Assembly: GCF_022024175.1 (NCBI RefSeq) | Contig: NZ_CP091794.1 | Coordinates: forward strand, 3,224,001-3,288,000 | Source: Prevotella communis | Lineage (GTDB): Bacteria; Bacteroidota; Bacteroidia; Bacteroidales; Bacteroidaceae | Direction of reading: 5' to 3' | Length of the DNA: 64,000 nt | In this document: one piece after another, positions 1 through 64,000 of the stretch | Layout of the letters: every line of letters begins with the position of its first letter | Numbering within the stretch: the stretch's first letter is position 1 | Notes under the pieces: model-generated | Seen by the model: the letters and a program-made list of their open reading frames with translations, nothing else | The model's database searches: none | Told to the model about the DNA's origin: nothing | Program-made: the position numbers and the translations under genes

Positions 1-745
1 ATACGTGAGAAATAGCGATGCGATTCACCTCACCACTGGCAGCTAACTGAGAACCGGGATTGAAGCCAAACCATCCCAGCCAGAGTATAAAGACACCCAG
101 GGCAGCCATAGCCAGATTATGACCGGGGATAGCACGACTCTTTCCTTCCTTATCATACTTGCCCACACGGGGACCAAGTGCCAGAGCACCAATCAGAGCC
201 AGCACACCACCTACAGAGTGAACGATGGCAGAACCAGCGAAATCGTGGAACACATCACCAAAGGTTGTCATCATGAAACTATCGGCAGCATCATTGCACA
301 ACCAGCCACCACCCCAGGTCCAGTGACCCTCCACAGGATAGATAATCAGTGAGATGACAGCACTATAAATAAGGTACATAGAGAACTTGGTGCGCTCTGC
401 CATGGCACCACTCACGATGGTAGCTGAGGTAGCACAAAACACCGTCTCGAAAATCAAGAATCCCTCTACGGGCAGATCGCTCTCATAGAAACTCAGGTCA
501 CCCCAGTTGGGCATACCTATAAAACCACCCAGGGTATCGGCACCAAACATAAAGCCGAAACCAAGGAAGAAGAACAGCAACGAGCCGAACATAAAATCGA
601 CAAAGTTCTTCATCAGGATGTTGGCCGTGTTCTTACCACGTGTAAAACCAGCCTCACACAGCGCAAAACCGGGCTGCATCCAGAAAACCAACATGGCCGC
701 TAATAGCATCCATACGGTATCGAGTGAAATTCCTATTTCGTTCAT
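1..745 (-). CDS. amt: Ammonium transporter Amt (3' end beyond window edge)
   Basis: Membrane channel that takes up ammonium/ammonia. Translating back from the ATG at 743-745 gives 248 residues without a stop, running off the left edge, so only the N-terminal part is present. It starts MNEIGISLDTVWMLLAAMLV and has the Amt hallmarks of alternating hydrophobic helices, the stretch FWMQPGFALCEAGF (conserved early Amt motif), a HWTWGGGWL segment, DFAGSAIVHSVGG and FNPGSQLAASGEVNR. It lies 59 bp downstream of glnB on the same strand, the usual glnK/glnB-amt pairing, so the PII protein probably gates this channel. Family call is firm; the C-terminal half cannot be inspected. Confidence 0.93.
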   Translation of the reverse strand, partial: MNEIGISLDTVWMLLAAMLVFWMQPGFALCEAGFTRGKNTANILMKNFVDFMFGSLLFFFLGFGFMFGADTLGGFIGMPNWGDLSFYESDLPVEGFLIFETVFCATSATIVSGAMAERTKFSMYLIYSAVISLIIYPVEGHWTWGGGWLCNDAADSFMMTTFGDVFHDFAGSAIVHSVGGVLALIGALALGPRVGKYDKEGKSRAIPGHNLAMAALGVFILWLGWFGFNPGSQLAASGEVNRIAISHV

Positions 746-749
746 AATC

Positions 750-802
750 CTGAAAATCTTAATGTTTAATTTTTAATGTTTAATGTTTAACGTTTAACGT
801 CG
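750..802. repeat. A/T-rich heptamer-type tandem repeat between glnB and amt
   Basis: The spacer carries several head-to-tail copies of TTTAATG-like units (aatgtttaat, ttaatgttta, cgtttaacgt). The same unit fills the gltB-gltD spacer. It is a simple-sequence spacer repeat, with no hairpin plus T-run that would make it an intrinsic terminator. Confidence 0.7.
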
Positions 803-804
803 AA

Positions 805-1152
805 CTATTTCTTGTCTCTCAATACGGTGTCACCCTTCTCGCCTGTGCGAATAGAATAGGTCTCCAGCACATCACTCACAAAGATACGTCCGTCACCTAC
901 CTCTCCAGTATGGGCCACCTCAAGCAGTACTTTGATGGTGGGATCCAAGAACTGGTCACGACAAACAATAGTGATGGCTACGCGCTCGATGACATCCGTT
1001 GAATACATCACACCACGGTAGATACGTTCCTGACGGCTCTGTCCGATACCATGTACGTCGTGATATTCAAACCAGTTGATATCCGACGTCAGCAGGGCTT
1101 CCTTGACCTCTTCAAACTTGGTCTTACGGATAATTGCTTCAATCTTTTTCAT
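805..1152 (-). CDS. glnB: Nitrogen regulatory protein P-II
   Basis: Trimeric signal protein sensing 2-oxoglutarate and ATP/ADP, which controls ammonium transport and glutamine synthesis. The 115-residue length and the start MKKIEAIIRK match the family. The T-loop signature YRGVMY (residues 45-50) places a tyrosine at position 50, aligned with the uridylylated Tyr51 of E. coli GlnB; the usual acidic RGAEY is changed to RGVMY. The second P-II signature is present as TGEVGDGRIFV, followed by IRTGEKGD. It is the first gene of a glnB-amt unit and diverges from gltB, placing nitrogen sensing, uptake and GOGAT together. The GlnB and GlnK subtypes cannot be told apart from sequence; linkage to amt favours a GlnK-like role. 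Confidence 0.93.
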   Translation of the reverse strand: MKKIEAIIRKTKFEEVKEALLTSDINWFEYHDVHGIGQSRQERIYRGVMYSTDVIERVAITIVCRDQFLDPTIKVLLEVAHTGEVGDGRIFVSDVLETYSIRTGEKGDTVLRDKK

Positions 1153-1208
1153 ACCTTAATACCTTTAATTAATACTACTTGTCACTGTGACTATTCTGAA
1201 TTCGCTGG

Positions 1209-1216
1209 CAAAATTA
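1209..1216 (-). promoter_or_regulatory. Predicted -7 box for glnB-amt
   Basis: On the minus strand this reads TAATTTTG, matching the Bacteroidota -7 consensus TAnnTTTG, about 57 bp upstream of the glnB ATG. A 5+1+5 inverted repeat (GTCAC-T-GTGAC, 1181-1191) lies in the predicted leader and could be an operator; this is inference. Confidence 0.55.
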
Positions 1217-1361
1217 CGACCTTTCCCCGACATAGAAAGACATCTTCCCCGGCTTTCGATTTACTTTTTTACAACAAATAATAATCTGCAATAAAAACAC
1301 GCATATTTACTTACAGATTGTTATTTTGGCTCAAAATGTAGATTAAAAGGACAGAAAAATG

Positions 1362-1392
1362 TTTGTTTTCCTTACAGTTTGATATAATTTTG
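1362..1392 (+). promoter_or_regulatory. Predicted promoter for gltBD
   Basis: TTTG at 1362-1365 and TAATTTTG at 1385-1392 are separated by 19 bp, matching the Bacteroidota -33/-7 consensus. The gltB ATG follows at 1434, leaving a leader of roughly 35 nt. Confidence 0.7.
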
Positions 1393-1433
1393 CGCCCAAT
1401 TTTAAAGATAAGAATAGTTTTATTTAGGATAAT

Positions 1434-4400
1434 ATGGAAAGAAGCGAAAGAAAAGGACTCTACCAGAGTGAATACGAGCATGATGCCTGCGGCGTGGGCA
1501 TGGTGGTGAATATTCATGGCGGCAAGAGTCATGAATTGGTGGACAATGCACTGAAGGTGCTTGAGAACATGGAACACCGTGGTGCCGAGACACGCGACAA
1601 GACCGGCGACGGTGCGGGTATCATGGTACAGATTCCCCACGAGTTTATTCTTCTTCAGGGTATTCCCGTACCTGAAAAAGGAAAATATGGTACCGGACTG
1701 GTTTTTCTTCCAAAAGAAGAGAAGGCCCAACAGCAGATACTGAGCGTGATGATAGAGGAGATCGAGCGCGAGGGACTGCAACTGATGCATCTGCGCACGG
1801 TACCCACCAACCCCGAGGTGCTGGGTGTGGCTGCCCGCGAGGTAGAACCCGACATTAAGCAGATTTTCGTGACGGGCGTATCAGAAGAGAATGTACCCGT
1901 ATTCGAGCGTATATTATATAAGGTACGCAAGCGCATCGAGAACCGCATCACAGATGAGGACTTCTATCTCTGCTCACTGTCAAGCAAGAATATTATCTAT
2001 AAAGGCATGCTGACCAGCGGACAACTGCGCCGCTACTTCCCCGACCTGTCTAACGATTACTTTACGAGCGGACTGGCTTTAGTCCACTCACGTTTCTCTA
2101 CGAACACCTTCCCGAAATGGAAACTGGCACAGCCTTTCCGCCTATTGGCCCACAACGGTGAGATCAACACCATCCGTGGTAACCGTGGATGGATGAAGGC
2201 CCGCGAGAGCGTGCTGAACAGTGAGGCGCTGGGTGACATCAAGGACCTGCGCCCCATTGTGCAGGAAGGTATGAGCGACTCTGCCAGTCTCGACAACGTG
2301 TTCGAGTTCCTGATGATGAGCGGTCTCTCACTGCCTCAGGCCATGGCCATCCTGGTGCCCGAGAGTTTCAACGACAAGAACCCCATCAGCGAAGACTTGA
2401 AGGCGTTCTACGAATATCATTCTATCCTGATGGAGCCCTGGGACGGTCCCGCAGCCCTGCTGTTCAGCGATGGCCGCTACGCAGGTGGTATGCTCGACAG
2501 AAACGGTCTGCGCCCCAGCCGCTATACCATCACCAAGCAGGGTATGATGGTGGTAGCCTCGGAGGTTGGCGTGATGGACTTCGAACCCGGCGACGTAGTA
2601 TCGAAGGGTCGTCTGCAGCCCGGTAAGATCCTACTGATTGACACACAAGAAGGCAAAATCTACTATGATGGCGAGATCAAGGAGAAACTGGCCAAGGCCC
2701 ATCCCTACCGCGAGTGGCTGAACGAGAACCGCGTACAGCTGGAGAAACTGAAGAGCGGACGTAAGGTGGACAACGGCGTGAGCGATCTCAGCGCTAAACT
2801 GGTGACCTTCGGCTTCGGTCAGGAGGATATCGACAAGACCATCATCCCCATGGCTACAGCCGGACAGGAACCTGTAGCCGCCATGGGTAACGACACCCCG
2901 CTGGCTGTCATCTCTGACCGTCCACAGGTGCTGTTCAACTACTTCCGCCAGCAGTTCGCACAGGTCACCAACCCTGCCATCGACCCCATCCGTGAGGAAC
3001 TCGTGATGAGTCTGACGGAGTATATCGGTGCTGTGGGAACGAATATCCTGACGCCCGATGCATCCAACTGTAAGATGGTGCGCCTGCCACAACCCGTACT
3101 GACCAACACACAACTCGATATACTTTGTAACATCCGCTACAAGGGATTTAAGACGAAGAAGCTGGCGATGACCTTCAGACTCTCCCCCTTACCCCTCCCT
3201 GTGAGGGAAGGGAGTGATTACACTCAAGCCGGAGAAGCGCTAAGGGCTGCTCTTGATAAGCTATGCAAGGATGCTGAGGCCTGCGTGGATGAGGGCGTGA
3301 ACTACATTATATTAACAGATAAAATTGAAGATGCAGAGGTATCTACTCCCCTCACTCACAGGGAGGGGCAGGGGGAGGGTCTCTTCTACATCCCATCACT
3401 GCTGGCTGTCTCTGCTGTTCACCACTACCTGATCAGCGTGGGCAAACGTGTGCAGACCGCCCTGATTGTTGAGAGCGGTGAGATTCGCGAGGTGATGCAC
3501 GCAGCCCTGCTGCTGGGCTATGGTGCCAGCGCCCTGTGTCCTTACATGACGTTTGCCGTGCTGGACGACCTGGTGAAGCACCACAAGATTCAGGAGGAGT
3601 ACGCCACAGCCGAGAAGAACTACATCAAGGCGGTGGACAAGGGTCTGAAGAAGATTATGTCCAAGATGGGTATCTCGACCATCCGCAGCTATCGTGGTGC
3701 GAAAATTTTCGAGAGTATCGGACTGAGCGAAGACCTGTTGCGCCGCTACTTCGGTACCGAGGTGAGCACCATCGGTGGCGTGGGCCTGAAGGAGATTGCA
3801 CGCGATGCCATCCGTCTGCATGCGGCAGGTGGAGTTGGTCGCTGTGCCACAGCTACAAATACAGCCGTGCTGCAGAACCAGGGCCAGTTTGCTTGGCGCA
3901 AGGACGGTATCAAGCACGCCTGGAACCCCGAGACCATCGCCAAACTGCAACTGGCCTGCCGTCAAGGCTCATACGAGAAGTTTAAAGAGTGGTCAAAATT
4001 GGTTGACGAGAAAGAATCTCCCATCTTCTTGCGTGACTTCCTTCGATTCAAGAAAGTTACTACTCCCCTCCATGACAGGGAGGGGCAGGGGGAAGGGTCT
4101 TCCGTCTCTCTCGACGAGGTAGAGCCCGTTGAGAGCATCGTGAAGCACTTCGTAACCGGTGCCATGTCGTTCGGTGCCCTGAGCATCGAGGCCCACGAGG
4201 CACTGGCACTGGCCATGAACAAACTGGGTGCCCGCAGTAACACTGGTGAGGGTGGTGAGGACAATGCCCGCTACCACTCAGAGGTGGATGGTGTGAGCCT
4301 AAGCTCAAAGACCAAGCAGATTGCATCAGGTCGTTTTGGTGTGACAGCCGAGTACCTGGTGAATGCAGAGGAGATACAGATTAAGGTGGCACAGGGTGCA

Positions 4401-6074
4401 AAACCTGGTGAGGGCGGACAGCTGCCCGGCTTCAAGGTCAACGAGATTATCGCCAAGACGCGTAACGCCATCCCCGGCATCTCGCTCATCTCTCCCCCAC
4501 CTCATCACGACATCTACAGTATCGAGGACCTGGCACAGCTCATCTTCGACCTGAAGAATATCAACCCCACAGCCGCCGTCAGCGTAAAACTCGTGGCCGA
4601 GAGTGGCGTGGGAACCATTGCCGCTGGTGTGGCTAAGGCCAAGGCCGACCTCATCGTCATCTCAGGTGCCGAGGGTGGTACGGGTGCCAGTCCTGCATCA
4701 AGTATGCGCTTCGCAGGTATCAGCCCTGAAATCGGACTGGCCGAGACGCAGCAGACACTGGTCATCAACGGACTGCGCAACCAGGTTCGCCTGCAGACCG
4801 ACGGTCAGTTGAAGACTGCTAAGGATGTCATCATCATGGCGATGCTGGGTGCCGACGAGTTCTCGTTCGGTACACTGCCCCTGATTGTGCTGGGCTGCGT
4901 CATGATGCGTAAGTGTAACACGAATACCTGTCCTATGGGTGTGGCTACCCAAAACCCCGAACTGCGCAAGCATTTCGAAGGTCGTGCAGAGTACGTGGTC
5001 AACTACTTCACCTTCCTGGCCGAGCAGGTACGCGAATACCTGGCCGAGATTGGCGTGAAGAGCCTCAAGGAAATCATCGGTCATACCGAGCTCATAGAAG
5101 CCACTGTGCCCGAGGCATCAGCATCGGGTTCCGCCGTCGGGAAATGGAAGACCATCGACTTCGCCCGCCTGCTCCACAAGCCCGCTACCGACAAGGCCCT
5201 GTACTGGGACCGCGGCGCCTACACCAAGGTGACTGGCGTGAAGGACGAGGAGATGATCAAGGCTGCCCAAAAGGCTATCGACGAGCAGGAAGAGGTGACA
5301 CTCGACTATGCCATCAAGAATACCGACCGTGCCGTGGGTACCATGCTCAGTGGTGTGATTGCCAAGAAATACGGTGAGGACGGTCTGCCCGACGGCACCA
5401 TCAAGATCAAGTTCAAGGGCTCTGCCGGCCAGAGCTTCGGTGCCTTTGCCGTGAAGGGTCTGGATCTGCGCCTTGAGGGCGAGACCAACGACTACTTCGG
5501 TAAGGGTCTCTCTGGCGGTCGTATCTCTATCCTGCCTCCTGCCCGTCGCAGCGACGACTTCAAGGCCGAGGAGAATATCATCGCTGGTAACACCGGTCTC
5601 TATGGTGCCACCTCTGGTGAACTCTACATCAACGGTAAGGTGGGCGAGCGCTTCGGTGTACGTAACTCTGGTGCCATCGCCGTGATTGAGGGTGCCGGCG
5701 ACCACTGCTGCGAGTATATGACCGGCGGTCGCGTGGTGGTGCTGGGCAAGACAGGACGCAACTTCGCCGCTGGTATGTCAGGCGGTGTGGCCTATGTCTA
5801 CGACCCCAACCATACGTTCGACTACTTCTGCAACATGGATATGGTGGAACTCTCGCTGGTTGAGGACAGTGTCAGCCGTAAGGAATTGCTCGAACTCATC
5901 CGCCAGCACTACCTGCACACGGGTTCAGCCCTCGCAGGCCGCATGCTCGACGACTGGCACCGCTACATCGAGGACTTCATCCAGGTAGTGCCCATCGAGT
6001 ACAAGCGCGTGCTCGAGGAGGAGAAGATGAAGAAGCTCCACGAGAAGATTGCCGACATCCAGCGCGACTATTAA
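1434..6074 (+). CDS. gltB: Glutamate synthase (GOGAT) large subunit, with three in-frame repeat insertions
   Basis: Catalyses reductive transfer of the glutamine amide to 2-oxoglutarate, giving two glutamates, together with GltD. Domains in order: N-terminal class II glutaminase, whose catalytic cysteine is Cys19 in HDACGVGMV after a short propeptide; central domain; FMN-binding synthase domain containing the 3Fe-4S cysteines Cys1155, Cys1161 and Cys1166 (CVMMRKCNTNTC); C-terminal beta-helix rich in glycine (GxxxGxxxG pattern). At 1546 residues it is slightly long because three GC-rich palindromic repeats are translated in frame near residues 583-595, 639-651 and 877-889, all in loops between conserved blocks. 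The reading frame is intact and the flanking blocks align with other GltB proteins, so the enzyme is probably functional. Followed by gltD after 80 bp. Confidence 0.97.
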   Translation: MERSERKGLYQSEYEHDACGVGMVVNIHGGKSHELVDNALKVLENMEHRGAETRDKTGDGAGIMVQIPHEFILLQGIPVPEKGKYGTGLVFLPKEEKAQQQILSVMIEEIEREGLQLMHLRTVPTNPEVLGVAAREVEPDIKQIFVTGVSEENVPVFERILYKVRKRIENRITDEDFYLCSLSSKNIIYKGMLTSGQLRRYFPDLSNDYFTSGLALVHSRFSTNTFPKWKLAQPFRLLAHNGEINTIRGNRGWMKARESVLNSEALGDIKDLRPIVQEGMSDSASLDNVFEFLMMSGLSLPQAMAILVPESFNDKNPISEDLKAFYEYHSILMEPWDGPAALLFSDGRYAGGMLDRNGLRPSRYTITKQGMMVVASEVGVMDFEPGDVVSKGRLQPGKILLIDTQEGKIYYDGEIKEKLAKAHPYREWLNENRVQLEKLKSGRKVDNGVSDLSAKLVTFGFGQEDIDKTIIPMATAGQEPVAAMGNDTPLAVISDRPQVLFNYFRQQFAQVTNPAIDPIREELVMSLTEYIGAVGTNILTPDASNCKMVRLPQPVLTNTQLDILCNIRYKGFKTKKLAMTFRLSPLPLPVREGSDYTQAGEALRAALDKLCKDAEACVDEGVNYIILTDKIEDAEVSTPLTHREGQGEGLFYIPSLLAVSAVHHYLISVGKRVQTALIVESGEIREVMHAALLLGYGASALCPYMTFAVLDDLVKHHKIQEEYATAEKNYIKAVDKGLKKIMSKMGISTIRSYRGAKIFESIGLSEDLLRRYFGTEVSTIGGVGLKEIARDAIRLHAAGGVGRCATATNTAVLQNQGQFAWRKDGIKHAWNPETIAKLQLACRQGSYEKFKEWSKLVDEKESPIFLRDFLRFKKVTTPLHDREGQGEGSSVSLDEVEPVESIVKHFVTGAMSFGALSIEAHEALALAMNKLGARSNTGEGGEDNARYHSEVDGVSLSSKTKQIASGRFGVTAEYLVNAEEIQIKVAQGAKPGEGGQLPGFKVNEIIAKTRNAIPGISLISPPPHHDIYSIEDLAQLIFDLKNINPTAAVSVKLVAESGVGTIAAGVAKAKADLIVISGAEGGTGASPASSMRFAGISPEIGLAETQQTLVINGLRNQVRLQTDGQLKTAKDVIIMAMLGADEFSFGTLPLIVLGCVMMRKCNTNTCPMGVATQNPELRKHFEGRAEYVVNYFTFLAEQVREYLAEIGVKSLKEIIGHTELIEATVPEASASGSAVGKWKTIDFARLLHKPATDKALYWDRGAYTKVTGVKDEEMIKAAQKAIDEQEEVTLDYAIKNTDRAVGTMLSGVIAKKYGEDGLPDGTIKIKFKGSAGQSFGAFAVKGLDLRLEGETNDYFGKGLSGGRISILPPARRSDDFKAEENIIAGNTGLYGATSGELYINGKVGERFGVRNSGAIAVIEGAGDHCCEYMTGGRVVVLGKTGRNFAAGMSGGVAYVYDPNHTFDYFCNMDMVELSLVEDSVSRKELLELIRQHYLHTGSALAGRMLDDWHRYIEDFIQVVPIEYKRVLEEEKMKKLHEKIADIQRDY
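3181..3216 (+). repeat. GC-rich palindromic element translated in frame (gltB copy 1)
   Basis: Core of CCCCTCCCTGTGAGGGAAGG type, read as SPLPLPVREGS inside gltB. It is the same element as at 15079-15112 (read as SPQPLPAREGS in a helicase gene), and the inverse of the copies at 3348 and 4062. Confidence 0.85.
3348..3386 (-). repeat. GC-rich palindromic element translated in frame (gltB copy 2, inverted)
   Basis: The reverse-complement orientation of the element at 3181, read as TPLTHREGQGEG. It separates the conserved GltB blocks ending EDAEV and beginning IPSLLAVSAVHH. Confidence 0.85.
4062..4100 (-). repeat. GC-rich palindromic element translated in frame (gltB copy 3, inverted)
   Basis: Nearly identical to copy 2, read as TPLHDREGQGEG, inserted between RDFLRFK and the conserved EVEPVESIVKHFVTGAMS block of GltB. 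Confidence 0.85.
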
Positions 6075-6149
6075 TCATTTAATGTTTAATCTTTAATGTT
6101 TAATGTTTAATGTTTAACGTTTAATGTTTAATCTTTAATGTTTAATGTA
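6072..6149. repeat. TTTAATG-type tandem repeat in the gltB-gltD spacer
   Basis: About ten imperfect copies of a 7-9 bp unit (TTTAATG, TTTAATC, TTTAACG) fill almost the whole spacer. Related units occur at 750-802. Likely transcribed as part of the gltBD mRNA. Confidence 0.8.
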
Positions 6150-6154
6150 TTAAG

Positions 6155-7552
6155 ATGGGAAATCCAAAAGCATTTTTAGAGATACACCGCCAGGAGGCGG
6201 GATACCGTCCGATTCACGATAGAATCCACGATTTTGGCGAGGTAGAGCAGACGCTCTCTACTCGCGAACGCAAACTGCAGGCCAGCCGCTGTATGGATTG
6301 CGGCGTACCCTTCTGCCACTGGGCCTGTCCGCTGGGCAATAAGGCGCCCGAGTGGAACGACGCCCTGTACAAAGGCGACTTTGAGTTGGCCTACCGTCTG
6401 CTCAACAGCACCAACCCCTTCCCCGAGTTCACCGGCCGCATCTGCCCCGCACTCTGCGAGAAGGCCTGCGTGCTCAACCGCTTCAACCACGAGCCGACCA
6501 CCAACCGTGAGGACGAGGCAGCCATCACCGAGATGGCCTTCCAGGAGGGCTTCATCCAGCCCCGCACCGACATCAAGCGCAATGGCAAGAAGGTGGCGGT
6601 AATTGGTGCAGGTCCTGCCGGACTGGCTGCTGCCAACGATCTGAACCTGATGGGCTACAAGGTGACGGTGTTCGAGAAGAACGAGGCTGCCGGCGGTCTG
6701 CTCCGCTACGGTATCCCTAATTTTAAACTGAATAAGGCCGTTATCGACCGCCGCATCGCCCTGCTCGAACAGGAGGGCATCGATTTCCGCTACGGCACCG
6801 AAATCACCTCCGCAGCCACCACTCCCACCGGTTCTCCGGCGGGTTCCTCCATTCTGTCTGTTGCGACCCTGTCGCAGCAATACGACGCAGTAGTCATCTC
6901 AACCGGCACCCCCACCGCCCGTGACCTCAAGGCTCCCGGCCGCGAACTCAAGGGCGTACACTTCGCCCTCGAGATGCTGTCTCAGCAGAACCGCGTCCTC
7001 GCAGGCATGGAGTTCAGCAAGGACGAACGCGTCACCGCCAAGGGCAAGGATGTGCTGGTCATCGGTGGTGGTGACACAGGTTCCGACTGTATCGGTACGG
7101 CCCACCGCCAGGGCTGCAAGAGCGTCACCCAGATTGAGATTATGCCCAAGCCCGTTGAGGGACCCGAGGATCCCAAGAACCCCTGGCCCGAGTGGCCTCG
7201 CACCCTCAAGACCACATCCAGTCATGAGGAGGGCTGCACCCGCCGCTGGAACATCAACACCCTGGAGTTCCTGGGTAAGGATGGCAAACTTACCGGCGTG
7301 AAGGTACAAGAGATAGACTGGAAGCCCAACCCCGACGGTGGTCGTCCTATCATGATAGAGAAGGGCAAACCCGAAGTCATCAAGGCCGAACTGGTACTCC
7401 TCGCCATGGGTTTCCTGAAGCCCGAGCACCCCGAGTACCCTGCCAACGTCTTCGTCTGCGGTGATGCCGCCAACGGTGCCTCACTCGTGGTTCGCGCCAT
7501 GGCTAGTGGTCGTCAGACTGCACAGAAAGTTAATGGTTTCCTTCAAAAATAA
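6155..7552 (+). CDS. gltD: Glutamate synthase small subunit
   Basis: FAD- and NADPH-binding subunit that passes electrons to GltB. The N-terminal Fe-S region shows Cys46, Cys49, Cys54 and Cys58 (CMDCGVPFCHWAC) and Cys97, Cys101 and Cys105 (CPALCEKAC). The FAD Rossmann motif is VIGAGPAGLAAA at 149-160 and the NADPH motif is VIGGGDTGSD near 302-311. At 465 residues it has the normal length. A low-complexity stretch TTPTGSPAGSS (222-232) inside the first nucleotide-binding fold looks like a small in-frame insertion. Its C-terminus carries the FAD-contacting VCGDAANGASLVVRAM block. Cotranscribed with gltB and ended by a strong terminator. Confidence 0.96.
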   Translation: MGNPKAFLEIHRQEAGYRPIHDRIHDFGEVEQTLSTRERKLQASRCMDCGVPFCHWACPLGNKAPEWNDALYKGDFELAYRLLNSTNPFPEFTGRICPALCEKACVLNRFNHEPTTNREDEAAITEMAFQEGFIQPRTDIKRNGKKVAVIGAGPAGLAAANDLNLMGYKVTVFEKNEAAGGLLRYGIPNFKLNKAVIDRRIALLEQEGIDFRYGTEITSAATTPTGSPAGSSILSVATLSQQYDAVVISTGTPTARDLKAPGRELKGVHFALEMLSQQNRVLAGMEFSKDERVTAKGKDVLVIGGGDTGSDCIGTAHRQGCKSVTQIEIMPKPVEGPEDPKNPWPEWPRTLKTTSSHEEGCTRRWNINTLEFLGKDGKLTGVKVQEIDWKPNPDGGRPIMIEKGKPEVIKAELVLLAMGFLKPEHPEYPANVFVCGDAANGASLVVRAMASGRQTAQKVNGFLQK

Positions 7553-7572
7553 CGGTTTATCTTTGAAGTAAT

Positions 7573-7610
7573 AATCCCCGGTCTCCGTGATGGAAATCGG
7601 GGATTTTTTC
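7573..7610 (+). terminator. Intrinsic terminator after gltD
   Basis: Perfect 8-bp stem AATCCCCG (7573-7580) with CGGGGATT (7598-7605), immediately followed by a run of T (7604-7609). Confidence 0.85.
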
Positions 7611-7660
7611 GTACCTCTGACTTCGTCTATAGTACACTCGCTCGGAAAAACTCAAATACA

Positions 7661-7692
7661 TTTGGTTTTTCACTCACTTATTCGTACCTTTG
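7661..7692 (+). promoter_or_regulatory. Predicted promoter of the GH95 gene
   Basis: TTTG at 7661-7664 and TACCTTTG at 7685-7692 with a 20-bp spacer. The -7 box overlaps an in-frame TTG at 7690, which therefore cannot be the start; this supports the ATG at 7720. Confidence 0.75.
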
Positions 7693-7719
7693 ACGCCCGA
7701 ATCTAACACAAAGGAAACA

Positions 7720-10311
7720 ATGAGGAAATACGTTGCGTTTTTCACCGTTATCTGCCTATGGCTGAAACTCCCCACCACGACAGGAGCCCAGACACTCCAC
7801 TACAACCAGCCGGCCACGTTCTTCGAGGAGGCACTCGTCATCGGCAACGGCACCATGGGCGGCATCGTCTATGGCGGCACCCGGACCGACAGGATATCAC
7901 TCAATGATATCACGCTATGGACGGGCGAGCCGTGTAATATGCAGGTCTATTCGCCCGACGCCCACAAATCCATCCCCGCCATCCGTGAGGCGCTCAGCAA
8001 GGGCGACTACCGGGAGGCCGACCGCCTGCAGCGCAACGTGCAGGGACATTTCTCACAGAATTATCAGCCGCTGGGACAACTCACCATCGAGTATCTCGAC
8101 ACCACGGAGGCCGTCACCGGCTATCGCCGCTGGCTCGACATCGGTGACGCCACGGCCCATACCACCTACCAGCGCGGCAAATACCGCTATACCACGGAGT
8201 ATCTGGCGTCCCATCCCGACTCCGGACTGGTCATCCGCATCACCACCAACCATCCCGGGGGCATCCATGCACGACTGTCGCTGAGCTGTCAGCTGCGCCA
8301 CACCACATCGGCCAATGGTCAGACACTCACCACCGACGGCTATGCCGGCTATGCCTCACTGCCCAGCTACTACGATGCCAGGGAGAAGTTCGCCTACGAC
8401 CCTCAGCGCGGCATCCATTTCCGCACCAAGGTGCAGGTCAGCGCCAGGAATGTCAGGGCCGAGGGGGAGACGCTCCTCGTGGATGGCGCCAAAGAGGTGA
8501 CGCTCTACATCGTCGATGCCACCTCGTTCAACGGCTACGACAAGGACCCCGTCAAACAGGGAAAGCCATATCAGCAACTGGCCGACGCGCGCCTGCGCCA
8601 TCTTTCCGGCATCCCCTACAAGACCATCCGACAGTGCCACATCAAGGACTATCAGTCCCTCTACAACCGCGTCAAGCTCTCATTGACCGCCGACTCCAGA
8701 ACTAACAACTCCTCCCCTGCAGGGGAGGCGGGGGAGGGGTCTGCCCCCACCGACGCCCAGCTCCGTGCCTACACCGACGAGTCACTCTTCAATCCCGACC
8801 TCGAAGCCCTCTATTTCCAGTACGGCCGCTACCTGCTTATCAGTTGCTCGCGCACGCCCAATGTGCCGGCCAACCTGCAGGGCCTGTGGAACGAGAGCAT
8901 CCTGCCGCCCTGGTCGTGCAACTACACCAGCAATATCAATGTGGAGGAAAACTACTGGGCGGCCGAGACGGCTGCGCTGCCCGAGATGCACCAGTCGCTC
9001 TTCACCTTCATGAAGGAACTGCAGGGCTCTGGCGAACTCACCGCCAAGGCCTACTACGGTGTCAACCGCGGCTGGTGCCTGGCACATAATACCGACATCT
9101 GGGCCATGACCTGTCCTGTGGGTCTCCACACCGGCGACCCCATGTGGGCCAACTGGAACATGGGGGGTGCCTGGCTCGCCACCCATATCTGGGAGCACTA
9201 CACCTTCACGCTCGACAAAGCCTTCCTGCGCGAGTACTATCCCGTTCTCAAAGGTGCAGCCGAGTTCTGCCTCGCTTGGCTTCAGCCCCTCTCCGACTAC
9301 ACCCCTCAGCCCTCACCCCTCTCACATCTTACATCATCCATCAGCCCTCTCATCACCGCCCCTGCCACTTCGCCCGAGAACTCCTTCGTCACCCCCGACG
9401 GCTATCACGGGCGCACCTGCTTCGGTGGCTTTGCCGACATCGCCATGATTCGCGAATGCCTCACCGATGCCCGCGACGCCGCCCTTGTACTCAGCGATTC
9501 CTGTAGTGTGCCCGGCAATTATAGCAGTGTGCCCGGCGGTTCCTGTAGTGTGCCCGGCGATTCGGTCACCGGGTTCCCCTCCGTCGCCGGGTCCCCCTTC
9601 ATCACCGAGCTCAACGCCGCCATCGCCCGCCTTCACCCCTACAAAATCGGTAAGAAAGGCAACCTCCAGGAGTGGTTCTACGACTGGGAAGACGAGGATC
9701 CGCACCACCGCCACCAGAGCCATCTCTTCGGCATCTATCCCGGCCATCACCTCGACGACGGCACCAACACCAAGGAGGCACTCCACCGTGCCGCCTCACG
9801 CACCCTCGAACTCAAGGGCGACAAGACCACGGGCTGGAGCACGGGCTGGCGCGTGAATCTCTACGCCCGCCTGCATGATGCCAGGAATGCCTATCATATC
9901 TACCGCAAACTGCTCAGCTACGTCAGTCCCGACGGCTATCGCGGTCCTGATGCCCGTCGTGGCGGCGGCACCTACCCCAACCTGCTCGACGCCCATTCGC
10001 CCTTCCAGATCGACGGTAACTTCGGTGGCTGTGCCGGTGTCATCGAGATGCTCATACAGAGTGAATACACTGTGTGTGAGGGGTCTCCCCTCACAACCCT
10101 CGAACTCCTTCCCGCCTTGCCCGACAACTGGAAGGACGGTTCCATCAGCGGCATCCGTGCCCGTGGCGGCATCACCGTCGACATGACATGGCAGGACAAA
10201 CGGGTCACGCACCTGACGCTCACCGCCCAACAGCCCTGCACGGTAACGCTCCTTGCCAACGGCCAGCAGCAGACCCTGAAACTGAAGAAAGGGGCCTTGG
10301 CCTGTTGGTAA
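7720..10311 (+). CDS. Secreted glycoside hydrolase family 95 (alpha-L-fucosidase type)
   Basis: GH95 enzymes release alpha-1,2-linked fucose (some act on galactose) from host or plant glycans by inversion. With the ATG at 7720 the product has 863 residues and a Sec-type signal peptide (MRKYVAFFTVICLWLKL...TTGAQ). The N-terminal GH95 block LVIGNGTMGGIVYGG and SLNDITLWTGEP is clear. Catalytic-site blocks are NINVEENYWAAE (the two catalytic asparagines of the family; the usual Met-Asn is Glu-Asn here), HRHQSHLFGIYPG, and FQIDGNFGGCAGVIEML, containing the conserved aspartate. Three low-complexity inserts interrupt it: one GC-rich palindrome (8704-8742), a Pro/Ser-rich segment near 9288-9390 and a SCSVPG repeat (9487-9600). 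No SusCD pair lies nearby. Confidence 0.9.
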   Translation: MRKYVAFFTVICLWLKLPTTTGAQTLHYNQPATFFEEALVIGNGTMGGIVYGGTRTDRISLNDITLWTGEPCNMQVYSPDAHKSIPAIREALSKGDYREADRLQRNVQGHFSQNYQPLGQLTIEYLDTTEAVTGYRRWLDIGDATAHTTYQRGKYRYTTEYLASHPDSGLVIRITTNHPGGIHARLSLSCQLRHTTSANGQTLTTDGYAGYASLPSYYDAREKFAYDPQRGIHFRTKVQVSARNVRAEGETLLVDGAKEVTLYIVDATSFNGYDKDPVKQGKPYQQLADARLRHLSGIPYKTIRQCHIKDYQSLYNRVKLSLTADSRTNNSSPAGEAGEGSAPTDAQLRAYTDESLFNPDLEALYFQYGRYLLISCSRTPNVPANLQGLWNESILPPWSCNYTSNINVEENYWAAETAALPEMHQSLFTFMKELQGSGELTAKAYYGVNRGWCLAHNTDIWAMTCPVGLHTGDPMWANWNMGGAWLATHIWEHYTFTLDKAFLREYYPVLKGAAEFCLAWLQPLSDYTPQPSPLSHLTSSISPLITAPATSPENSFVTPDGYHGRTCFGGFADIAMIRECLTDARDAALVLSDSCSVPGNYSSVPGGSCSVPGDSVTGFPSVAGSPFITELNAAIARLHPYKIGKKGNLQEWFYDWEDEDPHHRHQSHLFGIYPGHHLDDGTNTKEALHRAASRTLELKGDKTTGWSTGWRVNLYARLHDARNAYHIYRKLLSYVSPDGYRGPDARRGGGTYPNLLDAHSPFQIDGNFGGCAGVIEMLIQSEYTVCEGSPLTTLELLPALPDNWKDGSISGIRARGGITVDMTWQDKRVTHLTLTAQQPCTVTLLANGQQQTLKLKKGALACW
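8704..8742 (+). repeat. GC-rich palindromic element translated in frame (GH95 gene)
   Basis: CTCCCCTGCAGGGGAGGCGG-type palindrome read as SSPAGEAGEGS. It is a variant of the element seen in gltB, between the N-terminal domain and the catalytic barrel. Confidence 0.7.
9487..9600 (+). repeat. In-frame SCSVPG repeat in the GH95 gene
   Basis: Three imperfect copies of TGTAGTGTGCCCGGCGATT-like units, read as SCSVPGN, SSVPGG and SCSVPGD, are followed by an inverted-repeat-like CCGGGTTCCCC...CGCCGGGTCC. The whole is translated in frame within the (alpha/alpha)6 barrel region. Confidence 0.65.
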
Positions 10312-10462
10312 ACTTTCAATCTGTAACAAAAAAGCCACATTTTCCGAACAAGAAATATCAAAATGCGCTATTTTTTCAATAAAATATTTTCAATTTGATA
10401 CTTTCAACTGATTTTTACCACTAAAACCAGTCGGTTCGTTTCTATATCCTGTCATTTTGCAT

Positions 10463-10470
10463 TACCTTTG
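10463..10470 (+). promoter_or_regulatory. Predicted -7 box for dapF-dapL-asnB
   Basis: TACCTTTG 27 bp upstream of the dapF ATG. No convincing TTTG element lies 19-21 bp further upstream. The rest of 10312-10496 is A/T-rich with no gene. Confidence 0.6.
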
Positions 10471-10496
10471 CATCCGATAAGAAAAAAAGATAGCAC

Positions 10497-11330
10497 ATGA
10501 GCAAGATACCCTTCACAAAGATGCACGGTTGCGGCAACGACTACATCTATGTTAATGTAGCACAGCACCCCATCGATGACCCTAAGGTAGCGGCCATCAA
10601 ATGGAGCGACCGTCATAAGGGCATCGGCTCCGATGGATTGGTCTTGATTGGCAAGAGTTCTATGCCCGAGGCCGACTTCACCATGCGCATCTTCAATGCC
10701 GACGGCAGTGAGGCCATGATGTGCGGCAACGCCTCGAGATGTATCGGAAAATACCTCTTTGGGAAAGGCCTCACCACGAAGACAGAGATTCGTCTGCTGA
10801 CGCTGTCGGGCATCAAGGTGCTCTATCTGCATATCACCGATGACATCGTAGAGAGCGTCACCGTGGATATGGGCGAACCGATACTGGAAGATGCCACACA
10901 GTTCATCGCTTCCCGAGGACTGGACATGGGCACGTTTGTATCGATGGGCAACCCGCATTTCGTCATCTTCACAGAGAATGTCGACCAGGTAGGCGAAACT
11001 GGCCGTTCACTGGAATACCATCCGGCCTTCCCGCAACGCTGCAATATAGAATTTGCCCATATTGAGGCCGACGGCAGTATCCGCACCCGTGTTTGGGAAC
11101 GTGGCAGCGGCATCACTCAGGCCTGCGGCACAGGCGCATGCGCCACGGCCGTGGCAGCCGCCCTGACTGGCAAGGCTGGCCGCACCTCACAAATCGTGAT
11201 GGATGGCGGCACGCTGAACATCGAATGGTGCGAAGCCGACCGCTCGGACGGAGGACGCTTTTTCCAGAAGAACCACGTCTATATGACGGGGCCTGCCGCC
11301 TTCGTCTTTGACGGCGAGCTAGAACAATAA
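10497..11330 (+). CDS. dapF: Diaminopimelate epimerase
   Basis: Converts LL- to meso-diaminopimelate for lysine and peptidoglycan synthesis, using two cysteines as acid and base. Both are visible: Cys76 in MMCGNASRC and Cys210 in QACGTGACA. The N-terminal [13 protein letters not shown] block is typical, and the 277-residue length is normal. It is followed after 38 bp by dapL, the enzyme that makes its substrate, so the two form the DapL branch of the lysine pathway, with asnB downstream. The 38-bp spacer carries CAATT-type repeats. Confidence 0.95.
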
Positions 11331-11368
11331 TTATCCATTATCAATTGTAAATTATCAATTAGTAATAT
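11331..11368. repeat. TTATCAATT/CAATTGTAAATT spacer repeat (dapF-dapL)
   Basis: A/T-rich 7-8 bp units (ATTATCAATTG, AAATTATCAATT) fill the spacer. The same family occurs at 12602-12636, 28572-28614, 29193-29223 and 29757-29817. Confidence 0.65.
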
Positions 11369-12601
11369 ATGGCATTAGTTAACGAACATTTCCTGAAACT
11401 GCCAAACAACTACCTGTTTGCAGATATAGCCAAGAAGGTGAACGCCTTCAAAGTGATGCACCCCAAGGCCGACGTCATCTCCATGGGTATTGGTGACGTG
11501 ACACAGCCACTCTGTCCCGCCGTGATAGAAGCGATGCACAAGGCTGCCGACGAGATGGGCACCAGCGAGGGATTCCGCGGCTATGGTCCTGAGCAGGGCT
11601 ATGACTTCCTGCGCGAGGCCATTCTGAAGAACGACTTCCTGCCACGTGGCATCCATCTGGACATTGATGAGATTTTCGTGAACGACGGCGCCAAGAGCGA
11701 CACTGGTAATATTCAGGAACTGATTCGCTGGGACAACTCCATCGGCGTGACCGACCCTATCTATCCGGTGTATATCGACTCCAACGTGATGATTGGTCGC
11801 GCCGGAACGGTTGAGGACGGCAAATGGTCAAACGTCATCTACATGCATTGTAATGCAGAGAACGGTTTTGTACCGCAAATCCCCAAGCGTCGTGTGGATG
11901 TCATCTATCTCTGCTATCCCAACAACCCCACAGGTATGGTCATCACCCGCGAGGAACTGCGCAAATGGGTGAACTATGCCCTTCATAATGATGCGCTGAT
12001 CTTCTACGACGCAGCCTACCAGGCTTATATCCAAGACGACAGCATCCCCCACTCCATCTATGAGATTCGTGGTGCCCGCAAATGTGCCATCGAGTTCCAC
12101 TCATACTCAAAGACGGCCGGCTTCACGGGCATCCGTTGTGGTTATACCGTCGTGCCAAAAGATCTGACGGCAGCCACGCTCACAGGCGAGCGCATCGCCC
12201 TGAACCCCCTGTGGTACCGTCGCCAGTGCACCAAGTTCAACGGCACCAGCTATATCAGCCAGCGTGCGGCCGAGGCCATCTATACCCCCGAGGGCAAGCA
12301 GCAGGTGAAGGCCACCATCGACTACTATATGCAGAATGCCAAGAAGATGCTCACCACCCTGCGCTCACTGGGCTACGAGGTCTATGGCGGCGAGAACGCG
12401 CCCTATATCTGGATGCGCGTGCCCGACGGCAACAGCTCATGGCAGTTCTTCGAGAACCTGCTCTACGGAGCCAATGTGGTATGTACGCCTGGCGTGGGCT
12501 TCGGTCCTGCCGGTGAGGGCTACGTGCGTTTCACCGCCTTTGGCAGTCGCGAGAAGACCGAAGAGGCGCTCGACCGTATCACTGCCTGGAGCAAGAAATA
12601 A
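11369..12601 (+). CDS. dapL: LL-diaminopimelate aminotransferase
   Basis: PLP enzyme that turns tetrahydrodipicolinate directly into LL-diaminopimelate, bypassing the succinylase or dehydrogenase branches. The 410 residues show the family blocks GIGDVTQPLCP, FRGYGPEQGYDFLR, NDGAKSDTGNIQEL and YPNNPTG, and the PLP lysine Lys248 in SYSKTAGFTGIRCGY. Together with dapF it shows that lysine and peptidoglycan DAP come through the DapL route. The following spacer again holds CAATTGATAATT-type repeats. Confidence 0.96.
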   Translation: MALVNEHFLKLPNNYLFADIAKKVNAFKVMHPKADVISMGIGDVTQPLCPAVIEAMHKAADEMGTSEGFRGYGPEQGYDFLREAILKNDFLPRGIHLDIDEIFVNDGAKSDTGNIQELIRWDNSIGVTDPIYPVYIDSNVMIGRAGTVEDGKWSNVIYMHCNAENGFVPQIPKRRVDVIYLCYPNNPTGMVITREELRKWVNYALHNDALIFYDAAYQAYIQDDSIPHSIYEIRGARKCAIEFHSYSKTAGFTGIRCGYTVVPKDLTAATLTGERIALNPLWYRRQCTKFNGTSYISQRAAEAIYTPEGKQQVKATIDYYMQNAKKMLTTLRSLGYEVYGGENAPYIWMRVPDGNSSWQFFENLLYGANVVCTPGVGFGPAGEGYVRFTAFGSREKTEEALDRITAWSKK

Positions 12602-12636
12602 ATTGATAATCGAAAATTGACAATTGATAATTAGAT
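12602..12636. repeat. CAATTGATAATT spacer repeat (dapL-asnB)
   Basis: Units such as AATTGATAATC, AAATTGACAATTGATAATT in tandem; same family as at 11331-11368. Confidence 0.65.
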
Positions 12637-12642
12637 AGGATT

Positions 12643-14310
12643 ATGTGCGGAATCGTTGCGATATTGAATGTCAAGGAGCAGACACACGAGCTGCGCGAAC
12701 AAGCGTTGAAGATGAGTCAGAAGATCCGTCACCGCGGACCCGACTGGAGTGGTATCTATTCTGGCGGAAGTGCTATCCTGGCCCACGAGCGACTGAGCAT
12801 CGTTGACCCCGAATCAGGTGGTCAGCCATTGTTCTCACCCGACAGGAAACAGGTCTTGGCTGTCAATGGCGAGATCTATAACCATCAGGATATCCGCCGC
12901 CGCTATGCTGGGAAGTATGAGTTCCAGACGGGCTCCGACTGCGAGGTTATCCTGGCGCTCTATCGCGAGAAAGGTGTTGACTTTCTCGAGGACCTGAGCG
13001 GCATCTTTGCCTTCGTGCTCTACGATGAGGAGACCGACGAGTTTCTCATTGCCCGCGATCCTATCGGTGTGATTCCGCTGTATATCGGTTGCGATGCCGA
13101 CGGCAAGGTGTATGTGGCCTCCGAACTGAAAGCGCTCGAAGGACAGTGTGAGCACTACGAGCCGTTCCTGCCCGGTCATTACTATTGGAGTGCCGACCCA
13201 GGCATGAAGCGCTACTACAAGCGCGACTGGTTCAAATATGATGCCGTCAAGGATAATCCTGCCTCTGTAGGGGCTGTCCACGATGCGCTGGAGGATGCCG
13301 TCAGGCGTCAGCTGATGTCCGACGTGCCCTATGGTGTGCTCCTCTCTGGCGGTCTCGACTCCAGCGTCATCTCTGCCATTGCCGAGAAATACAGTGAGAT
13401 GCGTATCGAGGACGACTCCAAGACCAAGGCCTACTGGCCCCGTCTGCACTCGTTTGCCGTGGGTCTGAAGGGTGCGCCCGACCTGGCCAAGGCGAAGCTC
13501 GTGGCCGACCATATCGGAACCGTTCACCACGAGATCAACTATACCATCCAGGAAGGACTGGATGCCATCCGTGATGTCATCTATTTCATCGAGACCTACG
13601 ATGTCACCACCGTCCGTGCCTCAACCCCTATGTATCTGCTGGCACGTGTCATCAAGTCGATGGGTATCAAGATGGTGCTCAGTGGCGAGGGGGCCGACGA
13701 GATATTTGGTGGCTATCTCTATTTCCACAAGGCGCCATCGGCCAAGGACTTCCACGAGGAGACCGTGCGTAAGCTCTCCAAACTCTATCTGTACGACTGT
13801 CTGCGAGCCAACAAGAGTCTCTCTGCCTGGGGTGTCGAGGGGCGCGTGCCTTTCCTCGACAAGGAGTTCCTGGATGTGGCCATGCGTACCAATCCCAAGG
13901 CCAAGATGTGTCCAGGTAAGACCATAGAGAAGAAAATTGTCCGCGAGGCCTTTGCGGATATGTTGCCCGAAGAGGTGGCATGGCGCCAGAAGGAGCAGTT
14001 CAGCGATGGCGTAGGCTACAGTTGGATTGACACGCTCAAGCAAATCACCTCTGAGGCTGTATCCGATGAACAGATGGCTCATGCTGCCGAACGCTTCCCT
14101 ATCAACCCGCCAAAAAACAAGGAGGAGTATTACTACCGTTCTATCTTTGCCGAGCACTTCCCCAGCGACTCTGCCGCCATGAGCGTACCCAGCGAGGCTT
14201 CCGTGGCCTGCTCTACGGCCATCGCCTTGGAATGGGATGCTGCCTTCAAGAATATGAACGACCCCAGCGGACGTGCGGTGAAGGGTGTTCACGAACAGGC
14301 ATACAAGTGA
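12643..14310 (+). CDS. asnB: Asparagine synthase B (glutamine-hydrolysing)
   Basis: Makes asparagine from aspartate, glutamine and ATP. Cys2 (MCGIVAIL) is the glutaminase nucleophile, which fixes the start codon. The glutaminase domain includes IRHRGPDWSG and LAHERLSIVDP; the synthetase domain has the PP-loop LLSGGLDSSV near residue 233 and GEGADEIFGGYLYFH. Length 555 is normal for the AsnB type. It is probably cotranscribed with dapF-dapL. The genes drawing on the glutamine/glutamate pool (gltBD) are just upstream. Confidence 0.95.
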   Translation: MCGIVAILNVKEQTHELREQALKMSQKIRHRGPDWSGIYSGGSAILAHERLSIVDPESGGQPLFSPDRKQVLAVNGEIYNHQDIRRRYAGKYEFQTGSDCEVILALYREKGVDFLEDLSGIFAFVLYDEETDEFLIARDPIGVIPLYIGCDADGKVYVASELKALEGQCEHYEPFLPGHYYWSADPGMKRYYKRDWFKYDAVKDNPASVGAVHDALEDAVRRQLMSDVPYGVLLSGGLDSSVISAIAEKYSEMRIEDDSKTKAYWPRLHSFAVGLKGAPDLAKAKLVADHIGTVHHEINYTIQEGLDAIRDVIYFIETYDVTTVRASTPMYLLARVIKSMGIKMVLSGEGADEIFGGYLYFHKAPSAKDFHEETVRKLSKLYLYDCLRANKSLSAWGVEGRVPFLDKEFLDVAMRTNPKAKMCPGKTIEKKIVREAFADMLPEEVAWRQKEQFSDGVGYSWIDTLKQITSEAVSDEQMAHAAERFPINPPKNKEEYYYRSIFAEHFPSDSAAMSVPSEASVACSTAIALEWDAAFKNMNDPSGRAVKGVHEQAYK

Positions 14311-14358
14311 TTCTGAGAAAAACTGACAACAAACTATCATTAATTCATAAATTCTTCG

Positions 14359-14366
14359 TAATTTTG
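14359..14366 (+). promoter_or_regulatory. Predicted -7 box for the helicase-HAD unit
   Basis: TAATTTTG 27 bp upstream of the ATG at 14394. No clear -33 element was found. Confidence 0.5.
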
Positions 14367-14393
14367 TATCCGCAAACTGACAGATACTGATTG

Positions 14394-16610
14394 ATGGAAC
14401 AAAATAACGAGAGACTACGAGCTACCGACGATACGTCGGGAATGCTGCGCACCGCGTGGGACTTCGTCGAGAACACGGGGCGCAGCATTTTTTTGACTGG
14501 TAAGGCGGGAACGGGAAAGACGACGTTCCTGAAGGAGGTGATGGCAGGCTCCAGGAAGCGCCCCATCGTGGTGGCGCCAACGGGTGTGGCAGCCATCAAT
14601 GCCGGGGGCGTCACCATCCACTCCTTCTTCCAGTTGCCCTTTTCGCCCTATGTACCGGGCGCCAAGGTGGAAAACAAGTTTGATTTCAGTCGTGAGAAAC
14701 GCAAGATCATCGCCTCCATAGACCTGTTGATTATCGACGAGATATCGATGGTACGTGCAGATCTGCTCGACGCCATCGATGCCGTGCTCCGGCGTTTCCG
14801 TGAACACGACCAGCCCTTTGGTGGCGTGCAGCTGCTGATGATTGGCGACCTGGCCCAGCTCACGCCCGTCGTCACCCCTGAGGACGAACGAATCCTAAAA
14901 CCTTATTACAGCACCCCTTACTTCTTTGCGTCGAAGGCCCTCCAGCAGATTGACTATGTCACCATCCAGCTGGAACATGTCTATCGCCAGCAGGATGCCT
15001 CGTTCATCAATATATTAAATGAGGTACGCAACGGCCATCCGTCGGAAGCGGTGCTGGCAAAGCTGAACAGCAGACTCTCCCCCCAGCCCCTCCCTGCGAG
15101 GGAGGGGAGTGGTTACATCCGACTGACCACTCACAATAATATCGCCAACAACTATAATGAGTCTGAGTTGCGGAAACTTTCCACGCCTGCCTATACCTAC
15201 CGCGCAGAAATCAAGGGCACGTTCCCGGAATACTCCTATCCCACGGCCGAGGCACTGGTCCTGAAGGAGGGCGCACAGGTGATGTTCGTAAAGAACGACC
15301 CCTCGGGCGACCACCGGTATTATAATGGTCGCATCGGACGTGTGATGGAGGCCGGCGACAACCGTCTCACCGTCTATTGCGAGGGCGACAGCGAGGCCAT
15401 CGAGGTGGAACCGCTGGAATGGGAGAACACCCGCTACACGCTGAACGAGAAGACACGCGAGATTGAGGCCGAGGTGCAGGGCACCTTCAGGCAACTGCCC
15501 CTGCGACTGGCCTGGGCCATCACCATCCATAAGAGTCAGGGACTGACCTTCGACCACGCCATCATCGATGCCAACCAAAGTTTCGCACCCGGACAGGTGT
15601 ATGTGGCCCTGAGCCGCTGCCGCACCCTCGAAGGTCTGCTGCTGGCATCGCCCCTGGAGGCGCGTTCCATCATCAACGACGAACGGGTCGACTCATACAT
15701 TGCCCAACAGGAGTACGAGGCTGAGCGAAGCATCTGTCAGCTGCCCCTGCTCAAACAGGAATACGAGCGCTATCTGCTGTTGCAGCTCTTCGATTTCCGC
15801 TCCGTCCTTGCCCTGCAGGAGACCATGGTGCGCATCTTCGCTGAGTTCTTCTACCACAGTCATGCCTCCCTGAAACAGTTGCACGACCAGGCCCTGATGG
15901 ACCTGCGCCAGCGCGTCCTCGACGTGGCCGGCAAATGGCAGCAGATCATCCAGTCGATGCCGTACGAGGGCCTGCACGAGGCCGACTTCCAGAACCGTGT
16001 GATGCGCAGTGCCGGGTATTTCTCCGACCAGTTGCGCGAGATTCTGGCCAAGCCCATCGAACTCAGTGCCAAGGTAGAGACACAAAACAAGCAGGCGGCG
16101 CGCCGCCTCGACAATGCCCTGCCCGACCTCAGGCAGGCATGCCTCAGTCGTCGCTATCTGCTCGAGAAGATGGCCGAGATGGGATTCTCCGTCGACAACT
16201 ACCTGCACGAAAAACAGATGTCGATGCTTGATGCATTGGGTGAGGACGACGTGAAGTCCAAGCGCCAGCGTAAGCCGAAGGCCTCCAAGGCCCCCAAGGA
16301 GGTGAAGCCCAAGACCTGGGAGATATCCCTCCAGCTCTATCAGGATGGCATGAAGCCCGACCTCATCGCCAAGGCACGGAGCCTCACGCTGGGCACCGTC
16401 ATCGGACATCTCACCCGCTATGTGGAATCCGGCGAGGTATCTTTCGACGACCTCGTGCCGGCCGACCACCAGCAGGCCATCCGGCGCGTCATCACCAAGA
16501 TTGGCGTCAACGAGGGCTCCACGGCTATCAAGAACCTCTGTCCACCCGACATCACCTACGATGAGATCCGCCTGGTGATGCAACACATGCAACAAAAAAA
16601 GGAATCATAA
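14394..16610 (+). CDS. PIF1/RecD-like SF1B helicase with C-terminal HRDC-like and HTH regions
   Basis: ATP-dependent 5'-3' helicase of the PIF1 type. Motifs: Walker A GKAGTGKTTFLK, APTGVAAINAGG (Ia), LIIDEISMV (Walker B), MIGDLAQLTPV (motif III), VYVALSRCRTLEGL (motif VI). A UvrD-C-like block AITIHKSQGLTFDHAI precedes it. The C-terminal third is helical, with a winged-helix-like segment (TWEISLQLYQDGMKPDLIAK) typical of Bacteroidota members. I chose the ATG at 14394 over an adjacent in-frame TTG (14391), giving 738 residues. A GC-rich palindrome is translated in frame near residue 229. Its stop codon directly abuts the next ATG, so the HAD gene is translationally coupled. Confidence 0.88.
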   Translation: MEQNNERLRATDDTSGMLRTAWDFVENTGRSIFLTGKAGTGKTTFLKEVMAGSRKRPIVVAPTGVAAINAGGVTIHSFFQLPFSPYVPGAKVENKFDFSREKRKIIASIDLLIIDEISMVRADLLDAIDAVLRRFREHDQPFGGVQLLMIGDLAQLTPVVTPEDERILKPYYSTPYFFASKALQQIDYVTIQLEHVYRQQDASFINILNEVRNGHPSEAVLAKLNSRLSPQPLPAREGSGYIRLTTHNNIANNYNESELRKLSTPAYTYRAEIKGTFPEYSYPTAEALVLKEGAQVMFVKNDPSGDHRYYNGRIGRVMEAGDNRLTVYCEGDSEAIEVEPLEWENTRYTLNEKTREIEAEVQGTFRQLPLRLAWAITIHKSQGLTFDHAIIDANQSFAPGQVYVALSRCRTLEGLLLASPLEARSIINDERVDSYIAQQEYEAERSICQLPLLKQEYERYLLLQLFDFRSVLALQETMVRIFAEFFYHSHASLKQLHDQALMDLRQRVLDVAGKWQQIIQSMPYEGLHEADFQNRVMRSAGYFSDQLREILAKPIELSAKVETQNKQAARRLDNALPDLRQACLSRRYLLEKMAEMGFSVDNYLHEKQMSMLDALGEDDVKSKRQRKPKASKAPKEVKPKTWEISLQLYQDGMKPDLIAKARSLTLGTVIGHLTRYVESGEVSFDDLVPADHQQAIRRVITKIGVNEGSTAIKNLCPPDITYDEIRLVMQHMQQKKES
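15079..15112 (+). repeat. GC-rich palindromic element translated in frame (helicase gene)
   Basis: CCCCTCCCTGCGAGGGAGGG core, read as SPQPLPAREGS, between KLNSR and YIRLTTHNN. It has the same orientation as gltB copy 1. Confidence 0.85.
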
Positions 16611-17399
16611 ATGACACAGACATACGCACTATTCTTCGATATCGACGGTACACTGGTGAGTTTCAAGACCCACGAGATACCACAGTCCACCATCCAGGCG
16701 CTAACACAGGCCAAGGCCAATGGTTCGCGCGTGTATATCGCCACGGGCAGGCCACCGCTCATCATCACCAACCTGGGGGCCATCGAACCACTGATCGACG
16801 GCTATATCACCACCAATGGCGCACTGTGCTATGTGGGCACCGAACTGGTCACCTGCCAGCCTATCCCCATGGAAGATGTTCTGACATGCGTGAACGACTG
16901 CCAGGAGAAAGGCAACAGCCTGATTGTGGTGGGCCGTAAGGACGTGGCCGTACTCGACCCCAAGGGCGACGTGGACCGTATCTTCCGTCAGATGCTGGCA
17001 GTGAAGAATCTCGACAAGGCGTCGCCGCTCGACGAGGTGCTCCAGCAGGATATCCTGCAGCTCACGCCGTTCTTCCCGGCCGACTACGAACCGGAACTCA
17101 TGGCGCGCATGCCCCAATGCGTCTCTGGCCGCTGGCATCCGGAGTTTACCGACATCACGGCCAACGGGGCCGACAAGGGCAAGGGTATCCTCGCCATGGC
17201 ACGCCACGAAGGCTTCGACGTCAGTCGCACCATTGCTTTTGGTGATGGCGGCAACGACACCTCCATGATCATCCAGGCGGGTATCGGTGTGGCCATGGGC
17301 AACGCCATTGAGGAGTTGAAACAGCAGGCCGACTATATCACCACGTCTGTAGATGATAATGGTATCCTCAATGCCCTCCGGCACCTGCATGTCATTTAA
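16611..17399 (+). CDS. Cof-type HAD-IIB phosphatase
   Basis: Haloacid-dehalogenase-superfamily hydrolase, probably acting on small sugar phosphates or flavin-type phosphates; the substrate cannot be told from sequence. The nucleophile motif FFDIDGTL gives Asp10 and Asp12. Motif II is YIATGRPP, and the C-terminal motif IAFGDGGNDTSM followed by GVAMGNA is the diagnostic Cof/HAD-IIB end. The 262-residue length is standard. It begins on the base after the helicase stop, so the two are one unit. The stretch after it (17400-17525) has a weak GGAAAA/TTTTCC hairpin but no T-run. Confidence 0.92.
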   Translation: MTQTYALFFDIDGTLVSFKTHEIPQSTIQALTQAKANGSRVYIATGRPPLIITNLGAIEPLIDGYITTNGALCYVGTELVTCQPIPMEDVLTCVNDCQEKGNSLIVVGRKDVAVLDPKGDVDRIFRQMLAVKNLDKASPLDEVLQQDILQLTPFFPADYEPELMARMPQCVSGRWHPEFTDITANGADKGKGILAMARHEGFDVSRTIAFGDGGNDTSMIIQAGIGVAMGNAIEELKQQADYITTSVDDNGILNALRHLHVI

Positions 17400-17525
17400 G
17401 GAAAAACCTTCGTTTTCCGGGTCCAATTCATCTGTTTTTCCCCTAGATTGGCAGATATAAGAAATGAAAGTTAAAATTTTGTTGAAAGGTTTTTACATCT
17501 GCACGTGATTTTCCTTGAAAATAGG

Positions 17526-17533
17526 TACTTTTG
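17526..17533 (+). promoter_or_regulatory. Predicted -7 box for the FimB-like lipoprotein pair
   Basis: TACTTTTG 26 bp upstream of the ATG at 17560. An in-frame ATG at 17515 lies upstream of this box and so is unlikely to be the start. Confidence 0.6.
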
Positions 17534-17559
17534 TGCCTCAAAAAAGGATAACACATATC

Positions 17560-18867
17560 ATGATTAAAAATTTTAAGCTAATCGCTACTCTTTCCGCCGC
17601 TGTTCTCTTCGCATCATGCGAGAAAGCGGTATTCGATGAAAACACTGAAGAAGAAACGGTCATCGAGGCTCCTGCAACAGCCCGTCTCAACATCGTCATG
17701 CGTGCCGCCACCAGCGACGAGAATGCCGTGAAGGATGGCAGAATCTACATTTTCAATGAGAAGGGAAAATGTGTACAGTTGCTCTCTACCAGCGAGGAAA
17801 GCAACGCGGCTACAGTCACAATGGCCGCAGGTACATACGACCTATATGCCGTGGGAGGAGAAGACCTCTCACGGTTTATTTTGCCCTCTCAGGAATCAGC
17901 TACCCCCAAGAGTATCATCAAGCGGATGACAGACAAGACCATGGACGACCTGCAGATTAAACACGCCATGGTGAGCATAGCCGACGGTGAGGAGATGACG
18001 CAGAATATGTCATTGGCCCACAAGGTCATCTGTATTGATGAACTGGAAATCCTGCAGGTGCCCTCAGGCGTCACAAAGGTTGAGGTCATGCTCACCCCGC
18101 TCTACAGTGGAGTTTATCTGGATGGCGAATATCCTGAAGCACCCACGGAGTCATACCGCATCATGCTCAACAGACAGGAGGATGAGAAAACATGGAAGGC
18201 GTCACCCAACCAGATGCTGTTCCCCTCGAAGGGCATGCCCAATATCAAGATAGCATTCACCACCGAGGATGGTACCACAAGCTATTCCTACACCGCCTCA
18301 GAGGATTTCCCTGCCAACCACCACTACGCCATCATCGGTACCTGCAAGGCGGCACAGGGCGTCACGCTGACAGGTGTCCTGACGTCGGAGGACTGGGGCG
18401 AGAAGCGCACAATCACATTCGATTTTGATGATAGTCAGAAGGGCTTCTCCAAACCCGAGGCAGGCAAGTTCTGCAGTGGCTATTATGTTGTTTCTACCGA
18501 CGCCACCAACAGGACCGCCGTCCTCTTGTCGCCCGAAACCGTCCCATATGCAGCACCTGCAAAAGGCGAGGAGGCCAGCGTCTGGCTGGAGGCATTAAAC
18601 ACCGCACTGGCTGCGACGGCAAAACCATCTGGCATAACGAACAGCTGGCGGTTGCCGACGCTCGATGAGGCCGCCTGCTTTACAACGGGCAGTCAGGCTG
18701 TTTTTGTGGAAGGAAAGGGCGTGACAAAGAGTTTCTATGCCACGAAGGACGGGACTCTGTACTGGACCTACGGCTCAGAGTCAACGGAAGGCAAGGAACA
18801 ACATTTCGGTACAACGGGGTTTGAAGACTTTGTGCTGCTCCGTCCGGTCATTGACATCAAATACTAA
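17560..18867 (+). CDS. Surface lipoprotein, FimB/Mfa2-like N-terminal domain
   Basis: The N-terminus MIKNFKLIATLSAAVLFASC is a lipoprotein signal with lipobox LFASC (Cys20), so the protein is probably anchored in the outer membrane. Residues after about 45 show the beta-rich FimB/Mfa2-type pattern (RLNIVMRAATSDENAVKDGRI... followed by VTMAAGTYDLYAVGG), as in fimbrillin anchors and regulators of Bacteroidota type V pili. The C-terminal third (FCSGYYVVS ... NSWRLPTLDEA) resembles the modules seen at the tips of such fibres. It is 435 residues long and is followed after 8 bp by a second FimB-like gene. No major fimbrillin gene is adjacent. Confidence in the broad family is moderate. Confidence 0.65.
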   Translation: MIKNFKLIATLSAAVLFASCEKAVFDENTEEETVIEAPATARLNIVMRAATSDENAVKDGRIYIFNEKGKCVQLLSTSEESNAATVTMAAGTYDLYAVGGEDLSRFILPSQESATPKSIIKRMTDKTMDDLQIKHAMVSIADGEEMTQNMSLAHKVICIDELEILQVPSGVTKVEVMLTPLYSGVYLDGEYPEAPTESYRIMLNRQEDEKTWKASPNQMLFPSKGMPNIKIAFTTEDGTTSYSYTASEDFPANHHYAIIGTCKAAQGVTLTGVLTSEDWGEKRTITFDFDDSQKGFSKPEAGKFCSGYYVVSTDATNRTAVLLSPETVPYAAPAKGEEASVWLEALNTALAATAKPSGITNSWRLPTLDEAACFTTGSQAVFVEGKGVTKSFYATKDGTLYWTYGSESTEGKEQHFGTTGFEDFVLLRPVIDIKY

Positions 18868-18875
18868 GACAACAC

Positions 18876-19757
18876 ATGAAATACCTCAACCATATACTGT
18901 TTGCCCTCCTGCTGCTGATGCTGGCGGGATGCGAGAAACCCATCATTTCCGATACGGACACGGAGGAAACGGTCGAAAAGAAGGGCAACCTCACCCTGAC
19001 CATCTGTGAGGTCGAGCATACCCCTTTTCCAGAACTGACACGGAAGTCTGCGTCAGAAGCGTGCAATCGCCTGAACTTCGCCGTCTACGACACGGCAGGA
19101 ACGCGCGTCAAACAGACAAACCAGAAACTGGGCGACAGCGACTTCGGTACCGCCACGTTCCAGTTGCCCGAGGGTACCTACATCATCGTGGCACTGGCAC
19201 ATAGCAGTAACGGCAACCCCACGATGACGAATCCCGAGAAGATACAGTTCAACAACTCACAGGGCTATACCGACACCTTCCTTTACTATAAGAAAGTGGT
19301 TGTCGGCACGGAGTCGCAGACACTCTCGCTCTCTCTTCACCGCATCACCTCGCTCTGCCGCTTCGTCGTCAACGACGCCATCCCCGAGGGCGTGGCAAAG
19401 CTGGAGTTCACATACAAGGGCGGCAGCGGCTCGTTTGACGCCAGCACCGGATACGGTTGCGTGAACAGCACACAGGTCATGAAGTATGATGTACAGGCCG
19501 GTATGAAACAAACGCAATACGACCTCTACACCTTCCTGCACAGCACAGAAGGCTCCCTTCACCTGAAGGTGACGGCCTACGATGCCAGTGGCAATATGTT
19601 GTTCGAGAAATCCATGGGCGTAGACATGTATCAGAACCAGATCACATGGCTAAAAGGCAACCTCTTCTCCGACATCCAGTCCACGCCCACTGAGTCGTTC
19701 TCCGCCACCGTCGATATTGACACCCAGTGGCAGGGAGAACTGTATTTCACCTATTAA
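18876..19757 (+). CDS. FimB/Mfa2 family fimbrial lipoprotein
   Basis: Signal peptide with lipobox MLAGC (Cys19), then a two-domain beta-sandwich pattern of FimB/Mfa2 proteins: KGNLTLTICEV, LNFAVYDTAGTRV, FQLPEGTYIIVALAHSS, LSLHRITSLCRFVVND. Mfa2/FimB proteins anchor and limit the length of type V pili. The 293-residue length fits. It is 8 bp after the first lipoprotein gene and certainly cotranscribed. Its last four bases overlap the stop region of the convergent flavodiiron gene. Confidence 0.75.
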   Translation: MKYLNHILFALLLLMLAGCEKPIISDTDTEETVEKKGNLTLTICEVEHTPFPELTRKSASEACNRLNFAVYDTAGTRVKQTNQKLGDSDFGTATFQLPEGTYIIVALAHSSNGNPTMTNPEKIQFNNSQGYTDTFLYYKKVVVGTESQTLSLSLHRITSLCRFVVNDAIPEGVAKLEFTYKGGSGSFDASTGYGCVNSTQVMKYDVQAGMKQTQYDLYTFLHSTEGSLHLKVTAYDASGNMLFEKSMGVDMYQNQITWLKGNLFSDIQSTPTESFSATVDIDTQWQGELYFTY

Positions 19758-20923
19758 TCGTTCAGCAGACTGTCTGCCAACTGCGCCAGCAGGGCCTCAT
19801 CGCCAGCCTTCATGCGTGAACGGATGGTCACCATGGGCTCCACAATCTCACAGTCCTTCAGGGCTTCTATCATCGTGCGCATGGTCTTGCCGGCCGTGGG
19901 TGCCCAACTGCCGTTCTCTATGATACCAAACCTGCGTTTCTGGTAGTTCTTGATCTGCAGGTGATACAGGAAGTCGTGCATCACGGGGAACACACCTGCA
20001 TCATAGCTCGAGGCGGCCACCACAACGGTAGGATAGCGGAACGCATCCTCGATGACCTCGGCCATGTCCGACCGACTCAGGTCGCTCACCACCACCTTCT
20101 TGGCACCTTTCACTCTTAGTATCTCTCCAAAACGCTCTGCAGCAGCGGCCGTACCGCCATGAATGCTGGCATAGGCAATCAGGATGCCCTCACTCTCGGG
20201 CTCGTACTTGCTCCATATATCATACAGGCGCACAGCCTCAGCCAGGGTCTCACCCTTCAGCACAGGACCGTGCAACGGACAGATAGCCTGGATGTCCAGA
20301 CCTGCCGCCTTCTTCAGCACACCCTGCACCTGCGTTCCGTATTTACCGCAGATATTAAAGTAATACCTGCGTGCCTCGCAAGCCCAGTCGTCGGTCTCGT
20401 TCACCAGCGCCCCAAACTTACCAAATCCATCAGCGCTGAACAGCACCTTGTCGGCCGTGTCGTAACTCATAATCACCTCGGGCCAGTGTATCATTGCCGC
20501 ACCGATAAACTGCAGCGTATGCTTACCCAGCGACAGTGTATCGCCCTCCTTGACGGTCAGCACACGACCCGTGAAATCCACACCCTCAAAGAAGTTGGCC
20601 AGCATCTTCACGGCCTGCGCACTGCACACCAGTTGCACACCGGGATACGTCTCCATCATCCAGGCAACCAGTGCCGAGTGGTCGGGCTCCATGTGGTGAA
20701 CCACCAGATAGTCCGGCTGACGGCCGTTCAGGGCCTCCATCAGGTTCGCTTTCCACGCCTCACCCTTTCTGCGGTCGGCCGTATCCATCACCGCTATCTT
20801 CTCATCGTCGATGAGATAAGAGTTATAACTCATGCCCTCGGGCACCACATACTGACTCTCGAACAAATCGATGTCGAGATCATCCACACCGATATATTTA
20901 ACTGTATCACTAATCATATGCAT
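19754..20923 (-). CDS. Flavodiiron protein (FprA family, O2/NO reductase)
   Basis: Cytoplasmic enzyme that reduces oxygen and/or nitric oxide in anaerobes. The N-terminal metallo-beta-lactamase fold has the diiron motif HHMEPDHSALV, with a histidine-containing IHWPEVIMSYD block and FSADGFGKFGAL; the C-terminal flavodoxin domain begins at ILIAYASIHGGTAAAAE and ends with NGSWAPTAGKTM. The longest frame starts at 20950, but that ATG sits inside the predicted -7 box, so I place the start at 20923 (20917 is also possible), giving 389 residues. It is convergent with the fimbrial gene, sharing 4 bp. Confidence 0.93.
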   Translation of the reverse strand: MHMISDTVKYIGVDDLDIDLFESQYVVPEGMSYNSYLIDDEKIAVMDTADRRKGEAWKANLMEALNGRQPDYLVVHHMEPDHSALVAWMMETYPGVQLVCSAQAVKMLANFFEGVDFTGRVLTVKEGDTLSLGKHTLQFIGAAMIHWPEVIMSYDTADKVLFSADGFGKFGALVNETDDWACEARRYYFNICGKYGTQVQGVLKKAAGLDIQAICPLHGPVLKGETLAEAVRLYDIWSKYEPESEGILIAYASIHGGTAAAAERFGEILRVKGAKKVVVSDLSRSDMAEVIEDAFRYPTVVVAASSYDAGVFPVMHDFLYHLQIKNYQKRRFGIIENGSWAPTAGKTMRTMIEALKDCEIVEPMVTIRSRMKAGDEALLAQLADSLLND

Positions 20924-20947
20924 AGTTTCAAACTTTTTCTTCGACTG

Positions 20948-20955
20948 CAAATTTA
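20948..20955 (-). promoter_or_regulatory. Predicted -7 box for the flavodiiron gene
   Basis: Minus-strand TAAATTTG, about 25 bp upstream of the chosen start at 20923. It excludes the upstream ATG at 20950. Confidence 0.65.
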
Positions 20956-21038
20956 GGAATAAGAATTGAATTATCCAAATATTACATGCTGAAAGAAGAA
21001 AAAATGCTTTTCCAGGCGATTTTTCGGAAAAGATTCGC

Positions 21039-21046
21039 TATATTTG
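21039..21046 (+). promoter_or_regulatory. Predicted -7 box for the TSCPD gene
   Basis: TATATTTG, 31 bp upstream of the ATG at 21078. Divergent from the flavodiiron promoter. Confidence 0.65.
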
Positions 21047-21077
21047 CAGTCTAAACATCAAAAAAACAGAATCTACA

Positions 21078-21356
21078 ATGAAAACAAAGCACATACAGTA
21101 CCAGACCCACGGCACCTGTTCACAGTTAATCGACGTAACGGCCGACGAGCACGACGTTATCCAGCAAGTCTTCTTCCTTGGCGGATGCAACGGCAACCTG
21201 CAAGGCATCAGCCAACTGGTCCGTGGCCAGAAAATCGACGATGTCATCCCCCGCATCAACGGCATCCGCTGCGGCAGCAAAGGCACCTCCTGCCCCGACC
21301 AGTTATGCCGCGCCCTCGAACAACTGAAGCAGGCTCCCTTGACAGAGGAGTTATGA
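21078..21356 (+). CDS. TSCPD domain protein (TIGR03905-like)
   Basis: Small 92-residue protein with the name-giving motif TSCPD near the C-terminus (GSKGTSCPDQLCRAL) and cysteines in FFLGGCNGNLQG and GIRCG. The TSCPD domain also occurs at the end of class II ribonucleotide reductases; stand-alone members have no proven function, though a role in redox or metal binding is plausible. Monocistronic, with its own promoter. Ends 1 bp before the end of the convergent UDG-like gene. Confidence 0.85.
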   Translation: MKTKHIQYQTHGTCSQLIDVTADEHDVIQQVFFLGGCNGNLQGISQLVRGQKIDDVIPRINGIRCGSKGTSCPDQLCRALEQLKQAPLTEEL

Positions 21357-21357
21357 A

Positions 21358-22074
21358 TTAAATTTTTATGAAGTCAAAGAATCGACGATAAGCCTCTACC
21401 TTCTTGTCAAAGGACAAGGGGTAGGCACGGGAACTGCTGGGCAGCCTGTACAATAGCAAACCGCCTCCATTCGTCAGATTCGTGCTATTCGTGTTCGCAA
21501 AAATATCCGTTTCATCCGTGCCATCCGTGTTCGCAAAAATATCCGTTTCATCCGTGCCATCCGTGTTCGAAACCCTGACATACGTGTTTACTTTCGGGGT
21601 CTCCGCCATCCCCATCGTCCTGCATATCGTCTCGGTCGCCTTCTCCCCCGTCGTCACAATGGCACGGAGATGGGGTAGCCGTTTCAAGAGCGCCGTGATA
21701 TCTGTTGGCTCCACCACCTCCAGGAACTTGTCCGAGGCATTGTCCTGTAACCGACGTATAGCCGTGGAGGTATCAAAGAAAGCAAGTCCCTTCTCCTCGC
21801 AGAACGCCACGATCTCATCTATCTTGAATCGCTTCGCCTCGAGGTCCACAAAGTGGTTCTTGTCGCCATAGAATATCTGACCCTCAATGCGCCAGTGGTC
21901 ATTAATAAAGTTCGGGTAATAGAAATCCATGCACCACCGCTTGCGCTGTGGCGGAAAACTGCCCAAGAACAGCACCTTCGCCTGCTCCGGCAGAAAAGGA
22001 ATCAGCGGGTGATATTCAATCCCCTCCCCACTCCTCTTGATATGCTCCGTGTTCAACCAACTCTCACTTTTCAC
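21358..22074 (-). CDS. Uracil-DNA glycosylase superfamily protein with in-frame repeat insertion
   Basis: Looks like the Mug/uracil-DNA glycosylase fold that removes deaminated bases: VLFLGSFPPQRKRW (motif 1 region), FYYPNFINDHWRI, ALAFFDTS-like GLAFFDTSTAIRR, AIVTTGEKATETI and the C-terminal LLYRLPSSSRAYP (motif with serine/proline loop). The start is uncertain: the frame opens with GTG at 22074 inside a GTGAAAAGTGAGAG repeat, 3 bp after the AlkD-like stop. Residues ending NTDGTDETDIFANTDGTDET are a translated tandem repeat (21479-21576) placed before the final motif. It pairs with the upstream AlkD-like gene as a small base-excision repair unit. Confidence 0.7.
   Translation of the reverse strand: MKSESWLNTEHIKRSGEGIEYHPLIPFLPEQAKVLFLGSFPPQRKRWCMDFYYPNFINDHWRIEGQIFYGDKNHFVDLEAKRFKIDEIVAFCEEKGLAFFDTSTAIRRLQDNASDKFLEVVEPTDITALLKRLPHLRAIVTTGEKATETICRTMGMAETPKVNTYVRVSNTDGTDETDIFANTDGTDETDIFANTNSTNLTNGGGLLLYRLPSSSRAYPLSFDKKVEAYRRFFDFIKI
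21479..21576 (-). repeat. Tandem NTDGTDETDIFA-coding repeat inside the UDG-like gene
   Basis: Two near-identical 36-bp units containing ATCCGTTTCATCCGTGCCAT are translated in frame. The same ATCCGTG/ATCTGTG wording occurs intergenically at 40578-40610, 40686-40712 and 43400-43430. Confidence 0.8.
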
Positions 22075-22077
22075 TTT

Positions 22078-22884
22078 TCAACTTTCAACTTTCATCCAGT
22101 ATTGTCGTTCCTTCTCACTCATCTTCTCTATGGCATAGCGAAGCATCGTTCGAGGCATCTCATGGGCATGCTGACGCAGGAATTCACGCAAGAGTTCCAT
22201 CGAGCACCGCTTGCCCATCTCCCTGAGCATCCACCCCACCGCCTTGTGCATCAAGTCGTGCGGATGGCGCAGATGAATCTCCGCATACCTCAAACACCAC
22301 GACGGGTCCCCCATCTGCGACGTCTTCCACGAGCACACGATGCTCATCCGCTGCTTCCACAAGCAGGGGCTCTGCGCCAGCTCATCCAGCACCTTCAATT
22401 TAAAATCCTTGTGTAGGCCTGGGCCTCCCCCTAAGCAGGGGGATGAGAGGGGGGCTCCCAAATTTGTCGGCAACAACAGCCAATGCCCCAAGATTTTATG
22501 TACGGACAAATCCACCAGGTCCCAGTTATTCGCCCGTTCTGCATATTTGAGGTACATCGTCAGAATTTCATCGCGCCCACGAATAGCCTTCTCATCATTC
22601 TCAAGGCGTTTAGTTGTCAGCCTCTCAAATTTCGCCACCAGTATCAGCAATCCGCAGAGCCTCACCTCATGCCATTTCGACATCAGTAACTCCGGCACCT
22701 CGTCCAAAGGAAAGTCCTTCCACACATCCCGGACCACCTCCCTCGTCTGCGGCACCTTCAGTCCCAGGAACTCATCGCCCTCTCCATACTCACCAGACCC
22801 CGTTTTAAAGAACCCCATGAGCACCCGTCGCTGCTCCTCATTCTTCAGCGACTCCATATACGCGATTATCTCCTTTGCTGTCAT
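22078..22884 (-). CDS. AlkD-like DNA alkylation repair protein
   Basis: HEAT-repeat DNA glycosylase-type protein for removal of alkylated purines. Recognisable blocks: FFKTGSGEYGEGDEFLGL, VPQTREV, SKWHEVRLCGLLILV, WDLVDLSVHKILGHWL, and the C-terminal LMHKAVGWMLREMGKR and MLRYAIEKM. The longest frame begins with a TTG at 22908 that overlaps the promoter, so I use the ATG at 22884 (MTAKEIIAYMES). A GC-rich palindrome variant is translated in the middle (LGAPLSSPCLGGGPG). The stop is 3 bp from the UDG-like gene's start, indicating a shared transcript. Confidence 0.85.
   Translation of the reverse strand: MTAKEIIAYMESLKNEEQRRVLMGFFKTGSGEYGEGDEFLGLKVPQTREVVRDVWKDFPLDEVPELLMSKWHEVRLCGLLILVAKFERLTTKRLENDEKAIRGRDEILTMYLKYAERANNWDLVDLSVHKILGHWLLLPTNLGAPLSSPCLGGGPGLHKDFKLKVLDELAQSPCLWKQRMSIVCSWKTSQMGDPSWCLRYAEIHLRHPHDLMHKAVGWMLREMGKRCSMELLREFLRQHAHEMPRTMLRYAIEKMSEKERQYWMKVES
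22415..22465 (-). repeat. GC-rich palindromic element translated in frame (AlkD gene)
   Basis: GGGCCTCCCCCTAAGCAGGG-type sequence with a following GAGAGGGGGGCTCCC, read on the minus strand as GAPLSSPCLGGGPGL. It is a diverged member of the family seen in gltB and the helicase gene. Confidence 0.65.
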
Positions 22885-22917
22885 CGTATTAATGCTATTT
22901 GATTGCAAAGGGACATA

Positions 22918-24351
22918 TCATTCTTTTATGATCTCACTGGCCAATGCATTTACAGCATCCACATCGATTGACTCCAAGACAATCTCTTCTGGCTCCAAAT
23001 TCAGCAGGAATTGCATATAATTGGGAAGTGTCAGCAACTGTCCGTCCCTACCGATATTGAAATCACCAAACTTGATGACGTGCTTGACCTTGTACTTCTC
23101 AGGATGGTTCAACACAGTTTTAACGCTTTTGGCTTGCGCCGTCTTTGCCTTAACCTCAAGCGGTACACATTCGCCATTTATCCGCACCAGGAAATCCAAT
23201 TCCATACCAGAATCCTTCTGGAAATAATAAAGGTTCTGTTCCTTCTTATGCAGCGTATCAGCCATCAGATTCTCATAGATTGCTCCTTTGAATCCACCCA
23301 GATTACCCTGAAGGATGTCCGCACGAACACCAGGCCCCAGCATTTCGACAAGCAGACCTATATCAGCCGTATAGACCTTAAACACATTATCCTTCGCATT
23401 TCCTTCCATTGGCAAACCTGTGATGTCAGTATTATAGCATCGACAGATGATGCCTGCATCCTCCAGCCATTGTAGCGACCCCAGATAGGTATCACTTCTA
23501 CCACCTGGTTTCACCTTGTTATATTGGAACTTCTTATTATCCTTCGCCAACTGCTTGGGGATGGAATTGAAGCACTCTCGGATATGCGGCTTGTCTTTAT
23601 CTGGAGCATACTTCACCATATCGTCGCGATATTCTTTCAAAATCGACTTATAAGCCTTGCTAACCTCGTTCATGTTGTTGGTCTTGAGAAAGACATTGAT
23701 AGGTTCTGGTAGCCCACCGATAGTTACATACAAATTCAAAAATTGCTTCATTGCTACATGAATGCCAGCAGGAACAGGTTTTTCCTCGCGATAGCACTTC
23801 CTGAGAGTCTCGACAACATCCTCGCTGAGACCATTTGCCCAAAGGAATTCCTCAAAATCCAGTGGATACATCTCTATAATATCTTCCGAGCCGACTGGTA
23901 CGGAATTAATGCCAGGCTCTTTCAGCTCCACAAGTCTGCAACGTTGCTTTTTCTTCTCGTCACCATATCCCTGAACACCCAACAATGAACCTGTGGCAAT
24001 CACATCAAAACGCCCGTCTTCCTTGAAGAACTTGAGCGAGGTGCGTGCTTCTGGACACTCCTGAATCTCATCAAAGATGAAACAGGTATCGCCTGGTGTG
24101 AACGAAACGCCCTGAATCTGAGCAGAAAGGTTCAGCAGTATAACGTTTACATCTTTCGAACCCACAAACGCATTGATACGCTCAGGTTGCTTGATGAAAT
24201 TGATATATACAACCGTCTTGTAGTGGGCGGCTGCAAAATGTTGCACGATGAACGTCTTTCCGCATTGGCGGATACCCATAATCACCAAAGGCTTATGCCC
24301 AGAGGTACTTTTCCACTGTTCCAGCGTGTTTTCAATCTTTCTTCTCAGCAT
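22918..24351 (-). CDS. AAA-family ATPase with C-terminal DUF4143 nuclease-like domain
   Basis: AAA_14/DUF4143 protein, a large uncharacterised family often found near mobile or defence genes. Walker A is GIRQCGKT (residues 26-33), Walker B CFIFDEIQEC near 87-96, sensor-type IATGSLLG. The C-terminal DUF4143 region contains KGAIYENLMADTL and the Mrr-like MELDFLVRINGECVPLEVKA, a D...EVK arrangement of PD-(D/E)xK nucleases. Length 477 is normal. Its promoter region carries four roughly 33-bp-spaced repeats, implying tight control, perhaps by the protein itself. Monocistronic. Confidence 0.85.
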   Translation of the reverse strand: MLRRKIENTLEQWKSTSGHKPLVIMGIRQCGKTFIVQHFAAAHYKTVVYINFIKQPERINAFVGSKDVNVILLNLSAQIQGVSFTPGDTCFIFDEIQECPEARTSLKFFKEDGRFDVIATGSLLGVQGYGDEKKKQRCRLVELKEPGINSVPVGSEDIIEMYPLDFEEFLWANGLSEDVVETLRKCYREEKPVPAGIHVAMKQFLNLYVTIGGLPEPINVFLKTNNMNEVSKAYKSILKEYRDDMVKYAPDKDKPHIRECFNSIPKQLAKDNKKFQYNKVKPGGRSDTYLGSLQWLEDAGIICRCYNTDITGLPMEGNAKDNVFKVYTADIGLLVEMLGPGVRADILQGNLGGFKGAIYENLMADTLHKKEQNLYYFQKDSGMELDFLVRINGECVPLEVKAKTAQAKSVKTVLNHPEKYKVKHVIKFGDFNIGRDGQLLTLPNYMQFLLNLEPEEIVLESIDVDAVNALASEIIKE

Positions 24352-24378
24352 TTTTCAAGTGAATCACATTAAAAATAT

Positions 24379-24497
24379 CACACTTTTCTTAACGACTTTT
24401 TATTGAATCGTTACACTTTTTTAAACGACTTTCCGCCGCAAAGATACACTTTCTTAAAAGAAAAAACAACTATTTCTGCACTTTTTTCAACGAAAAA
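24379..24497 (-). promoter_or_regulatory. Four-iteron promoter of the AAA/DUF4143 gene
   Basis: Plus-strand units resembling ACACTTTTCTTAACGACTTT begin at 24380, 24413, 24446 and about 24478, that is, spaced 33, 33 and 32 bp, about three helical turns. The third lacks the CGAC end. A minus-strand -7 box TATCTTTG (24446-24439) lies between the second and third units, so the repeats flank the start of transcription. Confidence 0.7.
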
Positions 24498-24522
24498 CAA
24501 AAAAAAACGCGATATTAGCCAA

Positions 24523-24855
24523 TCACTCCGGCTCCCACAGATGCCGCGCCATATCCACATGCCCATTAGACTTAAACTGGACGCCCTCTTCTTCTAAGAG
24601 CGTGCGCTGACGACTCCACCCAGGTGCTGTGCGTCCATCCTTATTCACCACCCGATGACAAGGAAGGGATTCTGCACCTGGGGTGTATCTCAATGTGCGG
24701 CCTACCATCCGCGAATGACTCGGCCAGCCTGCCAAGGCGGCAATATGGCCGTACGTGGTCACCCGGCCAAAAGGAATCTGAGCGACAATGTTTAGCACAT
24801 CATCGCGAAATCTACTCGCCTGCGCTGGCGTCATTTTATCAGGATAATCCCTCAC
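24523..24855 (-). CDS. MGMT-family DNA alkyltransferase-like protein
   Basis: Small relative of O6-alkylguanine-DNA alkyltransferase. The DNA-binding helix-turn-helix region IPFGRVTTYGHIAALAG is followed by SRMVGRTL and the active-site motif PCHRVV with Cys66. Alkyltransferase-like (ATL) proteins carry Trp there, so the cysteine suggests real acceptor activity, though the N-terminal domain of full-length Ogt is absent (110 residues). Its ATG overlaps the sodB stop by 4 bp, so it is the second gene of a sodB-MGMT unit with a stress-defence flavour. Confidence 0.88.
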   Translation of the reverse strand: MRDYPDKMTPAQASRFRDDVLNIVAQIPFGRVTTYGHIAALAGWPSHSRMVGRTLRYTPGAESLPCHRVVNKDGRTAPGWSRQRTLLEEEGVQFKSNGHVDMARHLWEPE

Positions 24856-25436
24856 TCGTAGCGCTTCTCTATCACGCTCCAGTCCACAATCTGCCAGAGC
24901 GCAGCCAGGTGGTCAGGCCTGCGGTTCTGATAGTCCAGATAGTACGCATGCTCCCACACATCGAAGGTCAGCAGCGGCTTCAACCCCTTCTGCACCGGGT
25001 TCGCCGCATTCGTCTCCTGCGTAATCAGGAGTTTACCATCCTTATCTGAAGATAGCCACACCCAGCCACTACCAAACAGCGTAGCGCCCGCCTTCTGAAA
25101 CGCCTCCTTGAATGCCTCAAACGCCCCGAAGTCACGCTCAATGGCGTCAGCCAATTGTCCTGCAGGAGCTGACTTTGTCGGCTCCCCCGTAAATTGCCCG
25201 AAGTACATGTTATGATTCAGTATCTGCCCCGCATTATTCAGCATGCCACCCTCGGCCTTACACACGACTTCCTCCAAGGGTAATCCCGCCAACGGGCTCC
25301 CCTCTAAAAGAGCATTCAAGTTATTCACATACCCCGCCAGATGCTTCCCATGATGAAACTCCAGCGTCTGCTTGCTTATCACCGGCTCCAATGCGTCTAT
25401 CGCATACGGCAACACCATCAATTCAAACTTTCCCAT
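24852..25436 (-). CDS. sodB: Iron/manganese superoxide dismutase
   Basis: Disproportionates superoxide. Metal ligands: His28 or His29 in EFHHGKHLAGYV, His75 in LNHNMYF, Asp159 and His163 in DVWEHAYYLDYQNRR. The longest frame begins at 25505, but the predicted -7 box at 25464-25471 (TATATTCG) lies downstream of it, so I use the ATG at 25436 (MGKFELMVLPYAI), giving the normal 194 residues. Cotranscribed with the MGMT-like gene. Confidence 0.94.
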   Translation of the reverse strand: MGKFELMVLPYAIDALEPVISKQTLEFHHGKHLAGYVNNLNALLEGSPLAGLPLEEVVCKAEGGMLNNAGQILNHNMYFGQFTGEPTKSAPAGQLADAIERDFGAFEAFKEAFQKAGATLFGSGWVWLSSDKDGKLLITQETNAANPVQKGLKPLLTFDVWEHAYYLDYQNRRPDHLAALWQIVDWSVIEKRYE

Positions 25437-25543
25437 ACATCTTATAGTTTTAGATTTCTGCTGCGAATATACAACTTTTCCGTGAGAAATCCACCATTTT
25501 TGCATTTTTTCTGAATTCCCAACGTAACATTTTAGATTTTCTC

Positions 25544-26217
25544 CTACTTAAAATTAGCAATCTCTGCCGCCAAGGCATGAAACTCAGGTGTGTCATACTT
25601 CATAAAAAAAACTACTTGCCCCCCCACTTTGGCATGAATATACCAAGTGTCAAATATAGAACCCACTCATTTCAGTCCAAATAGGGTCATCAGGCACATC
25701 CCTCCATAGTTCATACCAGTCTAATCCGAATTCATAAGACAATACTGGCAGCTTCCTATTTCAGCCCTTTCTTACTTTTGTTACGAAAAGCATAATCAGG
25801 GAGCACATAATCCATGTATTCAACATCTCTTGCATAATCTCCTTCAGCAAGTTTCAGTTTATTTTTATCAAATACTAAACAGGCCCCATACCCCTTATCA
25901 GCATATAGTCCCCACATGGTATGCAAATTAAAACCTTCATATATTTTGTCGTCAACAGACCGATCTTGGGCGAAGCTAATCTGTTGGTATCTTCGCATTT
26001 CTTCCTCTGCAAACAAGCCGTTGTCTTTGTCATCTTCTAAACTATTAAAAATCACTCGCTGAAAAACTATTTTATTACTTTCAATCAAATCATTCATCCG
26101 TGGCAATTTACCAAATCTCAACCGTTTGCTCTCGATAATCATACACGCAGATTCAAAAGTCGTAAAATGATATAGACGTGTCATTTCTGCGAATCGTTCT
26201 CTTATACTCTTTCTCAT
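25544..26217 (-). pseudogene. Frameshifted DUF2971-like gene
   Basis: From the ATG at 26217 (MRKSIRERFAEM) the frame reads LYHFTTFESACMIIES ... MWGLYADKGYGACLVFD, the usual DUF2971 pattern, then stops at 25756. Coherent coding continues in a second frame (LPVLSYEFGLDWYELWRDVP) and again in a third (IFDTWYIHAKVGG, then VVFFMKYDTPEFHALAAEI) to a stop at 25544. At least two frameshifts are needed; the second falls at a run of seven C (25619-25625), with an A-run next to it (25602-25610). A -7 box TATATTTG lies at 26255-26262 (minus). Either a decayed gene or one read only after slippage. Confidence 0.7.
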
Positions 26218-26254
26218 AATTAATTTTTTTAGATTAATCGTATATTTTCCCTGA

Positions 26255-26262
26255 CAAATATA
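26255..26262 (-). promoter_or_regulatory. Predicted -7 box for the DUF2971-like gene
   Basis: Minus-strand TATATTTG, 38 bp before the ATG at 26217. It also rules out the longer frame starting at 26277. Confidence 0.55.
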
Positions 26263-26321
26263 CGAAAACATCTGCAAATAGTAGTAACCCTATAACCTTT
26301 TTATTCATTTCCGATAGCAAA

Positions 26322-26359
26322 TAACCGCTAACCAAGTACTTCAACTTAGTTAGCGGTTA
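26322..26359. other. Perfect 11-bp inverted repeat (hairpin)
   Basis: TAACCGCTAAC (26322-26332) pairs with GTTAGCGGTTA (26349-26359) around a 16-base loop, followed on the plus strand by CCTTTTTAAA. It could terminate plus-strand transcripts, but no plus-strand gene precedes it; it may mark one edge of the repeat block that follows. Confidence 0.6.
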
Positions 26360-26428
26360 CCTTTTTAAATTTTGGGGTCTTGGGGTTGGACCCCAAGCGG
26401 ATCACAGGTATATTTTACTCTACAATGA

Positions 26429-26586
26429 TTTTTCAGGCTTGCAAAGCCGTTGTTTTTTCTTTCAGGTGTTTGTAATAACGCAGTTACGTGATAAGTGGTG
26501 TGGGCATGGCGTAAGAACTCGTTCTTAAAGACACGCCCACACCACTTAGCACAATGGCTCTGATAAGAGCTACAAACATTTGAAAG
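26429..26586 (+). repeat. Hairpin-rich structured element, copy 1
   Basis: On the plus strand an outer stem (26459-26474 with 26571-26586) encloses three hairpins: TAAC/GTTA (26476-26486), a long stem 26493-26505 with 26535-26547 capped by TAAGAA-CTCG-TTCTTA, and GCTCT/AGAGC (26557-26570). A small hairpin GGCTT/AAGCC (26436-26448) precedes it, and a T-rich tract (TTTTTTCTGTTTTTTTT) follows. Copy 2 keeps all stems with different bases. No open reading frame here looks genuine. It could be a structured RNA or a hairpin-type mobile element. Confidence 0.6.
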
Positions 26587-26632
26587 TGTTTTTTCTGTTT
26601 TTTTTCCAACCCTATTAATTTGTTCGATTTTG

Positions 26633-26743
26633 ATCAGATTTTGCTCGATTTCTGCCCGATAGGGCACTCCATCCATTTCTAGACCTTTAGGTCTTAACAA
26701 TTTTCTAAATTGATTTTCTTGAAATTTTGAGCCTTTTGGCGAC
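26633..26743. repeat. Dispersed element B, copy 1
   Basis: About 110-bp repeat shared with 40518-40680 and 43226-43381: GATTTTGCTCGATTTCTGCC, then hairpin GCCC-GATA-GGGC, then AGACCT-TT-AGGTCT, then TTTTCTAAATTGATTTTCTT and AATTTTGAGC...GCGACC. The two hairpins differ between copies by paired changes. Confidence 0.65.
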
Positions 26744-26753
26744 CATAACTTAC

Positions 26754-26817
26754 TCACGCTTTAGCGCGAGCCAATTAATGAAAAATTAATGTTCCAATTA
26801 TATGGCAATTACATGTT
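26754..26817. repeat. Dispersed element C, copy 1
   Basis: CACGCTTTAGCGCGAGC (hairpin CGCT/AGCG), then ATTAATGAAAAATTAAT (hairpin), then two direct CAATTAYATGG units. Related copies lie at 40445-40500 and 43980-44030; the CGCTTTAGCGCGAG part recurs at 40558-40574 and 43387-43402. Confidence 0.65.
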
Positions 26818-26860
26818 CACGAAAAGAATATCATTGCTGTTATGGTCGAGATAAACATGA

Positions 26861-27019
26861 TTTTTCAGGCTTTCCAAGCCGATGTTTTTGCTTTTCGTTG
26901 TTTGTAATAACGGTAGTTATTGCGATAAGTGGCATGGAGTGGGCATAAGAGCTCGCTCTTAAAGCCAAGTCCATACCACTTATCACTAGAGCTCTGCAGG
27001 AGCTTCAAACATCGAAAAG
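26861..27019 (+). repeat. Hairpin-rich structured element, copy 2
   Basis: Same architecture as copy 1: GGCTT/AAGCC (26868-26880); outer stem 26891-26904 with 27006-27019; TAAC/GTTA (26908-26919); long stem 26924-26938 with 26970-26984 capped by TAAGAG-CTCG-CTCTTA; AGCTC/GAGCT (26990-27004). It is followed by TTTCTGTTTTTTTCTG. The cap changes from AA/TT to AG/CT with pairing kept, and the outer stem changes from CTTTCA/TGAAAG to CTTTTCG/CGAAAAG. Confidence 0.6.
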
Positions 27020-27130
27020 GGTTATTTCTGTTTTTTTCTGATTCTGACAGGTACCGTCCCCTGTCATCCCCGCGAACCGACAAATCCAGCACTTCCTGAA
27101 ACTAATATTGTCTTCATGAAATCGTATTCG

Positions 27131-27868
27131 TTACTTGCCGTATTTCTCAACCGCTTCGTAATAGGTGTCTAATGACCCTATATCGAACCGTCCCGCACTC
27201 ATCGGCCACGCATGCATCGTCGTATGCTCCACCATATAGTGTGCCAGGTTACCCGGCGCATCCTTTCCGCAACCATTCTCCACTGAATGACGCACCAAGT
27301 CCAGGTCCTTCTTCAGGTAGATGTAGAAAGGTGGCACAGCCCAATGACTCTTAGGCACTTGAGGTTTCTCCTCCATGCCCAGCACTTTATTGTTTTCGTC
27401 GAGTTCCACCACACCCGTACGCTGCAACTTCTCTATCGACTGCTGCTCGTGACACATGATGCAACTCGTCCCCTTCTCCTTTGCAAAGTCTACGAATTCC
27501 TGGAATGAGAAGAACAGCAAGTTATCCGCTGCTACCACCAGCAAATCGTCATCAATACTCAACTTATCCATCGCAAACAACAAATCACACACCGCACCTA
27601 GACGCGTCTCATTCGTCTCCGTCCCGTCATCCACAATCGTGATGGGCTTCTGCCATTTTCCCTCTTCCTTCTGCCATCTTTCGAAAATGGGAGCAAAGCG
27701 ATGATTTGAGATAATAATATGTTCCGTGATCTCCGGAATCTTATCTATATCATCCAGCATCCTACCCAGAATCGTGTTCTCACCTATCTTTAACAAAGGC
27801 TTCGGGAAATTCTTTGTCAACTCACCCAGCCTCGTGGCATAACCAGCCGCAATAACAATATTCTTCAT
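27131..27868 (-). CDS. Sugar-phosphate nucleotidyltransferase
   Basis: NTP_transferase fold protein that would join a sugar 1-phosphate to a nucleotide. The signature AGYATRLGELTKNFPKPLLK (G-x-x-T/x-R-L...PKP) is at residues 8-27, DDLLVVAADNLLF carries the metal aspartate, and GRFDIGSLDTYYEAVEKYG is the typical end of the family. Length 245. It lies divergently from the galacturonokinase-like and UDP-glucuronate epimerase genes, so I infer it makes UDP-galacturonate (or a related UDP-sugar) from the kinase product. A different nucleotide sugar is possible. Confidence 0.82.
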   Translation of the reverse strand: MKNIVIAAGYATRLGELTKNFPKPLLKIGENTILGRMLDDIDKIPEITEHIIISNHRFAPIFERWQKEEGKWQKPITIVDDGTETNETRLGAVCDLLFAMDKLSIDDDLLVVAADNLLFFSFQEFVDFAKEKGTSCIMCHEQQSIEKLQRTGVVELDENNKVLGMEEKPQVPKSHWAVPPFYIYLKKDLDLVRHSVENGCGKDAPGNLAHYMVEHTTMHAWPMSAGRFDIGSLDTYYEAVEKYGK

Positions 27869-27902
27869 TGTAAATCAGTGTTCTTTTAAATAAAACGGGC
27901 TC

Positions 27903-27910
27903 CAAAGATA
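27903..27910 (-). promoter_or_regulatory. Predicted -7 box for the nucleotidyltransferase gene
   Basis: Minus-strand TATCTTTG, 35 bp upstream of the ATG at 27868. Confidence 0.6.
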
Positions 27911-27960
27911 CGAATTAATTACCAAACATCAGCATTAATCCTAGAAAAACTGAATATTTT

Positions 27961-27991
27961 TTTGTGGTTTTTGAAATAATATGTACTTTTG
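27961..27991 (+). promoter_or_regulatory. Predicted promoter of the kinase-epimerase operon
   Basis: TTTG at 27961-27964 and TACTTTTG at 27984-27991, spacer 19 bp, 24 bp before the ATG at 28016. Confidence 0.72.
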
Positions 27992-28015
27992 CATCTAAAT
28001 CAATAATTATCACCT

Positions 28016-29197
28016 ATGCAGTATCACATTTTCTCGCCCTACCGCGTATGTCCCTTGGGCGCCCATGTTGACCACCAGCATGGTCTGGTCACAGGTTTCG
28101 CCATCGACAAGGGCGTCGACCTCTGGTTCGATGTAGCCGACGACGGCCATGTACACCTTGAATCCAAGACCTTCGAGGGCATTGTAGACTTCGATATTGA
28201 CGCACCCTCTCAGGTGCGCGAGCGCCATTGGGGCGACTATGCCCGTGGAGCCAAATATGCCCTCAAAAAACGCTTTGAACTCAAGCGAGGCATCACCGGT
28301 GTCATCCAGGGCTCCCTGCCCGTAGGCGGTCTCAGCTCATCAGCAGCAGTACTCATCGCCTACGTTATGGCTTTTGCCAAGGCCAATGATATCACCCTCC
28401 AGCCCTTCGAGGTCGTAAAGATCGCTTCCGAGGCCGAGCGCGAATATATCGGACTGAACAACGGTCTCCTCGACCAGGCCTGTATCGCCCTGGGCAAGAA
28501 GAATCAGCTCCTGTTCCTAGATTGCGATTCTAACGAATACCGCCTGATACCTTTTGGCGGCCAACAGCAATCAACAGAAAATTCTCAATTGTCAATTGTC
28601 AATTCTCAATTACCTTTTGAGATTGGAATCTTCTTCAGTGGTCTGACCCGAAGCCTTGTCAATTCCGATTACAACCTCCGTGTCTACGAATGCAAGACCG
28701 CCGCATGGAACATGCTCGCCTATACCGAGCAGCCCCTGAAAACCTTCGATAAGACCTTCCTGCGCGATATCCCCAAGGCCACCTTCGACAAGACCCGCAT
28801 CGCCATGCCCGCCCGCTTCGCCCGCCGTGCAGAGCACTTCTACAGCGAGTACCGTCGTGTGCGCCAAGGTGTCACAGCCTGGGAAACAGGCAACCTCAAG
28901 CTCTTCGGAAAGCTCTCGTTCGACAGTTGCGAATCCAGCATCCACAACTACGAGTGCGGCTCCCCCGAGCTCATCGCCATCTACGAAATCATGCGTTCCC
29001 TCCCCGGAGTCTATGGCGGTCGCTTCTCTGGTGCCGGCTTCAAAGGCGCCTGCATCGCCCTCGTCGACCCTGCCCACAAAGCAGAAATCGAGAAAGTCCT
29101 CACCGAGCGCTACCTCGCCCAGTTCCCTGAGTACGAACGCACCTTCCAAGTCTTCTGGGTTAAGCCCGACGACGGCGCCCGATTCTTGGAGAATTGA
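28016..29197 (+). CDS. GHMP kinase, galacturonokinase-like
   Basis: Anomeric sugar kinase of the GHMP superfamily. The N-terminal motif RVCPLGAHVDHQ (residues 10-21) replaces the GEHTDY of classical galactokinases and resembles the CPLGAHIDHQ motif I recall from plant galacturonokinases. The phosphate-binding loop is LPVGGLSSSAA (101-111), preceded by YARGAKYAL; the C-terminal motif is GRFSGAGFKGACIALVD. Substrate is inferred as galacturonate; galactose is the alternative. An A/T-rich spacer repeat is translated in frame (NSQLSIVNSQL, about residues 188-198). First gene of an operon with a four-helix-bundle gene and the epimerase. Confidence 0.8.
   Translation: MQYHIFSPYRVCPLGAHVDHQHGLVTGFAIDKGVDLWFDVADDGHVHLESKTFEGIVDFDIDAPSQVRERHWGDYARGAKYALKKRFELKRGITGVIQGSLPVGGLSSSAAVLIAYVMAFAKANDITLQPFEVVKIASEAEREYIGLNNGLLDQACIALGKKNQLLFLDCDSNEYRLIPFGGQQQSTENSQLSIVNSQLPFEIGIFFSGLTRSLVNSDYNLRVYECKTAAWNMLAYTEQPLKTFDKTFLRDIPKATFDKTRIAMPARFARRAEHFYSEYRRVRQGVTAWETGNLKLFGKLSFDSCESSIHNYECGSPELIAIYEIMRSLPGVYGGRFSGAGFKGACIALVDPAHKAEIEKVLTERYLAQFPEYERTFQVFWVKPDDGARFLEN
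28572..28614 (+). repeat. CAATTGTCAATT repeat translated in frame (kinase gene)
   Basis: Tandem TTCTCAATTGTCAATTGTCA units, elsewhere found in spacers, here read as STENSQLSIVNSQL between FGGQQ and PFEIGIFFSG. Confidence 0.85.
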
Positions 29198-29223
29198 CAA
29201 TTGATAATTGACAATTTATAATT
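29193..29223. repeat. GACAATTGATAATT spacer repeat
   Basis: Repeat of the CAATTGATAATT family spanning the end of the kinase gene and the start of the four-helix-bundle gene. Confidence 0.65.
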
Positions 29224-29574
29224 ATGGCTAACGCGATACAAGATAAAAGCCGAAAGTTTGCAATTAGAATCGTTAATTGTTACAAGTATCTTACAGAACA
29301 AAAACATGAAATGGTTTTGTCGAAGCAATTACTCCGAAGCGGAACCAGTATAGGAGCCAATACACGTGAGAGTAAAAACGCTCAATCACGTATGGACTTT
29401 CTGAACAAACTAAATATTGCGTTAAAAGAGGCAGATGAAACAGAATATTGGCTTGATCTGCTGCATGAAACAAATTATATTGATGACACAATGTACAAGT
29501 CTATTAATAATGACTGTGCAGAACTCATAAAGCTATTAACGTCTATAATAAAAAAATTAAAAGATCAGATATGA
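29224..29574 (+). CDS. Four-helix-bundle protein (23S rRNA intervening-sequence/Avd-like)
   Basis: 116-residue helical protein of the S23/IVS family: KFAIRIVNCYKYLTEQ, then the family-defining LRSGTSIGANTRES and FLNKLNIALKEADETEYWL. IVS proteins are encoded within rRNA intervening sequences in some bacteria, and the same fold is the accessory protein Avd of diversity-generating retroelements; stand-alone members have no known function. It sits between the kinase and the epimerase, flanked by spacer repeats, and its TGA overlaps the epimerase ATG (ATGA), so it has been inserted without breaking translation. Two further members lie at 46039 and 48354. Confidence 0.85.
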   Translation: MANAIQDKSRKFAIRIVNCYKYLTEQKHEMVLSKQLLRSGTSIGANTRESKNAQSRMDFLNKLNIALKEADETEYWLDLLHETNYIDDTMYKSINNDCAELIKLLTSIIKKLKDQI

Positions 29575-30662
29575 ATAAAATCAAATTAAACGGTAAAACG
29601 ATTTTAGTGACAGGAGGAGCTGGCTTTATTGGCAGCAACCTAATCAAACGCTTATTTGTAGATGCCCCAGGGGCAACCATCATAAACATTGATAACTTAA
29701 ACGACTATTACGACGTTGCTCTCAAAGAATATCGTCTGAAAGAATTAGAAGCGTTAGCCAATTCTCAATTGTCAACTAACAATTCTCAATTGTCAATTGT
29801 CAATTATCAATTCATAAAGGGGGATTTGGCCGACAAAGTTTTGATAGAAAAACTTTTCGCCAAATACCACTTTGACGTCGTGGTCAACCTCGCCGCCCAG
29901 GCAGGTGTCCGCTATAGCATCACCAACCCCGATGCCTACATCCAGTCCAATCTCATCGGCTTCTACAACATCCTTGAGGCCTGCCGCAACCACCCCGTTG
30001 AGCACTTGGTTTACGCCAGCTCATCCAGCGTCTATGGCGGCAACAAGAAAGTCCCATTCTCTACCGACGACCGCGTAGATAACCCCGTGTCCCTCTATGC
30101 CGCCACCAAGAAGTCCAACGAGCTCATGGCCCACTGCTACAGTAAGCTCTACGACATCCCCTCTACCGGCCTACGCTTCTTCACCGTTTATGGTCCTGCC
30201 GGTCGTCCCGACATGGCCTATTTCGGTTTCACCAACAAGCTCCTCAAGGGCGATACCATCCAGATCTACAACTACGGCAACTGCCGCCGCGACTTCACCT
30301 ATGTCGATGACATCGTAGAAGGCATCGTACGCGTGATGCAAGGCGCCCCCGAGCGCAAGAAGGGCGACGACGGCCTCCCCATCCCACCCTATGCCGTGTA
30401 TAACATCGGTGGCGGCCAGCCCGAGAACCTCCTCGACTTCGTCACCATCCTTCAGGAAGAACTCGTCCGTGCCGGCGTCCTCCCCCAGGACTTCGACTTC
30501 GAGGCCCACAAACAGCTCGTCCCCATGCAACCCGGCGACGTCCCCACCACCTATGCCGACGCCACCGCCCTTGAGCGCGACTACGGCTTCACCCCGAAGA
30601 TCACCCTCCGCGAAGGCCTCCGCCACTTCGCCGAGTGGTACGCCCAATTCTACAAAAAATGA
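29571..30662 (+). CDS. UDP-glucuronate 4-epimerase (CapI/GAE type)
   Basis: SDR-family epimerase interconverting UDP-glucuronate and UDP-galacturonate. NAD-binding GGAGFIGSN is at residues 15-23, the catalytic Tyr/Lys pair is in SLYAATKKSNE, and AAQAGVRYSITNP, FFTVYGPAGRPDMAYF and YNIGGGQPENLLDFV are diagnostic for the UDP-uronate branch. At 363 residues it is slightly long because a CAATTGTCAATT repeat is translated in frame (NSQLSTNNSQLSIVNYQF, about residues 64-81). Together with the kinase and the divergent nucleotidyltransferase it would form a galacturonate to UDP-glucuronate salvage route. Confidence 0.92.
   Translation: MNKIKLNGKTILVTGGAGFIGSNLIKRLFVDAPGATIINIDNLNDYYDVALKEYRLKELEALANSQLSTNNSQLSIVNYQFIKGDLADKVLIEKLFAKYHFDVVVNLAAQAGVRYSITNPDAYIQSNLIGFYNILEACRNHPVEHLVYASSSSVYGGNKKVPFSTDDRVDNPVSLYAATKKSNELMAHCYSKLYDIPSTGLRFFTVYGPAGRPDMAYFGFTNKLLKGDTIQIYNYGNCRRDFTYVDDIVEGIVRVMQGAPERKKGDDGLPIPPYAVYNIGGGQPENLLDFVTILQEELVRAGVLPQDFDFEAHKQLVPMQPGDVPTTYADATALERDYGFTPKITLREGLRHFAEWYAQFYKK
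29757..29817 (+). repeat. CAATTGTCAATT repeat translated in frame (epimerase gene)
   Basis: Six or so units (ATTCTCAATTGTCAA, CTAACAATTCTCAATTG) inserted before the conserved FIKGDLAD block. It is the same family as in the kinase gene upstream. Confidence 0.85.
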
Positions 30663-30670
30663 CTAAAGCA

Positions 30671-30708
30671 AAAAACTACGGCTAATTCATCTATTAGCCG
30701 TAGTTTTT
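30671..30708. terminator. Bidirectional intrinsic terminator between epimerase and Fic genes
   Basis: Perfect 16-bp stem AAAAACTACGGCTAAT (30671-30686) and ATTAGCCGTAGTTTTT (30693-30708), 6-base loop, giving U-runs on both strands for these convergent genes. Confidence 0.92.
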
Positions 30709-30782
30709 CAAAATATTCTGAAAAAGGTTGTAACACTTCAACCATTTTACCTATCTTAGTCAGAGAACCGTTCAATATTCTA

Positions 30783-30830
30783 TTCCTTTCCAATCCTTTC
30801 CAATTCTTTAAACATTGGAAAGAATTACTT
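30783..30830. other. TTTCCAAT motifs 3' of the Fic gene
   Basis: Two TTTCCAATCC/TTTCCAATTC units are followed by ATTGGAAAGAATT, the same wording as the inverted repeat in the Fic promoter (32174-32200). They lie at and just past the end of the Fic coding sequence. Confidence 0.5.
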
Positions 30831-32141
30831 TAAGAATGGTTTGACAGCATCTTCAAACTTATCACTTCTCACATAACCTCTCTTAACCTTATTAAAGGCA
30901 AACTCATCAATTAGACCACGATTCACAAGCCCCATAATATCACACTTTGCAGTCGTAGCACTAATTAAGTATTTACTTTGAATATCTTTAACAGTGATAA
31001 CTTCCTTCGGATTATCAACAAACATCTTAATAATCTGAGCCTGTCGGTCATTAATATCTCCTAATTGTAGGAACGTATTTGCAGCTTTCTTTTCATCCTG
31101 TTTTCTTTTCAGATAACGTTGCAACTGTTTAAACGAGGTATTTAACACTCTCAGATTATATGTTACGAAATACCCCATATCATTACCATCTGCTTCTGTA
31201 TACAAGAAAGACTTCTCATACGACTTCTTCGAATTTGCAATAACCCTTGATATAGAAAGATATTCCGTCAGCCAATACTTCTGCTTCAGCATATACCAAT
31301 AGAAGAGAGCTCGAGCAGTTCTTCCATTACCATCAACAAATGGATGCATATAAGCAACCATAAAATGAATAATAATCCCTCGGATAATCGGATGGATAAA
31401 GACCTTTGGTTTCTCATCATTAAAGAATCTACACAGGTCTTTTACAAAAGAAGGTATCTCTGTGTATGAAGGTGGACGATGCACTATTTCGTGGGTAATA
31501 CCGTTTTCTACCACCACATCGTCGTTCGAACGGAATCGTCCCGCATCCTCAGGATTATCTAATGTTTTTTCAGTCATCAGACGATGAATGCGTTGTAATA
31601 GTTCTACAGTCAAAGGTGTATCTTGATTCTGAACAACGAACTGGATTGTCTGATAATTGTTGGCTATCATCTGTTGCGACTTATCCTTTGGAGTCATCTT
31701 CTTACGAAGCATTTCCTTAGCCACCTGTCTGGTAGTAGCAGCCCCTTCCATCTGGCTAGAGAATATTGCCTCTTCCATCAACGAACTGACCAAGTATCTC
31801 TCTTTGCAGTCTCCAGAAATTATGGAACTCGTACCCCACGACCCCCCAAAGTTCATGTCAAGCTCATGACATATACGTTGCATTTGGTTAGTAACACCTA
31901 GAAACATATTGAATTGAGGCCACACACTAATCATATTCCTCATTCTAGAGACCTTTACATAAGCCCACAACTTCTCAGAAGAACACTTTTCTGTACTCTT
32001 TTTGTACTTAATAGTATCCCAATACTCATATTCCTCATTTATCTTATCCACCAATGCTGCAACATCTTCATGGGGAGGATTGACTACAGAATCGAACAAC
32101 TCCTGATCATCTATTTGGGGAGGGGGTTCTATTATACTCAT
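30825..32141 (-). CDS. Fic-domain protein (class II, self-inhibited) with C-terminal winged helix
   Basis: Fic proteins transfer AMP (or another nucleotide moiety) to a hydroxyl of a target protein. The active-site motif HPFVDGNGR is at residues 266-274. An N-terminal inhibitory helix motif SSQMEG (128-133) marks a class II enzyme that blocks its own ATP site. The last 70 residues (DINDRQAQIIKMF ... ITVKDIQSKYLISATTAKCDI) look like a winged helix-turn-helix, so DNA binding is likely. The ATG at 32141 is chosen because the -7 box (32159-32166) excludes longer frames; 438 residues. A 10-bp inverted repeat overlaps its promoter. Confidence 0.88.
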   Translation of the reverse strand: MSIIEPPPQIDDQELFDSVVNPPHEDVAALVDKINEEYEYWDTIKYKKSTEKCSSEKLWAYVKVSRMRNMISVWPQFNMFLGVTNQMQRICHELDMNFGGSWGTSSIISGDCKERYLVSSLMEEAIFSSQMEGAATTRQVAKEMLRKKMTPKDKSQQMIANNYQTIQFVVQNQDTPLTVELLQRIHRLMTEKTLDNPEDAGRFRSNDDVVVENGITHEIVHRPPSYTEIPSFVKDLCRFFNDEKPKVFIHPIIRGIIIHFMVAYMHPFVDGNGRTARALFYWYMLKQKYWLTEYLSISRVIANSKKSYEKSFLYTEADGNDMGYFVTYNLRVLNTSFKQLQRYLKRKQDEKKAANTFLQLGDINDRQAQIIKMFVDNPKEVITVKDIQSKYLISATTAKCDIMGLVNRGLIDEFAFNKVKRGYVRSDKFEDAVKPFLK

Positions 32142-32158
32142 ATATAAAATTTTTGCAG

Positions 32159-32166
32159 CAAAAATA
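32159..32166 (-). promoter_or_regulatory. Predicted -7 box for the Fic gene
   Basis: Minus-strand TATTTTTG, 18 bp before the ATG at 32141. Confidence 0.6.
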
Positions 32167-32173
32167 GAAAAAA

Positions 32174-32200
32174 CTTTCCAATCTTGCAAGGATTGGAAAG
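32174..32200. promoter_or_regulatory. Operator-like inverted repeat upstream of the Fic gene
   Basis: CTTTCCAATC (32174-32183) and GATTGGAAAG (32191-32200) are perfect inverted arms around TTGCAAG, placed where the -33 element would be. Binding by the Fic winged helix is an inference. Confidence 0.65.
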
Positions 32201-32286
32201 AATTAGAAAGAATCGCCTTATATATTTAACATTATATAACAACTAAATCTCTCAAATACAGAATAAAATTGATAGTAATTTATATA

Positions 32287-32320
32287 AACCAAGAAAAGTC
32301 AGCCCATCGGCTGACTTTCC
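32287..32320 (-). terminator. Intrinsic terminator of the accessory operon ending with the HA proteins
   Basis: Minus-strand stem AAAGTCAGCC/GGCTGACTTT (32295-32304 with 32309-32318) followed by TTTTCTTGG. A near-identical terminator follows the related gene at 43500. Confidence 0.8.
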
Positions 32321-32325
32321 ATATC

Positions 32326-32556
32326 CTATTCATATTGATTCTTCCGTTTATACTCCTCCATCAGCGCCATCAGTCTCCCGAAAGCCTCCACCCTCTCAGG
32401 CCTCATCTTCCCCGCATTCATCACCTTCCTATTCGCCTTCACCCAGTTCAGCATATCATGCTCCTCGATTCGATGCTTCGATGGATTCCGGTGATTAGCC
32501 TCAATAAACTCAACCACCTCATGGTACCTTGTCAACCAACGTTCATCTTGTGTCAT
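32326..32556 (-). CDS. Stand-alone helicase-associated (HA) domain protein 1
   Basis: 76-residue protein consisting of one domain resembling the helicase-associated domain (PF03457): RWLTRYHEVVEFIEANHRNP, then LNWVKANRKVMNAGKM, PERVEAFGRLMALM. HA domains are thought to bind nucleic acid when fused to helicases. I start at the ATG 32556 (MTQDERW), identical to the start of its paralogues at 32957 and 43730. Function of solo copies unknown. Highly similar to the 43500-43730 protein. Separated by a REP-like sequence from the next HA gene. Confidence 0.7.
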   Translation of the reverse strand: MTQDERWLTRYHEVVEFIEANHRNPSKHRIEEHDMLNWVKANRKVMNAGKMRPERVEAFGRLMALMEEYKRKNQYE

Positions 32557-32593
32557 TTCCGTTGTTCCTTTAATCCATCGTTCCGTTGTTCCT

Positions 32594-32668
32594 GTGAAGC
32601 TCGTCAAGCCGCATTAAGCAGCTCGGCTTGCCCCCTCCAGCCACCGCGAGACACTGACCTGTCCTCCC
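32594..32668. repeat. REP-like sequence (diverged copy)
   Basis: GCATTAAGCAGCTCGGCTTG, then CCACCGCGAGACACTGACCT and GTCCTCCCTGTCCTT. Matches the tail that follows each RAYT fragment at 46860-47983, so this element also occurs away from the RAYT locus. Confidence 0.75.
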
Positions 32669-32726
32669 TGTCCTTTGATTATGCTCATATAATTATTTGG
32701 CTTCTCCTCCATAAAATTCTCCAACA

Positions 32727-32957
32727 TTATTGGTATTGATTAACCCTCTTATACTTCTCACCCAACTCCAGCAACTCCTTGTACTTCTCCATCCTCCCCT
32801 GCTTCAACTCACCAGCATTTACCAACTTTTGCTGATGCTTCCACCAGTTTCTCATGCCTCTTTCCGAATCCACGAACTTCGAAGGCCTACGTTTATTGGC
32901 CTTCATAAAGTCTATGACTTCCTTCCAATTAGCACTCCACCTTTCATCCTGCGTCAT
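32727..32957 (-). CDS. Stand-alone helicase-associated (HA) domain protein 2
   Basis: 76 residues, MTQDERWSANWKEVIDFMKA, with WWKHQQKLVNAGELKQGRM and ending YKRVNQYQ. It is a diverged paralogue of the 32326 and 43500 proteins with the same length and termini. Its ATG lies 3 bp past the stop of the arginase-like gene, so it is cotranscribed with the defence-like genes upstream. Confidence 0.7.
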   Translation of the reverse strand: MTQDERWSANWKEVIDFMKANKRRPSKFVDSERGMRNWWKHQQKLVNAGELKQGRMEKYKELLELGEKYKRVNQYQ

Positions 32958-32960
32958 ACA

Positions 32961-33758
32961 TCAATCTATATCTTCTGGAAAAGGAAACTCCTGCAAAGCT
33001 TCTATTTCTTCAACCATAATACGTAACACTCTAAAGCCACTGTCCCATCTCTTTTTCATTCCTTTACCCTCCAAACAGTCAGGACTTATCGCTATTGTAA
33101 TGACCTGTATATTATCCATAGCCTCCTGCAACAGTCTTGCCACCTTCCTGATAAAGCGGTCAGAAAATATCTTCACATGATCATATTCATGGCAAAAGAA
33201 AACATCAAGGTCAAAATTTACAATCCATTTCAGATTCTCATTTTCAGATCGAAGTTCGCTCGACCACTTTTCAATCATGTTCTGCCTGATTGCAAAAAGC
33301 AAATACAATGGAGATGTTTCCTGGATTCTCATTTTCTCATGTCCCCATCCATCACTATTCGCATCACCTCCATATCCCTGCGTAACAAACACGTTTGTAT
33401 TAAACCAGTTCGGGCGCAGTTCATGCATTATCCGAATGTAGTTATCCCAACTGAATAACCTATATTCCCCCCTTTCATCCCTCATCAAACTGGCAAACTC
33501 ATCGTAAGCCATTTTAGGATTATTCTTAATAGCAGCAAGAGTCTCGCTATAGTAGCTATCCAACAAATCATAATGTTGGTCAATATGCATAAAGTTGTAT
33601 AGTTCCTCCGTCTTACACTGTTGTAGCCAACACCATGCAGCATCTCTATGGTTATCCATCACATAGACTTTGCCGTTCTGCCAGAGCATCACGTCATTCT
33701 CATAGAATGATGTTTGCTCATAATAGTCCTTCGGAAGTTTTTTTACACATTTTTTCAT
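32961..33758 (-). CDS. UPF0489 family protein (arginase-fold, peptide-arginase-like)
   Basis: 265-residue protein with VYVMDNHRDAAWCWLQ, the metal-site-like NFMHIDQHYDLLD (compare the DxHxD motif of arginases) and IVNFDLDVFFCHEY (compare SxDxDxxDP). UPF0489 proteins belong to the ureohydrolase fold, and some members convert arginine to ornithine in modified peptides. No precursor peptide with arginines is seen next to it. It follows the sacsin-like ATPase gene by 57 bp and precedes HA protein 2 by 3 bp. Function in this operon is unknown. Confidence 0.65.
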   Translation of the reverse strand: MKKCVKKLPKDYYEQTSFYENDVMLWQNGKVYVMDNHRDAAWCWLQQCKTEELYNFMHIDQHYDLLDSYYSETLAAIKNNPKMAYDEFASLMRDERGEYRLFSWDNYIRIMHELRPNWFNTNVFVTQGYGGDANSDGWGHEKMRIQETSPLYLLFAIRQNMIEKWSSELRSENENLKWIVNFDLDVFFCHEYDHVKIFSDRFIRKVARLLQEAMDNIQVITIAISPDCLEGKGMKKRWDSGFRVLRIMVEEIEALQEFPFPEDID

Positions 33759-33815
33759 CGCAGGCTTTTTCCTATAATTATCTTCTACCTATTCCACGTT
33801 TTTTCAACAAGCCCC

Positions 33816-36800
33816 TTATATACTACTCAAAGCATCTTGCGCTTTCTTTACCAGCGTATCAAGCAACCTTTGGAATGGTTCTCCTTTCTCAAATACGGTT
33901 GCGCCCATATTGCTGCGATAATCAGAGATTTTAATTTGAACATCGTCTGATCTGTCATCAGCCTCGATTATTTCCTTCATCAATGGACGCAGCGTTTTTC
34001 CGATATCCATTTTTACATTAGTGCAGTCCAATATCACCTGTTGGGGTAAAATTGCAAGGTCTTCTTCCTTATGTTCTCGCAAATCAACGCAGCATAAACA
34101 GTACTTATCCGGATTCTGACATGCTTTCTTTACCTGATTAGGGCTCATATGAGCAGCCTCGTTAAAGTCCCATTTACTCTTAACCTCGATATAATAGATT
34201 TCTTCTAGTGTCTGGTCGTGCCTTTTCACACTGATCACTATGTCCTGACCGTTCTGTCTATTAGACGCATCCACATATTCATCCTTATCTTTTGGATAAA
34301 CAACTTGAACCACATCATTGTCAATAGCTTTAAGTAGAACTTCTTCAACATGTTCACCTATAGTCTGAAGGTGGGCGAAACGGGCTGCTATAACTCGCTC
34401 CTGCTTGATTTGCTTTTGAATCTTATCAATCAAATCTGACATTTTACCCTCCGCAGAGATGTTTGCAAGGTCTTGAAGTTCATTATCATCAAGGTCCATA
34501 AGGGCAAACAGACTTTTCTGGGCCTCACCACTCTTCATATTGAAAGTATATGTAGCCTTCTTCTCTTCAACATGACCAAACAATTCTTTCCAGTCTGTTC
34601 TTTCTCCCAGTTTCAGAATAATCTCTCGAAGTATCTTTGTAAAATGCTTCTCACCCTTTTCACTCATATCATTTTCCAGTGCCTCTTGTATCTTGCTGGC
34701 TATATCTTTGGACGTTAGAGCAGATAGTTCAAAATAAGGCGCTAATTCTTTGCAAATCCAATCATCAAGGAGATCTTTGTTATATATCGTCTTATAATAC
34801 CTCACAAACTCTTCTGGAACCCCATCATTTTTGCATAAATCCTTCTTCAAGCACAGCACATCATGCCAATTAGGTATTACACCATAAGTATCCAACTTAT
34901 CTACATATTCTTTATCTTTAATGACAGCATATTCCTTTAGGAAACCAACAACCCAATTTTTATTCAGGGCTACCCATTCCTTATCCTTCAGACTCAATTT
35001 CATCAGACTATAATCACGCATCAAGTTGAATGCAGCCGAATAGAAGTCATCCTCTTTTTCTTCTATTTTCTCCTGATACCTCTGTTTGAACTCTTTGTCG
35101 AACAAAGTTGGAATAAAATGCATCAAACGACCTCTGATATTTGTGAAATCAGTTTGAGATGTAGCAGAACAGAAATTGATGAGTGCGGTAAGCTTTTCAT
35201 CATCCAATACATTAGGTGTATTGGGGTTCATATACAAGCCTCTCCATCTCTGCATCGTACCTGTAATGGCATCATGCAGGTTCTTAGGAGTATATTCGGG
35301 CACCCCTTCTATAATGCTCAGGCATTCAGTATTAATCATCCTGCTGGCATCATCACCCATCACCACTTTCACGAGGCTATACACCTCATCAGTCATAAAG
35401 TCACCATGTCTCAAATCGCCCTTTTTCCTCAGACCTCCCTCTCGGTTAGGAATCAACGCGTGTTGGTTTACAAGCGATAGATTACCACTCGCTTTCAGAA
35501 ACTCTAGGAACGATTTCAAATCATCAGAATTCTCCTTGATAGTCTTACATACATCCTCTACCGTAATAAAGAACTCGCTATTCTTACCACAATCCCATTT
35601 ATCGATGGTTTCCGACCATTTTATAAGGTTCTCTGATGGCAATAAATATGCATTATTCTCATCATACATCACCTTACTAGCAAATGCTTTCAGTAATGGT
35701 TCATATTCCTTTCGCTCTTCATCTTTTAGCTTTGAGTAGAAATCAGGATGCAGCACTTTTACCCTTGGATCGGTGATGGCCTTGTTCCCTTCGGCAGTAG
35801 GTATAACCTTCCATTTCTGGATAGCCTCTTTCCACAGATTTTGCAAATCAATATAGAATTGTCTGGTCACCAAATCTTCCGCCTCCTGATTGAAATCCAC
35901 CTGACACATGGATATATCCAAATTGGCAGTATGATTATCATCGGCATAATACTTCAGCAATGCATTCATCATTTCTTTCAATATCGCCTCGTTCCTCTTT
36001 CCTTTCTCTATCTTTGAAGGGACATCTACAGGCAGAAGAATGCTGTTTCGTTTTTCTACCGGATAAAAACGACTGGAATGAAAAATGAAGTTAACACCAA
36101 ATTGCTCAGTACCTAGCAAATGGAACCATAAGAACAAACTTGGTATATCTTCTACACTACCACATGAAGCAGGATATGGTGGTAATAATATCTTGTCATT
36201 ACCATCTTCCGTCTCAAGACAGTAAATGGTCATTGGGGAATTATTCGGTTTTGTCTGATCATCTATTATTATTTGATACGAAGACAATTGCCATCCCTCG
36301 ATATTGTCTAATATCTTCAAAGAAGGACTAGGTATCTTTTTTACCTTTTGGTGTAGGTGGGCATAATCATCAATGATTTCCACCTCCTTGATTCGCTTGT
36401 TAATCAGCAGTACCATTGGCATTAATCGGATTGCCCTAGCCAGTTGTCCAGAAGCCTCCTGGTGACAACCATTAAGATTATAGGTAAAACTGGTCCACCT
36501 TTTCTCTTCGTCAAGAAATTCAAGTGAGGGGTAAAGGGGCTCCCGCTTATAGGCCTTGTTAACCGCCTTTATCTCTTCCCTCATCTCATTCTTCGCTTCT
36601 GTCATATCATCATCGCAAACACATGAGCGGTTAAGTGTGAAGTCCTCCAGCAGCACATATCCCTTAAGTTGTTCCTTGCTCACCATCACCTTATACGGAG
36701 CATCTATCGACACAATATTACAGAAAGCATGCGTAGTCATAAACCCAGTGCCATACTGACCTGCCAAATCTGCATTGGGGTTATCTTTCGAACTGTTTTG

Positions 36801-37076
36801 GTTGACCAACGCCAACAGTGATTGGAACTCAAAAGGCATACCACGATGAGCAAAAACGAGCTTATCATCTTTCAGTACGATTTTGATGGTACAATCTTCA
36901 TTCTCAGCCACGTCACGTGCATTCTGAGTTAATTCCCAGATTGCACGTTCTCCGCTATTCTCATCAAGGTTCTCGATACCCTGCTTTATCTTCTTGCAAT
37001 AACCAAGAAGTTCTTGCTCTTCCTTCACTTGTTCCTGATATAGCTCCTCAGGATCCTTCTGTATTTCTTGTTCCAT
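33816..37076 (-). CDS. Sacsin-like GHKL ATPase fused to a C-terminal PD-(D/E)xK nuclease
   Basis: 1086 residues. The N-terminal Bergerat ATP-binding fold has the N-box GERAIWELTQNARD, the G1-like FAHRGMPFEF and the G2 motif AGQYGTGFMTTH, as in sacsin/Hsp90-type proteins of defence loci. A long helical middle follows. Near the C-terminus GQDIVISVKRHD and YYIEVKSKW give the D...ExK arrangement of a PD-(D/E)xK (DUF3883/Mrr-like) nuclease. It lies 52 bp after a Hachiman-like helicase gene on the same strand. Probably an ATP-switched DNA-degrading defence effector; this role is inference from architecture and context. Confidence 0.75.
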   Translation of the reverse strand: MEQEIQKDPEELYQEQVKEEQELLGYCKKIKQGIENLDENSGERAIWELTQNARDVAENEDCTIKIVLKDDKLVFAHRGMPFEFQSLLALVNQNSSKDNPNADLAGQYGTGFMTTHAFCNIVSIDAPYKVMVSKEQLKGYVLLEDFTLNRSCVCDDDMTEAKNEMREEIKAVNKAYKREPLYPSLEFLDEEKRWTSFTYNLNGCHQEASGQLARAIRLMPMVLLINKRIKEVEIIDDYAHLHQKVKKIPSPSLKILDNIEGWQLSSYQIIIDDQTKPNNSPMTIYCLETEDGNDKILLPPYPASCGSVEDIPSLFLWFHLLGTEQFGVNFIFHSSRFYPVEKRNSILLPVDVPSKIEKGKRNEAILKEMMNALLKYYADDNHTANLDISMCQVDFNQEAEDLVTRQFYIDLQNLWKEAIQKWKVIPTAEGNKAITDPRVKVLHPDFYSKLKDEERKEYEPLLKAFASKVMYDENNAYLLPSENLIKWSETIDKWDCGKNSEFFITVEDVCKTIKENSDDLKSFLEFLKASGNLSLVNQHALIPNREGGLRKKGDLRHGDFMTDEVYSLVKVVMGDDASRMINTECLSIIEGVPEYTPKNLHDAITGTMQRWRGLYMNPNTPNVLDDEKLTALINFCSATSQTDFTNIRGRLMHFIPTLFDKEFKQRYQEKIEEKEDDFYSAAFNLMRDYSLMKLSLKDKEWVALNKNWVVGFLKEYAVIKDKEYVDKLDTYGVIPNWHDVLCLKKDLCKNDGVPEEFVRYYKTIYNKDLLDDWICKELAPYFELSALTSKDIASKIQEALENDMSEKGEKHFTKILREIILKLGERTDWKELFGHVEEKKATYTFNMKSGEAQKSLFALMDLDDNELQDLANISAEGKMSDLIDKIQKQIKQERVIAARFAHLQTIGEHVEEVLLKAIDNDVVQVVYPKDKDEYVDASNRQNGQDIVISVKRHDQTLEEIYYIEVKSKWDFNEAAHMSPNQVKKACQNPDKYCLCCVDLREHKEEDLAILPQQVILDCTNVKMDIGKTLRPLMKEIIEADDRSDDVQIKISDYRSNMGATVFEKGEPFQRLLDTLVKKAQDALSSI

Positions 37077-37128
37077 AAAATCTCAGCATCGTCGTCTTTA
37101 CAAGTTACCACCTCGTGTTTTATAACAA

Positions 37129-39465
37129 TTATTCGTTCAAATAGCGTTTCACAACCTCATATTTTTCTTCATCTTCAATCTCTGTACTGATATGATTGTT
37201 GAACACTATCTCCTCTTCACTAATCGAATCAATGCAAGGTTTAAGCCATTCTATGTCTTCAAATTCAAAGCCGTATTTTTGAAGCCATATTTCCATCTCG
37301 TCATCTGTGCCATAAGCAATGTAATTAGAAAAAGCGTTGGCTCTAACGTCACCTGTTTCCTCAAAATACAATTTGAATACTGCGCAAAGAGGGTCTTTCA
37401 GCGACAGGGAAATAACCTTATCAAGATAGTCATATGTGTCATATATCACCAGATCATACTCCAAGTTCAGCACACTTTCGTTCTTAAACAAAGTTACTGA
37501 CCTTGCTTTCATATTTGGCAATTGTTGCGCCTGACAAGAATATCGTGCTGTCAGCCCCAACAACTCCCTTTTAAAATCCTCTTCTGAAATCACTCCGTCT
37601 CTAAGTTGTTTCCTCAAAGCCCTTCTTTCATCTCTTCTTGAAATAAAAGAGTAGCGCAGCGAAACTATCTCTGCAAACGACTTCCCCTGTATCTTCCACA
37701 AGAGGATAGGTATGGCAGTACTCAGTATCGATTTCTCTGCTGTTGTCAGGTCGCGCCGCCTCAACTGCGATACATATATTTGCTGGAATGCATTCTTGAT
37801 TTGCTTCCTTATCGTATCGTCTATTTTATAATAGGCGGCGGCGGTGATTGGCTTCCCATTGAGCATCAGATAGTCGAGTATAAACTCTATCCATCCCTCG
37901 TTGTTCGAATCAACCAGCCTATCTACTTGGACTTGCGTCAAGTTCAGGTTGTCATTAAATGTGTCATTCACAATAGCATCTACCTCATCCTGATAATCGG
38001 CAGAATACTCTTCATTGTTTGAATCCAGCAGAGAGATGGTTGAAATATAAGATTTCTCATTAAACCTTTTCTTAAAAGAACCAAGACTTCCCGCTTCTAT
38101 CACAACATAGCCGTAGTCAAATTTGTCTTTCGCCTTTGACATCCTTCCAGCCCTGCCTATCAGGTTTTTCAAGTCAAGCGCTGCTTTGTTGGGGTTTCCG
38201 CTGAACCGATTATTATGTACCCAAACCAGGTCGAATGGCATATTAATACCCTGAATAAGTGTGGAGGTAGAGAAGCAGAGCTTTGCAAAACCCATATTCA
38301 CAAACTTCTCAATGATGAATCGGGCCTTCAATGGTATGGAGCCGTGATGAATCACGATACCCCGCTTCATATATTCCACCAGTTGTGATCTCTTCTTCGA
38401 GGTTGTGCCAAAATAGGTATTCATCTCATCAACCAGTTTCAGAGCCTCAGGGTTCTTTATTTCCCTGCAAAGTCTTATATATGGTTCAAACTCCCTTTCA
38501 ATAGCACTGTCATAGATGCTCGTTTTCGACACATAAAACAAGCACGAGCCTCCTCTCTTGATTACGTCAGAAACCACATCACCATGATACTCAGCTACTT
38601 CTCCATGATCCATATCGTATGGAGAGAAATAAAAGAACCTACCATTCTTGTGGGTTACAAACAGTTTCCCTACGGTATTCTGGTCATATTTCTTTGCGAC
38701 CCCTTCTCCTAGCTCGTTTTTTACTATCTGAGCTTCAGGATTCTCTATGAACGGGTGGGCAAACACCTTCTTTATTTGAGGATACCTCCTGTTGACACGT
38801 CTCACAAACGAATCAAACTTCATTCCTCGAATGCCATCTTCTGTCAATTGAGCCTCATCAAACAAGAAGAGTTGTACGTTTGTCTGGTCAATGTATTTAA
38901 ACAGTTCATTGCCACGTTCTGGAGTAATTACAAAGATTCTTTTTCTTGTATGTTTGGTGTTTACTATCTCTATGAATGGTAACACCAGTACGTCATTTCC
39001 AGTATTGCCGGCTATCTTGCCAATATACTCTGCTAGTAATGCTCTTGACGGGACAACAATAATAGCATCGCCATCAACACCATCAATTAGTTGCTGAAAC
39101 AGGAAAGACTTTCCTGTGCTCGTAGGTGCCGAGAATGAGAAAACAGCATTTTCCCTAATACACACAAAAGCATCCGACTGTATTGGAGTATATTTTTCTC
39201 CCAACACCTCTTCTATCGAAGCAGAAAAAAGACTGTAAACCAGCTCAAAGAGATTCTTAGGCTCACCAGTCTTGTAAAAAAGCCCCATGGTACTCAACAA
39301 AGTTGCCTCGTCACCATTAAGCATCTCGGGATGCAGGTCCTTGATTAAAGCAAGCGTCTCAAGGCTACTGCCGTCTACAGGTCCATCTGTGTGAATCCTG
39401 CTGATTATCTCCCTTATAACAGGGTGAAAATCATAACCATCTTCAAAGTATTCTGGTTTCAGCAT
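37129..39465 (-). CDS. SF2 DEAD/DEAH-type helicase, HamB-like
   Basis: 778-residue Ski2-like helicase. Walker A SAPTSTGKSFLF, motif Ia VVPSRALLAEY, Walker B LFLFDEAQL, then FSTSTLIQGINMPFD and the motif VI LIGRAGRMSKAKDKFDYGYV. The SAPTS-GKS wording and the order nuclease gene first, helicase second, match Hachiman/AbpAB-type anti-phage pairs, in which HamB scans DNA and releases the HamA nuclease. Its start overlaps the nuclease gene by 7 bp, indicating translational coupling. The C-terminal 200 residues are not recognised. Confidence 0.75.
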   Translation of the reverse strand: MLKPEYFEDGYDFHPVIREIISRIHTDGPVDGSSLETLALIKDLHPEMLNGDEATLLSTMGLFYKTGEPKNLFELVYSLFSASIEEVLGEKYTPIQSDAFVCIRENAVFSFSAPTSTGKSFLFQQLIDGVDGDAIIVVPSRALLAEYIGKIAGNTGNDVLVLPFIEIVNTKHTRKRIFVITPERGNELFKYIDQTNVQLFLFDEAQLTEDGIRGMKFDSFVRRVNRRYPQIKKVFAHPFIENPEAQIVKNELGEGVAKKYDQNTVGKLFVTHKNGRFFYFSPYDMDHGEVAEYHGDVVSDVIKRGGSCLFYVSKTSIYDSAIEREFEPYIRLCREIKNPEALKLVDEMNTYFGTTSKKRSQLVEYMKRGIVIHHGSIPLKARFIIEKFVNMGFAKLCFSTSTLIQGINMPFDLVWVHNNRFSGNPNKAALDLKNLIGRAGRMSKAKDKFDYGYVVIEAGSLGSFKKRFNEKSYISTISLLDSNNEEYSADYQDEVDAIVNDTFNDNLNLTQVQVDRLVDSNNEGWIEFILDYLMLNGKPITAAAYYKIDDTIRKQIKNAFQQIYVSQLRRRDLTTAEKSILSTAIPILLWKIQGKSFAEIVSLRYSFISRRDERRALRKQLRDGVISEEDFKRELLGLTARYSCQAQQLPNMKARSVTLFKNESVLNLEYDLVIYDTYDYLDKVISLSLKDPLCAVFKLYFEETGDVRANAFSNYIAYGTDDEMEIWLQKYGFEFEDIEWLKPCIDSISEEEIVFNNHISTEIEDEEKYEVVKRYLNE

Positions 39466-40169
39466 ATCACGACAGCTATTAAATAATACTCTTCGTACTG
39501 GGCGATTTTTTTCGACGCATCGCTCTCCATTGCGTGTCTGAAAATTAGTTTCTCTTTCTGGGCATGCATAGAAAATGCTGCTGTGAATCCTCTCTTACCT
39601 TCATTAACATTAGCAATGACAGGCGCACTCAAGAAAGGATAGAGCCAACCTTGTTCTCCTTGATGTTTGTTTTCGTCTATGAAATCCGATATCTGGTCTG
39701 TAGCATCTGCCCATCGTGTGTCTTTTCCACCATATTTTGCTTCGCCATGAATCAGGTTATCTTTATGACTAATCGTATGAAAATCAAATCCAGGATTATT
39801 ACTCAGCTGCTCCTTCAGTATTTCAGCCAGCGGCAGTCTATAATGGTGGAATAACGTCTCCAAGGCTTGCTGTGCGGAGAACGACACAAGATATTCACCT
39901 ATTTTTTCGTTTAACCCGCTTGCTACTTTATTTAGTATCTCATTGACAATCTTGTCTATAGTCTTTGGCGCATTAGCTAAAAACGCATCCCGAAAAAATG
40001 TGGGTAGCTTGGATATCCAGCTTGTGTCTGCAATCTTTTGGCTTATTTCGCTAACCGCATCCGACAAGTCTCTCTCACCGTTAATTTCGATAACTACACA
40101 ATGAATCTCACAATTCGGATATACCGAAAAGTCAAAATCATTACTCATGTCAACTTCGCGAAATTTCAT
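39459..40169 (-). CDS. HamA-like (DUF1837-type) nuclease
   Basis: 236 residues. The C-terminal half contains GFDFHTISHKDNLIHGEAKY, the D...E-x-K core of a PD-(D/E)xK nuclease, followed by RWADATDQISDFIDE, the pattern of Hachiman HamA/DUF1837 proteins; KIGEYLVSFSAQQAL upstream matches their helical part. It overlaps the helicase gene. The alternative ATG at 40148 (MSNDFDF) is also plausible. Probable role: nuclease effector held inactive by the HamB-like helicase and released on phage or damage signals (family knowledge). I rate the Hachiman assignment as likely but not certain. Confidence 0.65.
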   Translation of the reverse strand: MKFREVDMSNDFDFSVYPNCEIHCVVIEINGERDLSDAVSEISQKIADTSWISKLPTFFRDAFLANAPKTIDKIVNEILNKVASGLNEKIGEYLVSFSAQQALETLFHHYRLPLAEILKEQLSNNPGFDFHTISHKDNLIHGEAKYGGKDTRWADATDQISDFIDENKHQGEQGWLYPFLSAPVIANVNEGKRGFTAAFSMHAQKEKLIFRHAMESDASKKIAQYEEYYLIAVVIC

Positions 40170-40181
40170 AACCTGGCCTCA

Positions 40182-40256
40182 TTAGATACTATCTTCATAA
40201 TCCTCTCCTATCCGCTGTTCAAAGTAGGTCGATGCATCCACTATGTAATCGGTCAT
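40182..40256 (-). CDS. Possible 24-residue ORF before the HamA-like gene
   Basis: A short frame from the ATG at 40256 reads MTDYIVDASTYFEQ...EDYEDSI and stops 12 bp before the HamA-like ATG. The acidic, evenly composed sequence looks more like coding DNA or a gene fragment than the surrounding repeats. It could be a leader peptide or the C-terminal remnant of a lost gene. Low confidence. Confidence 0.3.
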   Translation of the reverse strand: MTDYIVDASTYFEQRIGEDYEDSI

Positions 40257-40444
40257 CTGATGCTTGTCTCGCCTGCCTTGGCATTGCTCAACTATTGATT
40301 ATTACTGACTTAGTTTTTCTGTGAAACAGGTACCCGTTCCCTTCAGGAAAAAATAGGCGCCTCACATCTTGTCTAGGCTGCAAGTCCTGACACATACAGA
40401 AGTGAGTGTTTTTCCTTGTTTTTTCAATCTCTCGCCATTTGGCG

Positions 40445-40733
40445 ACTCTATTAATGAGAATTAATGGTTCAATTACATGGTAATTATATGTTCAAAATGA
40501 TATTTGTATGATTTGATTAAATTTTGCTCGATTTCTGCCTCGTATGAGGCACTCCCCTCACGCTTTAGCGCGAGCATATCTGTGTCATCTGCGCCATCTG
40601 TGCGACCTCATCTATTTCTAGACCTTTAGGTCCCTACAATTTTCCAAATCGATTTTCTTAAAATTTTGAGCTCAGCGACCATAGTTACCATCCGTGCCAT
40701 CCGTGGTCAATTTCACCCTTCAGCCCTCAGCCT
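40445..40733. repeat. Repeat block between UpxY and HamA-like genes
   Basis: Contains element C copy 2 (40445-40500), element B copy 2 (about 40518-40680, with hairpin GCCTC-GTAT-GAGGC), the CGCTTTAGCGCGAG hairpin (40561-40574), ATCTGTGTCATCTGCGCCAT and CATCCGTGCCATCCGTGGTC units, and CAGCCCTCAGCCTTCAGACC just before the UpxY stop. No gene is seen in 40257-40733. Confidence 0.75.
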
Positions 40734-41348
40734 TCAGACCTCTTTCAGCAACGAAACGGGCACATACGCTATCGCCACACTCGCTATCCCCTCAATCTCC
40801 ACGCACACCCTCTTACATCGTTTTATCCGCCTTATCACGCCAGTCACGCCCTCAAACGCACCACCCATGATCTCCACGCGCTTACCCTCCTTTCCTACGA
40901 TTGTCTCATCATCCAGCCACATCACGCTGTCATCCGTCTTCGAAGCCACCCGCATAAAGTTCTCCATCTGCCTGCCAGGCACCGTCATAATCGTGTGCGC
41001 CTCGCTAGCCGTATGGTCCATCATATACCTCAGCGGCTCCAACAGCTCGTTCTTCGCTTTCAGCTCACTTATCCTCTCCTGACAAGAGTGAATAAAGATC
41101 AGGTTATTGATAGCAGGCACCAACACCCTCCGTGATTCCACCTCTCCTTGATTCCGTGATTCCACTATCCGGTACGTCATCGGCACGAAGTTCTCTATCC
41201 CAAGCCTGTCCAGCTCCGCTTTCACCTTCATCTCACGGGCATACGTCACCCTCATTGGAAACCAAAGATTGGGGTCACCACACATTGTTGTGTCGCGCCC
41301 AATCCTCGCCTCAGGCCTCAGCCTACTCCCGTCTTCCGTCTCCATCAT
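40734..41348 (-). CDS. UpxY-type transcription antiterminator (NusG-like)
   Basis: 204-residue NusG paralogue: NGN domain (LWFPMRVTYAREMKVKAEL, FVPMTYRIV, LIFIHSCQERI) and a C-terminal KOW-type segment (GGAFEGVTGVIRRIKRCKRVCVEI). In Bacteroides, UpxY proteins sit at the head of capsule operons and let RNA polymerase read through the leader. Here no glycosyltransferase follows; the next genes on the strand are the Hachiman-like pair and its companions, so it may antiterminate a defence operon. A GGAATCACGGAATCA spacer repeat is translated in frame (VESRNQGEVESRRV). A start at MCGDPNLW is an alternative. Confidence 0.88.
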   Translation of the reverse strand: MMETEDGSRLRPEARIGRDTTMCGDPNLWFPMRVTYAREMKVKAELDRLGIENFVPMTYRIVESRNQGEVESRRVLVPAINNLIFIHSCQERISELKAKNELLEPLRYMMDHTASEAHTIMTVPGRQMENFMRVASKTDDSVMWLDDETIVGKEGKRVEIMGGAFEGVTGVIRRIKRCKRVCVEIEGIASVAIAYVPVSLLKEV

Positions 41349-41420
41349 ATCACTCTGATTTTCAGTCGCTTTATGACTTTAACCACAGCCACCATTCTTG
41401 CGCGGCTGCGTTCAACGCCA

Positions 41421-41454
41421 CAAAAATACAAATTATTTCTGACATTGATACAAA
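41421..41454 (-). promoter_or_regulatory. Predicted promoter and leader of upxY
   Basis: Minus-strand TATTTTTG (41428-41421) with TTTG at 41454-41451, spacer 22 bp. The block 41403-41464 is repeated almost exactly at 49124-49185. Confidence 0.6.
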
Positions 41455-41531
41455 TCAACCACTTTTTTTACAAAAAAATGAGCCACAAGCAAACTGCTTG
41501 CAGCCCATTTCTCTCTTTTCTGCCATATTGT

Positions 41532-41942
41532 TTAGAATTTCACTAACTCTAGCCTTTCAACCAATCCGTTAAACTTCTCCTGAATCAAGTCCTTTTGTTT
41601 GGCACTCGCTTTTGCGAGCCCACTCTTGTACTTTCTCATGAGAGACGGATTAATACCCAGACTCTTTGCTAACTCTGAAGCATTGATAAATGGGAAACTC
41701 ATAAAGAAGGCTGACATGTCATACCTATACTCCACTTCCTGGTTTTCTTCATACCAATCGGGATAGATACCTTTTTTCTCCTTGTAATAGTCGGCCTGTT
41801 CCTTAATTTGTTCCACAAAGTCCTTCTTTGCTTCTTCTTCTGTGAGTCCGTAACCTGTTACGGGAATCACATCTTCAAGTGCATAGATGCCGTAACCTCC
41901 GTCACCTGCCTTTTCTATAACACCGACTAACTTCCTTTTCAT
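41532..41942 (-). CDS. hicB: HicB-family antitoxin
   Basis: From the ATG at 41942: MKRKLVGVIEKAGDGGYGIY, then PVTGYGLTEEEAKKDFVEQI, the partly degraded RNase-H-like HicB fold, then a C-terminal helix-turn-helix (INASELAKSLGINPSLMRKY) for DNA binding. 136 residues. HicB neutralises the mRNA-cleaving HicA toxin and represses the operon. Here the start codon overlaps the stop of a broken hicA remnant, so the antitoxin has outlived its toxin. The longer frame from 41990 runs through hicA in another frame and is not chosen. Confidence 0.85.
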   Translation of the reverse strand: MKRKLVGVIEKAGDGGYGIYALEDVIPVTGYGLTEEEAKKDFVEQIKEQADYYKEKKGIYPDWYEENQEVEYRYDMSAFFMSFPFINASELAKSLGINPSLMRKYKSGLAKASAKQKDLIQEKFNGLVERLELVKF

Positions 41943-42031
41943 AATAGCGATTTTGTTGTTGAATTGCTGATTGAAACTTCTTTTCGCCACCCGTGCTCTT
42001 CGAGTAGCTTGTAGAATTCACTAAACTTCAT
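41939..42031 (-). pseudogene. hicA: Truncated hicA toxin remnant
   Basis: ATG at 42031 reads MKFSEFYKLLEEHGWRKE, the normal N-terminus of a Bacteroidota HicA, then an unrelated VSISNSTTKSLL and a stop at 41939. The double-stranded-RNA-binding core with the catalytic histidine (GSH...) is missing, so an internal deletion has removed the active part of this normally about 60-residue toxin. Confidence 0.72.
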
Positions 42032-42063
42032 AATCTATAATTATTAATTTGTGAAATATAGTG

Positions 42064-42121
42064 CAAAGGTAACATTTTCGTTCCACCCCCCCCAAAAATA
42101 TTTTTGGAACAAAATCGTTCC
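42064..42121 (-). promoter_or_regulatory. hicAB promoter with GGAAC operators and an 8-C tract
   Basis: Minus-strand TACCTTTG (42071-42064). Upstream are GGAAC/GTTCC boxes (TTGGAACAAAATCGTTCC and GTTCC...GGAAC) around the palindrome CCAAAAATATTTTTGG. A run of eight C (42086-42093) sits exactly where the -33 element should be. Confidence 0.6.
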
Positions 42122-42174
42122 TCGTATACAAATTTAACATTTCAGTCTAAAAAAACAATCAGCCATTTCCTTCT

Positions 42175-42425
42175 TCCGTGAATTCATAGATTCGTAGTTC
42201 CATAGATCCAGCGAAGCTCAGTTCCGTATTTCCTTAGATCCGCATTTCCATAATTCCTGCGAAGCACGCCCTCAGCCCTCCGCCTTCAGCCATCAGCCTT
42301 CGTTCTTCCCTCTTACATCTTACATCTTCCATCATAAATCACATCAGCCTTCAGCCATCAAACATCAGCCCTACCCCTCCGTGTGCCACTCACCCGTCCC
42401 CCCTGGCTACAAGAGTCAGCCTATC
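42175..42425. repeat. Mixed simple-repeat spacer
   Basis: TTCCGTGAATTCATAGATTC and TTCCATAGATCC units (42176-42260), then CAGCCCTCCGCCTTCAGCCA, TTACATCTTACATCTTCCAT and CATCAGCCTTCAGCCATCA units (42270-42390). No gene seen. The same families recur at 40720-40745 and 48870-49330. Confidence 0.75.
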
Positions 42426-42434
42426 GTATAAAAA

Positions 42435-42476
42435 ATCTGCCCCTGCGACCTTCTCTCGAAAGTTACAGAGGCAGAT
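42435..42476 (-). terminator. Intrinsic terminator of the 42498 lipoprotein gene
   Basis: Minus-strand ATCTGCCTCTG (42476-42466) pairs with CAGGGGCAGAT (42445-42435), one G-U pair, followed by TTTTTTAT. Confidence 0.82.
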
Positions 42477-42497
42477 AGTTCCTTGCTCATAACGGTA

Positions 42498-43004
42498 TTA
42501 GTCAAGAATACCATAAATCACCCTGACAGTGTCACTAGTGCTATGTACTAGTACCGCAATGGTTCTGTCACCAATCACACCATAGCCGTAATATGTCGTT
42601 TCACCATTTTGGCTTTCCTCTCCATCCTTTGCTAGCGTCATGTTATACCGACGCTCGATTTCAGATTTGATGTAGTTCGCATTGGCAGTGATGTAGTCGA
42701 CCACCACCATACTCAGCCCTTTGTTGCCTCCAAAGAAACCATATTCTACAGTCACAGTATTCTTGTTGTTGGTGTAGAGCAATGCGTAATCGTTGCTACC
42801 CTCCACCAATTCCCATCCAGACATGTAGGCTTTAACATGACCGGCGTTAGCTCCCCAGTCAAAGCACGGCTCAAAGTACTTCATCGTACCTGAAACATCC
42901 TGTCCGGGCACATTATCGTCATCATCACCGCCACAGGCCGTGAAGGTGGTACACACACAGCCCATCAGGGCCATCATCATAAACCTTAAAATACTCTTTT
43001 TCAT
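42498..43004 (-). CDS. Small lipoprotein of unknown function
   Basis: 168 residues. Lipoprotein signal MKKSILRFMMMALMGCVCTT with lipobox FTAC (Cys24), then an acidic GGDDDD linker that would favour surface export in this phylum. The mature part (FEPCFDWGANAGHVKAYMSG ... VEYGFFGGNKGLSMVVVDY) has a mixed alpha/beta pattern I do not recognise; GANxxxVKAYM-type openings occur in other Bacteroidota lipoproteins. It has its own promoter (-7 box 43060-43067) and terminator, so it is monocistronic. Confidence 0.75.
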   Translation of the reverse strand: MKKSILRFMMMALMGCVCTTFTACGGDDDDNVPGQDVSGTMKYFEPCFDWGANAGHVKAYMSGWELVEGSNDYALLYTNNKNTVTVEYGFFGGNKGLSMVVVDYITANANYIKSEIERRYNMTLAKDGEESQNGETTYYGYGVIGDRTIAVLVHSTSDTVRVIYGILD

Positions 43005-43059
43005 AGTGTTTCCTGTCGTTGTACCCTCGGTCAGTCAGTGAGGGTTTATTTTTCGGCTG

Positions 43060-43067
43060 CAAAGGTA
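43060..43067 (-). promoter_or_regulatory. Predicted -7 box for the 42498 lipoprotein gene
   Basis: Minus-strand TACCTTTG, 56 bp before the ATG. The leader holds an ACCCTC/GAGGGT hairpin (43022-43045). Confidence 0.6.
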
Positions 43068-43225
43068 CAAAAAAAATAAGAAATCCTTAATAAAATGCGG
43101 TTTATATTTTGGACTATGCTAATATAACAAACACTTTGCAGTCATTTGTAGTTACTACTTTTTACTACATAATCAGACTTTTGTTATCACCTCTCCTCTT
43201 GTGTCATATCCGTGCTATCCGCATT

Positions 43226-43402
43226 CGATTTGACCAGATTCTGCTTGATTTCTTGCGTCCCTTCGGTAGCAAGCGAGCAAAGCTCGAGCGCTGCCCGATA
43301 GGGCACTCCATCCATTTCCGGACCTTTAGGTCCTTATAATTTTCCTGATCGATTTTCTTAGAATTTTGAGCATCGCGACCCCTCTCACGCTTTAGCGCGA
43401 GC
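43226..43402. repeat. Dispersed element B, copy 3, with CGCTTTAGCG hairpin
   Basis: Same order as copy 1 (26633): hairpin GCCC-GATA-GGGC, then GGACCT-TT-AGGTCC, then GATCGATTTTCTTAGAATTT. A GAGCAAAGCTC hairpin is inserted near 43272. Nothing gene-like is seen in 43068-43462. Confidence 0.65.
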
Positions 43403-43466
43403 ATATCTGTGCCATCAGCGTAATCTGTGCGCCCTACTCTCTCCACGTGCCACAGTATAAACCAAG

Positions 43467-43491
43467 AAAAGCCAGCCCATCGGCTGACTTT
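43467..43491 (-). terminator. Terminator after HA protein 3
   Basis: Minus-strand stem 43482-43491 with 43468-43477 (AAAGTCAGCC/GGCTGGCTTT, one G-U pair) followed by TTCTTGG. A duplicate of the terminator at 32287-32320. Confidence 0.7.
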
Positions 43492-43499
43492 CCCCAATC

Positions 43500-43730
43500 C
43501 TATTCATACTGATTCTTCCGTTTATACTCCTCCATCATCTCCATCAGTCTCCCGAAAGCCTCCACCCTCTCAGGCCTCATCTTCCCCGCATTCATCACCT
43601 TCCTGTTCGCCTTCACCCAGTTCAGCATATCATGCTCCTCAATCCTATGCCGCGATGGGTTACGATGGTTGGTTTCAACAAACTCAACCACCTCCTTGTA
43701 CCGTAAGTTCCAACGTTCTTCCTGCGTCAT
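43500..43730 (-). CDS. Stand-alone helicase-associated (HA) domain protein 3
   Basis: 76 residues (MTQEERWNLRYKEVVEFVET ... MEEYKRKNQYE), nearly identical to the protein at 32326-32556, including the region beyond the stop codon and the terminator, so a segment of about 270 bp has been duplicated within this window. Single HA-type domain; function unknown. The gene stands alone among repeats, unlike its paralogue at the end of the defence operon. Confidence 0.68.
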   Translation of the reverse strand: MTQEERWNLRYKEVVEFVETNHRNPSRHRIEEHDMLNWVKANRKVMNAGKMRPERVEAFGRLMEMMEEYKRKNQYE

Positions 43731-43763
43731 ATCCGTTCTATCCGCACCATCAGCGTCGCTTTT

Positions 43764-43916
43764 GCTTAATTAATTACTTACTTATTTGCTTATTTACCCG
43801 CCCTTTTATCTGCCCTTTCACATACACTGATTTTCAGCAAGTTACAACCATTTCGCTTAATTAATTACTTACTTATTTGCTTATTTATCTGCCCTTTTAT
43901 CTGCCCTTTCACGTAC
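43764..43916. repeat. Two direct repeats of about 61 bp
   Basis: GCTTAATTAATTACTTACTT at 43764 and again at 43855, each running on through TTTGCTTATTTA and CCCTTTTATCTGCCCTTTCA; period 91 bp. No gene is seen here. Confidence 0.8.
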
Positions 43917-43979
43917 TATTTCTCCCTTCTTTTTGAGTTCTTGCAGTCCAATGGCTAGAGACCTTTGGTCGCTTGGCTA

Positions 43980-44030
43980 GTCCAAGAATTAATGAAAAAT
44001 TAATGTTCCAATTACATGGCCATTACATGG
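43980..44030. repeat. Dispersed element C, copy 3
   Basis: ATTAATGAAAAATTAATGTT followed by CCAATTACATGGCCATTACA; matches 26770-26817. Confidence 0.7.
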
Positions 44031-44065
44031 TCTTTTTCATGACCGAATGGGTGGATTCCGACGTC

Positions 44066-44140
44066 CTAAACTGGGTGGGAATGCTCCGATTTCGCCACCA
44101 CCTCTTGATACCGTTTGTCCCAACGTTCATCTTGAGTCAT
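44066..44140 (-). pseudogene. HA-protein remnant
   Basis: ATG at 44140 reads MTQDERWDKRYQEVV, the N-terminus of the HA protein family, then diverges and stops after 24 residues. The rest of the domain is missing. Confidence 0.6.
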
Positions 44141-44172
44141 AGTATAAACTTATTACCTTTAACAAAACAAAA

Positions 44173-44199
44173 CGCTGATTAGCCTCATACTAACCAGCG
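44173..44199 (-). terminator. Terminator of the C39-like protein/small ORF unit
   Basis: Minus-strand stem CGCTGGTTAG/CTAATCAGCG (one G-U pair) with loop TATGAGG, followed by TTTTGTTTTGTT. Confidence 0.8.
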
Positions 44200-44225
44200 C
44201 CCTTATTGTTTTATACTAATTCTAC

Positions 44226-44396
44226 TTAACAATTAATAACTAGAGCCGAAGCTGATTTGACAGCTTGTCGATTAGCATAGTCACTCTGCCTGATTGAATT
44301 TTCTAAATAAGACTTAAATTCTGCCGTGTAATCAGGCTCGAAAACAGTCTGAGAGCTAGCCTCAGCAAGCTCAAAAAATGACTTTGTCTGTTCCAT
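44226..44396 (-). CDS. 56-residue partner protein of the C39-like gene
   Basis: Short ORF with ATG at 44396, 1 bp after the stop of the 485-residue gene, and ending 26 bp before its terminator. It reads MEQTKSFFELAEASSQTVFE ... and finishes SASALVINC, placing a cysteine at the last position. The sequence is amphipathic and mostly helical in composition. Position, spacing and shared terminator make it a real gene. It could be an immunity or inhibitor peptide, or a substrate of the neighbouring protease-fold protein. No family recognised. Confidence 0.6.
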   Translation of the reverse strand: MEQTKSFFELAEASSQTVFEPDYTAEFKSYLENSIRQSDYANRQAVKSASALVINC

Positions 44397-44397
44397 A

Positions 44398-45855
44398 TTA
44401 AGCTAAATTTCCATTATACGACTCGAATTTCGCGGGCAAATTTACAAATAAATTTCGTAAATTACGCGATTCTTTATCATAAATAGTTATAAAATTATTA
44501 TTTTGTTTAAAAATTAGCGAAGCATACGGGTCTCCTGTAGTCAAAGTGCTAGTTGCATCTAACAAAATTATAGAATTTGCCTTACCTAAATTAAAGTCAT
44601 TTCTATTTGAAACTTCGGTTACCCATATAAACTTTGGTAAGTCTATCCTAAGATATGCCAACTTCAGCAGACTCTGGAAATCCTTGTTATTACATATATA
44701 CTCCCTATATGACCTGCTCGAAGTAAGGAATGTGCGTATTACGCTATCTGCAGGTGATTTAAAATCCCTTGCAACAAAAAAGTTCGCTATATCGATAGCT
44801 TGTTCGGCTGCTAAATATATCTTTTTATGCAATGGAACGATAAAATGAGATATCTCAACGCCATTAAAATAAGGTGTCGGATTGTCAAAAGTATACAATT
44901 GATAACAGGGCTTGTTATCATCATTAAATACAAATTCATTTATGCTTTCATTCCACATAAAATAGTCTGTGCCAAAAATGGTTTTCTTTGCAACAATCTG
45001 ATTCCTCTCTTGTTTCTTCCTACCAATGCATACTATAGCATGACCTATATTACCACCTTCAACTGCAACTGCAAGTGGTAGCCCACTTTCCACATAGCAT
45101 GTAAACAACTCTTTGAATCTCGGATTCTCTTTTGAATACATCTTACACCCAAAATCCTGTTGCCTTAAAGCCATTGAGATTTGCTGAATACTTAAACCCT
45201 GAGAAGGTACAAGCCTCTCTACAGCATGTGACTGTAGTGAGGCCAACAGCGCAGAAGGCATTAATGGTTTATAAAGCGGGTATTTATTTCCAAAATATTC
45301 CATTAGAGCCCACGTTGTCGTTTCAGCACAAGTCATATACTCGCTATCCTGCGATGAGTGAGGGAAAGCTTTCACCTTCAGTTTAACCCCCAAGCATGTG
45401 GCATTTATTTCCGCTTTACAAATTCTAAAATCCTCTACTGGTGAAAGTTTGGCTTTGGGAGAAATTGCATTTCTTCCGATACATTGGCCCAATGGTCTGA
45501 TAACCATAAACCCCAGATAATTATCTTCTAGTTCCCTCTTTTCTTTATCGAAGAACTCATTAATTGAAGTAAAAACAGGTTCAAAGAAAGATAACCTAAC
45601 ACAAAACCTGCGACATGATTTCAACTTCGTAGCAAAATAAGAATAATAGCAATCCCTATATACAGCATCCACATATTCTGTCTCAACAACCATTGTCAGA
45701 TCAGGTTTAAGTGTAGCTAATTGTTCCTTTATTTTCTGAACAAAATCATCAACATGAGCCTTATCATTAACTATAAGATGAATTTTTGAGGTGAGCCATG
45801 GCACGACATTACCATCATTCATAAAATCCCTCACTGAAGCCACATAATAATTCAT
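44398..45855 (-). CDS. Protein with a C39/papain-like cysteine-protease-fold core
   Basis: 485 residues, not a named family I can place. The middle contains a helix-initiating cysteine, MTCAETTTWALMEYFG (Cys176), LSIQQISMALRQQDFGC, and GGNIGHAIVCIGR (His272), the Cys...His order and spacing of C39-like peptidases or transglutaminases. N-terminal 165 residues (WLTSKIHLIVN ... LGFMVIRPLG) and C-terminal 180 residues are unrecognised. A good -33/-7 promoter precedes it, and a 56-residue ORF follows after 1 bp. A toxin/immunity or defence role is possible; this is inference from location only. Confidence 0.65.
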   Translation of the reverse strand: MNYYVASVRDFMNDGNVVPWLTSKIHLIVNDKAHVDDFVQKIKEQLATLKPDLTMVVETEYVDAVYRDCYYSYFATKLKSCRRFCVRLSFFEPVFTSINEFFDKEKRELEDNYLGFMVIRPLGQCIGRNAISPKAKLSPVEDFRICKAEINATCLGVKLKVKAFPHSSQDSEYMTCAETTTWALMEYFGNKYPLYKPLMPSALLASLQSHAVERLVPSQGLSIQQISMALRQQDFGCKMYSKENPRFKELFTCYVESGLPLAVAVEGGNIGHAIVCIGRKKQERNQIVAKKTIFGTDYFMWNESINEFVFNDDNKPCYQLYTFDNPTPYFNGVEISHFIVPLHKKIYLAAEQAIDIANFFVARDFKSPADSVIRTFLTSSRSYREYICNNKDFQSLLKLAYLRIDLPKFIWVTEVSNRNDFNLGKANSIILLDATSTLTTGDPYASLIFKQNNNFITIYDKESRNLRNLFVNLPAKFESYNGNLA

Positions 45856-45883
45856 AGTTTTATTTTCTGTTTTAATTTTTCTG

Positions 45884-45915
45884 CAAATTTACCGAAAAAA
45901 CAGATAAACACCAAA
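45884..45915 (-). promoter_or_regulatory. Predicted promoter of the C39-like gene
   Basis: Minus-strand TTTG (45915-45912) and TAAATTTG (45891-45884), spacer 20 bp, 29 bp before the ATG. Confidence 0.72.
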
Positions 45916-45921
45916 TTATTA

Positions 45922-45951
45922 TTGATATTACCTTCCTTTTTCGTACCTTTG
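45922..45951 (+). promoter_or_regulatory. Predicted promoter of the RAYT pseudogene
   Basis: TTG at 45922-45924 and TACCTTTG at 45944-45951, spacer 19 bp. It now drives the embedded four-helix-bundle gene. Confidence 0.65.
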
Positions 45952-45971
45952 CGCGTCAAAAGAAAAAACTC

Positions 45972-46859
45972 ATGCCCAGACAGCCACGCAAACCATCAAG
46001 CACCGCTGGGTAAAGGATAAAGGTTAAAGGTTAAAGATATGTTTTCGTTCGAAAATTTAAGAGTTTATCAAATGGCAAGACAGTTGGTAAAGGATGTTTA
46101 CCTACTGCAGAACCAGTTTCCTAAAGAGGAACGCTATGCACTGGGGGACCAAGTTCGGCGTGCAGCCACTTCTATTACGGCCAACATAGCAGAGGGCAGT
46201 GGCAGGCAATCACCCAAAGAGAAGGTACATTTCATTGAAATTGCTTTTGGCTCAATGACAGAGGTGTTCTGCGAACTGCAGACGGCAAGTGACCTTGGCT
46301 ATATTCAAACAGAGCAACTTGAAGCATTACGCCCTCAATTTACCGAGGTTGCTAAGATGCTATCAGGCTTGCGTAAGTCTTTAACCGTTAACCCATAACC
46401 GTTAACCGTTACGAAGCCACCCTACTCCGCTACATTCATCAGAACCCCGTCAAGGCAGGCATCGTAGAACACGTCAAAGACTATGAGTACAGTTCCTGGT
46501 CCGAGTATGACGGAAGCGTAGATTCAGTCTTTCAGATTTGCAATACGCAAACAGTGCTGAATCGTATTCCCTTTACCGAACTTGAAGCCTGGGTAAACGA
46601 GCCTCTACCCGAAGACGTCTATTGCCTGGATATTGAAGGCAGCTCTCGCTGCAGGCCCTCAGACGATCAGATTTGGAAACTTATTATAGAGAAAACTGGT
46701 GTTACTAATAACAGTGCCTTTCAACAGTTGGACAACAACACCAAGCAACAAGTCTTTCTCGAACTAAAAGATTGCGGCGCCTCCTTGCGACAACTGGAGC
46801 GACTCACCGGCATAGGCAAAGGAGTCATCCACCGTATCTGGAATTCAGGGAAACTCTGA
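45972..46859 (+). pseudogene. REP-associated tyrosine transposase (RAYT/TnpA-REP), interrupted
   Basis: The ATG at 45972 reads MPRQPRKPSSTAG, a RAYT N-terminus, and then a stop. After the embedded gene (46039-46398), frame-matched coding resumes at 46413 with LLRYIHQNPVKAGIVEHVKD and EYSSWSEY, the conserved C-terminal part of Y1-type transposases, and ends with a helix-turn-helix (SLRQLERLTGIGKGVIHRIW). The central part with the HUH motif and catalytic tyrosine is gone. The junctions carry AAAGGTTAAAGG (left) and TAACCGTTAACC (right) repeats. RAYTs move REP palindromes; a REP-like tail follows. Confidence 0.85.
46039..46398 (+). CDS. Four-helix-bundle protein embedded in the RAYT pseudogene
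   Basis: 119 residues of the S23/IVS family: FENLRVYQMARQLVKDVYLL, the family core VRRAATSITANIAEGSGR and FIEIAFGSMTEVFCELQTA. It occupies the place of the lost centre of the RAYT gene and is read in the same direction from the RAYT promoter. Related proteins lie at 29224 and 48354. Function of solo members is unknown. Confidence 0.88.
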   Translation: MFSFENLRVYQMARQLVKDVYLLQNQFPKEERYALGDQVRRAATSITANIAEGSGRQSPKEKVHFIEIAFGSMTEVFCELQTASDLGYIQTEQLEALRPQFTEVAKMLSGLRKSLTVNP

Positions 46860-46959
46860 TGTAGATTTACGTCCTTCATTTTATCAAATCAGGCCACTTT
46901 AAGCAGTTCGACTTGCATCCTCATGCCACCGCGAGACGCTGACCTGTCCCCCCTGTCCT
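46860..46959 (+). repeat. REP-like tail, unit 1
   Basis: About 100 bp following the RAYT stop: TAGATTTACGTCCTTCATTT ... CACTTTAAGCAGTTCGACTT ... CCACCGCGAGACGCTGACCT, ending GTCCCCCCTGTCCT. Repeated almost exactly at 47455-47553 and 47883-47983. Confidence 0.85.
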
Positions 46960-47043
46960 CAGAACCGACGAACGAAGCAAGCGCAGAGCCAAGCTCGCTT
47001 GAGCTATGCCTTGCAAGGAGGAGGAAGACGATAGTCAATCCCA

Positions 47044-47454
47044 GTCAAGGCAGGCATTGTTGAACATGTCAAAGACTATGAGTATAGTTCCTGGTCTGAA
47101 TATGACGGAAGCGTAGATTCAGTCTTTCAGATTTGCAATACGCAGACAGTGCTGAATCGTATTCCCTTTACCGAACTTGAAGCCTGGGTAAACGAGCCTC
47201 TACCCGAAGACGTCTATTGCCTGGATATTGAAGGCAACTCTCGCCGCAGGCCCTCAGACGATCAGATTTGGAAACTTATTATAGAGAAAACTGGTGTTAC
47301 TAATAACAGTGCCTTTCAACAGTTGGACAACAACACCAAGCAACAAGTCTTTCTCGAACTAAAAGATTGCGGCGCCTCCTTGCGACAACTGGAACGACTC
47401 ACCGGCATAGGTAAGGGAGTCATCCACCGTATCTGGAACTCAGATAAACTCTGA
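47044..47454 (+). pseudogene. RAYT C-terminal fragment, unit 2
   Basis: In-frame from 47044 (VKAGIVEHVKDYEYSSWSEY) to the stop at 47454; differs from unit 1 by a handful of bases (for example GNSRRR for GSSRCR). No start codon context; not an independent gene. Confidence 0.85.
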
Positions 47455-47553
47455 TGTAGATTTACGTCCTTCATTTTATCAAATCAGGCCACTTTAAGCA
47501 GTTCGACTTGCATCCTCATGCCACCGCGAGACGCTGACCTGTCCCCCCTGTCC
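47455..47553 (+). repeat. REP-like tail, unit 2
   Basis: Same tail as unit 1. It breaks off at GTCCCCCCTGTCCTT and is joined directly to the inside of the next RAYT fragment. Confidence 0.85.
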
Positions 47554-47882
47554 TTCAGATTTGCAATACGCAGACAGTGCTGAATCGTATTCCATTTACA
47601 GAACTTGAAGCCATCGTAAACGAGCCTCTACCCGAAGACGTCTATTGCCTGGATATTGAAGGCAGCTCTCGCCGCAGGCCCTCAGACGATCAGATTTGGA
47701 AACTTATTATAGAGAAAACTGGTGTTACTAATAACAGTGCCTTTCAACAGTTGGACAACAACACCAAGCAACAAGTCTTTCTCGAACTAAAAGATTGCGG
47801 CGCCTCCTTGCGACAACTGGAGCGACTCACTGGCATAGGCAAAGGAGTCATCCACCGTATCTGGAACTCAGGGAAACTATGA
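47554..47882 (+). pseudogene. RAYT C-terminal fragment, unit 3
   Basis: Begins within the coding region at QICNTQTVLNRIPF and runs to the stop at 47882; one substitution (AIVNE for AWVNE) against unit 2. Shorter than unit 2 at its 5' side. Confidence 0.85.
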
Positions 47883-47983
47883 TGTAGATTTACGTCCTTC
47901 ATTTTATCAAATCAGGCTACTTTAAGCAGTTCGACTTGCATCCTCATGCCACCGCGAGACGCTGACCTGTCCCCCCTGTCCTT
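47883..47983 (+). repeat. REP-like tail, unit 3
   Basis: Third copy of the tail. Its end CTGACCTGTCCCCCCTGTCC abuts the broken YaaC-like gene. Confidence 0.85.
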
Positions 47984-48322
47984 AATATTACCTCTTAAGT
48001 TTTGTCGTGGAGAACTCACACCATGCCCTATTTTTACTACATTCTTACCATTTATTGCTAGTAATGCTTTTGTCGCATTCATTATGCAATAATAGGCAGT
48101 TAATGGTTTCGCCTCAATAGGCAATTTCAGAGAGGCTTCATAGAAATACTTCGCTTGTTTCCATAAAAACGAAGCATCCTTAAACTTTTTTCCAGACTGA
48201 CTTTTCAACCACAGACTAACGTATTCAAAGGAAGAGTTAGACAACACAGTTCTATACCCATATTGTGGTGCAATATGAGGTTTCATCAACTTTATTGTCT
48301 TATTTTCAACTTTTAGTTGCAT
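47984..48322 (-). pseudogene. YaaC-like gene truncated by the REP array
   Basis: The frame from the ATG at 48322 reads like the N-terminal third of YaaC-family proteins: FLWKQAKYFYEASLKLPIEA, KPLTAYYCIMNATKALLAI and a following HGVS motif. At 47984 it runs into the REP-like tail and continues meaninglessly (KDRGDRSASRGGM) to a stop at 47912. YaaC proteins are usually more than 250 residues, so the 3' part is lost. Function of the family is unknown. Confidence 0.65.
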
Positions 48323-48353
48323 AGGTTCCTTATTTAATAATTCTATATTTCCC

Positions 48354-48860
48354 TCAACTATTCAAACGTTTCTTGACCTTCGCAGTAATCGTTATCAATA
48401 TCTTATTGATACGACCACAATCATGTAGAATCGATTCACTCATCCGTTGATCCAGATATCCGTTATCGGAAAGCATGTGCAACCACGTTTCCGATTCCCG
48501 CGACTCTTTCAAGGCTATTGTAGCCTTGGATAAGAAGTCAGCATCACTTTGCGGATGCTGCGCCTCATTCATATTCGCATTGATGCTTGTGGCTGACCTC
48601 AACAGTTGCCTTCCCAACGCATCAACAATATCCCTATCCGCCTTACTCAGCTTCCCTTCATTCAAGTACTTGTACAGCCTAATGATTCTACACGAAAAAT
48701 CGTATGACAAATCTAAAACCTGTGCCTTCTCTTTTTCTGCTTCCGTCATTAGAGGTCGCAATTCACCTTCGAATTTGCGCACCTCTGGATCAACGGATTT
48801 ACGGAAGTTTGGATTTACGGACTTCTGTTTCCTGTTGTATGATTTAGTTTTTTCGTTCAT
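48354..48860 (-). CDS. Four-helix-bundle protein with a repeat-derived N-terminus
   Basis: 168 residues. From residue 50 it is a normal S23/IVS-family domain (FSCRIIRLYKYLNEGK, LGRQLLRSATSINANMNEAQ, FLSKATIALKESRESETWL). The first 36 residues (KSVNPNFRKSVDPEVRKF) are encoded by the TTCCGTAAATCC spacer repeat, so the true start may be further in or the repeat has become coding. Third four-helix-bundle gene in the window. Confidence 0.8.
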   Translation of the reverse strand: MNEKTKSYNRKQKSVNPNFRKSVDPEVRKFEGELRPLMTEAEKEKAQVLDLSYDFSCRIIRLYKYLNEGKLSKADRDIVDALGRQLLRSATSINANMNEAQHPQSDADFLSKATIALKESRESETWLHMLSDNGYLDQRMSESILHDCGRINKILITITAKVKKRLNS

Positions 48861-48869
48861 AATTCGTAA

Positions 48870-49120
48870 GTTCTTTAATCCACATATCCTTTATTCCATA
48901 CTTGATGTGTTTCCACCTGCGGGCATTCCGTAGATTCTTAAATCCGTATTTCCATAATTCCAGCGGAGCTTGTTTCCGTAAATTCTAAGTTCCTTAGATC
49001 GGAGCTTCATTCCGTGAATTTGTAATTCCCTAGATCCTTGGATCCAGCGAAGCACCTTCCACCCTTTGGGCATCTCCTTAGATCCTTAAATCCGTAATTC
49101 CGTAGATCCACAGCCATGCG
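48870..49120. repeat. TTCCGTAGATCCTTAAATCC-type repeat spacer
   Basis: Imperfect 12-20 bp units (TTAGATCCTTAAATCCGTAA, TTCCGTAGATTCTTAAATCC) over about 250 bp. The 60-codon frame here (48891-49073) only translates the repeat. Confidence 0.75.
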
Positions 49121-49123
49121 GCT

Positions 49124-49185
49124 GCGTTCAACGCCACAAAAATACAAATTATTTCTGACATTGATACAAATCAACCACTATTTTT
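49124..49185 (-). repeat. Second copy of the upxY promoter block
   Basis: GGCTGCGTTCAACGCCACAA followed by AAATACAAATTATTTCTGAC and ATTGATACAAATCAACCACT, almost identical to 41403-41464, including the minus-strand TATTTTTG box. It now points at the repeat spacer and the four-helix-bundle gene; no upxY coding sequence follows. Confidence 0.8.
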
Positions 49186-49330
49186 GCATAAAAACCTCCC
49201 TTCCCCATCACACATCAGCCATCATACATCCTCACCTCCAACTTATATCTGTTATCTCCTAACTATTAACTCACATCTTCCCATCCGCCAAATCCATTCA
49301 ATCCGTGTTCAGACTTCAGCCTTCAGACAT

Positions 49331-49562
49331 CGAACTTTACTGGCACCTCCGCCTCAGCGAATATCAAGGCTCTGGTATTGCCGTTATCAATGCTGCCATA
49401 CAAAAATTCCCCGAATGCAAAGACGCATTCGAGGAACTGTTAACTCTCCAAGACTACAACAGCCTTACCGATATGAACTTAAGTGATTCTCCTTTTGTCA
49501 AGATGGCTTTGGAGTCGCAACATAAAACACATCCTTCTCCTTCTGCACAAAGCGATCTTTAA
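49331..49562 (+). pseudogene. Possible gene fragment
   Basis: A plus-strand frame reads ELYWHLRLSEYQGSGIAVIN and AAIQKFPECKDAFEELLTLQ, which looks like genuine protein sequence, but it emerges from CAGCCTTCAGACATC repeats without a start and overlaps the end of the convergent STAND gene. The spacer before it (49190-49330) contains CATCAGCCATCATACATCC repeats only. No family recognised. Confidence 0.3.
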
Positions 49563-52500
49563 CTGTCGGCACCGTATCTGGTAACTTTTCATTCACCATC
49601 CTTCTCTCATACAGATGATGGCGTAACTTGCCATGGAACTTTGACAGGATCATATCAACTACATCTTTTCTCAAATAGAAGAACTGATCCGTCTCATTGA
49701 TATAATGAACGGATACCATCTCTCCATTTAATAGATACTCCATCGAATCAATATCTAGTTCCAAGCCTACTGCCTGAGAGATTTCTTGATTCAGCAGATA
49801 TACAGTAGGATACTTGAATCTCTCTTGGCTCCAGCTAGAATAGCAATAACGCGAAAGCAACTCTGGTAGTACATGCTCGTCAGAATATTCTTCTTCTGAT
49901 TCTAAATGTCTCCAACCCATCTCACCAAAGTATCCATGATGCAAATCAAGTTCTTCATACAAGTCCATACGTGAAGTTTTTTTCTCACTTATGTCTGCAG
50001 GTATCAACTGACTAATGCCCGACATATAGATATTACTGTATTTTTCATCTATTCTTTGTTCTAAATAACCTCTCATCAACACCCAATCCTCTCGACTCTT
50101 GGGCAGCTTTGTTATAAATAACTTTTCCATCAGCCCGATGTCAGAAGTCTTGCTCCACGCTGGCAATTGACTTACATCCCTTACAAGCAGACTTTGGCTT
50201 ACAAAAGTCTTCATTACTTTGAGTTTGGGACACGTCGGGTCTATATCCAAAATATCAGAGCGGAAAGTCGATTTATACTCTCCCTTCATCTTGCCGTTTA
50301 ACATCAACCAGCCATATAGTTCCATAGTAACATACCTACCAAGCTTCTCTCCATAGCTAATACGGTATTCATAGCGATAATTAACGGTCTCATTCTCCTT
50401 CTTCTGTATTTCTGCGTAGACATCTTCATCATATCCATAGTCAAGGCATCTTTTAAGCAACATGCCATGCACCTCTTCCGACGTTAATACTGGTTTCCTC
50501 CTCCATCCATATTCTATCAACGGTCTTATATGGTACTTCTCAAAATCATAATCATATAGTGCATAGAGTCTGTACTCATCTGTAGGTATAATAGGCCATT
50601 CCTCATCCTTGTTCTTCGTCAATATACTCCTATCAAATGTTATTCCTAGGCACTTTTCCCCATAGCTAAAAAGCGTTTCCAGACCATCAAGCAAGAATAC
50701 AGGTGATGAGGTAGATTTTTCCAAATAGCACTTCAGGTAGGTAACACACTGGATCAAGATATCTTTCTCTTTAACTCTTAAGCCGATACCCACTATCACT
50801 GATACAACAGCCTCAATGATGTAAGGATCCTTATTCTTAAGCCCCTCTCCACATATCGGCAATCCTTTTTCTATATCAGATAGCACCATGAAGAATAGTT
50901 CTTCAAAGAATTTGTTTCTAAACTCCCTGTCAACAATCCCGCACAGCAACAATGCCAAAACTATCTTATCCTCTACATCATAGCGGTCCGCCCAATATTT
51001 GTCTCGGAAAATGGAAAGTGTATGGGCCAGTATTCCGTAACCGGCAAATTTGCAATTCCATAACGAGTCCATCTCTCCAATATTCATATCATTAAAGAAC
51101 GGCAAGAACAGTTTCAAATGCAGGAGATTACATTGATGATATGTTCTGTCATACAGCCTATTGCACATTCTTTCCTTGGCATCCTTACCTTTCAGTCCGC
51201 ACGCTATCAGTTTTGCAAAAGCCATTCTTCCCTTTTCTTCAAAGGCTATAATATCCAAATGATCCATGGCAGCAATAACTATTTCGTTTCGTGGCATAAG
51301 TTCAAACCACTCTTGACCATATCTCATTGGAACTAAATAGAAAAGGCTCTTAATTATATCTTCTGCTAAAGTATGGCGATTCTCGCCAAAGAATCTGTCA
51401 TACCCGTCATCAACAAACTGGCAAAACTCATCCTTATCTCTATACTTATCCACAAATGCCTTAGCAATATGATAACCTGCCACTAAGTCATATGAGAATT
51501 GGATTCTTTGTTCACCACCCACATTGTCGATCATAAAGCACATACCCTCATTAAGGAAAGCCTCTGTCTGGTCTCCGATAATCGATGCGAAATCATCAAA
51601 GAAATTCAAGCTCCGGTCTCCCCTTTCCCATATCATAATGGCCACTTTATTGAGTGCCTCTTCCAGTTTATGCTGTAATAATCGGTTAGGCTTCCCATTA
51701 ATTGTGGCAATACTCTTTACCAGCTGCTCACTATAATCTTTCATGCAGGTAGCCAGTGTATGGTCGTTCACGTCAAATTTGCCTCTACCTCGATTTGTCA
51801 CACAGAATATCTTCAACAAAAGCGGATTTGTAAACAAGCTATGCGCAGAAAGTGTATTGGGGGTTATACGGTACTTCCTGAAATATTTTGCTACTGCCAC
51901 CATCAGATTTTTACGTTCTATGCCAGGCAGTAGTATGGGGTTTTCAGTTTTATCTATACTGTTGCAGCCATATATTTCATTTAAGTATTCTGTCTTTTCT
52001 CTACAGGTCGTAATCAGTATCAAGTTATTCCTTTCTCTTATTTTTCTTCTTAATGGCGGCAACTCCTCTCTCCATCTTTTCTCATTTGGTGCTGCTTCAT
52101 TCAGTCCGTCTATCACTATTGGGAGTTTGCACTGATATAGTTCTCCGAGGTAATCTAACACGTCAAGTGTATCGTTAATAGTACTTCCTGTAGGTAATTG
52201 CAGTAACTCTATCAATTTCGATTCGCATCCATCGCAATACCTGAACTTCGACCCTGTCAATAGTATTACTGGTAGTTCTCGGCTAACCATACTTGTTGCT
52301 ACAGAACAAGCAAAGTGGGTTTTACCATGGCCTGCCTCAGCAAACACAGAGATATCTCTAATCGACATCCTGTTCAGAATATCAAGAACACTTACATTGT
52401 CATCGTTTCGTCCTTTGGTAAGAATACTCTCCAAACGGTTAATTCTCTCAACCATTTGGTTGACGCCATAGTCTATTGAACCTAAATCCTTGTTCTTCGC

Positions 52501-53445
52501 ATACAATTCCTTTAGCTCTTTATTCAGCAAATCTACCCGATTGGCTCTCTTTTCGGCATACTCACTTATCAGTTGTCTAACCGGTTCTGCATTCTCCAAG
52601 ATTTTGTCGTCCTTAGTATATGCCTTTATTTGTTCTACTACATGGTATCTATCTTCAAAATCTTCTGTGTATGCCTGTTTAAATACATCAGTCAGTTTGG
52701 GATATAACCATCCATCTTCTATAAATAGCGGTTCTTTTTTATCTTCTTCAACACGACTTACCAGCGAGTCAATCTTTTCTTGAAGCAAGTTCTTCGCCTT
52801 CTTGTTATCTACAATTACAAGAAGTGAATCCTCAAAGGTTGTTGGGGTGTGCAGATCTAAGTCAAATTTCTCCTTAAGCACCTCTAATACATCCTTTGTT
52901 ATCTCATAAAGTTGCTGTAACCCGACATATTCGCCAAAGTAATACTGGAAAATTCCATTAAACGTATTTACATCATCTAAATAGTATCCATGGAATGTTG
53001 CTCGATGCCAACTCTCAAAGTTACAGTCATTTTTATTCCCTTTGAGTTGTGTCAGCAACTTCTCCCACTGATCTTCCACAAAACTACCTGGCGTACATAC
53101 TATCCATAATTTAGTATTGGGTTGCCGTCTTAATGTTGTCTTAAAGCCTTTAACTAACTCGTCAATATGATCTGCTCCAAGGGGCGAATTATCCTCATCA
53201 CGTGCTCCCTGCCAATATTTTGCCTGCCATCCTATGACATCTCCTTTTCGGTATTTTACACCCCCATGTTTCATGGGCGTATTCAACTCGACATAGAACT
53301 CCGAACCTGGTGTGTTATAGAAATAGCTTACTGTTCCATATTGTCCAAAAATTCTTCGGGCAATATGAAAACAGAACTCCTCGAAGTTCTTCTTTCTATC
53401 TCCGGACAGTTGGTCTAATTTCCCCCAATCTATTCTAATGTTCAT
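49498..53445 (-). CDS. STAND NTPase with N-terminal Mrr-like nuclease (Avs-like)
   Basis: 1315 residues. N-terminus: PD-(D/E)xK/Mrr-like nuclease, FEEFCFHIARRIFG, GSEFYVEL and the catalytic-type GWQAKYW (residues 72-78). A coiled coil spans about 295-345. NACHT/STAND core: Walker A VFAEAGHGKTHF (368-379), Walker B LPIVIDGLNEAAP (441-453), then LILITTCREKTEY. The C-terminal 700 residues are helical and form the presumed sensor. This is the architecture of Avs-type anti-phage NTPases that recognise phage proteins and then degrade DNA (family knowledge). It overlaps the radical SAM gene by 11 bp and is the last gene of the long operon. Confidence 0.8.
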   Translation of the reverse strand: MNIRIDWGKLDQLSGDRKKNFEEFCFHIARRIFGQYGTVSYFYNTPGSEFYVELNTPMKHGGVKYRKGDVIGWQAKYWQGARDEDNSPLGADHIDELVKGFKTTLRRQPNTKLWIVCTPGSFVEDQWEKLLTQLKGNKNDCNFESWHRATFHGYYLDDVNTFNGIFQYYFGEYVGLQQLYEITKDVLEVLKEKFDLDLHTPTTFEDSLLVIVDNKKAKNLLQEKIDSLVSRVEEDKKEPLFIEDGWLYPKLTDVFKQAYTEDFEDRYHVVEQIKAYTKDDKILENAEPVRQLISEYAEKRANRVDLLNKELKELYAKNKDLGSIDYGVNQMVERINRLESILTKGRNDDNVSVLDILNRMSIRDISVFAEAGHGKTHFACSVATSMVSRELPVILLTGSKFRYCDGCESKLIELLQLPTGSTINDTLDVLDYLGELYQCKLPIVIDGLNEAAPNEKRWREELPPLRRKIRERNNLILITTCREKTEYLNEIYGCNSIDKTENPILLPGIERKNLMVAVAKYFRKYRITPNTLSAHSLFTNPLLLKIFCVTNRGRGKFDVNDHTLATCMKDYSEQLVKSIATINGKPNRLLQHKLEEALNKVAIMIWERGDRSLNFFDDFASIIGDQTEAFLNEGMCFMIDNVGGEQRIQFSYDLVAGYHIAKAFVDKYRDKDEFCQFVDDGYDRFFGENRHTLAEDIIKSLFYLVPMRYGQEWFELMPRNEIVIAAMDHLDIIAFEEKGRMAFAKLIACGLKGKDAKERMCNRLYDRTYHQCNLLHLKLFLPFFNDMNIGEMDSLWNCKFAGYGILAHTLSIFRDKYWADRYDVEDKIVLALLLCGIVDREFRNKFFEELFFMVLSDIEKGLPICGEGLKNKDPYIIEAVVSVIVGIGLRVKEKDILIQCVTYLKCYLEKSTSSPVFLLDGLETLFSYGEKCLGITFDRSILTKNKDEEWPIIPTDEYRLYALYDYDFEKYHIRPLIEYGWRRKPVLTSEEVHGMLLKRCLDYGYDEDVYAEIQKKENETVNYRYEYRISYGEKLGRYVTMELYGWLMLNGKMKGEYKSTFRSDILDIDPTCPKLKVMKTFVSQSLLVRDVSQLPAWSKTSDIGLMEKLFITKLPKSREDWVLMRGYLEQRIDEKYSNIYMSGISQLIPADISEKKTSRMDLYEELDLHHGYFGEMGWRHLESEEEYSDEHVLPELLSRYCYSSWSQERFKYPTVYLLNQEISQAVGLELDIDSMEYLLNGEMVSVHYINETDQFFYLRKDVVDMILSKFHGKLRHHLYERRMVNEKLPDTVPTVKDRFVQKEKDVFYVATPKPS

Positions 53446-54460
53446 AACACACAGTTACTTCTGGGTAATAAGGGCAGCATCCTCGGCACAGGTCGTGTGC
53501 CTTACAATCTGACACTACACATTTATTGGCGTTTTCCTGTCTGAACACTTCAAATTTGTTCAGCCATATATCATAAAAATCATATTCAGTCAGGTTATAG
53601 GCATCTCTTCCTCCGCCAAACGAGCATGGAGAGACATTCATCTGATGGTCAATATAGACCGAGAAGAAACCACCTTCACAACTATCAACTAAAGCCGCGT
53701 TAACCACAGCATTTCGTAGCAACATGGGCACAAAACAAGCATCAAATCCTATCTTGGTCCGTTTTACATTCTTATTTCCAATAGCTTGCACAAAACTATT
53801 TATCTTTTCTCCTTTTCGTATAACATCTGTACTAGCTGCTCTACCTGCAGGTTTATAGGTCAAAAAGATAATGGCATTAACATCCCTGAATTTCTCATGA
53901 TGGTTTCCATTGACGATTTCAATTGCCTCATCAATATTCTTTGATGACAGCACATAATGAACATTGGCTTCAATGCCATGCTTGGATAAAAGAGCTAACT
54001 TCTCCTGTTGTATATCATCAACTGTAATAGCCGATATGGCAACAGCACCCACTTTTCCTTTTATCCCCTTACATATATCATCTGTAAGGTGGATTCCGTT
54101 AGTCGTAAAGTTAGGCACAATGCCTCTTTTCACAGTCTCATCTATAATGGTTTGGAACTCGGGGTGCTCCAGTGGTTCGCCACCACCTAATGCTACCTGA
54201 AATACATTTCCATATTTGGGATGATTCATAGCATCCAACACATGGCAATAGTCCTCCGTACTCATCCATTCTTGATTATTTCCACTATTCCGATAACAGA
54301 ATGAGCAGCCTTTTGTACAGTGATTAGAGATGGATATATCAGCTAATTCCGGTACGGGTGCAAACGATGGATTATCGTTAACACTTTTACCCCACCTCAT
54401 GGTAATCCCCGTTGTCTTATCAGCCAAGAAGTGATAATCGCCAATGTATCTTTTTATCAT
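53435..54460 (-). CDS. Radical SAM enzyme with C-terminal extra Fe-S cysteines (SPASM-like)
   Basis: 341 residues. The 4Fe-4S/SAM motif CTKGCSFC gives Cys48, Cys52 and Cys55; GGGEPLEHPEF is the next conserved block. The C-terminus is cysteine-rich (VSPCSFGGG, CVVSDCKAHDLCRGCCPYYP), the SPASM/twitch pattern found in enzymes that modify ribosomally made peptides or proteins. Its ATG overlaps the stop of the 134-residue gene by one base (TGATG), indicating that the two products are made in step, and it overlaps the Mrr-STAND gene downstream by 11 bp. Target unknown; the adjacent small protein is the obvious candidate. Confidence 0.85.
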   Translation of the reverse strand: MIKRYIGDYHFLADKTTGITMRWGKSVNDNPSFAPVPELADISISNHCTKGCSFCYRNSGNNQEWMSTEDYCHVLDAMNHPKYGNVFQVALGGGEPLEHPEFQTIIDETVKRGIVPNFTTNGIHLTDDICKGIKGKVGAVAISAITVDDIQQEKLALLSKHGIEANVHYVLSSKNIDEAIEIVNGNHHEKFRDVNAIIFLTYKPAGRAASTDVIRKGEKINSFVQAIGNKNVKRTKIGFDACFVPMLLRNAVVNAALVDSCEGGFFSVYIDHQMNVSPCSFGGGRDAYNLTEYDFYDIWLNKFEVFRQENANKCVVSDCKAHDLCRGCCPYYPEVTVCYEH

Positions 54461-54864
54461 CAGTACTGTTCAACTTGTGTTGCGCCGAAGCCTGGCAACA
54501 TGGTACTTATTTTCTTTTCATAAATCATTTCCCCACGAATATAATTAAACAAATCCTCTTCATCCATCAGCAGAGGGTCTGTATTATCGCCATTTTCTTC
54601 AAGAATCTGCTTCGTGATACATGTGCCGTCATCATCTGCGAACTCCATCAAATATGAATATATTTCGTGATTATGTAGATAGTTCACAGTTCCCTTCTCA
54701 AGCAAAAGATCCCTTAATGCCCGAGCCATTCTTAGTGCGCCTTGAGTCAAAGACGACTCTGACCTCTCATAATTATGTATGAAGGTATTCACAATACCCA
54801 CATCCATTGTAACAATAAAGCTCACTGAGCTGCTATTCGTTACGAAACCTGTTCTTATCTTCAT
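54460..54864 (-). CDS. 134-residue protein with FVTNSSS-type leader
   Basis: Begins MKIRTGFVTNSSSVSFIV. This MKIRTGFVSNSSSSSF-like start is a recurring N-terminal motif of otherwise unrelated small bacterial proteins often found beside radical SAM genes (my recollection, not a search result), and it resembles a leader or recognition sequence. The remainder is acidic (SYLMEFADDDGT, EENGDNTDPLLMDEEDL) and ends MLPGFGATQVEQY. One-base overlap with the radical SAM gene makes it a likely substrate or partner. No further domain recognised. Confidence 0.7.
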   Translation of the reverse strand: MKIRTGFVTNSSSVSFIVTMDVGIVNTFIHNYERSESSLTQGALRMARALRDLLLEKGTVNYLHNHEIYSYLMEFADDDGTCITKQILEENGDNTDPLLMDEEDLFNYIRGEMIYEKKISTMLPGFGATQVEQY

Positions 54865-54886
54865 AATTTATACTGTTTTTTCTTGA

Positions 54887-57800
54887 TCACTCCTCTTCAT
54901 CATTCAGCGTCCAATTACTGTTTGGCAGTCTACCGGGAAGCATAATGCTCTCCTCAAATTTCTTGGACCGATCTCTACAATTCTGTAAATGCCTTATTTC
55001 TAGTTCAGCCCACGAACTAACATCTCGGTTTTGATGCTTCGTCAGTGGCTCAATCAATTTCACCCTACTATCATAAATCGTCACTGGGCCTGCAAAAGTA
55101 CCAAGTTTGTCGCTTAATGCAGTCCGCACCATTTTATCGCTCCCATAATCATCAATGAGGCTCAGCACTGGTTCCGACAAGCCATTATCCCCTAATAGTG
55201 GTGCCAGTGCCATCAGCCTATATGGTCCAACTTCAACATGTTGCCTACACCACTCCATAAGTTTAGGAAGGTTTTCATTTCGGAATATTATAGCGGGGAA
55301 TTGGTTGCGAATACTGCTAAACCCAAAAATAAAGTAAAACTTCACAAAGTTCCTCTCATCTTCTTCCGCCGACATCAGGCTGGACATTTCAAGCCATGCT
55401 ATATCAAAATATTTATCAAACAACACCTGTAAAGCCCTCTCAACCTCATATTTTACAGAAGTCTCGCCCGATGTTATGATGTAGTTAAAAATCCCTTTTG
55501 CAACCACTTTGGCCAAATCTTCCCTTCTATTGTTCGAAAGTAGTGTTATTACAATGTGCGAATAGTGATTGTTCGAGATAAGGGTTGATACAGCATCTGC
55601 CCGTATTATCATTTCGCTTTCAAATAGGCTGTCCAGCTCTGGATGTTTTTCATATCCGCCCAGATACTGCGACATAACCATATGAAGAACCATCTCAAAT
55701 GAATCTGGCAGTTTCAAAACCCTTTCAAGGAAACCTACTGCCTCTGGTGTTGAAAGTCTATCTATCCTCGAAAAGCTCCAGAACGTAATAAAGTAGTCTT
55801 TGGCAACTACTCCCTGCTCAACCAACTCAAATAGTCTGTCCATATAGGGATGGTCAAAGGGATAGTTCCTGATGGCTATTAGCGAGAATAGCAGCCACTG
55901 CTTTCCTTTTTCATATGTCAGAAGAACAATCTTGGCAAACACATCTTCATCCACTTCTTTAACGTAATAGACAAATATGCTGTTCGCCCTTCCTTCCAGA
56001 ACATCTATTGATTCTGATGCAAATTGTATTTGTTCCTCTGGTGTATTAAGTGTCGCTAGTTTCGTGGCAAAGGCTTGCGGAAGAAAAGTCAGGCTGTTAT
56101 ATATACCTTTCAGTGTTTCAGAGTCATATAGTTTCTTTTCTGCCATTTCCTCTGCCAGTGCTTCGTATTTCTCATCTACCACCTTGCGGTGCTCATCTTC
56201 CGACATTCCCCAATAGTCATTACTCTCATAATTCTCCACTCTGGCAAAACGTGACACAAAATCATTTTTTGTCAAAGCATTAATCAACTTCTCTATCCTT
56301 TGTAGGTGCTGTTCATTGTTTTGAGTCTCTTCATCTCTTCTTGCATAATGAAGCACCTTCAACAAATCGTCCCATTGATAATTTAGCATAGCTGCCACCT
56401 TTTCCACTCTTGGCATGATAATGTCAAACATATCAAAAGAATTCAAGGCTCGGAAGTTCGTAGCCAGCATTTTTATACACTCTTCCTTATAAAGGGTATC
56501 ACCATCTATTTCCTGTTCCAACAAATCCAAACATCCCTTAATATATTCTTCATCCTCCCCTTCATTACGGGGTTCGTAGAATGGGTATTTCTGTTTTCCA
56601 ATCGTCACTTCGCCTCCATAGTGTATAAAGTCTGTTGTCCGAAGTGCCCTGTCTATAGATTTCATTATAACAGGTTTCGTCTCCACGCTATTATATTCAG
56701 ATCTTAAGAAAGACAACCTATCTGCCAACGATACAGAAGTCGATGGCAAACGGACTGGGAACAGAGAGGAAAACTGTCCCGTAGCGTTGTTTGACACATG
56801 CTCCACTTCCGAGCACCCTAACAGCAACAAGAGCTTAGCAGCTTTTGAAAATGTTTCGGGTTTATAGCATAACTTTGTAAGTGTCCATACTATCTCCCTG
56901 CGCCCTTCTCTTAGTTTCTTTAACTCTTCTAAACCTAATACGCATAACGACTCGTATAGGCTATCACATATTGCGTCCGGTACAATTTCTACGAGTGAAC
57001 GATATATTTTTGATCCTACTCTGGTGTTAATTATTTCTTTTTGGGTTAATAATCTTCCCGGCTTCAGCATTTCCTCGAACAACCCTTTTACTCTGTTGTT
57101 GCCCTCTAAGTTGCTTATCATTTCGAAGAAAGGCGGTATTAAGTTGCCTGCCATTCCAACTTTCCCAAGCGTTAAAATAATATTCTCCAACTGCGTAGCA
57201 CTGCACTTTGCAAACCATTCATTCGTCAGTAGCCTGGTTATCGCTGGCGAGCGAAAACGAACATACACGCCAACTCGTTGCATCAGTCTGCGTTCAAGAT
57301 ACTGCCTTATCAAGTTATCGAACTTATTAATAATTACAGTATCATCGCCATTCAGCCCTGTTATGTTTTTATTACGTGCAATTACTTCTATCTCTTTATG
57401 AGCATCGCCTTCATATCCAAGGTTCGAAAACAAGGATAGCGTTTCGGCAATTATCCTCTCGTCGCTCCCTTCATATGCTGAAAGAAGGTTTGCAATTAGT
57501 TTTTCATTATTAAAATCACGTATATCTCCACTCTTTATCACACCATCTATTGCCTGCACTGCCATATACGGATTCCCGCTGGCAAGCTCCTTTATTTGGA
57601 CACTTACTTCATCTTGTTTACCATAGAGGTTTGCTATGATAGCATCTACCACGTCTTCGTATGCGCATTCAAATATGGAAACATAGTAATCAGTGTCTAT
57701 CCTCTTTTCTGCGACATCCTCAAAAATTGCATATACTCTATTCTTGGCATTTTTCCGTTTGTAAGTCTTCAAAATCTTCTCAAACAGGTTATTGTCACAA

Positions 57801-58681
57801 TTATCAAGAATTAGGATAGCAGATATTTGCTTTTCAAAAATACTTGTGGTAGTTTTAACGACTCGGTCATTTGATGCGAGGAGGCAGTCACAATACAACT
57901 TTGGAACTTCCGTTGTTTCTGCAAGGATTGTTTCAAGGACAAGTCTTGTTTTACCAACGCCATTCAAACCAAGTATCCTCAGTATACCATTATTATCAGA
58001 GATTGCTTGCTTAATGTTTATAAGGTTCTCGTTAAAAATAAATTTCTTCTGAAACCCTAATTCTTCTGCCACCTGTTCACAATCTTCATACGGCAAGAAT
58101 TCTTCATGGATATGCTTCAGGGCTGCCTTTGCTGACTTACGGATTGCCCCCTTAAGGTCATCTACCAGCTCTTTTTCGACTTTCTCTAAATTTGGAGCAT
58201 TGTTGGCAGTTAAACAAAAGGTAATAGGCCTACGTTTATGGCGTATATCTATCGGACGCAAATAATCGTTCTTGCTAACATTACCAAAAACGGTATTGGC
58301 GACATGAATCACCTGCTTAGAATCTAAATGTCCATCTGCCCTGCCCAGCTCATACATCACGTTCTCGTTGGGGCGCTCTCTTAAATCAGGTTTTTGGTTA
58401 ACCCATTTCTGTATATTGTTGAACTTCTTATCCACAGAAATATCCGCAATAAAGATGTGACACTCGTCATTTCTTTTTAGACAAGTAGCTATCATATCAG
58501 GAGTTCCAGGTTCCCCTCCAGTTCCTTGCTTGACTTCAAAGACAACATCTTTTAGGTCTCCTTTCCCCTGTATCTCATTAACAGCCTTGTTAATACACGA
58601 CAAAATAAACTCTTTATTATTGAGTTTATCAGTCTTTGATGACGACTGCCAAGAGAAAAAAATCTTCAATACGTTTTTCAT
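54887..58681 (-). CDS. STAND NTPase with N-terminal TIR-like effector domain
   Basis: 1264 residues. N-terminus: IFFSWQSSS (residues 8-14 region), GTGGEPGTPDMI and PNENVMYELGRADG (Glu111), the TIR-like 'SWQSD...PNPNVxxELG' domain that in related defence proteins cleaves NAD or nucleotides. P-loop core: Walker A GLNGVGKTRLV (238-248), Walker B AILILDNCD (288-296). The following 900 residues are helical and repeat-like, the presumed sensor. It is 6 bp after the DUF1848 gene and 22 bp before the FVTNSSS gene. TIR-STAND proteins act in abortive anti-phage defence (family knowledge); the trigger here is unknown. Confidence 0.78.
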   Translation of the reverse strand: MKNVLKIFFSWQSSSKTDKLNNKEFILSCINKAVNEIQGKGDLKDVVFEVKQGTGGEPGTPDMIATCLKRNDECHIFIADISVDKKFNNIQKWVNQKPDLRERPNENVMYELGRADGHLDSKQVIHVANTVFGNVSKNDYLRPIDIRHKRRPITFCLTANNAPNLEKVEKELVDDLKGAIRKSAKAALKHIHEEFLPYEDCEQVAEELGFQKKFIFNENLINIKQAISDNNGILRILGLNGVGKTRLVLETILAETTEVPKLYCDCLLASNDRVVKTTTSIFEKQISAILILDNCDNNLFEKILKTYKRKNAKNRVYAIFEDVAEKRIDTDYYVSIFECAYEDVVDAIIANLYGKQDEVSVQIKELASGNPYMAVQAIDGVIKSGDIRDFNNEKLIANLLSAYEGSDERIIAETLSLFSNLGYEGDAHKEIEVIARNKNITGLNGDDTVIINKFDNLIRQYLERRLMQRVGVYVRFRSPAITRLLTNEWFAKCSATQLENIILTLGKVGMAGNLIPPFFEMISNLEGNNRVKGLFEEMLKPGRLLTQKEIINTRVGSKIYRSLVEIVPDAICDSLYESLCVLGLEELKKLREGRREIVWTLTKLCYKPETFSKAAKLLLLLGCSEVEHVSNNATGQFSSLFPVRLPSTSVSLADRLSFLRSEYNSVETKPVIMKSIDRALRTTDFIHYGGEVTIGKQKYPFYEPRNEGEDEEYIKGCLDLLEQEIDGDTLYKEECIKMLATNFRALNSFDMFDIIMPRVEKVAAMLNYQWDDLLKVLHYARRDEETQNNEQHLQRIEKLINALTKNDFVSRFARVENYESNDYWGMSEDEHRKVVDEKYEALAEEMAEKKLYDSETLKGIYNSLTFLPQAFATKLATLNTPEEQIQFASESIDVLEGRANSIFVYYVKEVDEDVFAKIVLLTYEKGKQWLLFSLIAIRNYPFDHPYMDRLFELVEQGVVAKDYFITFWSFSRIDRLSTPEAVGFLERVLKLPDSFEMVLHMVMSQYLGGYEKHPELDSLFESEMIIRADAVSTLISNNHYSHIVITLLSNNRREDLAKVVAKGIFNYIITSGETSVKYEVERALQVLFDKYFDIAWLEMSSLMSAEEDERNFVKFYFIFGFSSIRNQFPAIIFRNENLPKLMEWCRQHVEVGPYRLMALAPLLGDNGLSEPVLSLIDDYGSDKMVRTALSDKLGTFAGPVTIYDSRVKLIEPLTKHQNRDVSSWAELEIRHLQNCRDRSKKFEESIMLPGRLPNSNWTLNDEEE

Positions 58682-58687
58682 ACCCCT

Positions 58688-60043
58688 TCAACTCTTCATC
58701 TCATTCACCTTCAATCCATCCACTCCGTTTTCTTTCTTCCTCAGCCAATGCTGTACCTCATGCACATACATCAATTTTTTCTTTTCTATCATCTCTCTAT
58801 AAGACTTACCACCTTCCGTTATTGCCTTAAGCGCATCCATATAGTAAGTAAAGTCCCTACAGCCTCCATCATATTTCTCATCATCAAACAAGAACGAAGC
58901 TTCAACACGTGGATCACAATAAATCCATCGGTCCTCAACGCCATCCACGGGTACTGGCAATAGCTCACTAACCGATATCACATCCGAAACGCCATCCATC
59001 TTAGCTTCATTTCCATGAATCGATGCAATCTTATATAAATTAATCCGATAACCCAAAATATCATCAACTCTCTTATACTTTTCTGGATGTTTCAACTTCA
59101 CGATATCCCCTCTCTTAAATTCCTCAGGCACCTTGATAAAAGAGAACAGTTTCCGTTCCGTCACCTTATCATCTGCTCCAAGGTGACCTACCAACAGGGG
59201 CGACAACGGGTCATGCGCAGCCCTGTTTCGCATAACCATGCTATCTTTGAAGTTTGCATAACAATACTTGCATCCATGGGCACAAGTATTATACTCACCT
59301 ATATCTATACTTTGCACACAGCCGCATTCCTTACGCTGATTCGGGTCTTTCCCCACTACAAGCTTCACGCCCAGCAAGTCCTCTATCAGCACACTATCAA
59401 TACACTTTCCATGTTTGATTCCCACCGATTCCAACTCAATAGCCTCAGCGCATGTCTGTATTACCATACCATACTCTTGGGCTATCTGGCACATTTTTGT
59501 TGCCAGCTCTACCATTTCATTCTGCGATGGTTCCCGTGCCTGAGTATCTTTAAGGTTGCTTTGGGTCTTTTTATACAGATCTACAAAACTGATTACACAA
59601 GTATTCGTCTTGCCTTCCAATCGTTTGGCAATTTCCTCAAAATACTTCACATGATAATCAGTATCCATTATCTCTGTCAGCAATATCGGATCATATCGCC
59701 ATATCACTCGCTTTGATCCAATCTTGTCCGACAATTCTTTAAAGGTATTGATAATGCCCTCTTTTCTCGGTACACTCAACTCCATTCCCTTATCGTATGC
59801 ATTAATCGTGTACTGAAAATAGTACATATAATCTTTCAGTTCATCAAGTCTGGAAAGCATTGGCCGTGGATTCTTACTCCAAAACACAATACAATCCACC
59901 ACTTCAGGCGACAGCATGACTTTACTCACCTGATGAATATTCATCGGGTTACGTACATATACAAAACCTTCTTTCAGTCGATTATAAAACCACTCCGAAT
60001 AGAATGCAGGTATGTCTGTTCTTCTACTAACGCTTAATATCAT
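58688..60043 (-). CDS. DUF1848 radical-SAM-like protein
   Basis: 451 residues. Starts MILSVSRRTDIPAFYSEWF, the diagnostic DUF1848 opening, followed by FWSKNPRPML. The Fe-S motif CAHGCKYC provides Cys254, Cys258 and Cys261, with additional cysteines at 240 and 242 (ECGCVQS). About 150 C-terminal residues (FIKVPEEFKRGDIVKLKHPE onward) exceed the usual DUF1848 length and are unrecognised. The reaction is unknown; a spore-photoproduct-lyase-like or nucleic-acid-linked role has been suspected for the family. Overlaps the upstream gene by 17 bp. Confidence 0.85.
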   Translation of the reverse strand: MILSVSRRTDIPAFYSEWFYNRLKEGFVYVRNPMNIHQVSKVMLSPEVVDCIVFWSKNPRPMLSRLDELKDYMYYFQYTINAYDKGMELSVPRKEGIINTFKELSDKIGSKRVIWRYDPILLTEIMDTDYHVKYFEEIAKRLEGKTNTCVISFVDLYKKTQSNLKDTQAREPSQNEMVELATKMCQIAQEYGMVIQTCAEAIELESVGIKHGKCIDSVLIEDLLGVKLVVGKDPNQRKECGCVQSIDIGEYNTCAHGCKYCYANFKDSMVMRNRAAHDPLSPLLVGHLGADDKVTERKLFSFIKVPEEFKRGDIVKLKHPEKYKRVDDILGYRINLYKIASIHGNEAKMDGVSDVISVSELLPVPVDGVEDRWIYCDPRVEASFLFDDEKYDGGCRDFTYYMDALKAITEGGKSYREMIEKKKLMYVHEVQHWLRKKENGVDGLKVNEMKS

Positions 60044-62117
60044 ATATACTAAAAAGTCGTGCTGTAATCTTCTCTATATCTATACGTCCGAAATAGCCCG
60101 CTGTCCATGACGCACTTGCTTTCTTCGGATGTGCTTTCACATATAGATGATGTCCATAATCTATTATCTTACGCTGGTCATCTTCATACCATTTATCCCT
60201 GTTCATGAACCAGGTAAAATCATCTTTTACCCAGTAACGCAATTGCTGATCTTCTGGCAGTAACGACTCAATATACTTCCAAGACGAGTGGTCAAAATGC
60301 TCTTTCACCACACCTGGCTCGTTCCTGAACAATTCTGTCTGTTCTACTTCCATTGGAGATCCCGCATCAACAGCTTTCTTAAGTCTCTGTATCTTAACTT
60401 TTCCAACGCCCTTTATCTTCGAAACTTTTGCAAAGAACTCCTTATCAGTCTTTCCACCCATATCATTCCAAAGATTCAATATAGTCTCTCGCTGAGTCTT
60501 ATTAAACCCTATCGTCTTATCTTTCAAAATAACCTCAAAAGAACGTGTCGATGACATCGGTTCCACTTTCTTCCTAAATTGGTAAGAGTGTCTTTCCAAA
60601 GTAACATTCTCTGGCACGTATTCAAGTAATTTACAAGTTGCCATATATATGTTATCCTCACCTCTATAGTCCAATTTCATCCTTTGGATAACAGTCTTAG
60701 GCATATCTGCATAACCGATACATGCCCCCCACAGGCCTAGTACAAAGCGATAGTCGCTTTGTGCAGAATACTCCATATACCTCATCATTTCCTCAAAGTC
60801 ATCACCTTTCAGTATAAAGATGGCAATACTCCTAAGTATTACATCTGGTGCCTGTGCCACATCAAAAGTTCCTCCTGTTGCGATATGTTGTCTAAGTCCG
60901 TTCAGGAATGTCCGTTCGGCACTTCCCTCCCATTCCTTACCGTATTCTATCATAGCGTCTCGAACCATTCTTGTCAGGTCCGATGCTATGTCAAGCCTAT
61001 TTAGTCTCAACTTATTGATGGATAGCCATTCTAATCCTTCTACAATCTTTGATATCAAATCCCCGTAGAAATTACCATACTTGGCATTCATCTTTACTTG
61101 CATCCCCTGTATGGTAAAGTCTTCCTTGGTATTTGTATCGCCTTTCCTCATCCTGAAAGTAGTCAGATGCCGTTGTGTATAGTCTTCCAGTTCCTTCTTA
61201 TAAGCCTTCCAATCGCTATTCCTAAGGCCAAGCACTTCTATATGATGGCGTAATTCTATCCCAGTCTTATTCGCAAAGTTGTTTTTCATGATGTGCTCAC
61301 CGCCTAACTCTTGGATAATTGATTCAAAAGCCTGCTGTTCCGTCAAAGAGGCGAAATGTTCTTCTATCATAAGTTTCCACTTCTTTTGCAGCTCAGCCCT
61401 ATTCGGATCATATTTCTCATATTCTCCTTCCAACTCACTAAGTTCACGTGCAAGTTCCACACCTTGATACCCGGATAAGCCTGACAATGTTGAAGCCAGA
61501 TCATACATTTTTTTTTCTGTCTGAAGCAATGAAGCCAATGGTTGTGATATCGAGAAATAGCGACCTAAGATATAGGAATACAGGAAGCCCTTTAGCCTAT
61601 TCTGTTTCTCTTCTGTTTTCAACTTATCCTGTATGATAATCTCAGATTCTGGCCGTATTTTTTTCAGTATATCCGTCTTATATGGTGCCGGTCTCGAATT
61701 TAATATATCATAATCATAATATATCCACATTTTATTATTCAGGCTCATCTTACACATCATAACAGCCTGACGCATTGCGTCCTCAGTCTGAAAAAACATT
61801 TTACAATTCCAAGGATACAACGCAATAGTTTCAGCCACCCTAATACCATCATTAAATGGCGAGTGTGCGAGTCTTTCTATTTGTTTGTCATCATCTATTT
61901 CAATATAGATAACTACATCTTCTGATCTCTCGCCCGATACTGATATTTGAGGGAAGCGCCTAAACAAAAACAATTCTTTGTTTGAAGGCACTTCATTCAG
62001 TGGTGTAAAGTAATGATATCCAAATCCCCTGCCTTGATAGTAATCCATAGGTGATACACTCTCAGCAGAGGTGATATTGTCAATACTGTCTCTATGTATG
62101 GGAATATAGTATTTCAT
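60027..62117 (-). CDS. Unrecognised protein with a C-terminal helix-hairpin-helix motif
   Basis: With the ATG at 62117 (MKYYIPIHRDSIDNITSAES) the protein has 696 residues; a longer frame to 62213 would run into the upstream helicase gene. I do not recognise a family. Visible features: an N-terminal beta-rich segment with YYQGRGFGYHYF and VVIYIEIDD, a charged helical middle (SELEGEYEKYDPNRAELQKK), and near the C-terminus VSKIKGVGKVKIQRLKKAV, a typical helix-hairpin-helix DNA-binding turn. It is 7 bp after the SF1 helicase gene and overlaps the DUF1848 gene, so the three probably act together, perhaps on DNA or RNA ends. Confidence 0.7.
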   Translation of the reverse strand: MKYYIPIHRDSIDNITSAESVSPMDYYQGRGFGYHYFTPLNEVPSNKELFLFRRFPQISVSGERSEDVVIYIEIDDDKQIERLAHSPFNDGIRVAETIALYPWNCKMFFQTEDAMRQAVMMCKMSLNNKMWIYYDYDILNSRPAPYKTDILKKIRPESEIIIQDKLKTEEKQNRLKGFLYSYILGRYFSISQPLASLLQTEKKMYDLASTLSGLSGYQGVELARELSELEGEYEKYDPNRAELQKKWKLMIEEHFASLTEQQAFESIIQELGGEHIMKNNFANKTGIELRHHIEVLGLRNSDWKAYKKELEDYTQRHLTTFRMRKGDTNTKEDFTIQGMQVKMNAKYGNFYGDLISKIVEGLEWLSINKLRLNRLDIASDLTRMVRDAMIEYGKEWEGSAERTFLNGLRQHIATGGTFDVAQAPDVILRSIAIFILKGDDFEEMMRYMEYSAQSDYRFVLGLWGACIGYADMPKTVIQRMKLDYRGEDNIYMATCKLLEYVPENVTLERHSYQFRKKVEPMSSTRSFEVILKDKTIGFNKTQRETILNLWNDMGGKTDKEFFAKVSKIKGVGKVKIQRLKKAVDAGSPMEVEQTELFRNEPGVVKEHFDHSSWKYIESLLPEDQQLRYWVKDDFTWFMNRDKWYEDDQRKIIDYGHHLYVKAHPKKASASWTAGYFGRIDIEKITARLFSIYDIKR

Positions 62118-62124
62118 TGTTACA

Positions 62125-63171
62125 TTATATTTCTTCAATCTTTTCTGTTGTTGAATAAAGACCGGAATCCACATGAGGGAATATGTCGGGATTCGGCTGT
62201 CCGGTATAGCCAATATATAACCGTTCGTATGCTCTGGTTACTGAAACGAACAAGGCTTTTCGCTTGTCATCATCGTATGCAGTTTCACAGAAGGGAATGA
62301 ATACATCGTTGAATTGCAGTCCCTTTGCACAATACCAAACAACAACCTTGGGTGTTGAAGCATGAAAATCCAACTCCATCTGATCACCATAGTTGCTGTT
62401 CATTTTGAATTCAACATTCATACCATGCGAATTACAGTAATTGCGCACATATTCCACCGATAGTTTTTTATCCTTGTTCGGAGAACATAGTGCACGGTAT
62501 TCCGTATTATACGGGACCAAGATGCCTACACGAGTTAAATTTTGTTCTTTCACAATCCTGATTATCTCATCCAACTGCTGGTCAAAGGTCGCTCCTGTTA
62601 TCAAACGAGGTTTCACCCCGTTCCTCTCACAGTGTTTAACCAAGTTGTCAACTCCGCCAACCTTCTCAGCCAGAGCTGCGTTTTCACGAGTTAGGCGATA
62701 GTTTTTATACAATATATGAGGTGTAACTCCAAGTTGATTCGCTGTTTCCTCTACACTTTGGGTTAATCTGCCTGCAAAATTCATGATGGTCTGTTCACTG
62801 TCTCCGAAAAAGAAGCACTTATCACAACTAGCTATGAATTCTGTGATTCTATCATGTGTAAAATCCTGGCATTCATCTACGAACAAATAATCCACATGTC
62901 GATGATCCCACTCTTCGCTGTATTGAACTTTATAGTCCTCAATGCCAAGTGCTTTTATGCCATCCTCAAAATAGCGTTTCAGCGACTTGGTAAATACAAC
63001 CAGACAAGCACTCTTATCCTGTGGTACCCTGGCCAATTTATGCAGTGCGATCAGTGATTTACCTGTGCCCGCCTTTCCTGCAACCACTTCATTATTATAG
63101 AACATGGTCTTAATGATTTCTCTCTGATAATCATCCAGTCGTCCATACTCAACGTAGAAATCCCCTTCCAT
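62125..63171 (-). CDS. UvrD-like SF1 helicase/ATPase (compact)
   Basis: 348 residues, half the length of UvrD. Q-motif region LDDYQREIIKTMF, Walker A AGKAGTGKSLIA (31-42), Walker B VDYLFVDECQDF (93-104), motif III FFGDSEQTIMNF, motif IV KNYRLTREN, motif V VWYCAKGLQFNDVF, motif VI FVSVTRAYERLYIGYTG. All SF1A motifs are present, but the 1B/2B subdomains are minimal, so it may be a nucleic-acid-dependent ATPase rather than a processive helicase. Sits 11 bp after the methyltransferase-like gene and 7 bp before the HhH protein gene. Confidence 0.85.
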   Translation of the reverse strand: MEGDFYVEYGRLDDYQREIIKTMFYNNEVVAGKAGTGKSLIALHKLARVPQDKSACLVVFTKSLKRYFEDGIKALGIEDYKVQYSEEWDHRHVDYLFVDECQDFTHDRITEFIASCDKCFFFGDSEQTIMNFAGRLTQSVEETANQLGVTPHILYKNYRLTRENAALAEKVGGVDNLVKHCERNGVKPRLITGATFDQQLDEIIRIVKEQNLTRVGILVPYNTEYRALCSPNKDKKLSVEYVRNYCNSHGMNVEFKMNSNYGDQMELDFHASTPKVVVWYCAKGLQFNDVFIPFCETAYDDDKRKALFVSVTRAYERLYIGYTGQPNPDIFPHVDSGLYSTTEKIEEI

Positions 63172-63182
63172 AATCTATTATT

Positions 63183-64000
63183 TTAGTTATTTATATCATA
63201 AGCATCTTTTACATCCCTACCTCTTGTCATAGGACATGGATCACTAGCCATATCCTTATTTCGTATATACGTCACTTTGCTATTAAACACTGGATAGAGA
63301 GTGTTTACAAACTCACGATGACCAACTACGCGATAGGTCACTTGGTCATTGGCAGTAAAACTACCATAGAATTTCTTATCCGTAAAACATTTATCACTTC
63401 GGCATCGACTATCGCAGAAATGGCAAGGTATCGGTAGCAGTGTGCCATAATCATTCTCTTTACAATAATCACTGATTCCCTTATTAAGATTCTTGGGTTG
63501 CCATTCGCCACAATATTCAGCCCTCACATCAAGCAAGGTCATAAGTCCTTCTGGTGCTAATAAAGGTGCCAAACGTTCCGCAAGCACTTTAAATCCATCC
63601 CTACCAAAAATTCCCATCTGCATCAATTCGTTGACAAACTTAAACGACAGTATTATGTCATATCCGTTCCCAAGATGAGATGTGTAGTGGTTAAAATCCT
63701 GCATCGACTTAATGGGCATGGGCACACAGCGAATTTTGATATTGAACCGTTTTTTAAGAGGCGACAATTCAAGGATGTCACTTAAATGATCTAATGCCAA
63801 GTTGTTACCATCAAATGCCACAACATCCAAATCTTGGATATTAGGAAGTATCATAGCAATAGCACATATAAGACCGGTCACGTCACCTCCTGTGCCACAC
63901 CCGAATGTGAGGATTCTGAGAGAGGTCTTACTGTCAAGCCTTTCTTTATATGGCTTGTATGAGAACAGATTCTGATGAATGCAAAATGATTCTGCATAGC
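63183..64000 (-). CDS. SAM-dependent methyltransferase-like protein (5' end beyond window)
   Basis: The frame is open to the right edge; the visible 272 codons include RILTFGCGTGGDVTGL, the class I methyltransferase glycine motif, and VVAFDGNNLAL with the acidic residue that would hold the SAM ribose, then YDIILSFKFVNEL. A cysteine cluster HFCDSRCRSDKCF (metal-binding-like) follows, and the C-terminus is unrecognised. Because the glycine motif lies before the first internal GTG near 63881, translation must begin outside the window. It is the first visible gene of the long operon. Substrate unknown. Confidence 0.7.
   Translation of the reverse strand, partial: YAESFCIHQNLFSYKPYKERLDSKTSLRILTFGCGTGGDVTGLICAIAMILPNIQDLDVVAFDGNNLALDHLSDILELSPLKKRFNIKIRCVPMPIKSMQDFNHYTSHLGNGYDIILSFKFVNELMQMGIFGRDGFKVLAERLAPLLAPEGLMTLLDVRAEYCGEWQPKNLNKGISDYCKENDYGTLLPIPCHFCDSRCRSDKCFTDKKFYGSFTANDQVTYRVVGHREFVNTLYPVFNSKVTYIRNKDMASDPCPMTRGRDVKDAYDINN

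Follow-up and report, generated by a model that had tools for sequence, protein, structure and literature searches.

Two folded units in the window

The window (the whole 64,000-nt stretch analyzed) contained two copies of a folded element on its plus strand, c1 and c2, with cores at 26459-26604 and 26891-27037, where the initial annotation had placed them. As it had claimed, the plus strand of both formed an outer stem around three hairpins, with minimum free energies of -66.2 kcal/mol for c1 (z = -6.9) and -64.8 kcal/mol for c2 (z = -6.7), and no dinucleotide shuffle of either was equally stable. The differences it had singled out were also found, each with pairing kept: TAAGAA/TTCTTA to TAAGAG/CTCTTA in the cap, CTTTCA/TGAAAG to CTTTTCG/CGAAAAG in the outer stem, and GCTCT/AGAGC to AGCTC/GAGCT in the last hairpin. 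Over ~180 nt the copies were 79% identical, while their flanks matched at the random level.

The unit was longer than first noted, with an extra small hairpin and its own T-tract on the left of each copy (26436-26448 in c1; 26868-26880 in c2). The complete c1 (26425-26605) comprised four T-tracts, the small hairpin and a cloverleaf. Its inner small hairpin, GGCTTGCAAAGCC, assigned from sequence, fold and the same position in relatives, was followed by GTTGTTTTTT. The cloverleaf (26459-26586) was closed by pairing of 26459-26474 with 26571-26586 and enclosed a first hairpin, TAAC-GCA-GTTA (26476-26486), a long central hairpin with a CTCG-capped tip (26488-26552), and a third hairpin formed by the GCTCT/AGAGC pairing (26557-26570). 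The outer T-tracts, TGTTTTTTCTGTTTTTTTT (26587-26605), formed the tip of the element, which was conserved in relatives. The corresponding parts of c2 (26857-27038) were the small hairpin GGCTTTCCAAGCC, assigned from sequence and fold, a cloverleaf at 26891-27019 with three hairpins inside an outer stem of 26891-26906 with 27004-27019, and the outer T-tracts GGTTATTTCTGTTTTTTTC at the tip (27020-27038).

Further copies and distribution in the genus

Three more copies were present in the same genome: c3 (genome position 3295281), c4 (3290435) and c5 (2905803), the last on the minus strand and truncated on the left. The c2 and c3 sequences (c3 at 3295281-3295462) were 95% identical, with flank identities of 0.57 and 0.46, which are random or nearly so (random mean, 0.49; maximum, 0.55). 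When 398 genomes of the genus were searched with a covariance model built from the five copies of this genome only, 43 of them, or about 1 in 9, contained the fold, frequently as several copies. Up to seven candidates were scored in each genome, a ceiling that several genomes reached, and the copy counts per genome are lower bounds; a few of the matches listed repeat another match as its reverse complement. A regular-expression descriptor of the fold was abandoned after recovering just 52 of the 126 ends already known.

The family is uncatalogued. Rfam gave no match in the window, and its sole match at the cloverleaf loci was a 6S-Bacteroidales RNA lying outside the element; this RNA (L150, 1577-1756) adjoins the cloverleaf element there. 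No relatives of the element were found in viral contigs, and no paper describing it was found in the literature searched, mostly outside subscription papers.

Covariation of paired positions

Among the five genomic copies, 8 pairs had changes on both sides, a count that was reached in 0 of 500 shuffles, and slid partners gave 0 to 3. When 69 ends were aligned to the model, two-sided change was observed at all 51 of 51 pairs, amounting to 767 two-sided cells compared with 202 in shuffles and 113 to 174 in slid structures (covariation score, 0.583 versus 0.178); fitting the alignment to the structure inflates the pairing percentages, but the slid and shuffled controls were far lower. In a MAFFT alignment made from sequence only (mean identity, 63%), the outer stem was still largely recovered and the central hairpin in part, along with the third hairpin. 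The covariation looked for in a larger alignment was therefore present, and selection on structure, which the initial annotation had taken to be implied by two copies, is strongly supported by the five-copy and 69-end data together. The set provides a large, clean case of structure selection in bacterial noncoding mobile DNA.

Two-ended architecture

In other genomes, neighboring ends were arranged predominantly facing outward (42 pairs, compared with 4 convergent and 5 in the same direction). Two end types with a common architecture were distinguished, A, which is near the window copies, and B, which is more diverged. Each contained four T-tracts of the GTTTTT type in the order T-tract, small hairpin, T-tract, three-hairpin cloverleaf, and two T-tracts, the cloverleaf being a four-way-junction fold of ~128 nt. 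For the divergent B ends, RNAalifold gave no consensus fold from a plain MAFFT alignment, but single-sequence folds showed the same architecture. Both tips were GGGTTTTTnnGGTTTTTGT or a near variant in nearly all of 49 composite elements, so that the outermost tract pair forms terminal inverted repeats; the element tips are GGTTTTTGT tips. Total length was usually 340 to 560 bp, and most elements carried no genes; these short gene-free members are presumably non-autonomous derivatives. Nearly all composites were intergenic, many of them no more than 60 bp from the end of a gene, and 24 of 38 insertions lay between codirectional genes.

No B end was detected near c1 to c5. The best reading of the window copies is that they are solitary A-type (right-hand) ends of a two-ended mobile element, a state that is probably the product of decay or partial movement. 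In the REPIN literature (PMC3116915), repeat units that stand alone count as remnants, and by analogy the solitary window ends may be remnants as well. Since the window genome lacked both B ends near the copies and the main clade of nuclease genes described below, local mobility today is doubtful.

Nuclease-family genes between the ends

Five of the six end pairs with spacers longer than 550 nt enclosed a gene of the PF13366 family (PDDEXK_3, "GxxExxY"), which belongs to the PD-(D/E)XK nucleases. Searching with one cargo protein defined a main clade of relatives with at least ~54% identity, and all 19 of its loci had at least one cloverleaf end, with outward ends on both sides in 14, as detected by a model derived from the window genome alone. 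At one of these 14 (L221), a whole short element lay on either side of the gene. As a control, 33 loci with other PF13366 genes yielded 2 weak cloverleaf matches, and an association with PF13366 genes at large was rejected on this basis. The clade and the fold occurred together in 18 of the 398 genomes, with ~3.5 expected (Fisher p = 1.7e-11); the test is inflated by shared ancestry, but the physical linkage of gene and ends is independent of it.

The active-site pattern D...ExK was invariant in 26 aligned proteins, and the nuclease profile matched no solved structure. GxxExxY proteins were present in 41 of 60 sampled genomes, and a text search for the name returned no paper whose title or abstract concerned mobility. 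The case for the nuclease as the mover of the element is one of guilt by association.

In a sister clade (~50% identity), the genes were flanked by simpler A-tract/T-tract inverted repeats without a cloverleaf and mostly lay between two genes that we take, from reading the sequence, to be iorA-like and iorB-like. GxxExxY genes occupied one same iorA-like/iorB-like position in many species (L235 to L239 and L241 to L243). Because the sister-clade ends have no cloverleaves, not all elements of this kind need the fold; the array of T-tracts is probably the older feature, common to both clades.

Evidence for mobility

Copies from the same genome were 70 to 93% identical inside the element and ~50% identical, the random level, outside it. 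An empty site was also found: the gene-bearing insertion at L121 was present in two genomes (G122 and G217) and absent in a third (G280), in which the flanking genes nearly abut. The G280 site differs by a further ~30 to 40 nt besides the element, so the junction position is approximate. Target-site duplications showed no excess at 4 nt or longer except for one 8-nt case, and 3-nt flank repeats showed a weak excess (8 versus 2.6 expected).

Mobility of the family is well supported, whereas we infer the moving enzyme and the acting form, DNA or RNA. Of the two options in the initial annotation, structured RNA and an element that moves in the form of folded single-stranded DNA, the mobile element is the better fit, given the dispersed copies with random flanks, the paired inverted ends, the inverted-repeat tips, the cargo genes and the empty site. 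Single-stranded DNA may be the moving form, and the fold may have a role as RNA.

Strand preference and the form in which the ends act

The outward strand folded better than its complement in 77 of 84 A ends and 40 of 42 B ends, and this held after shuffle correction. On that strand, non-Watson-Crick cells favored G-U over A-C (109 to 32, per-helix counts) and G-A over U-C (242 to 7). The two ends thus prefer opposite strands, and one transcript cannot hold both in the preferred sense. This favors folded DNA ends, or two divergent RNAs, over one RNA.

These data bear directly on the alternative that the ends are structured RNA, in which an insert resembling an intervening sequence would fold at its ends within a transcript and be processed, terminated or insulated, leaving the neighboring genes unharmed. 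The strong covariation, the G-U pairs and the conserved G-A mismatches are what such an RNA would display, and the insertions lie tight between genes that are codirectional in 24 of 38 cases. The sister clade sits within the iorA-iorB pair, with inverted flanks like the inverted-repeat stem of the 23S rRNA intervening sequence (IVS) (PMC4990558). A read-through transcript, however, would have just one of the opposite-strand ends in its preferred sense, and an Rfam match to the element is absent. We regard an RNA element as unlikely.

The window copies are probably the right-hand ends of a two-ended family of cloverleaf mobile DNA, the full-length members of which carry a PD-(D/E)XK-family gene. 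Among the steps that movement of such a family could involve, the best supported is that the outward strand of each end, folded as DNA, would be what is recognized. Second in support, the element nuclease or a partner enzyme might recognize the folded junction or the T-tracts and then cut. The least supported step is that the short forms and solo ends would be moved in trans or would be leftovers. A more specific mechanism is put forward tentatively, as possible but doubtful: the four-way-junction ends, folded on their outward strands, would be recognized and processed by the element-encoded PD-(D/E)XK enzyme acting as a junction-type nuclease, with the gene-free derivatives moved in trans and no DDE or HUH enzyme involved. 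If the nuclease is the mover, this would be a transposition mechanism beyond the known enzyme classes. One PF13366 clade is now tied to defined, folded, mobile ends, and its function thereby becomes testable.

Comparison with known mobile systems

Like bacterial MITEs, the element is short and dispersed and has terminal inverted repeats. It could accordingly be taken for an ordinary MITE of a DDE transposase, with palindromes in the terminal repeats folding by chance, and the short gene-free copies and intergenic sites would suit this explanation. Nevertheless, both of its ends form very large folds that covary, and no target-site duplication of the usual length was found. Covariation at all 51 pairs over very divergent sequences would be unexpected for palindromes that fold by chance, even if palindrome self-correction could add some, and this origin appears improbable.

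IS200/IS605 elements have ends that are not inverted repeats and that require an HUH enzyme. The element resembles them and their non-autonomous derivatives in its folded subterminal hairpins, its strand preference and the failure to find a target-site duplication, but no HUH enzyme was found between the ends of the fetched composites.

The possibility of a REPIN-like repeat mobilized by a RAYT (HUH tyrosine transposase) was raised by c3, which lies ~60 bp upstream of a gene matching Pfam Y1_Tnp (RAYT-like), and by the same arrangement in another genome (G141), where the element lies between two divergent RAYTs. The ends resemble GTAR-hairpin units set in inverted orientation, and the RAYT protein adjacent to c3 has the YIHQNP motif of class 2.6, a Bacteroidetes class reported with atypical flanking secondary structures (PMC6006769). 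Co-occurrence of RAYT and the fold across genomes was weak (p = 0.02). In REPINs, a GTAG-type tetranucleotide marks the foot of a 6- to 13-bp hairpin; GTAA/GTAG-like feet were present in the window-genome copies and lost in many relatives, the outer-stem sequence being free to vary. Outside the window genome the fold adjoined a RAYT at just 1 of 65 loci, the G141 locus that matches the c3 site, and a general partnership was rejected because of this rarity. RAYT homologues had other short palindromes upstream, of the GGGACAGGT/GAACCGTCCC type, and no RAYT match lay between the ends of the fetched composites, making mobilization by a RAYT very improbable.

REPIN/RAYT systems (PMC3116915) are similar to the element in being short, dispersed, intergenic and noncoding, with two inverted folded units and compensatory changes. 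The 42 divergent pairs correspond to the two inverted units, although the units of the element differ in kind: each end is a ~128-nt cloverleaf with four T-tracts, the spacer is large and variable, copies per genome are few, and the linked gene is of the PD-(D/E)XK family, not a RAYT. The 23S rRNA IVS with S23p (PMC4990558) is likewise similar in its length of ~430 bp, complementary termini, small open reading frame and suspected mobility. The composites analyzed here, in contrast, lie between protein genes outside rRNA, the reading frame of the element is PF13366, and the two ends fold separately, on opposite strands, instead of pairing with one another. We file the element as structured mobile DNA outside the MITE, REPIN and 23S IVS families, since the tested features (target duplication, RAYT partner and rRNA location, respectively) fail.

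Neighboring RAYT remnants, repeats and defense-like genes

Directly after c2, the sequence CTGACAGGTACCGTCCCCTGTCATC at 27042-27066 is similar to the short palindromes that relatives carry upstream of their RAYT genes. A broken RAYT region at 45958-47990 consisted of a 5' RAYT fragment, a 23S_rRNA_IVP (S23) gene (46039-46398) with flanking repeats of the GGTTAAAGG type, and three 3' RAYT fragments in tandem, all of which end in the same GACCTGTCCCCCCTGTCC flank.

Defense-like genes were clustered at 25756-58678 of the window and at L012, including a TmtA-like gene (33816-37076), a HamB-like helicase (37129-39465), an Avs2-like gene (49498-53445) and a PD-Lambda-4-like gene (54887-58681); c1, c3 and c4 lie directly upstream of defense-like genes. 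Mosaic intergenic repeats made up of AATTAATG blocks, GATTTCTGCCCGATAGGGCACTCC, GACCTTTAGGTC and TTTTGAGCC..GGCGACC hairpins occurred in varying combinations, with or without the cloverleaf, at 26600-26820, 40410-40690 and 43230-44030 of the window and at genome positions 3361434-3376328 and 2914283-2914663.
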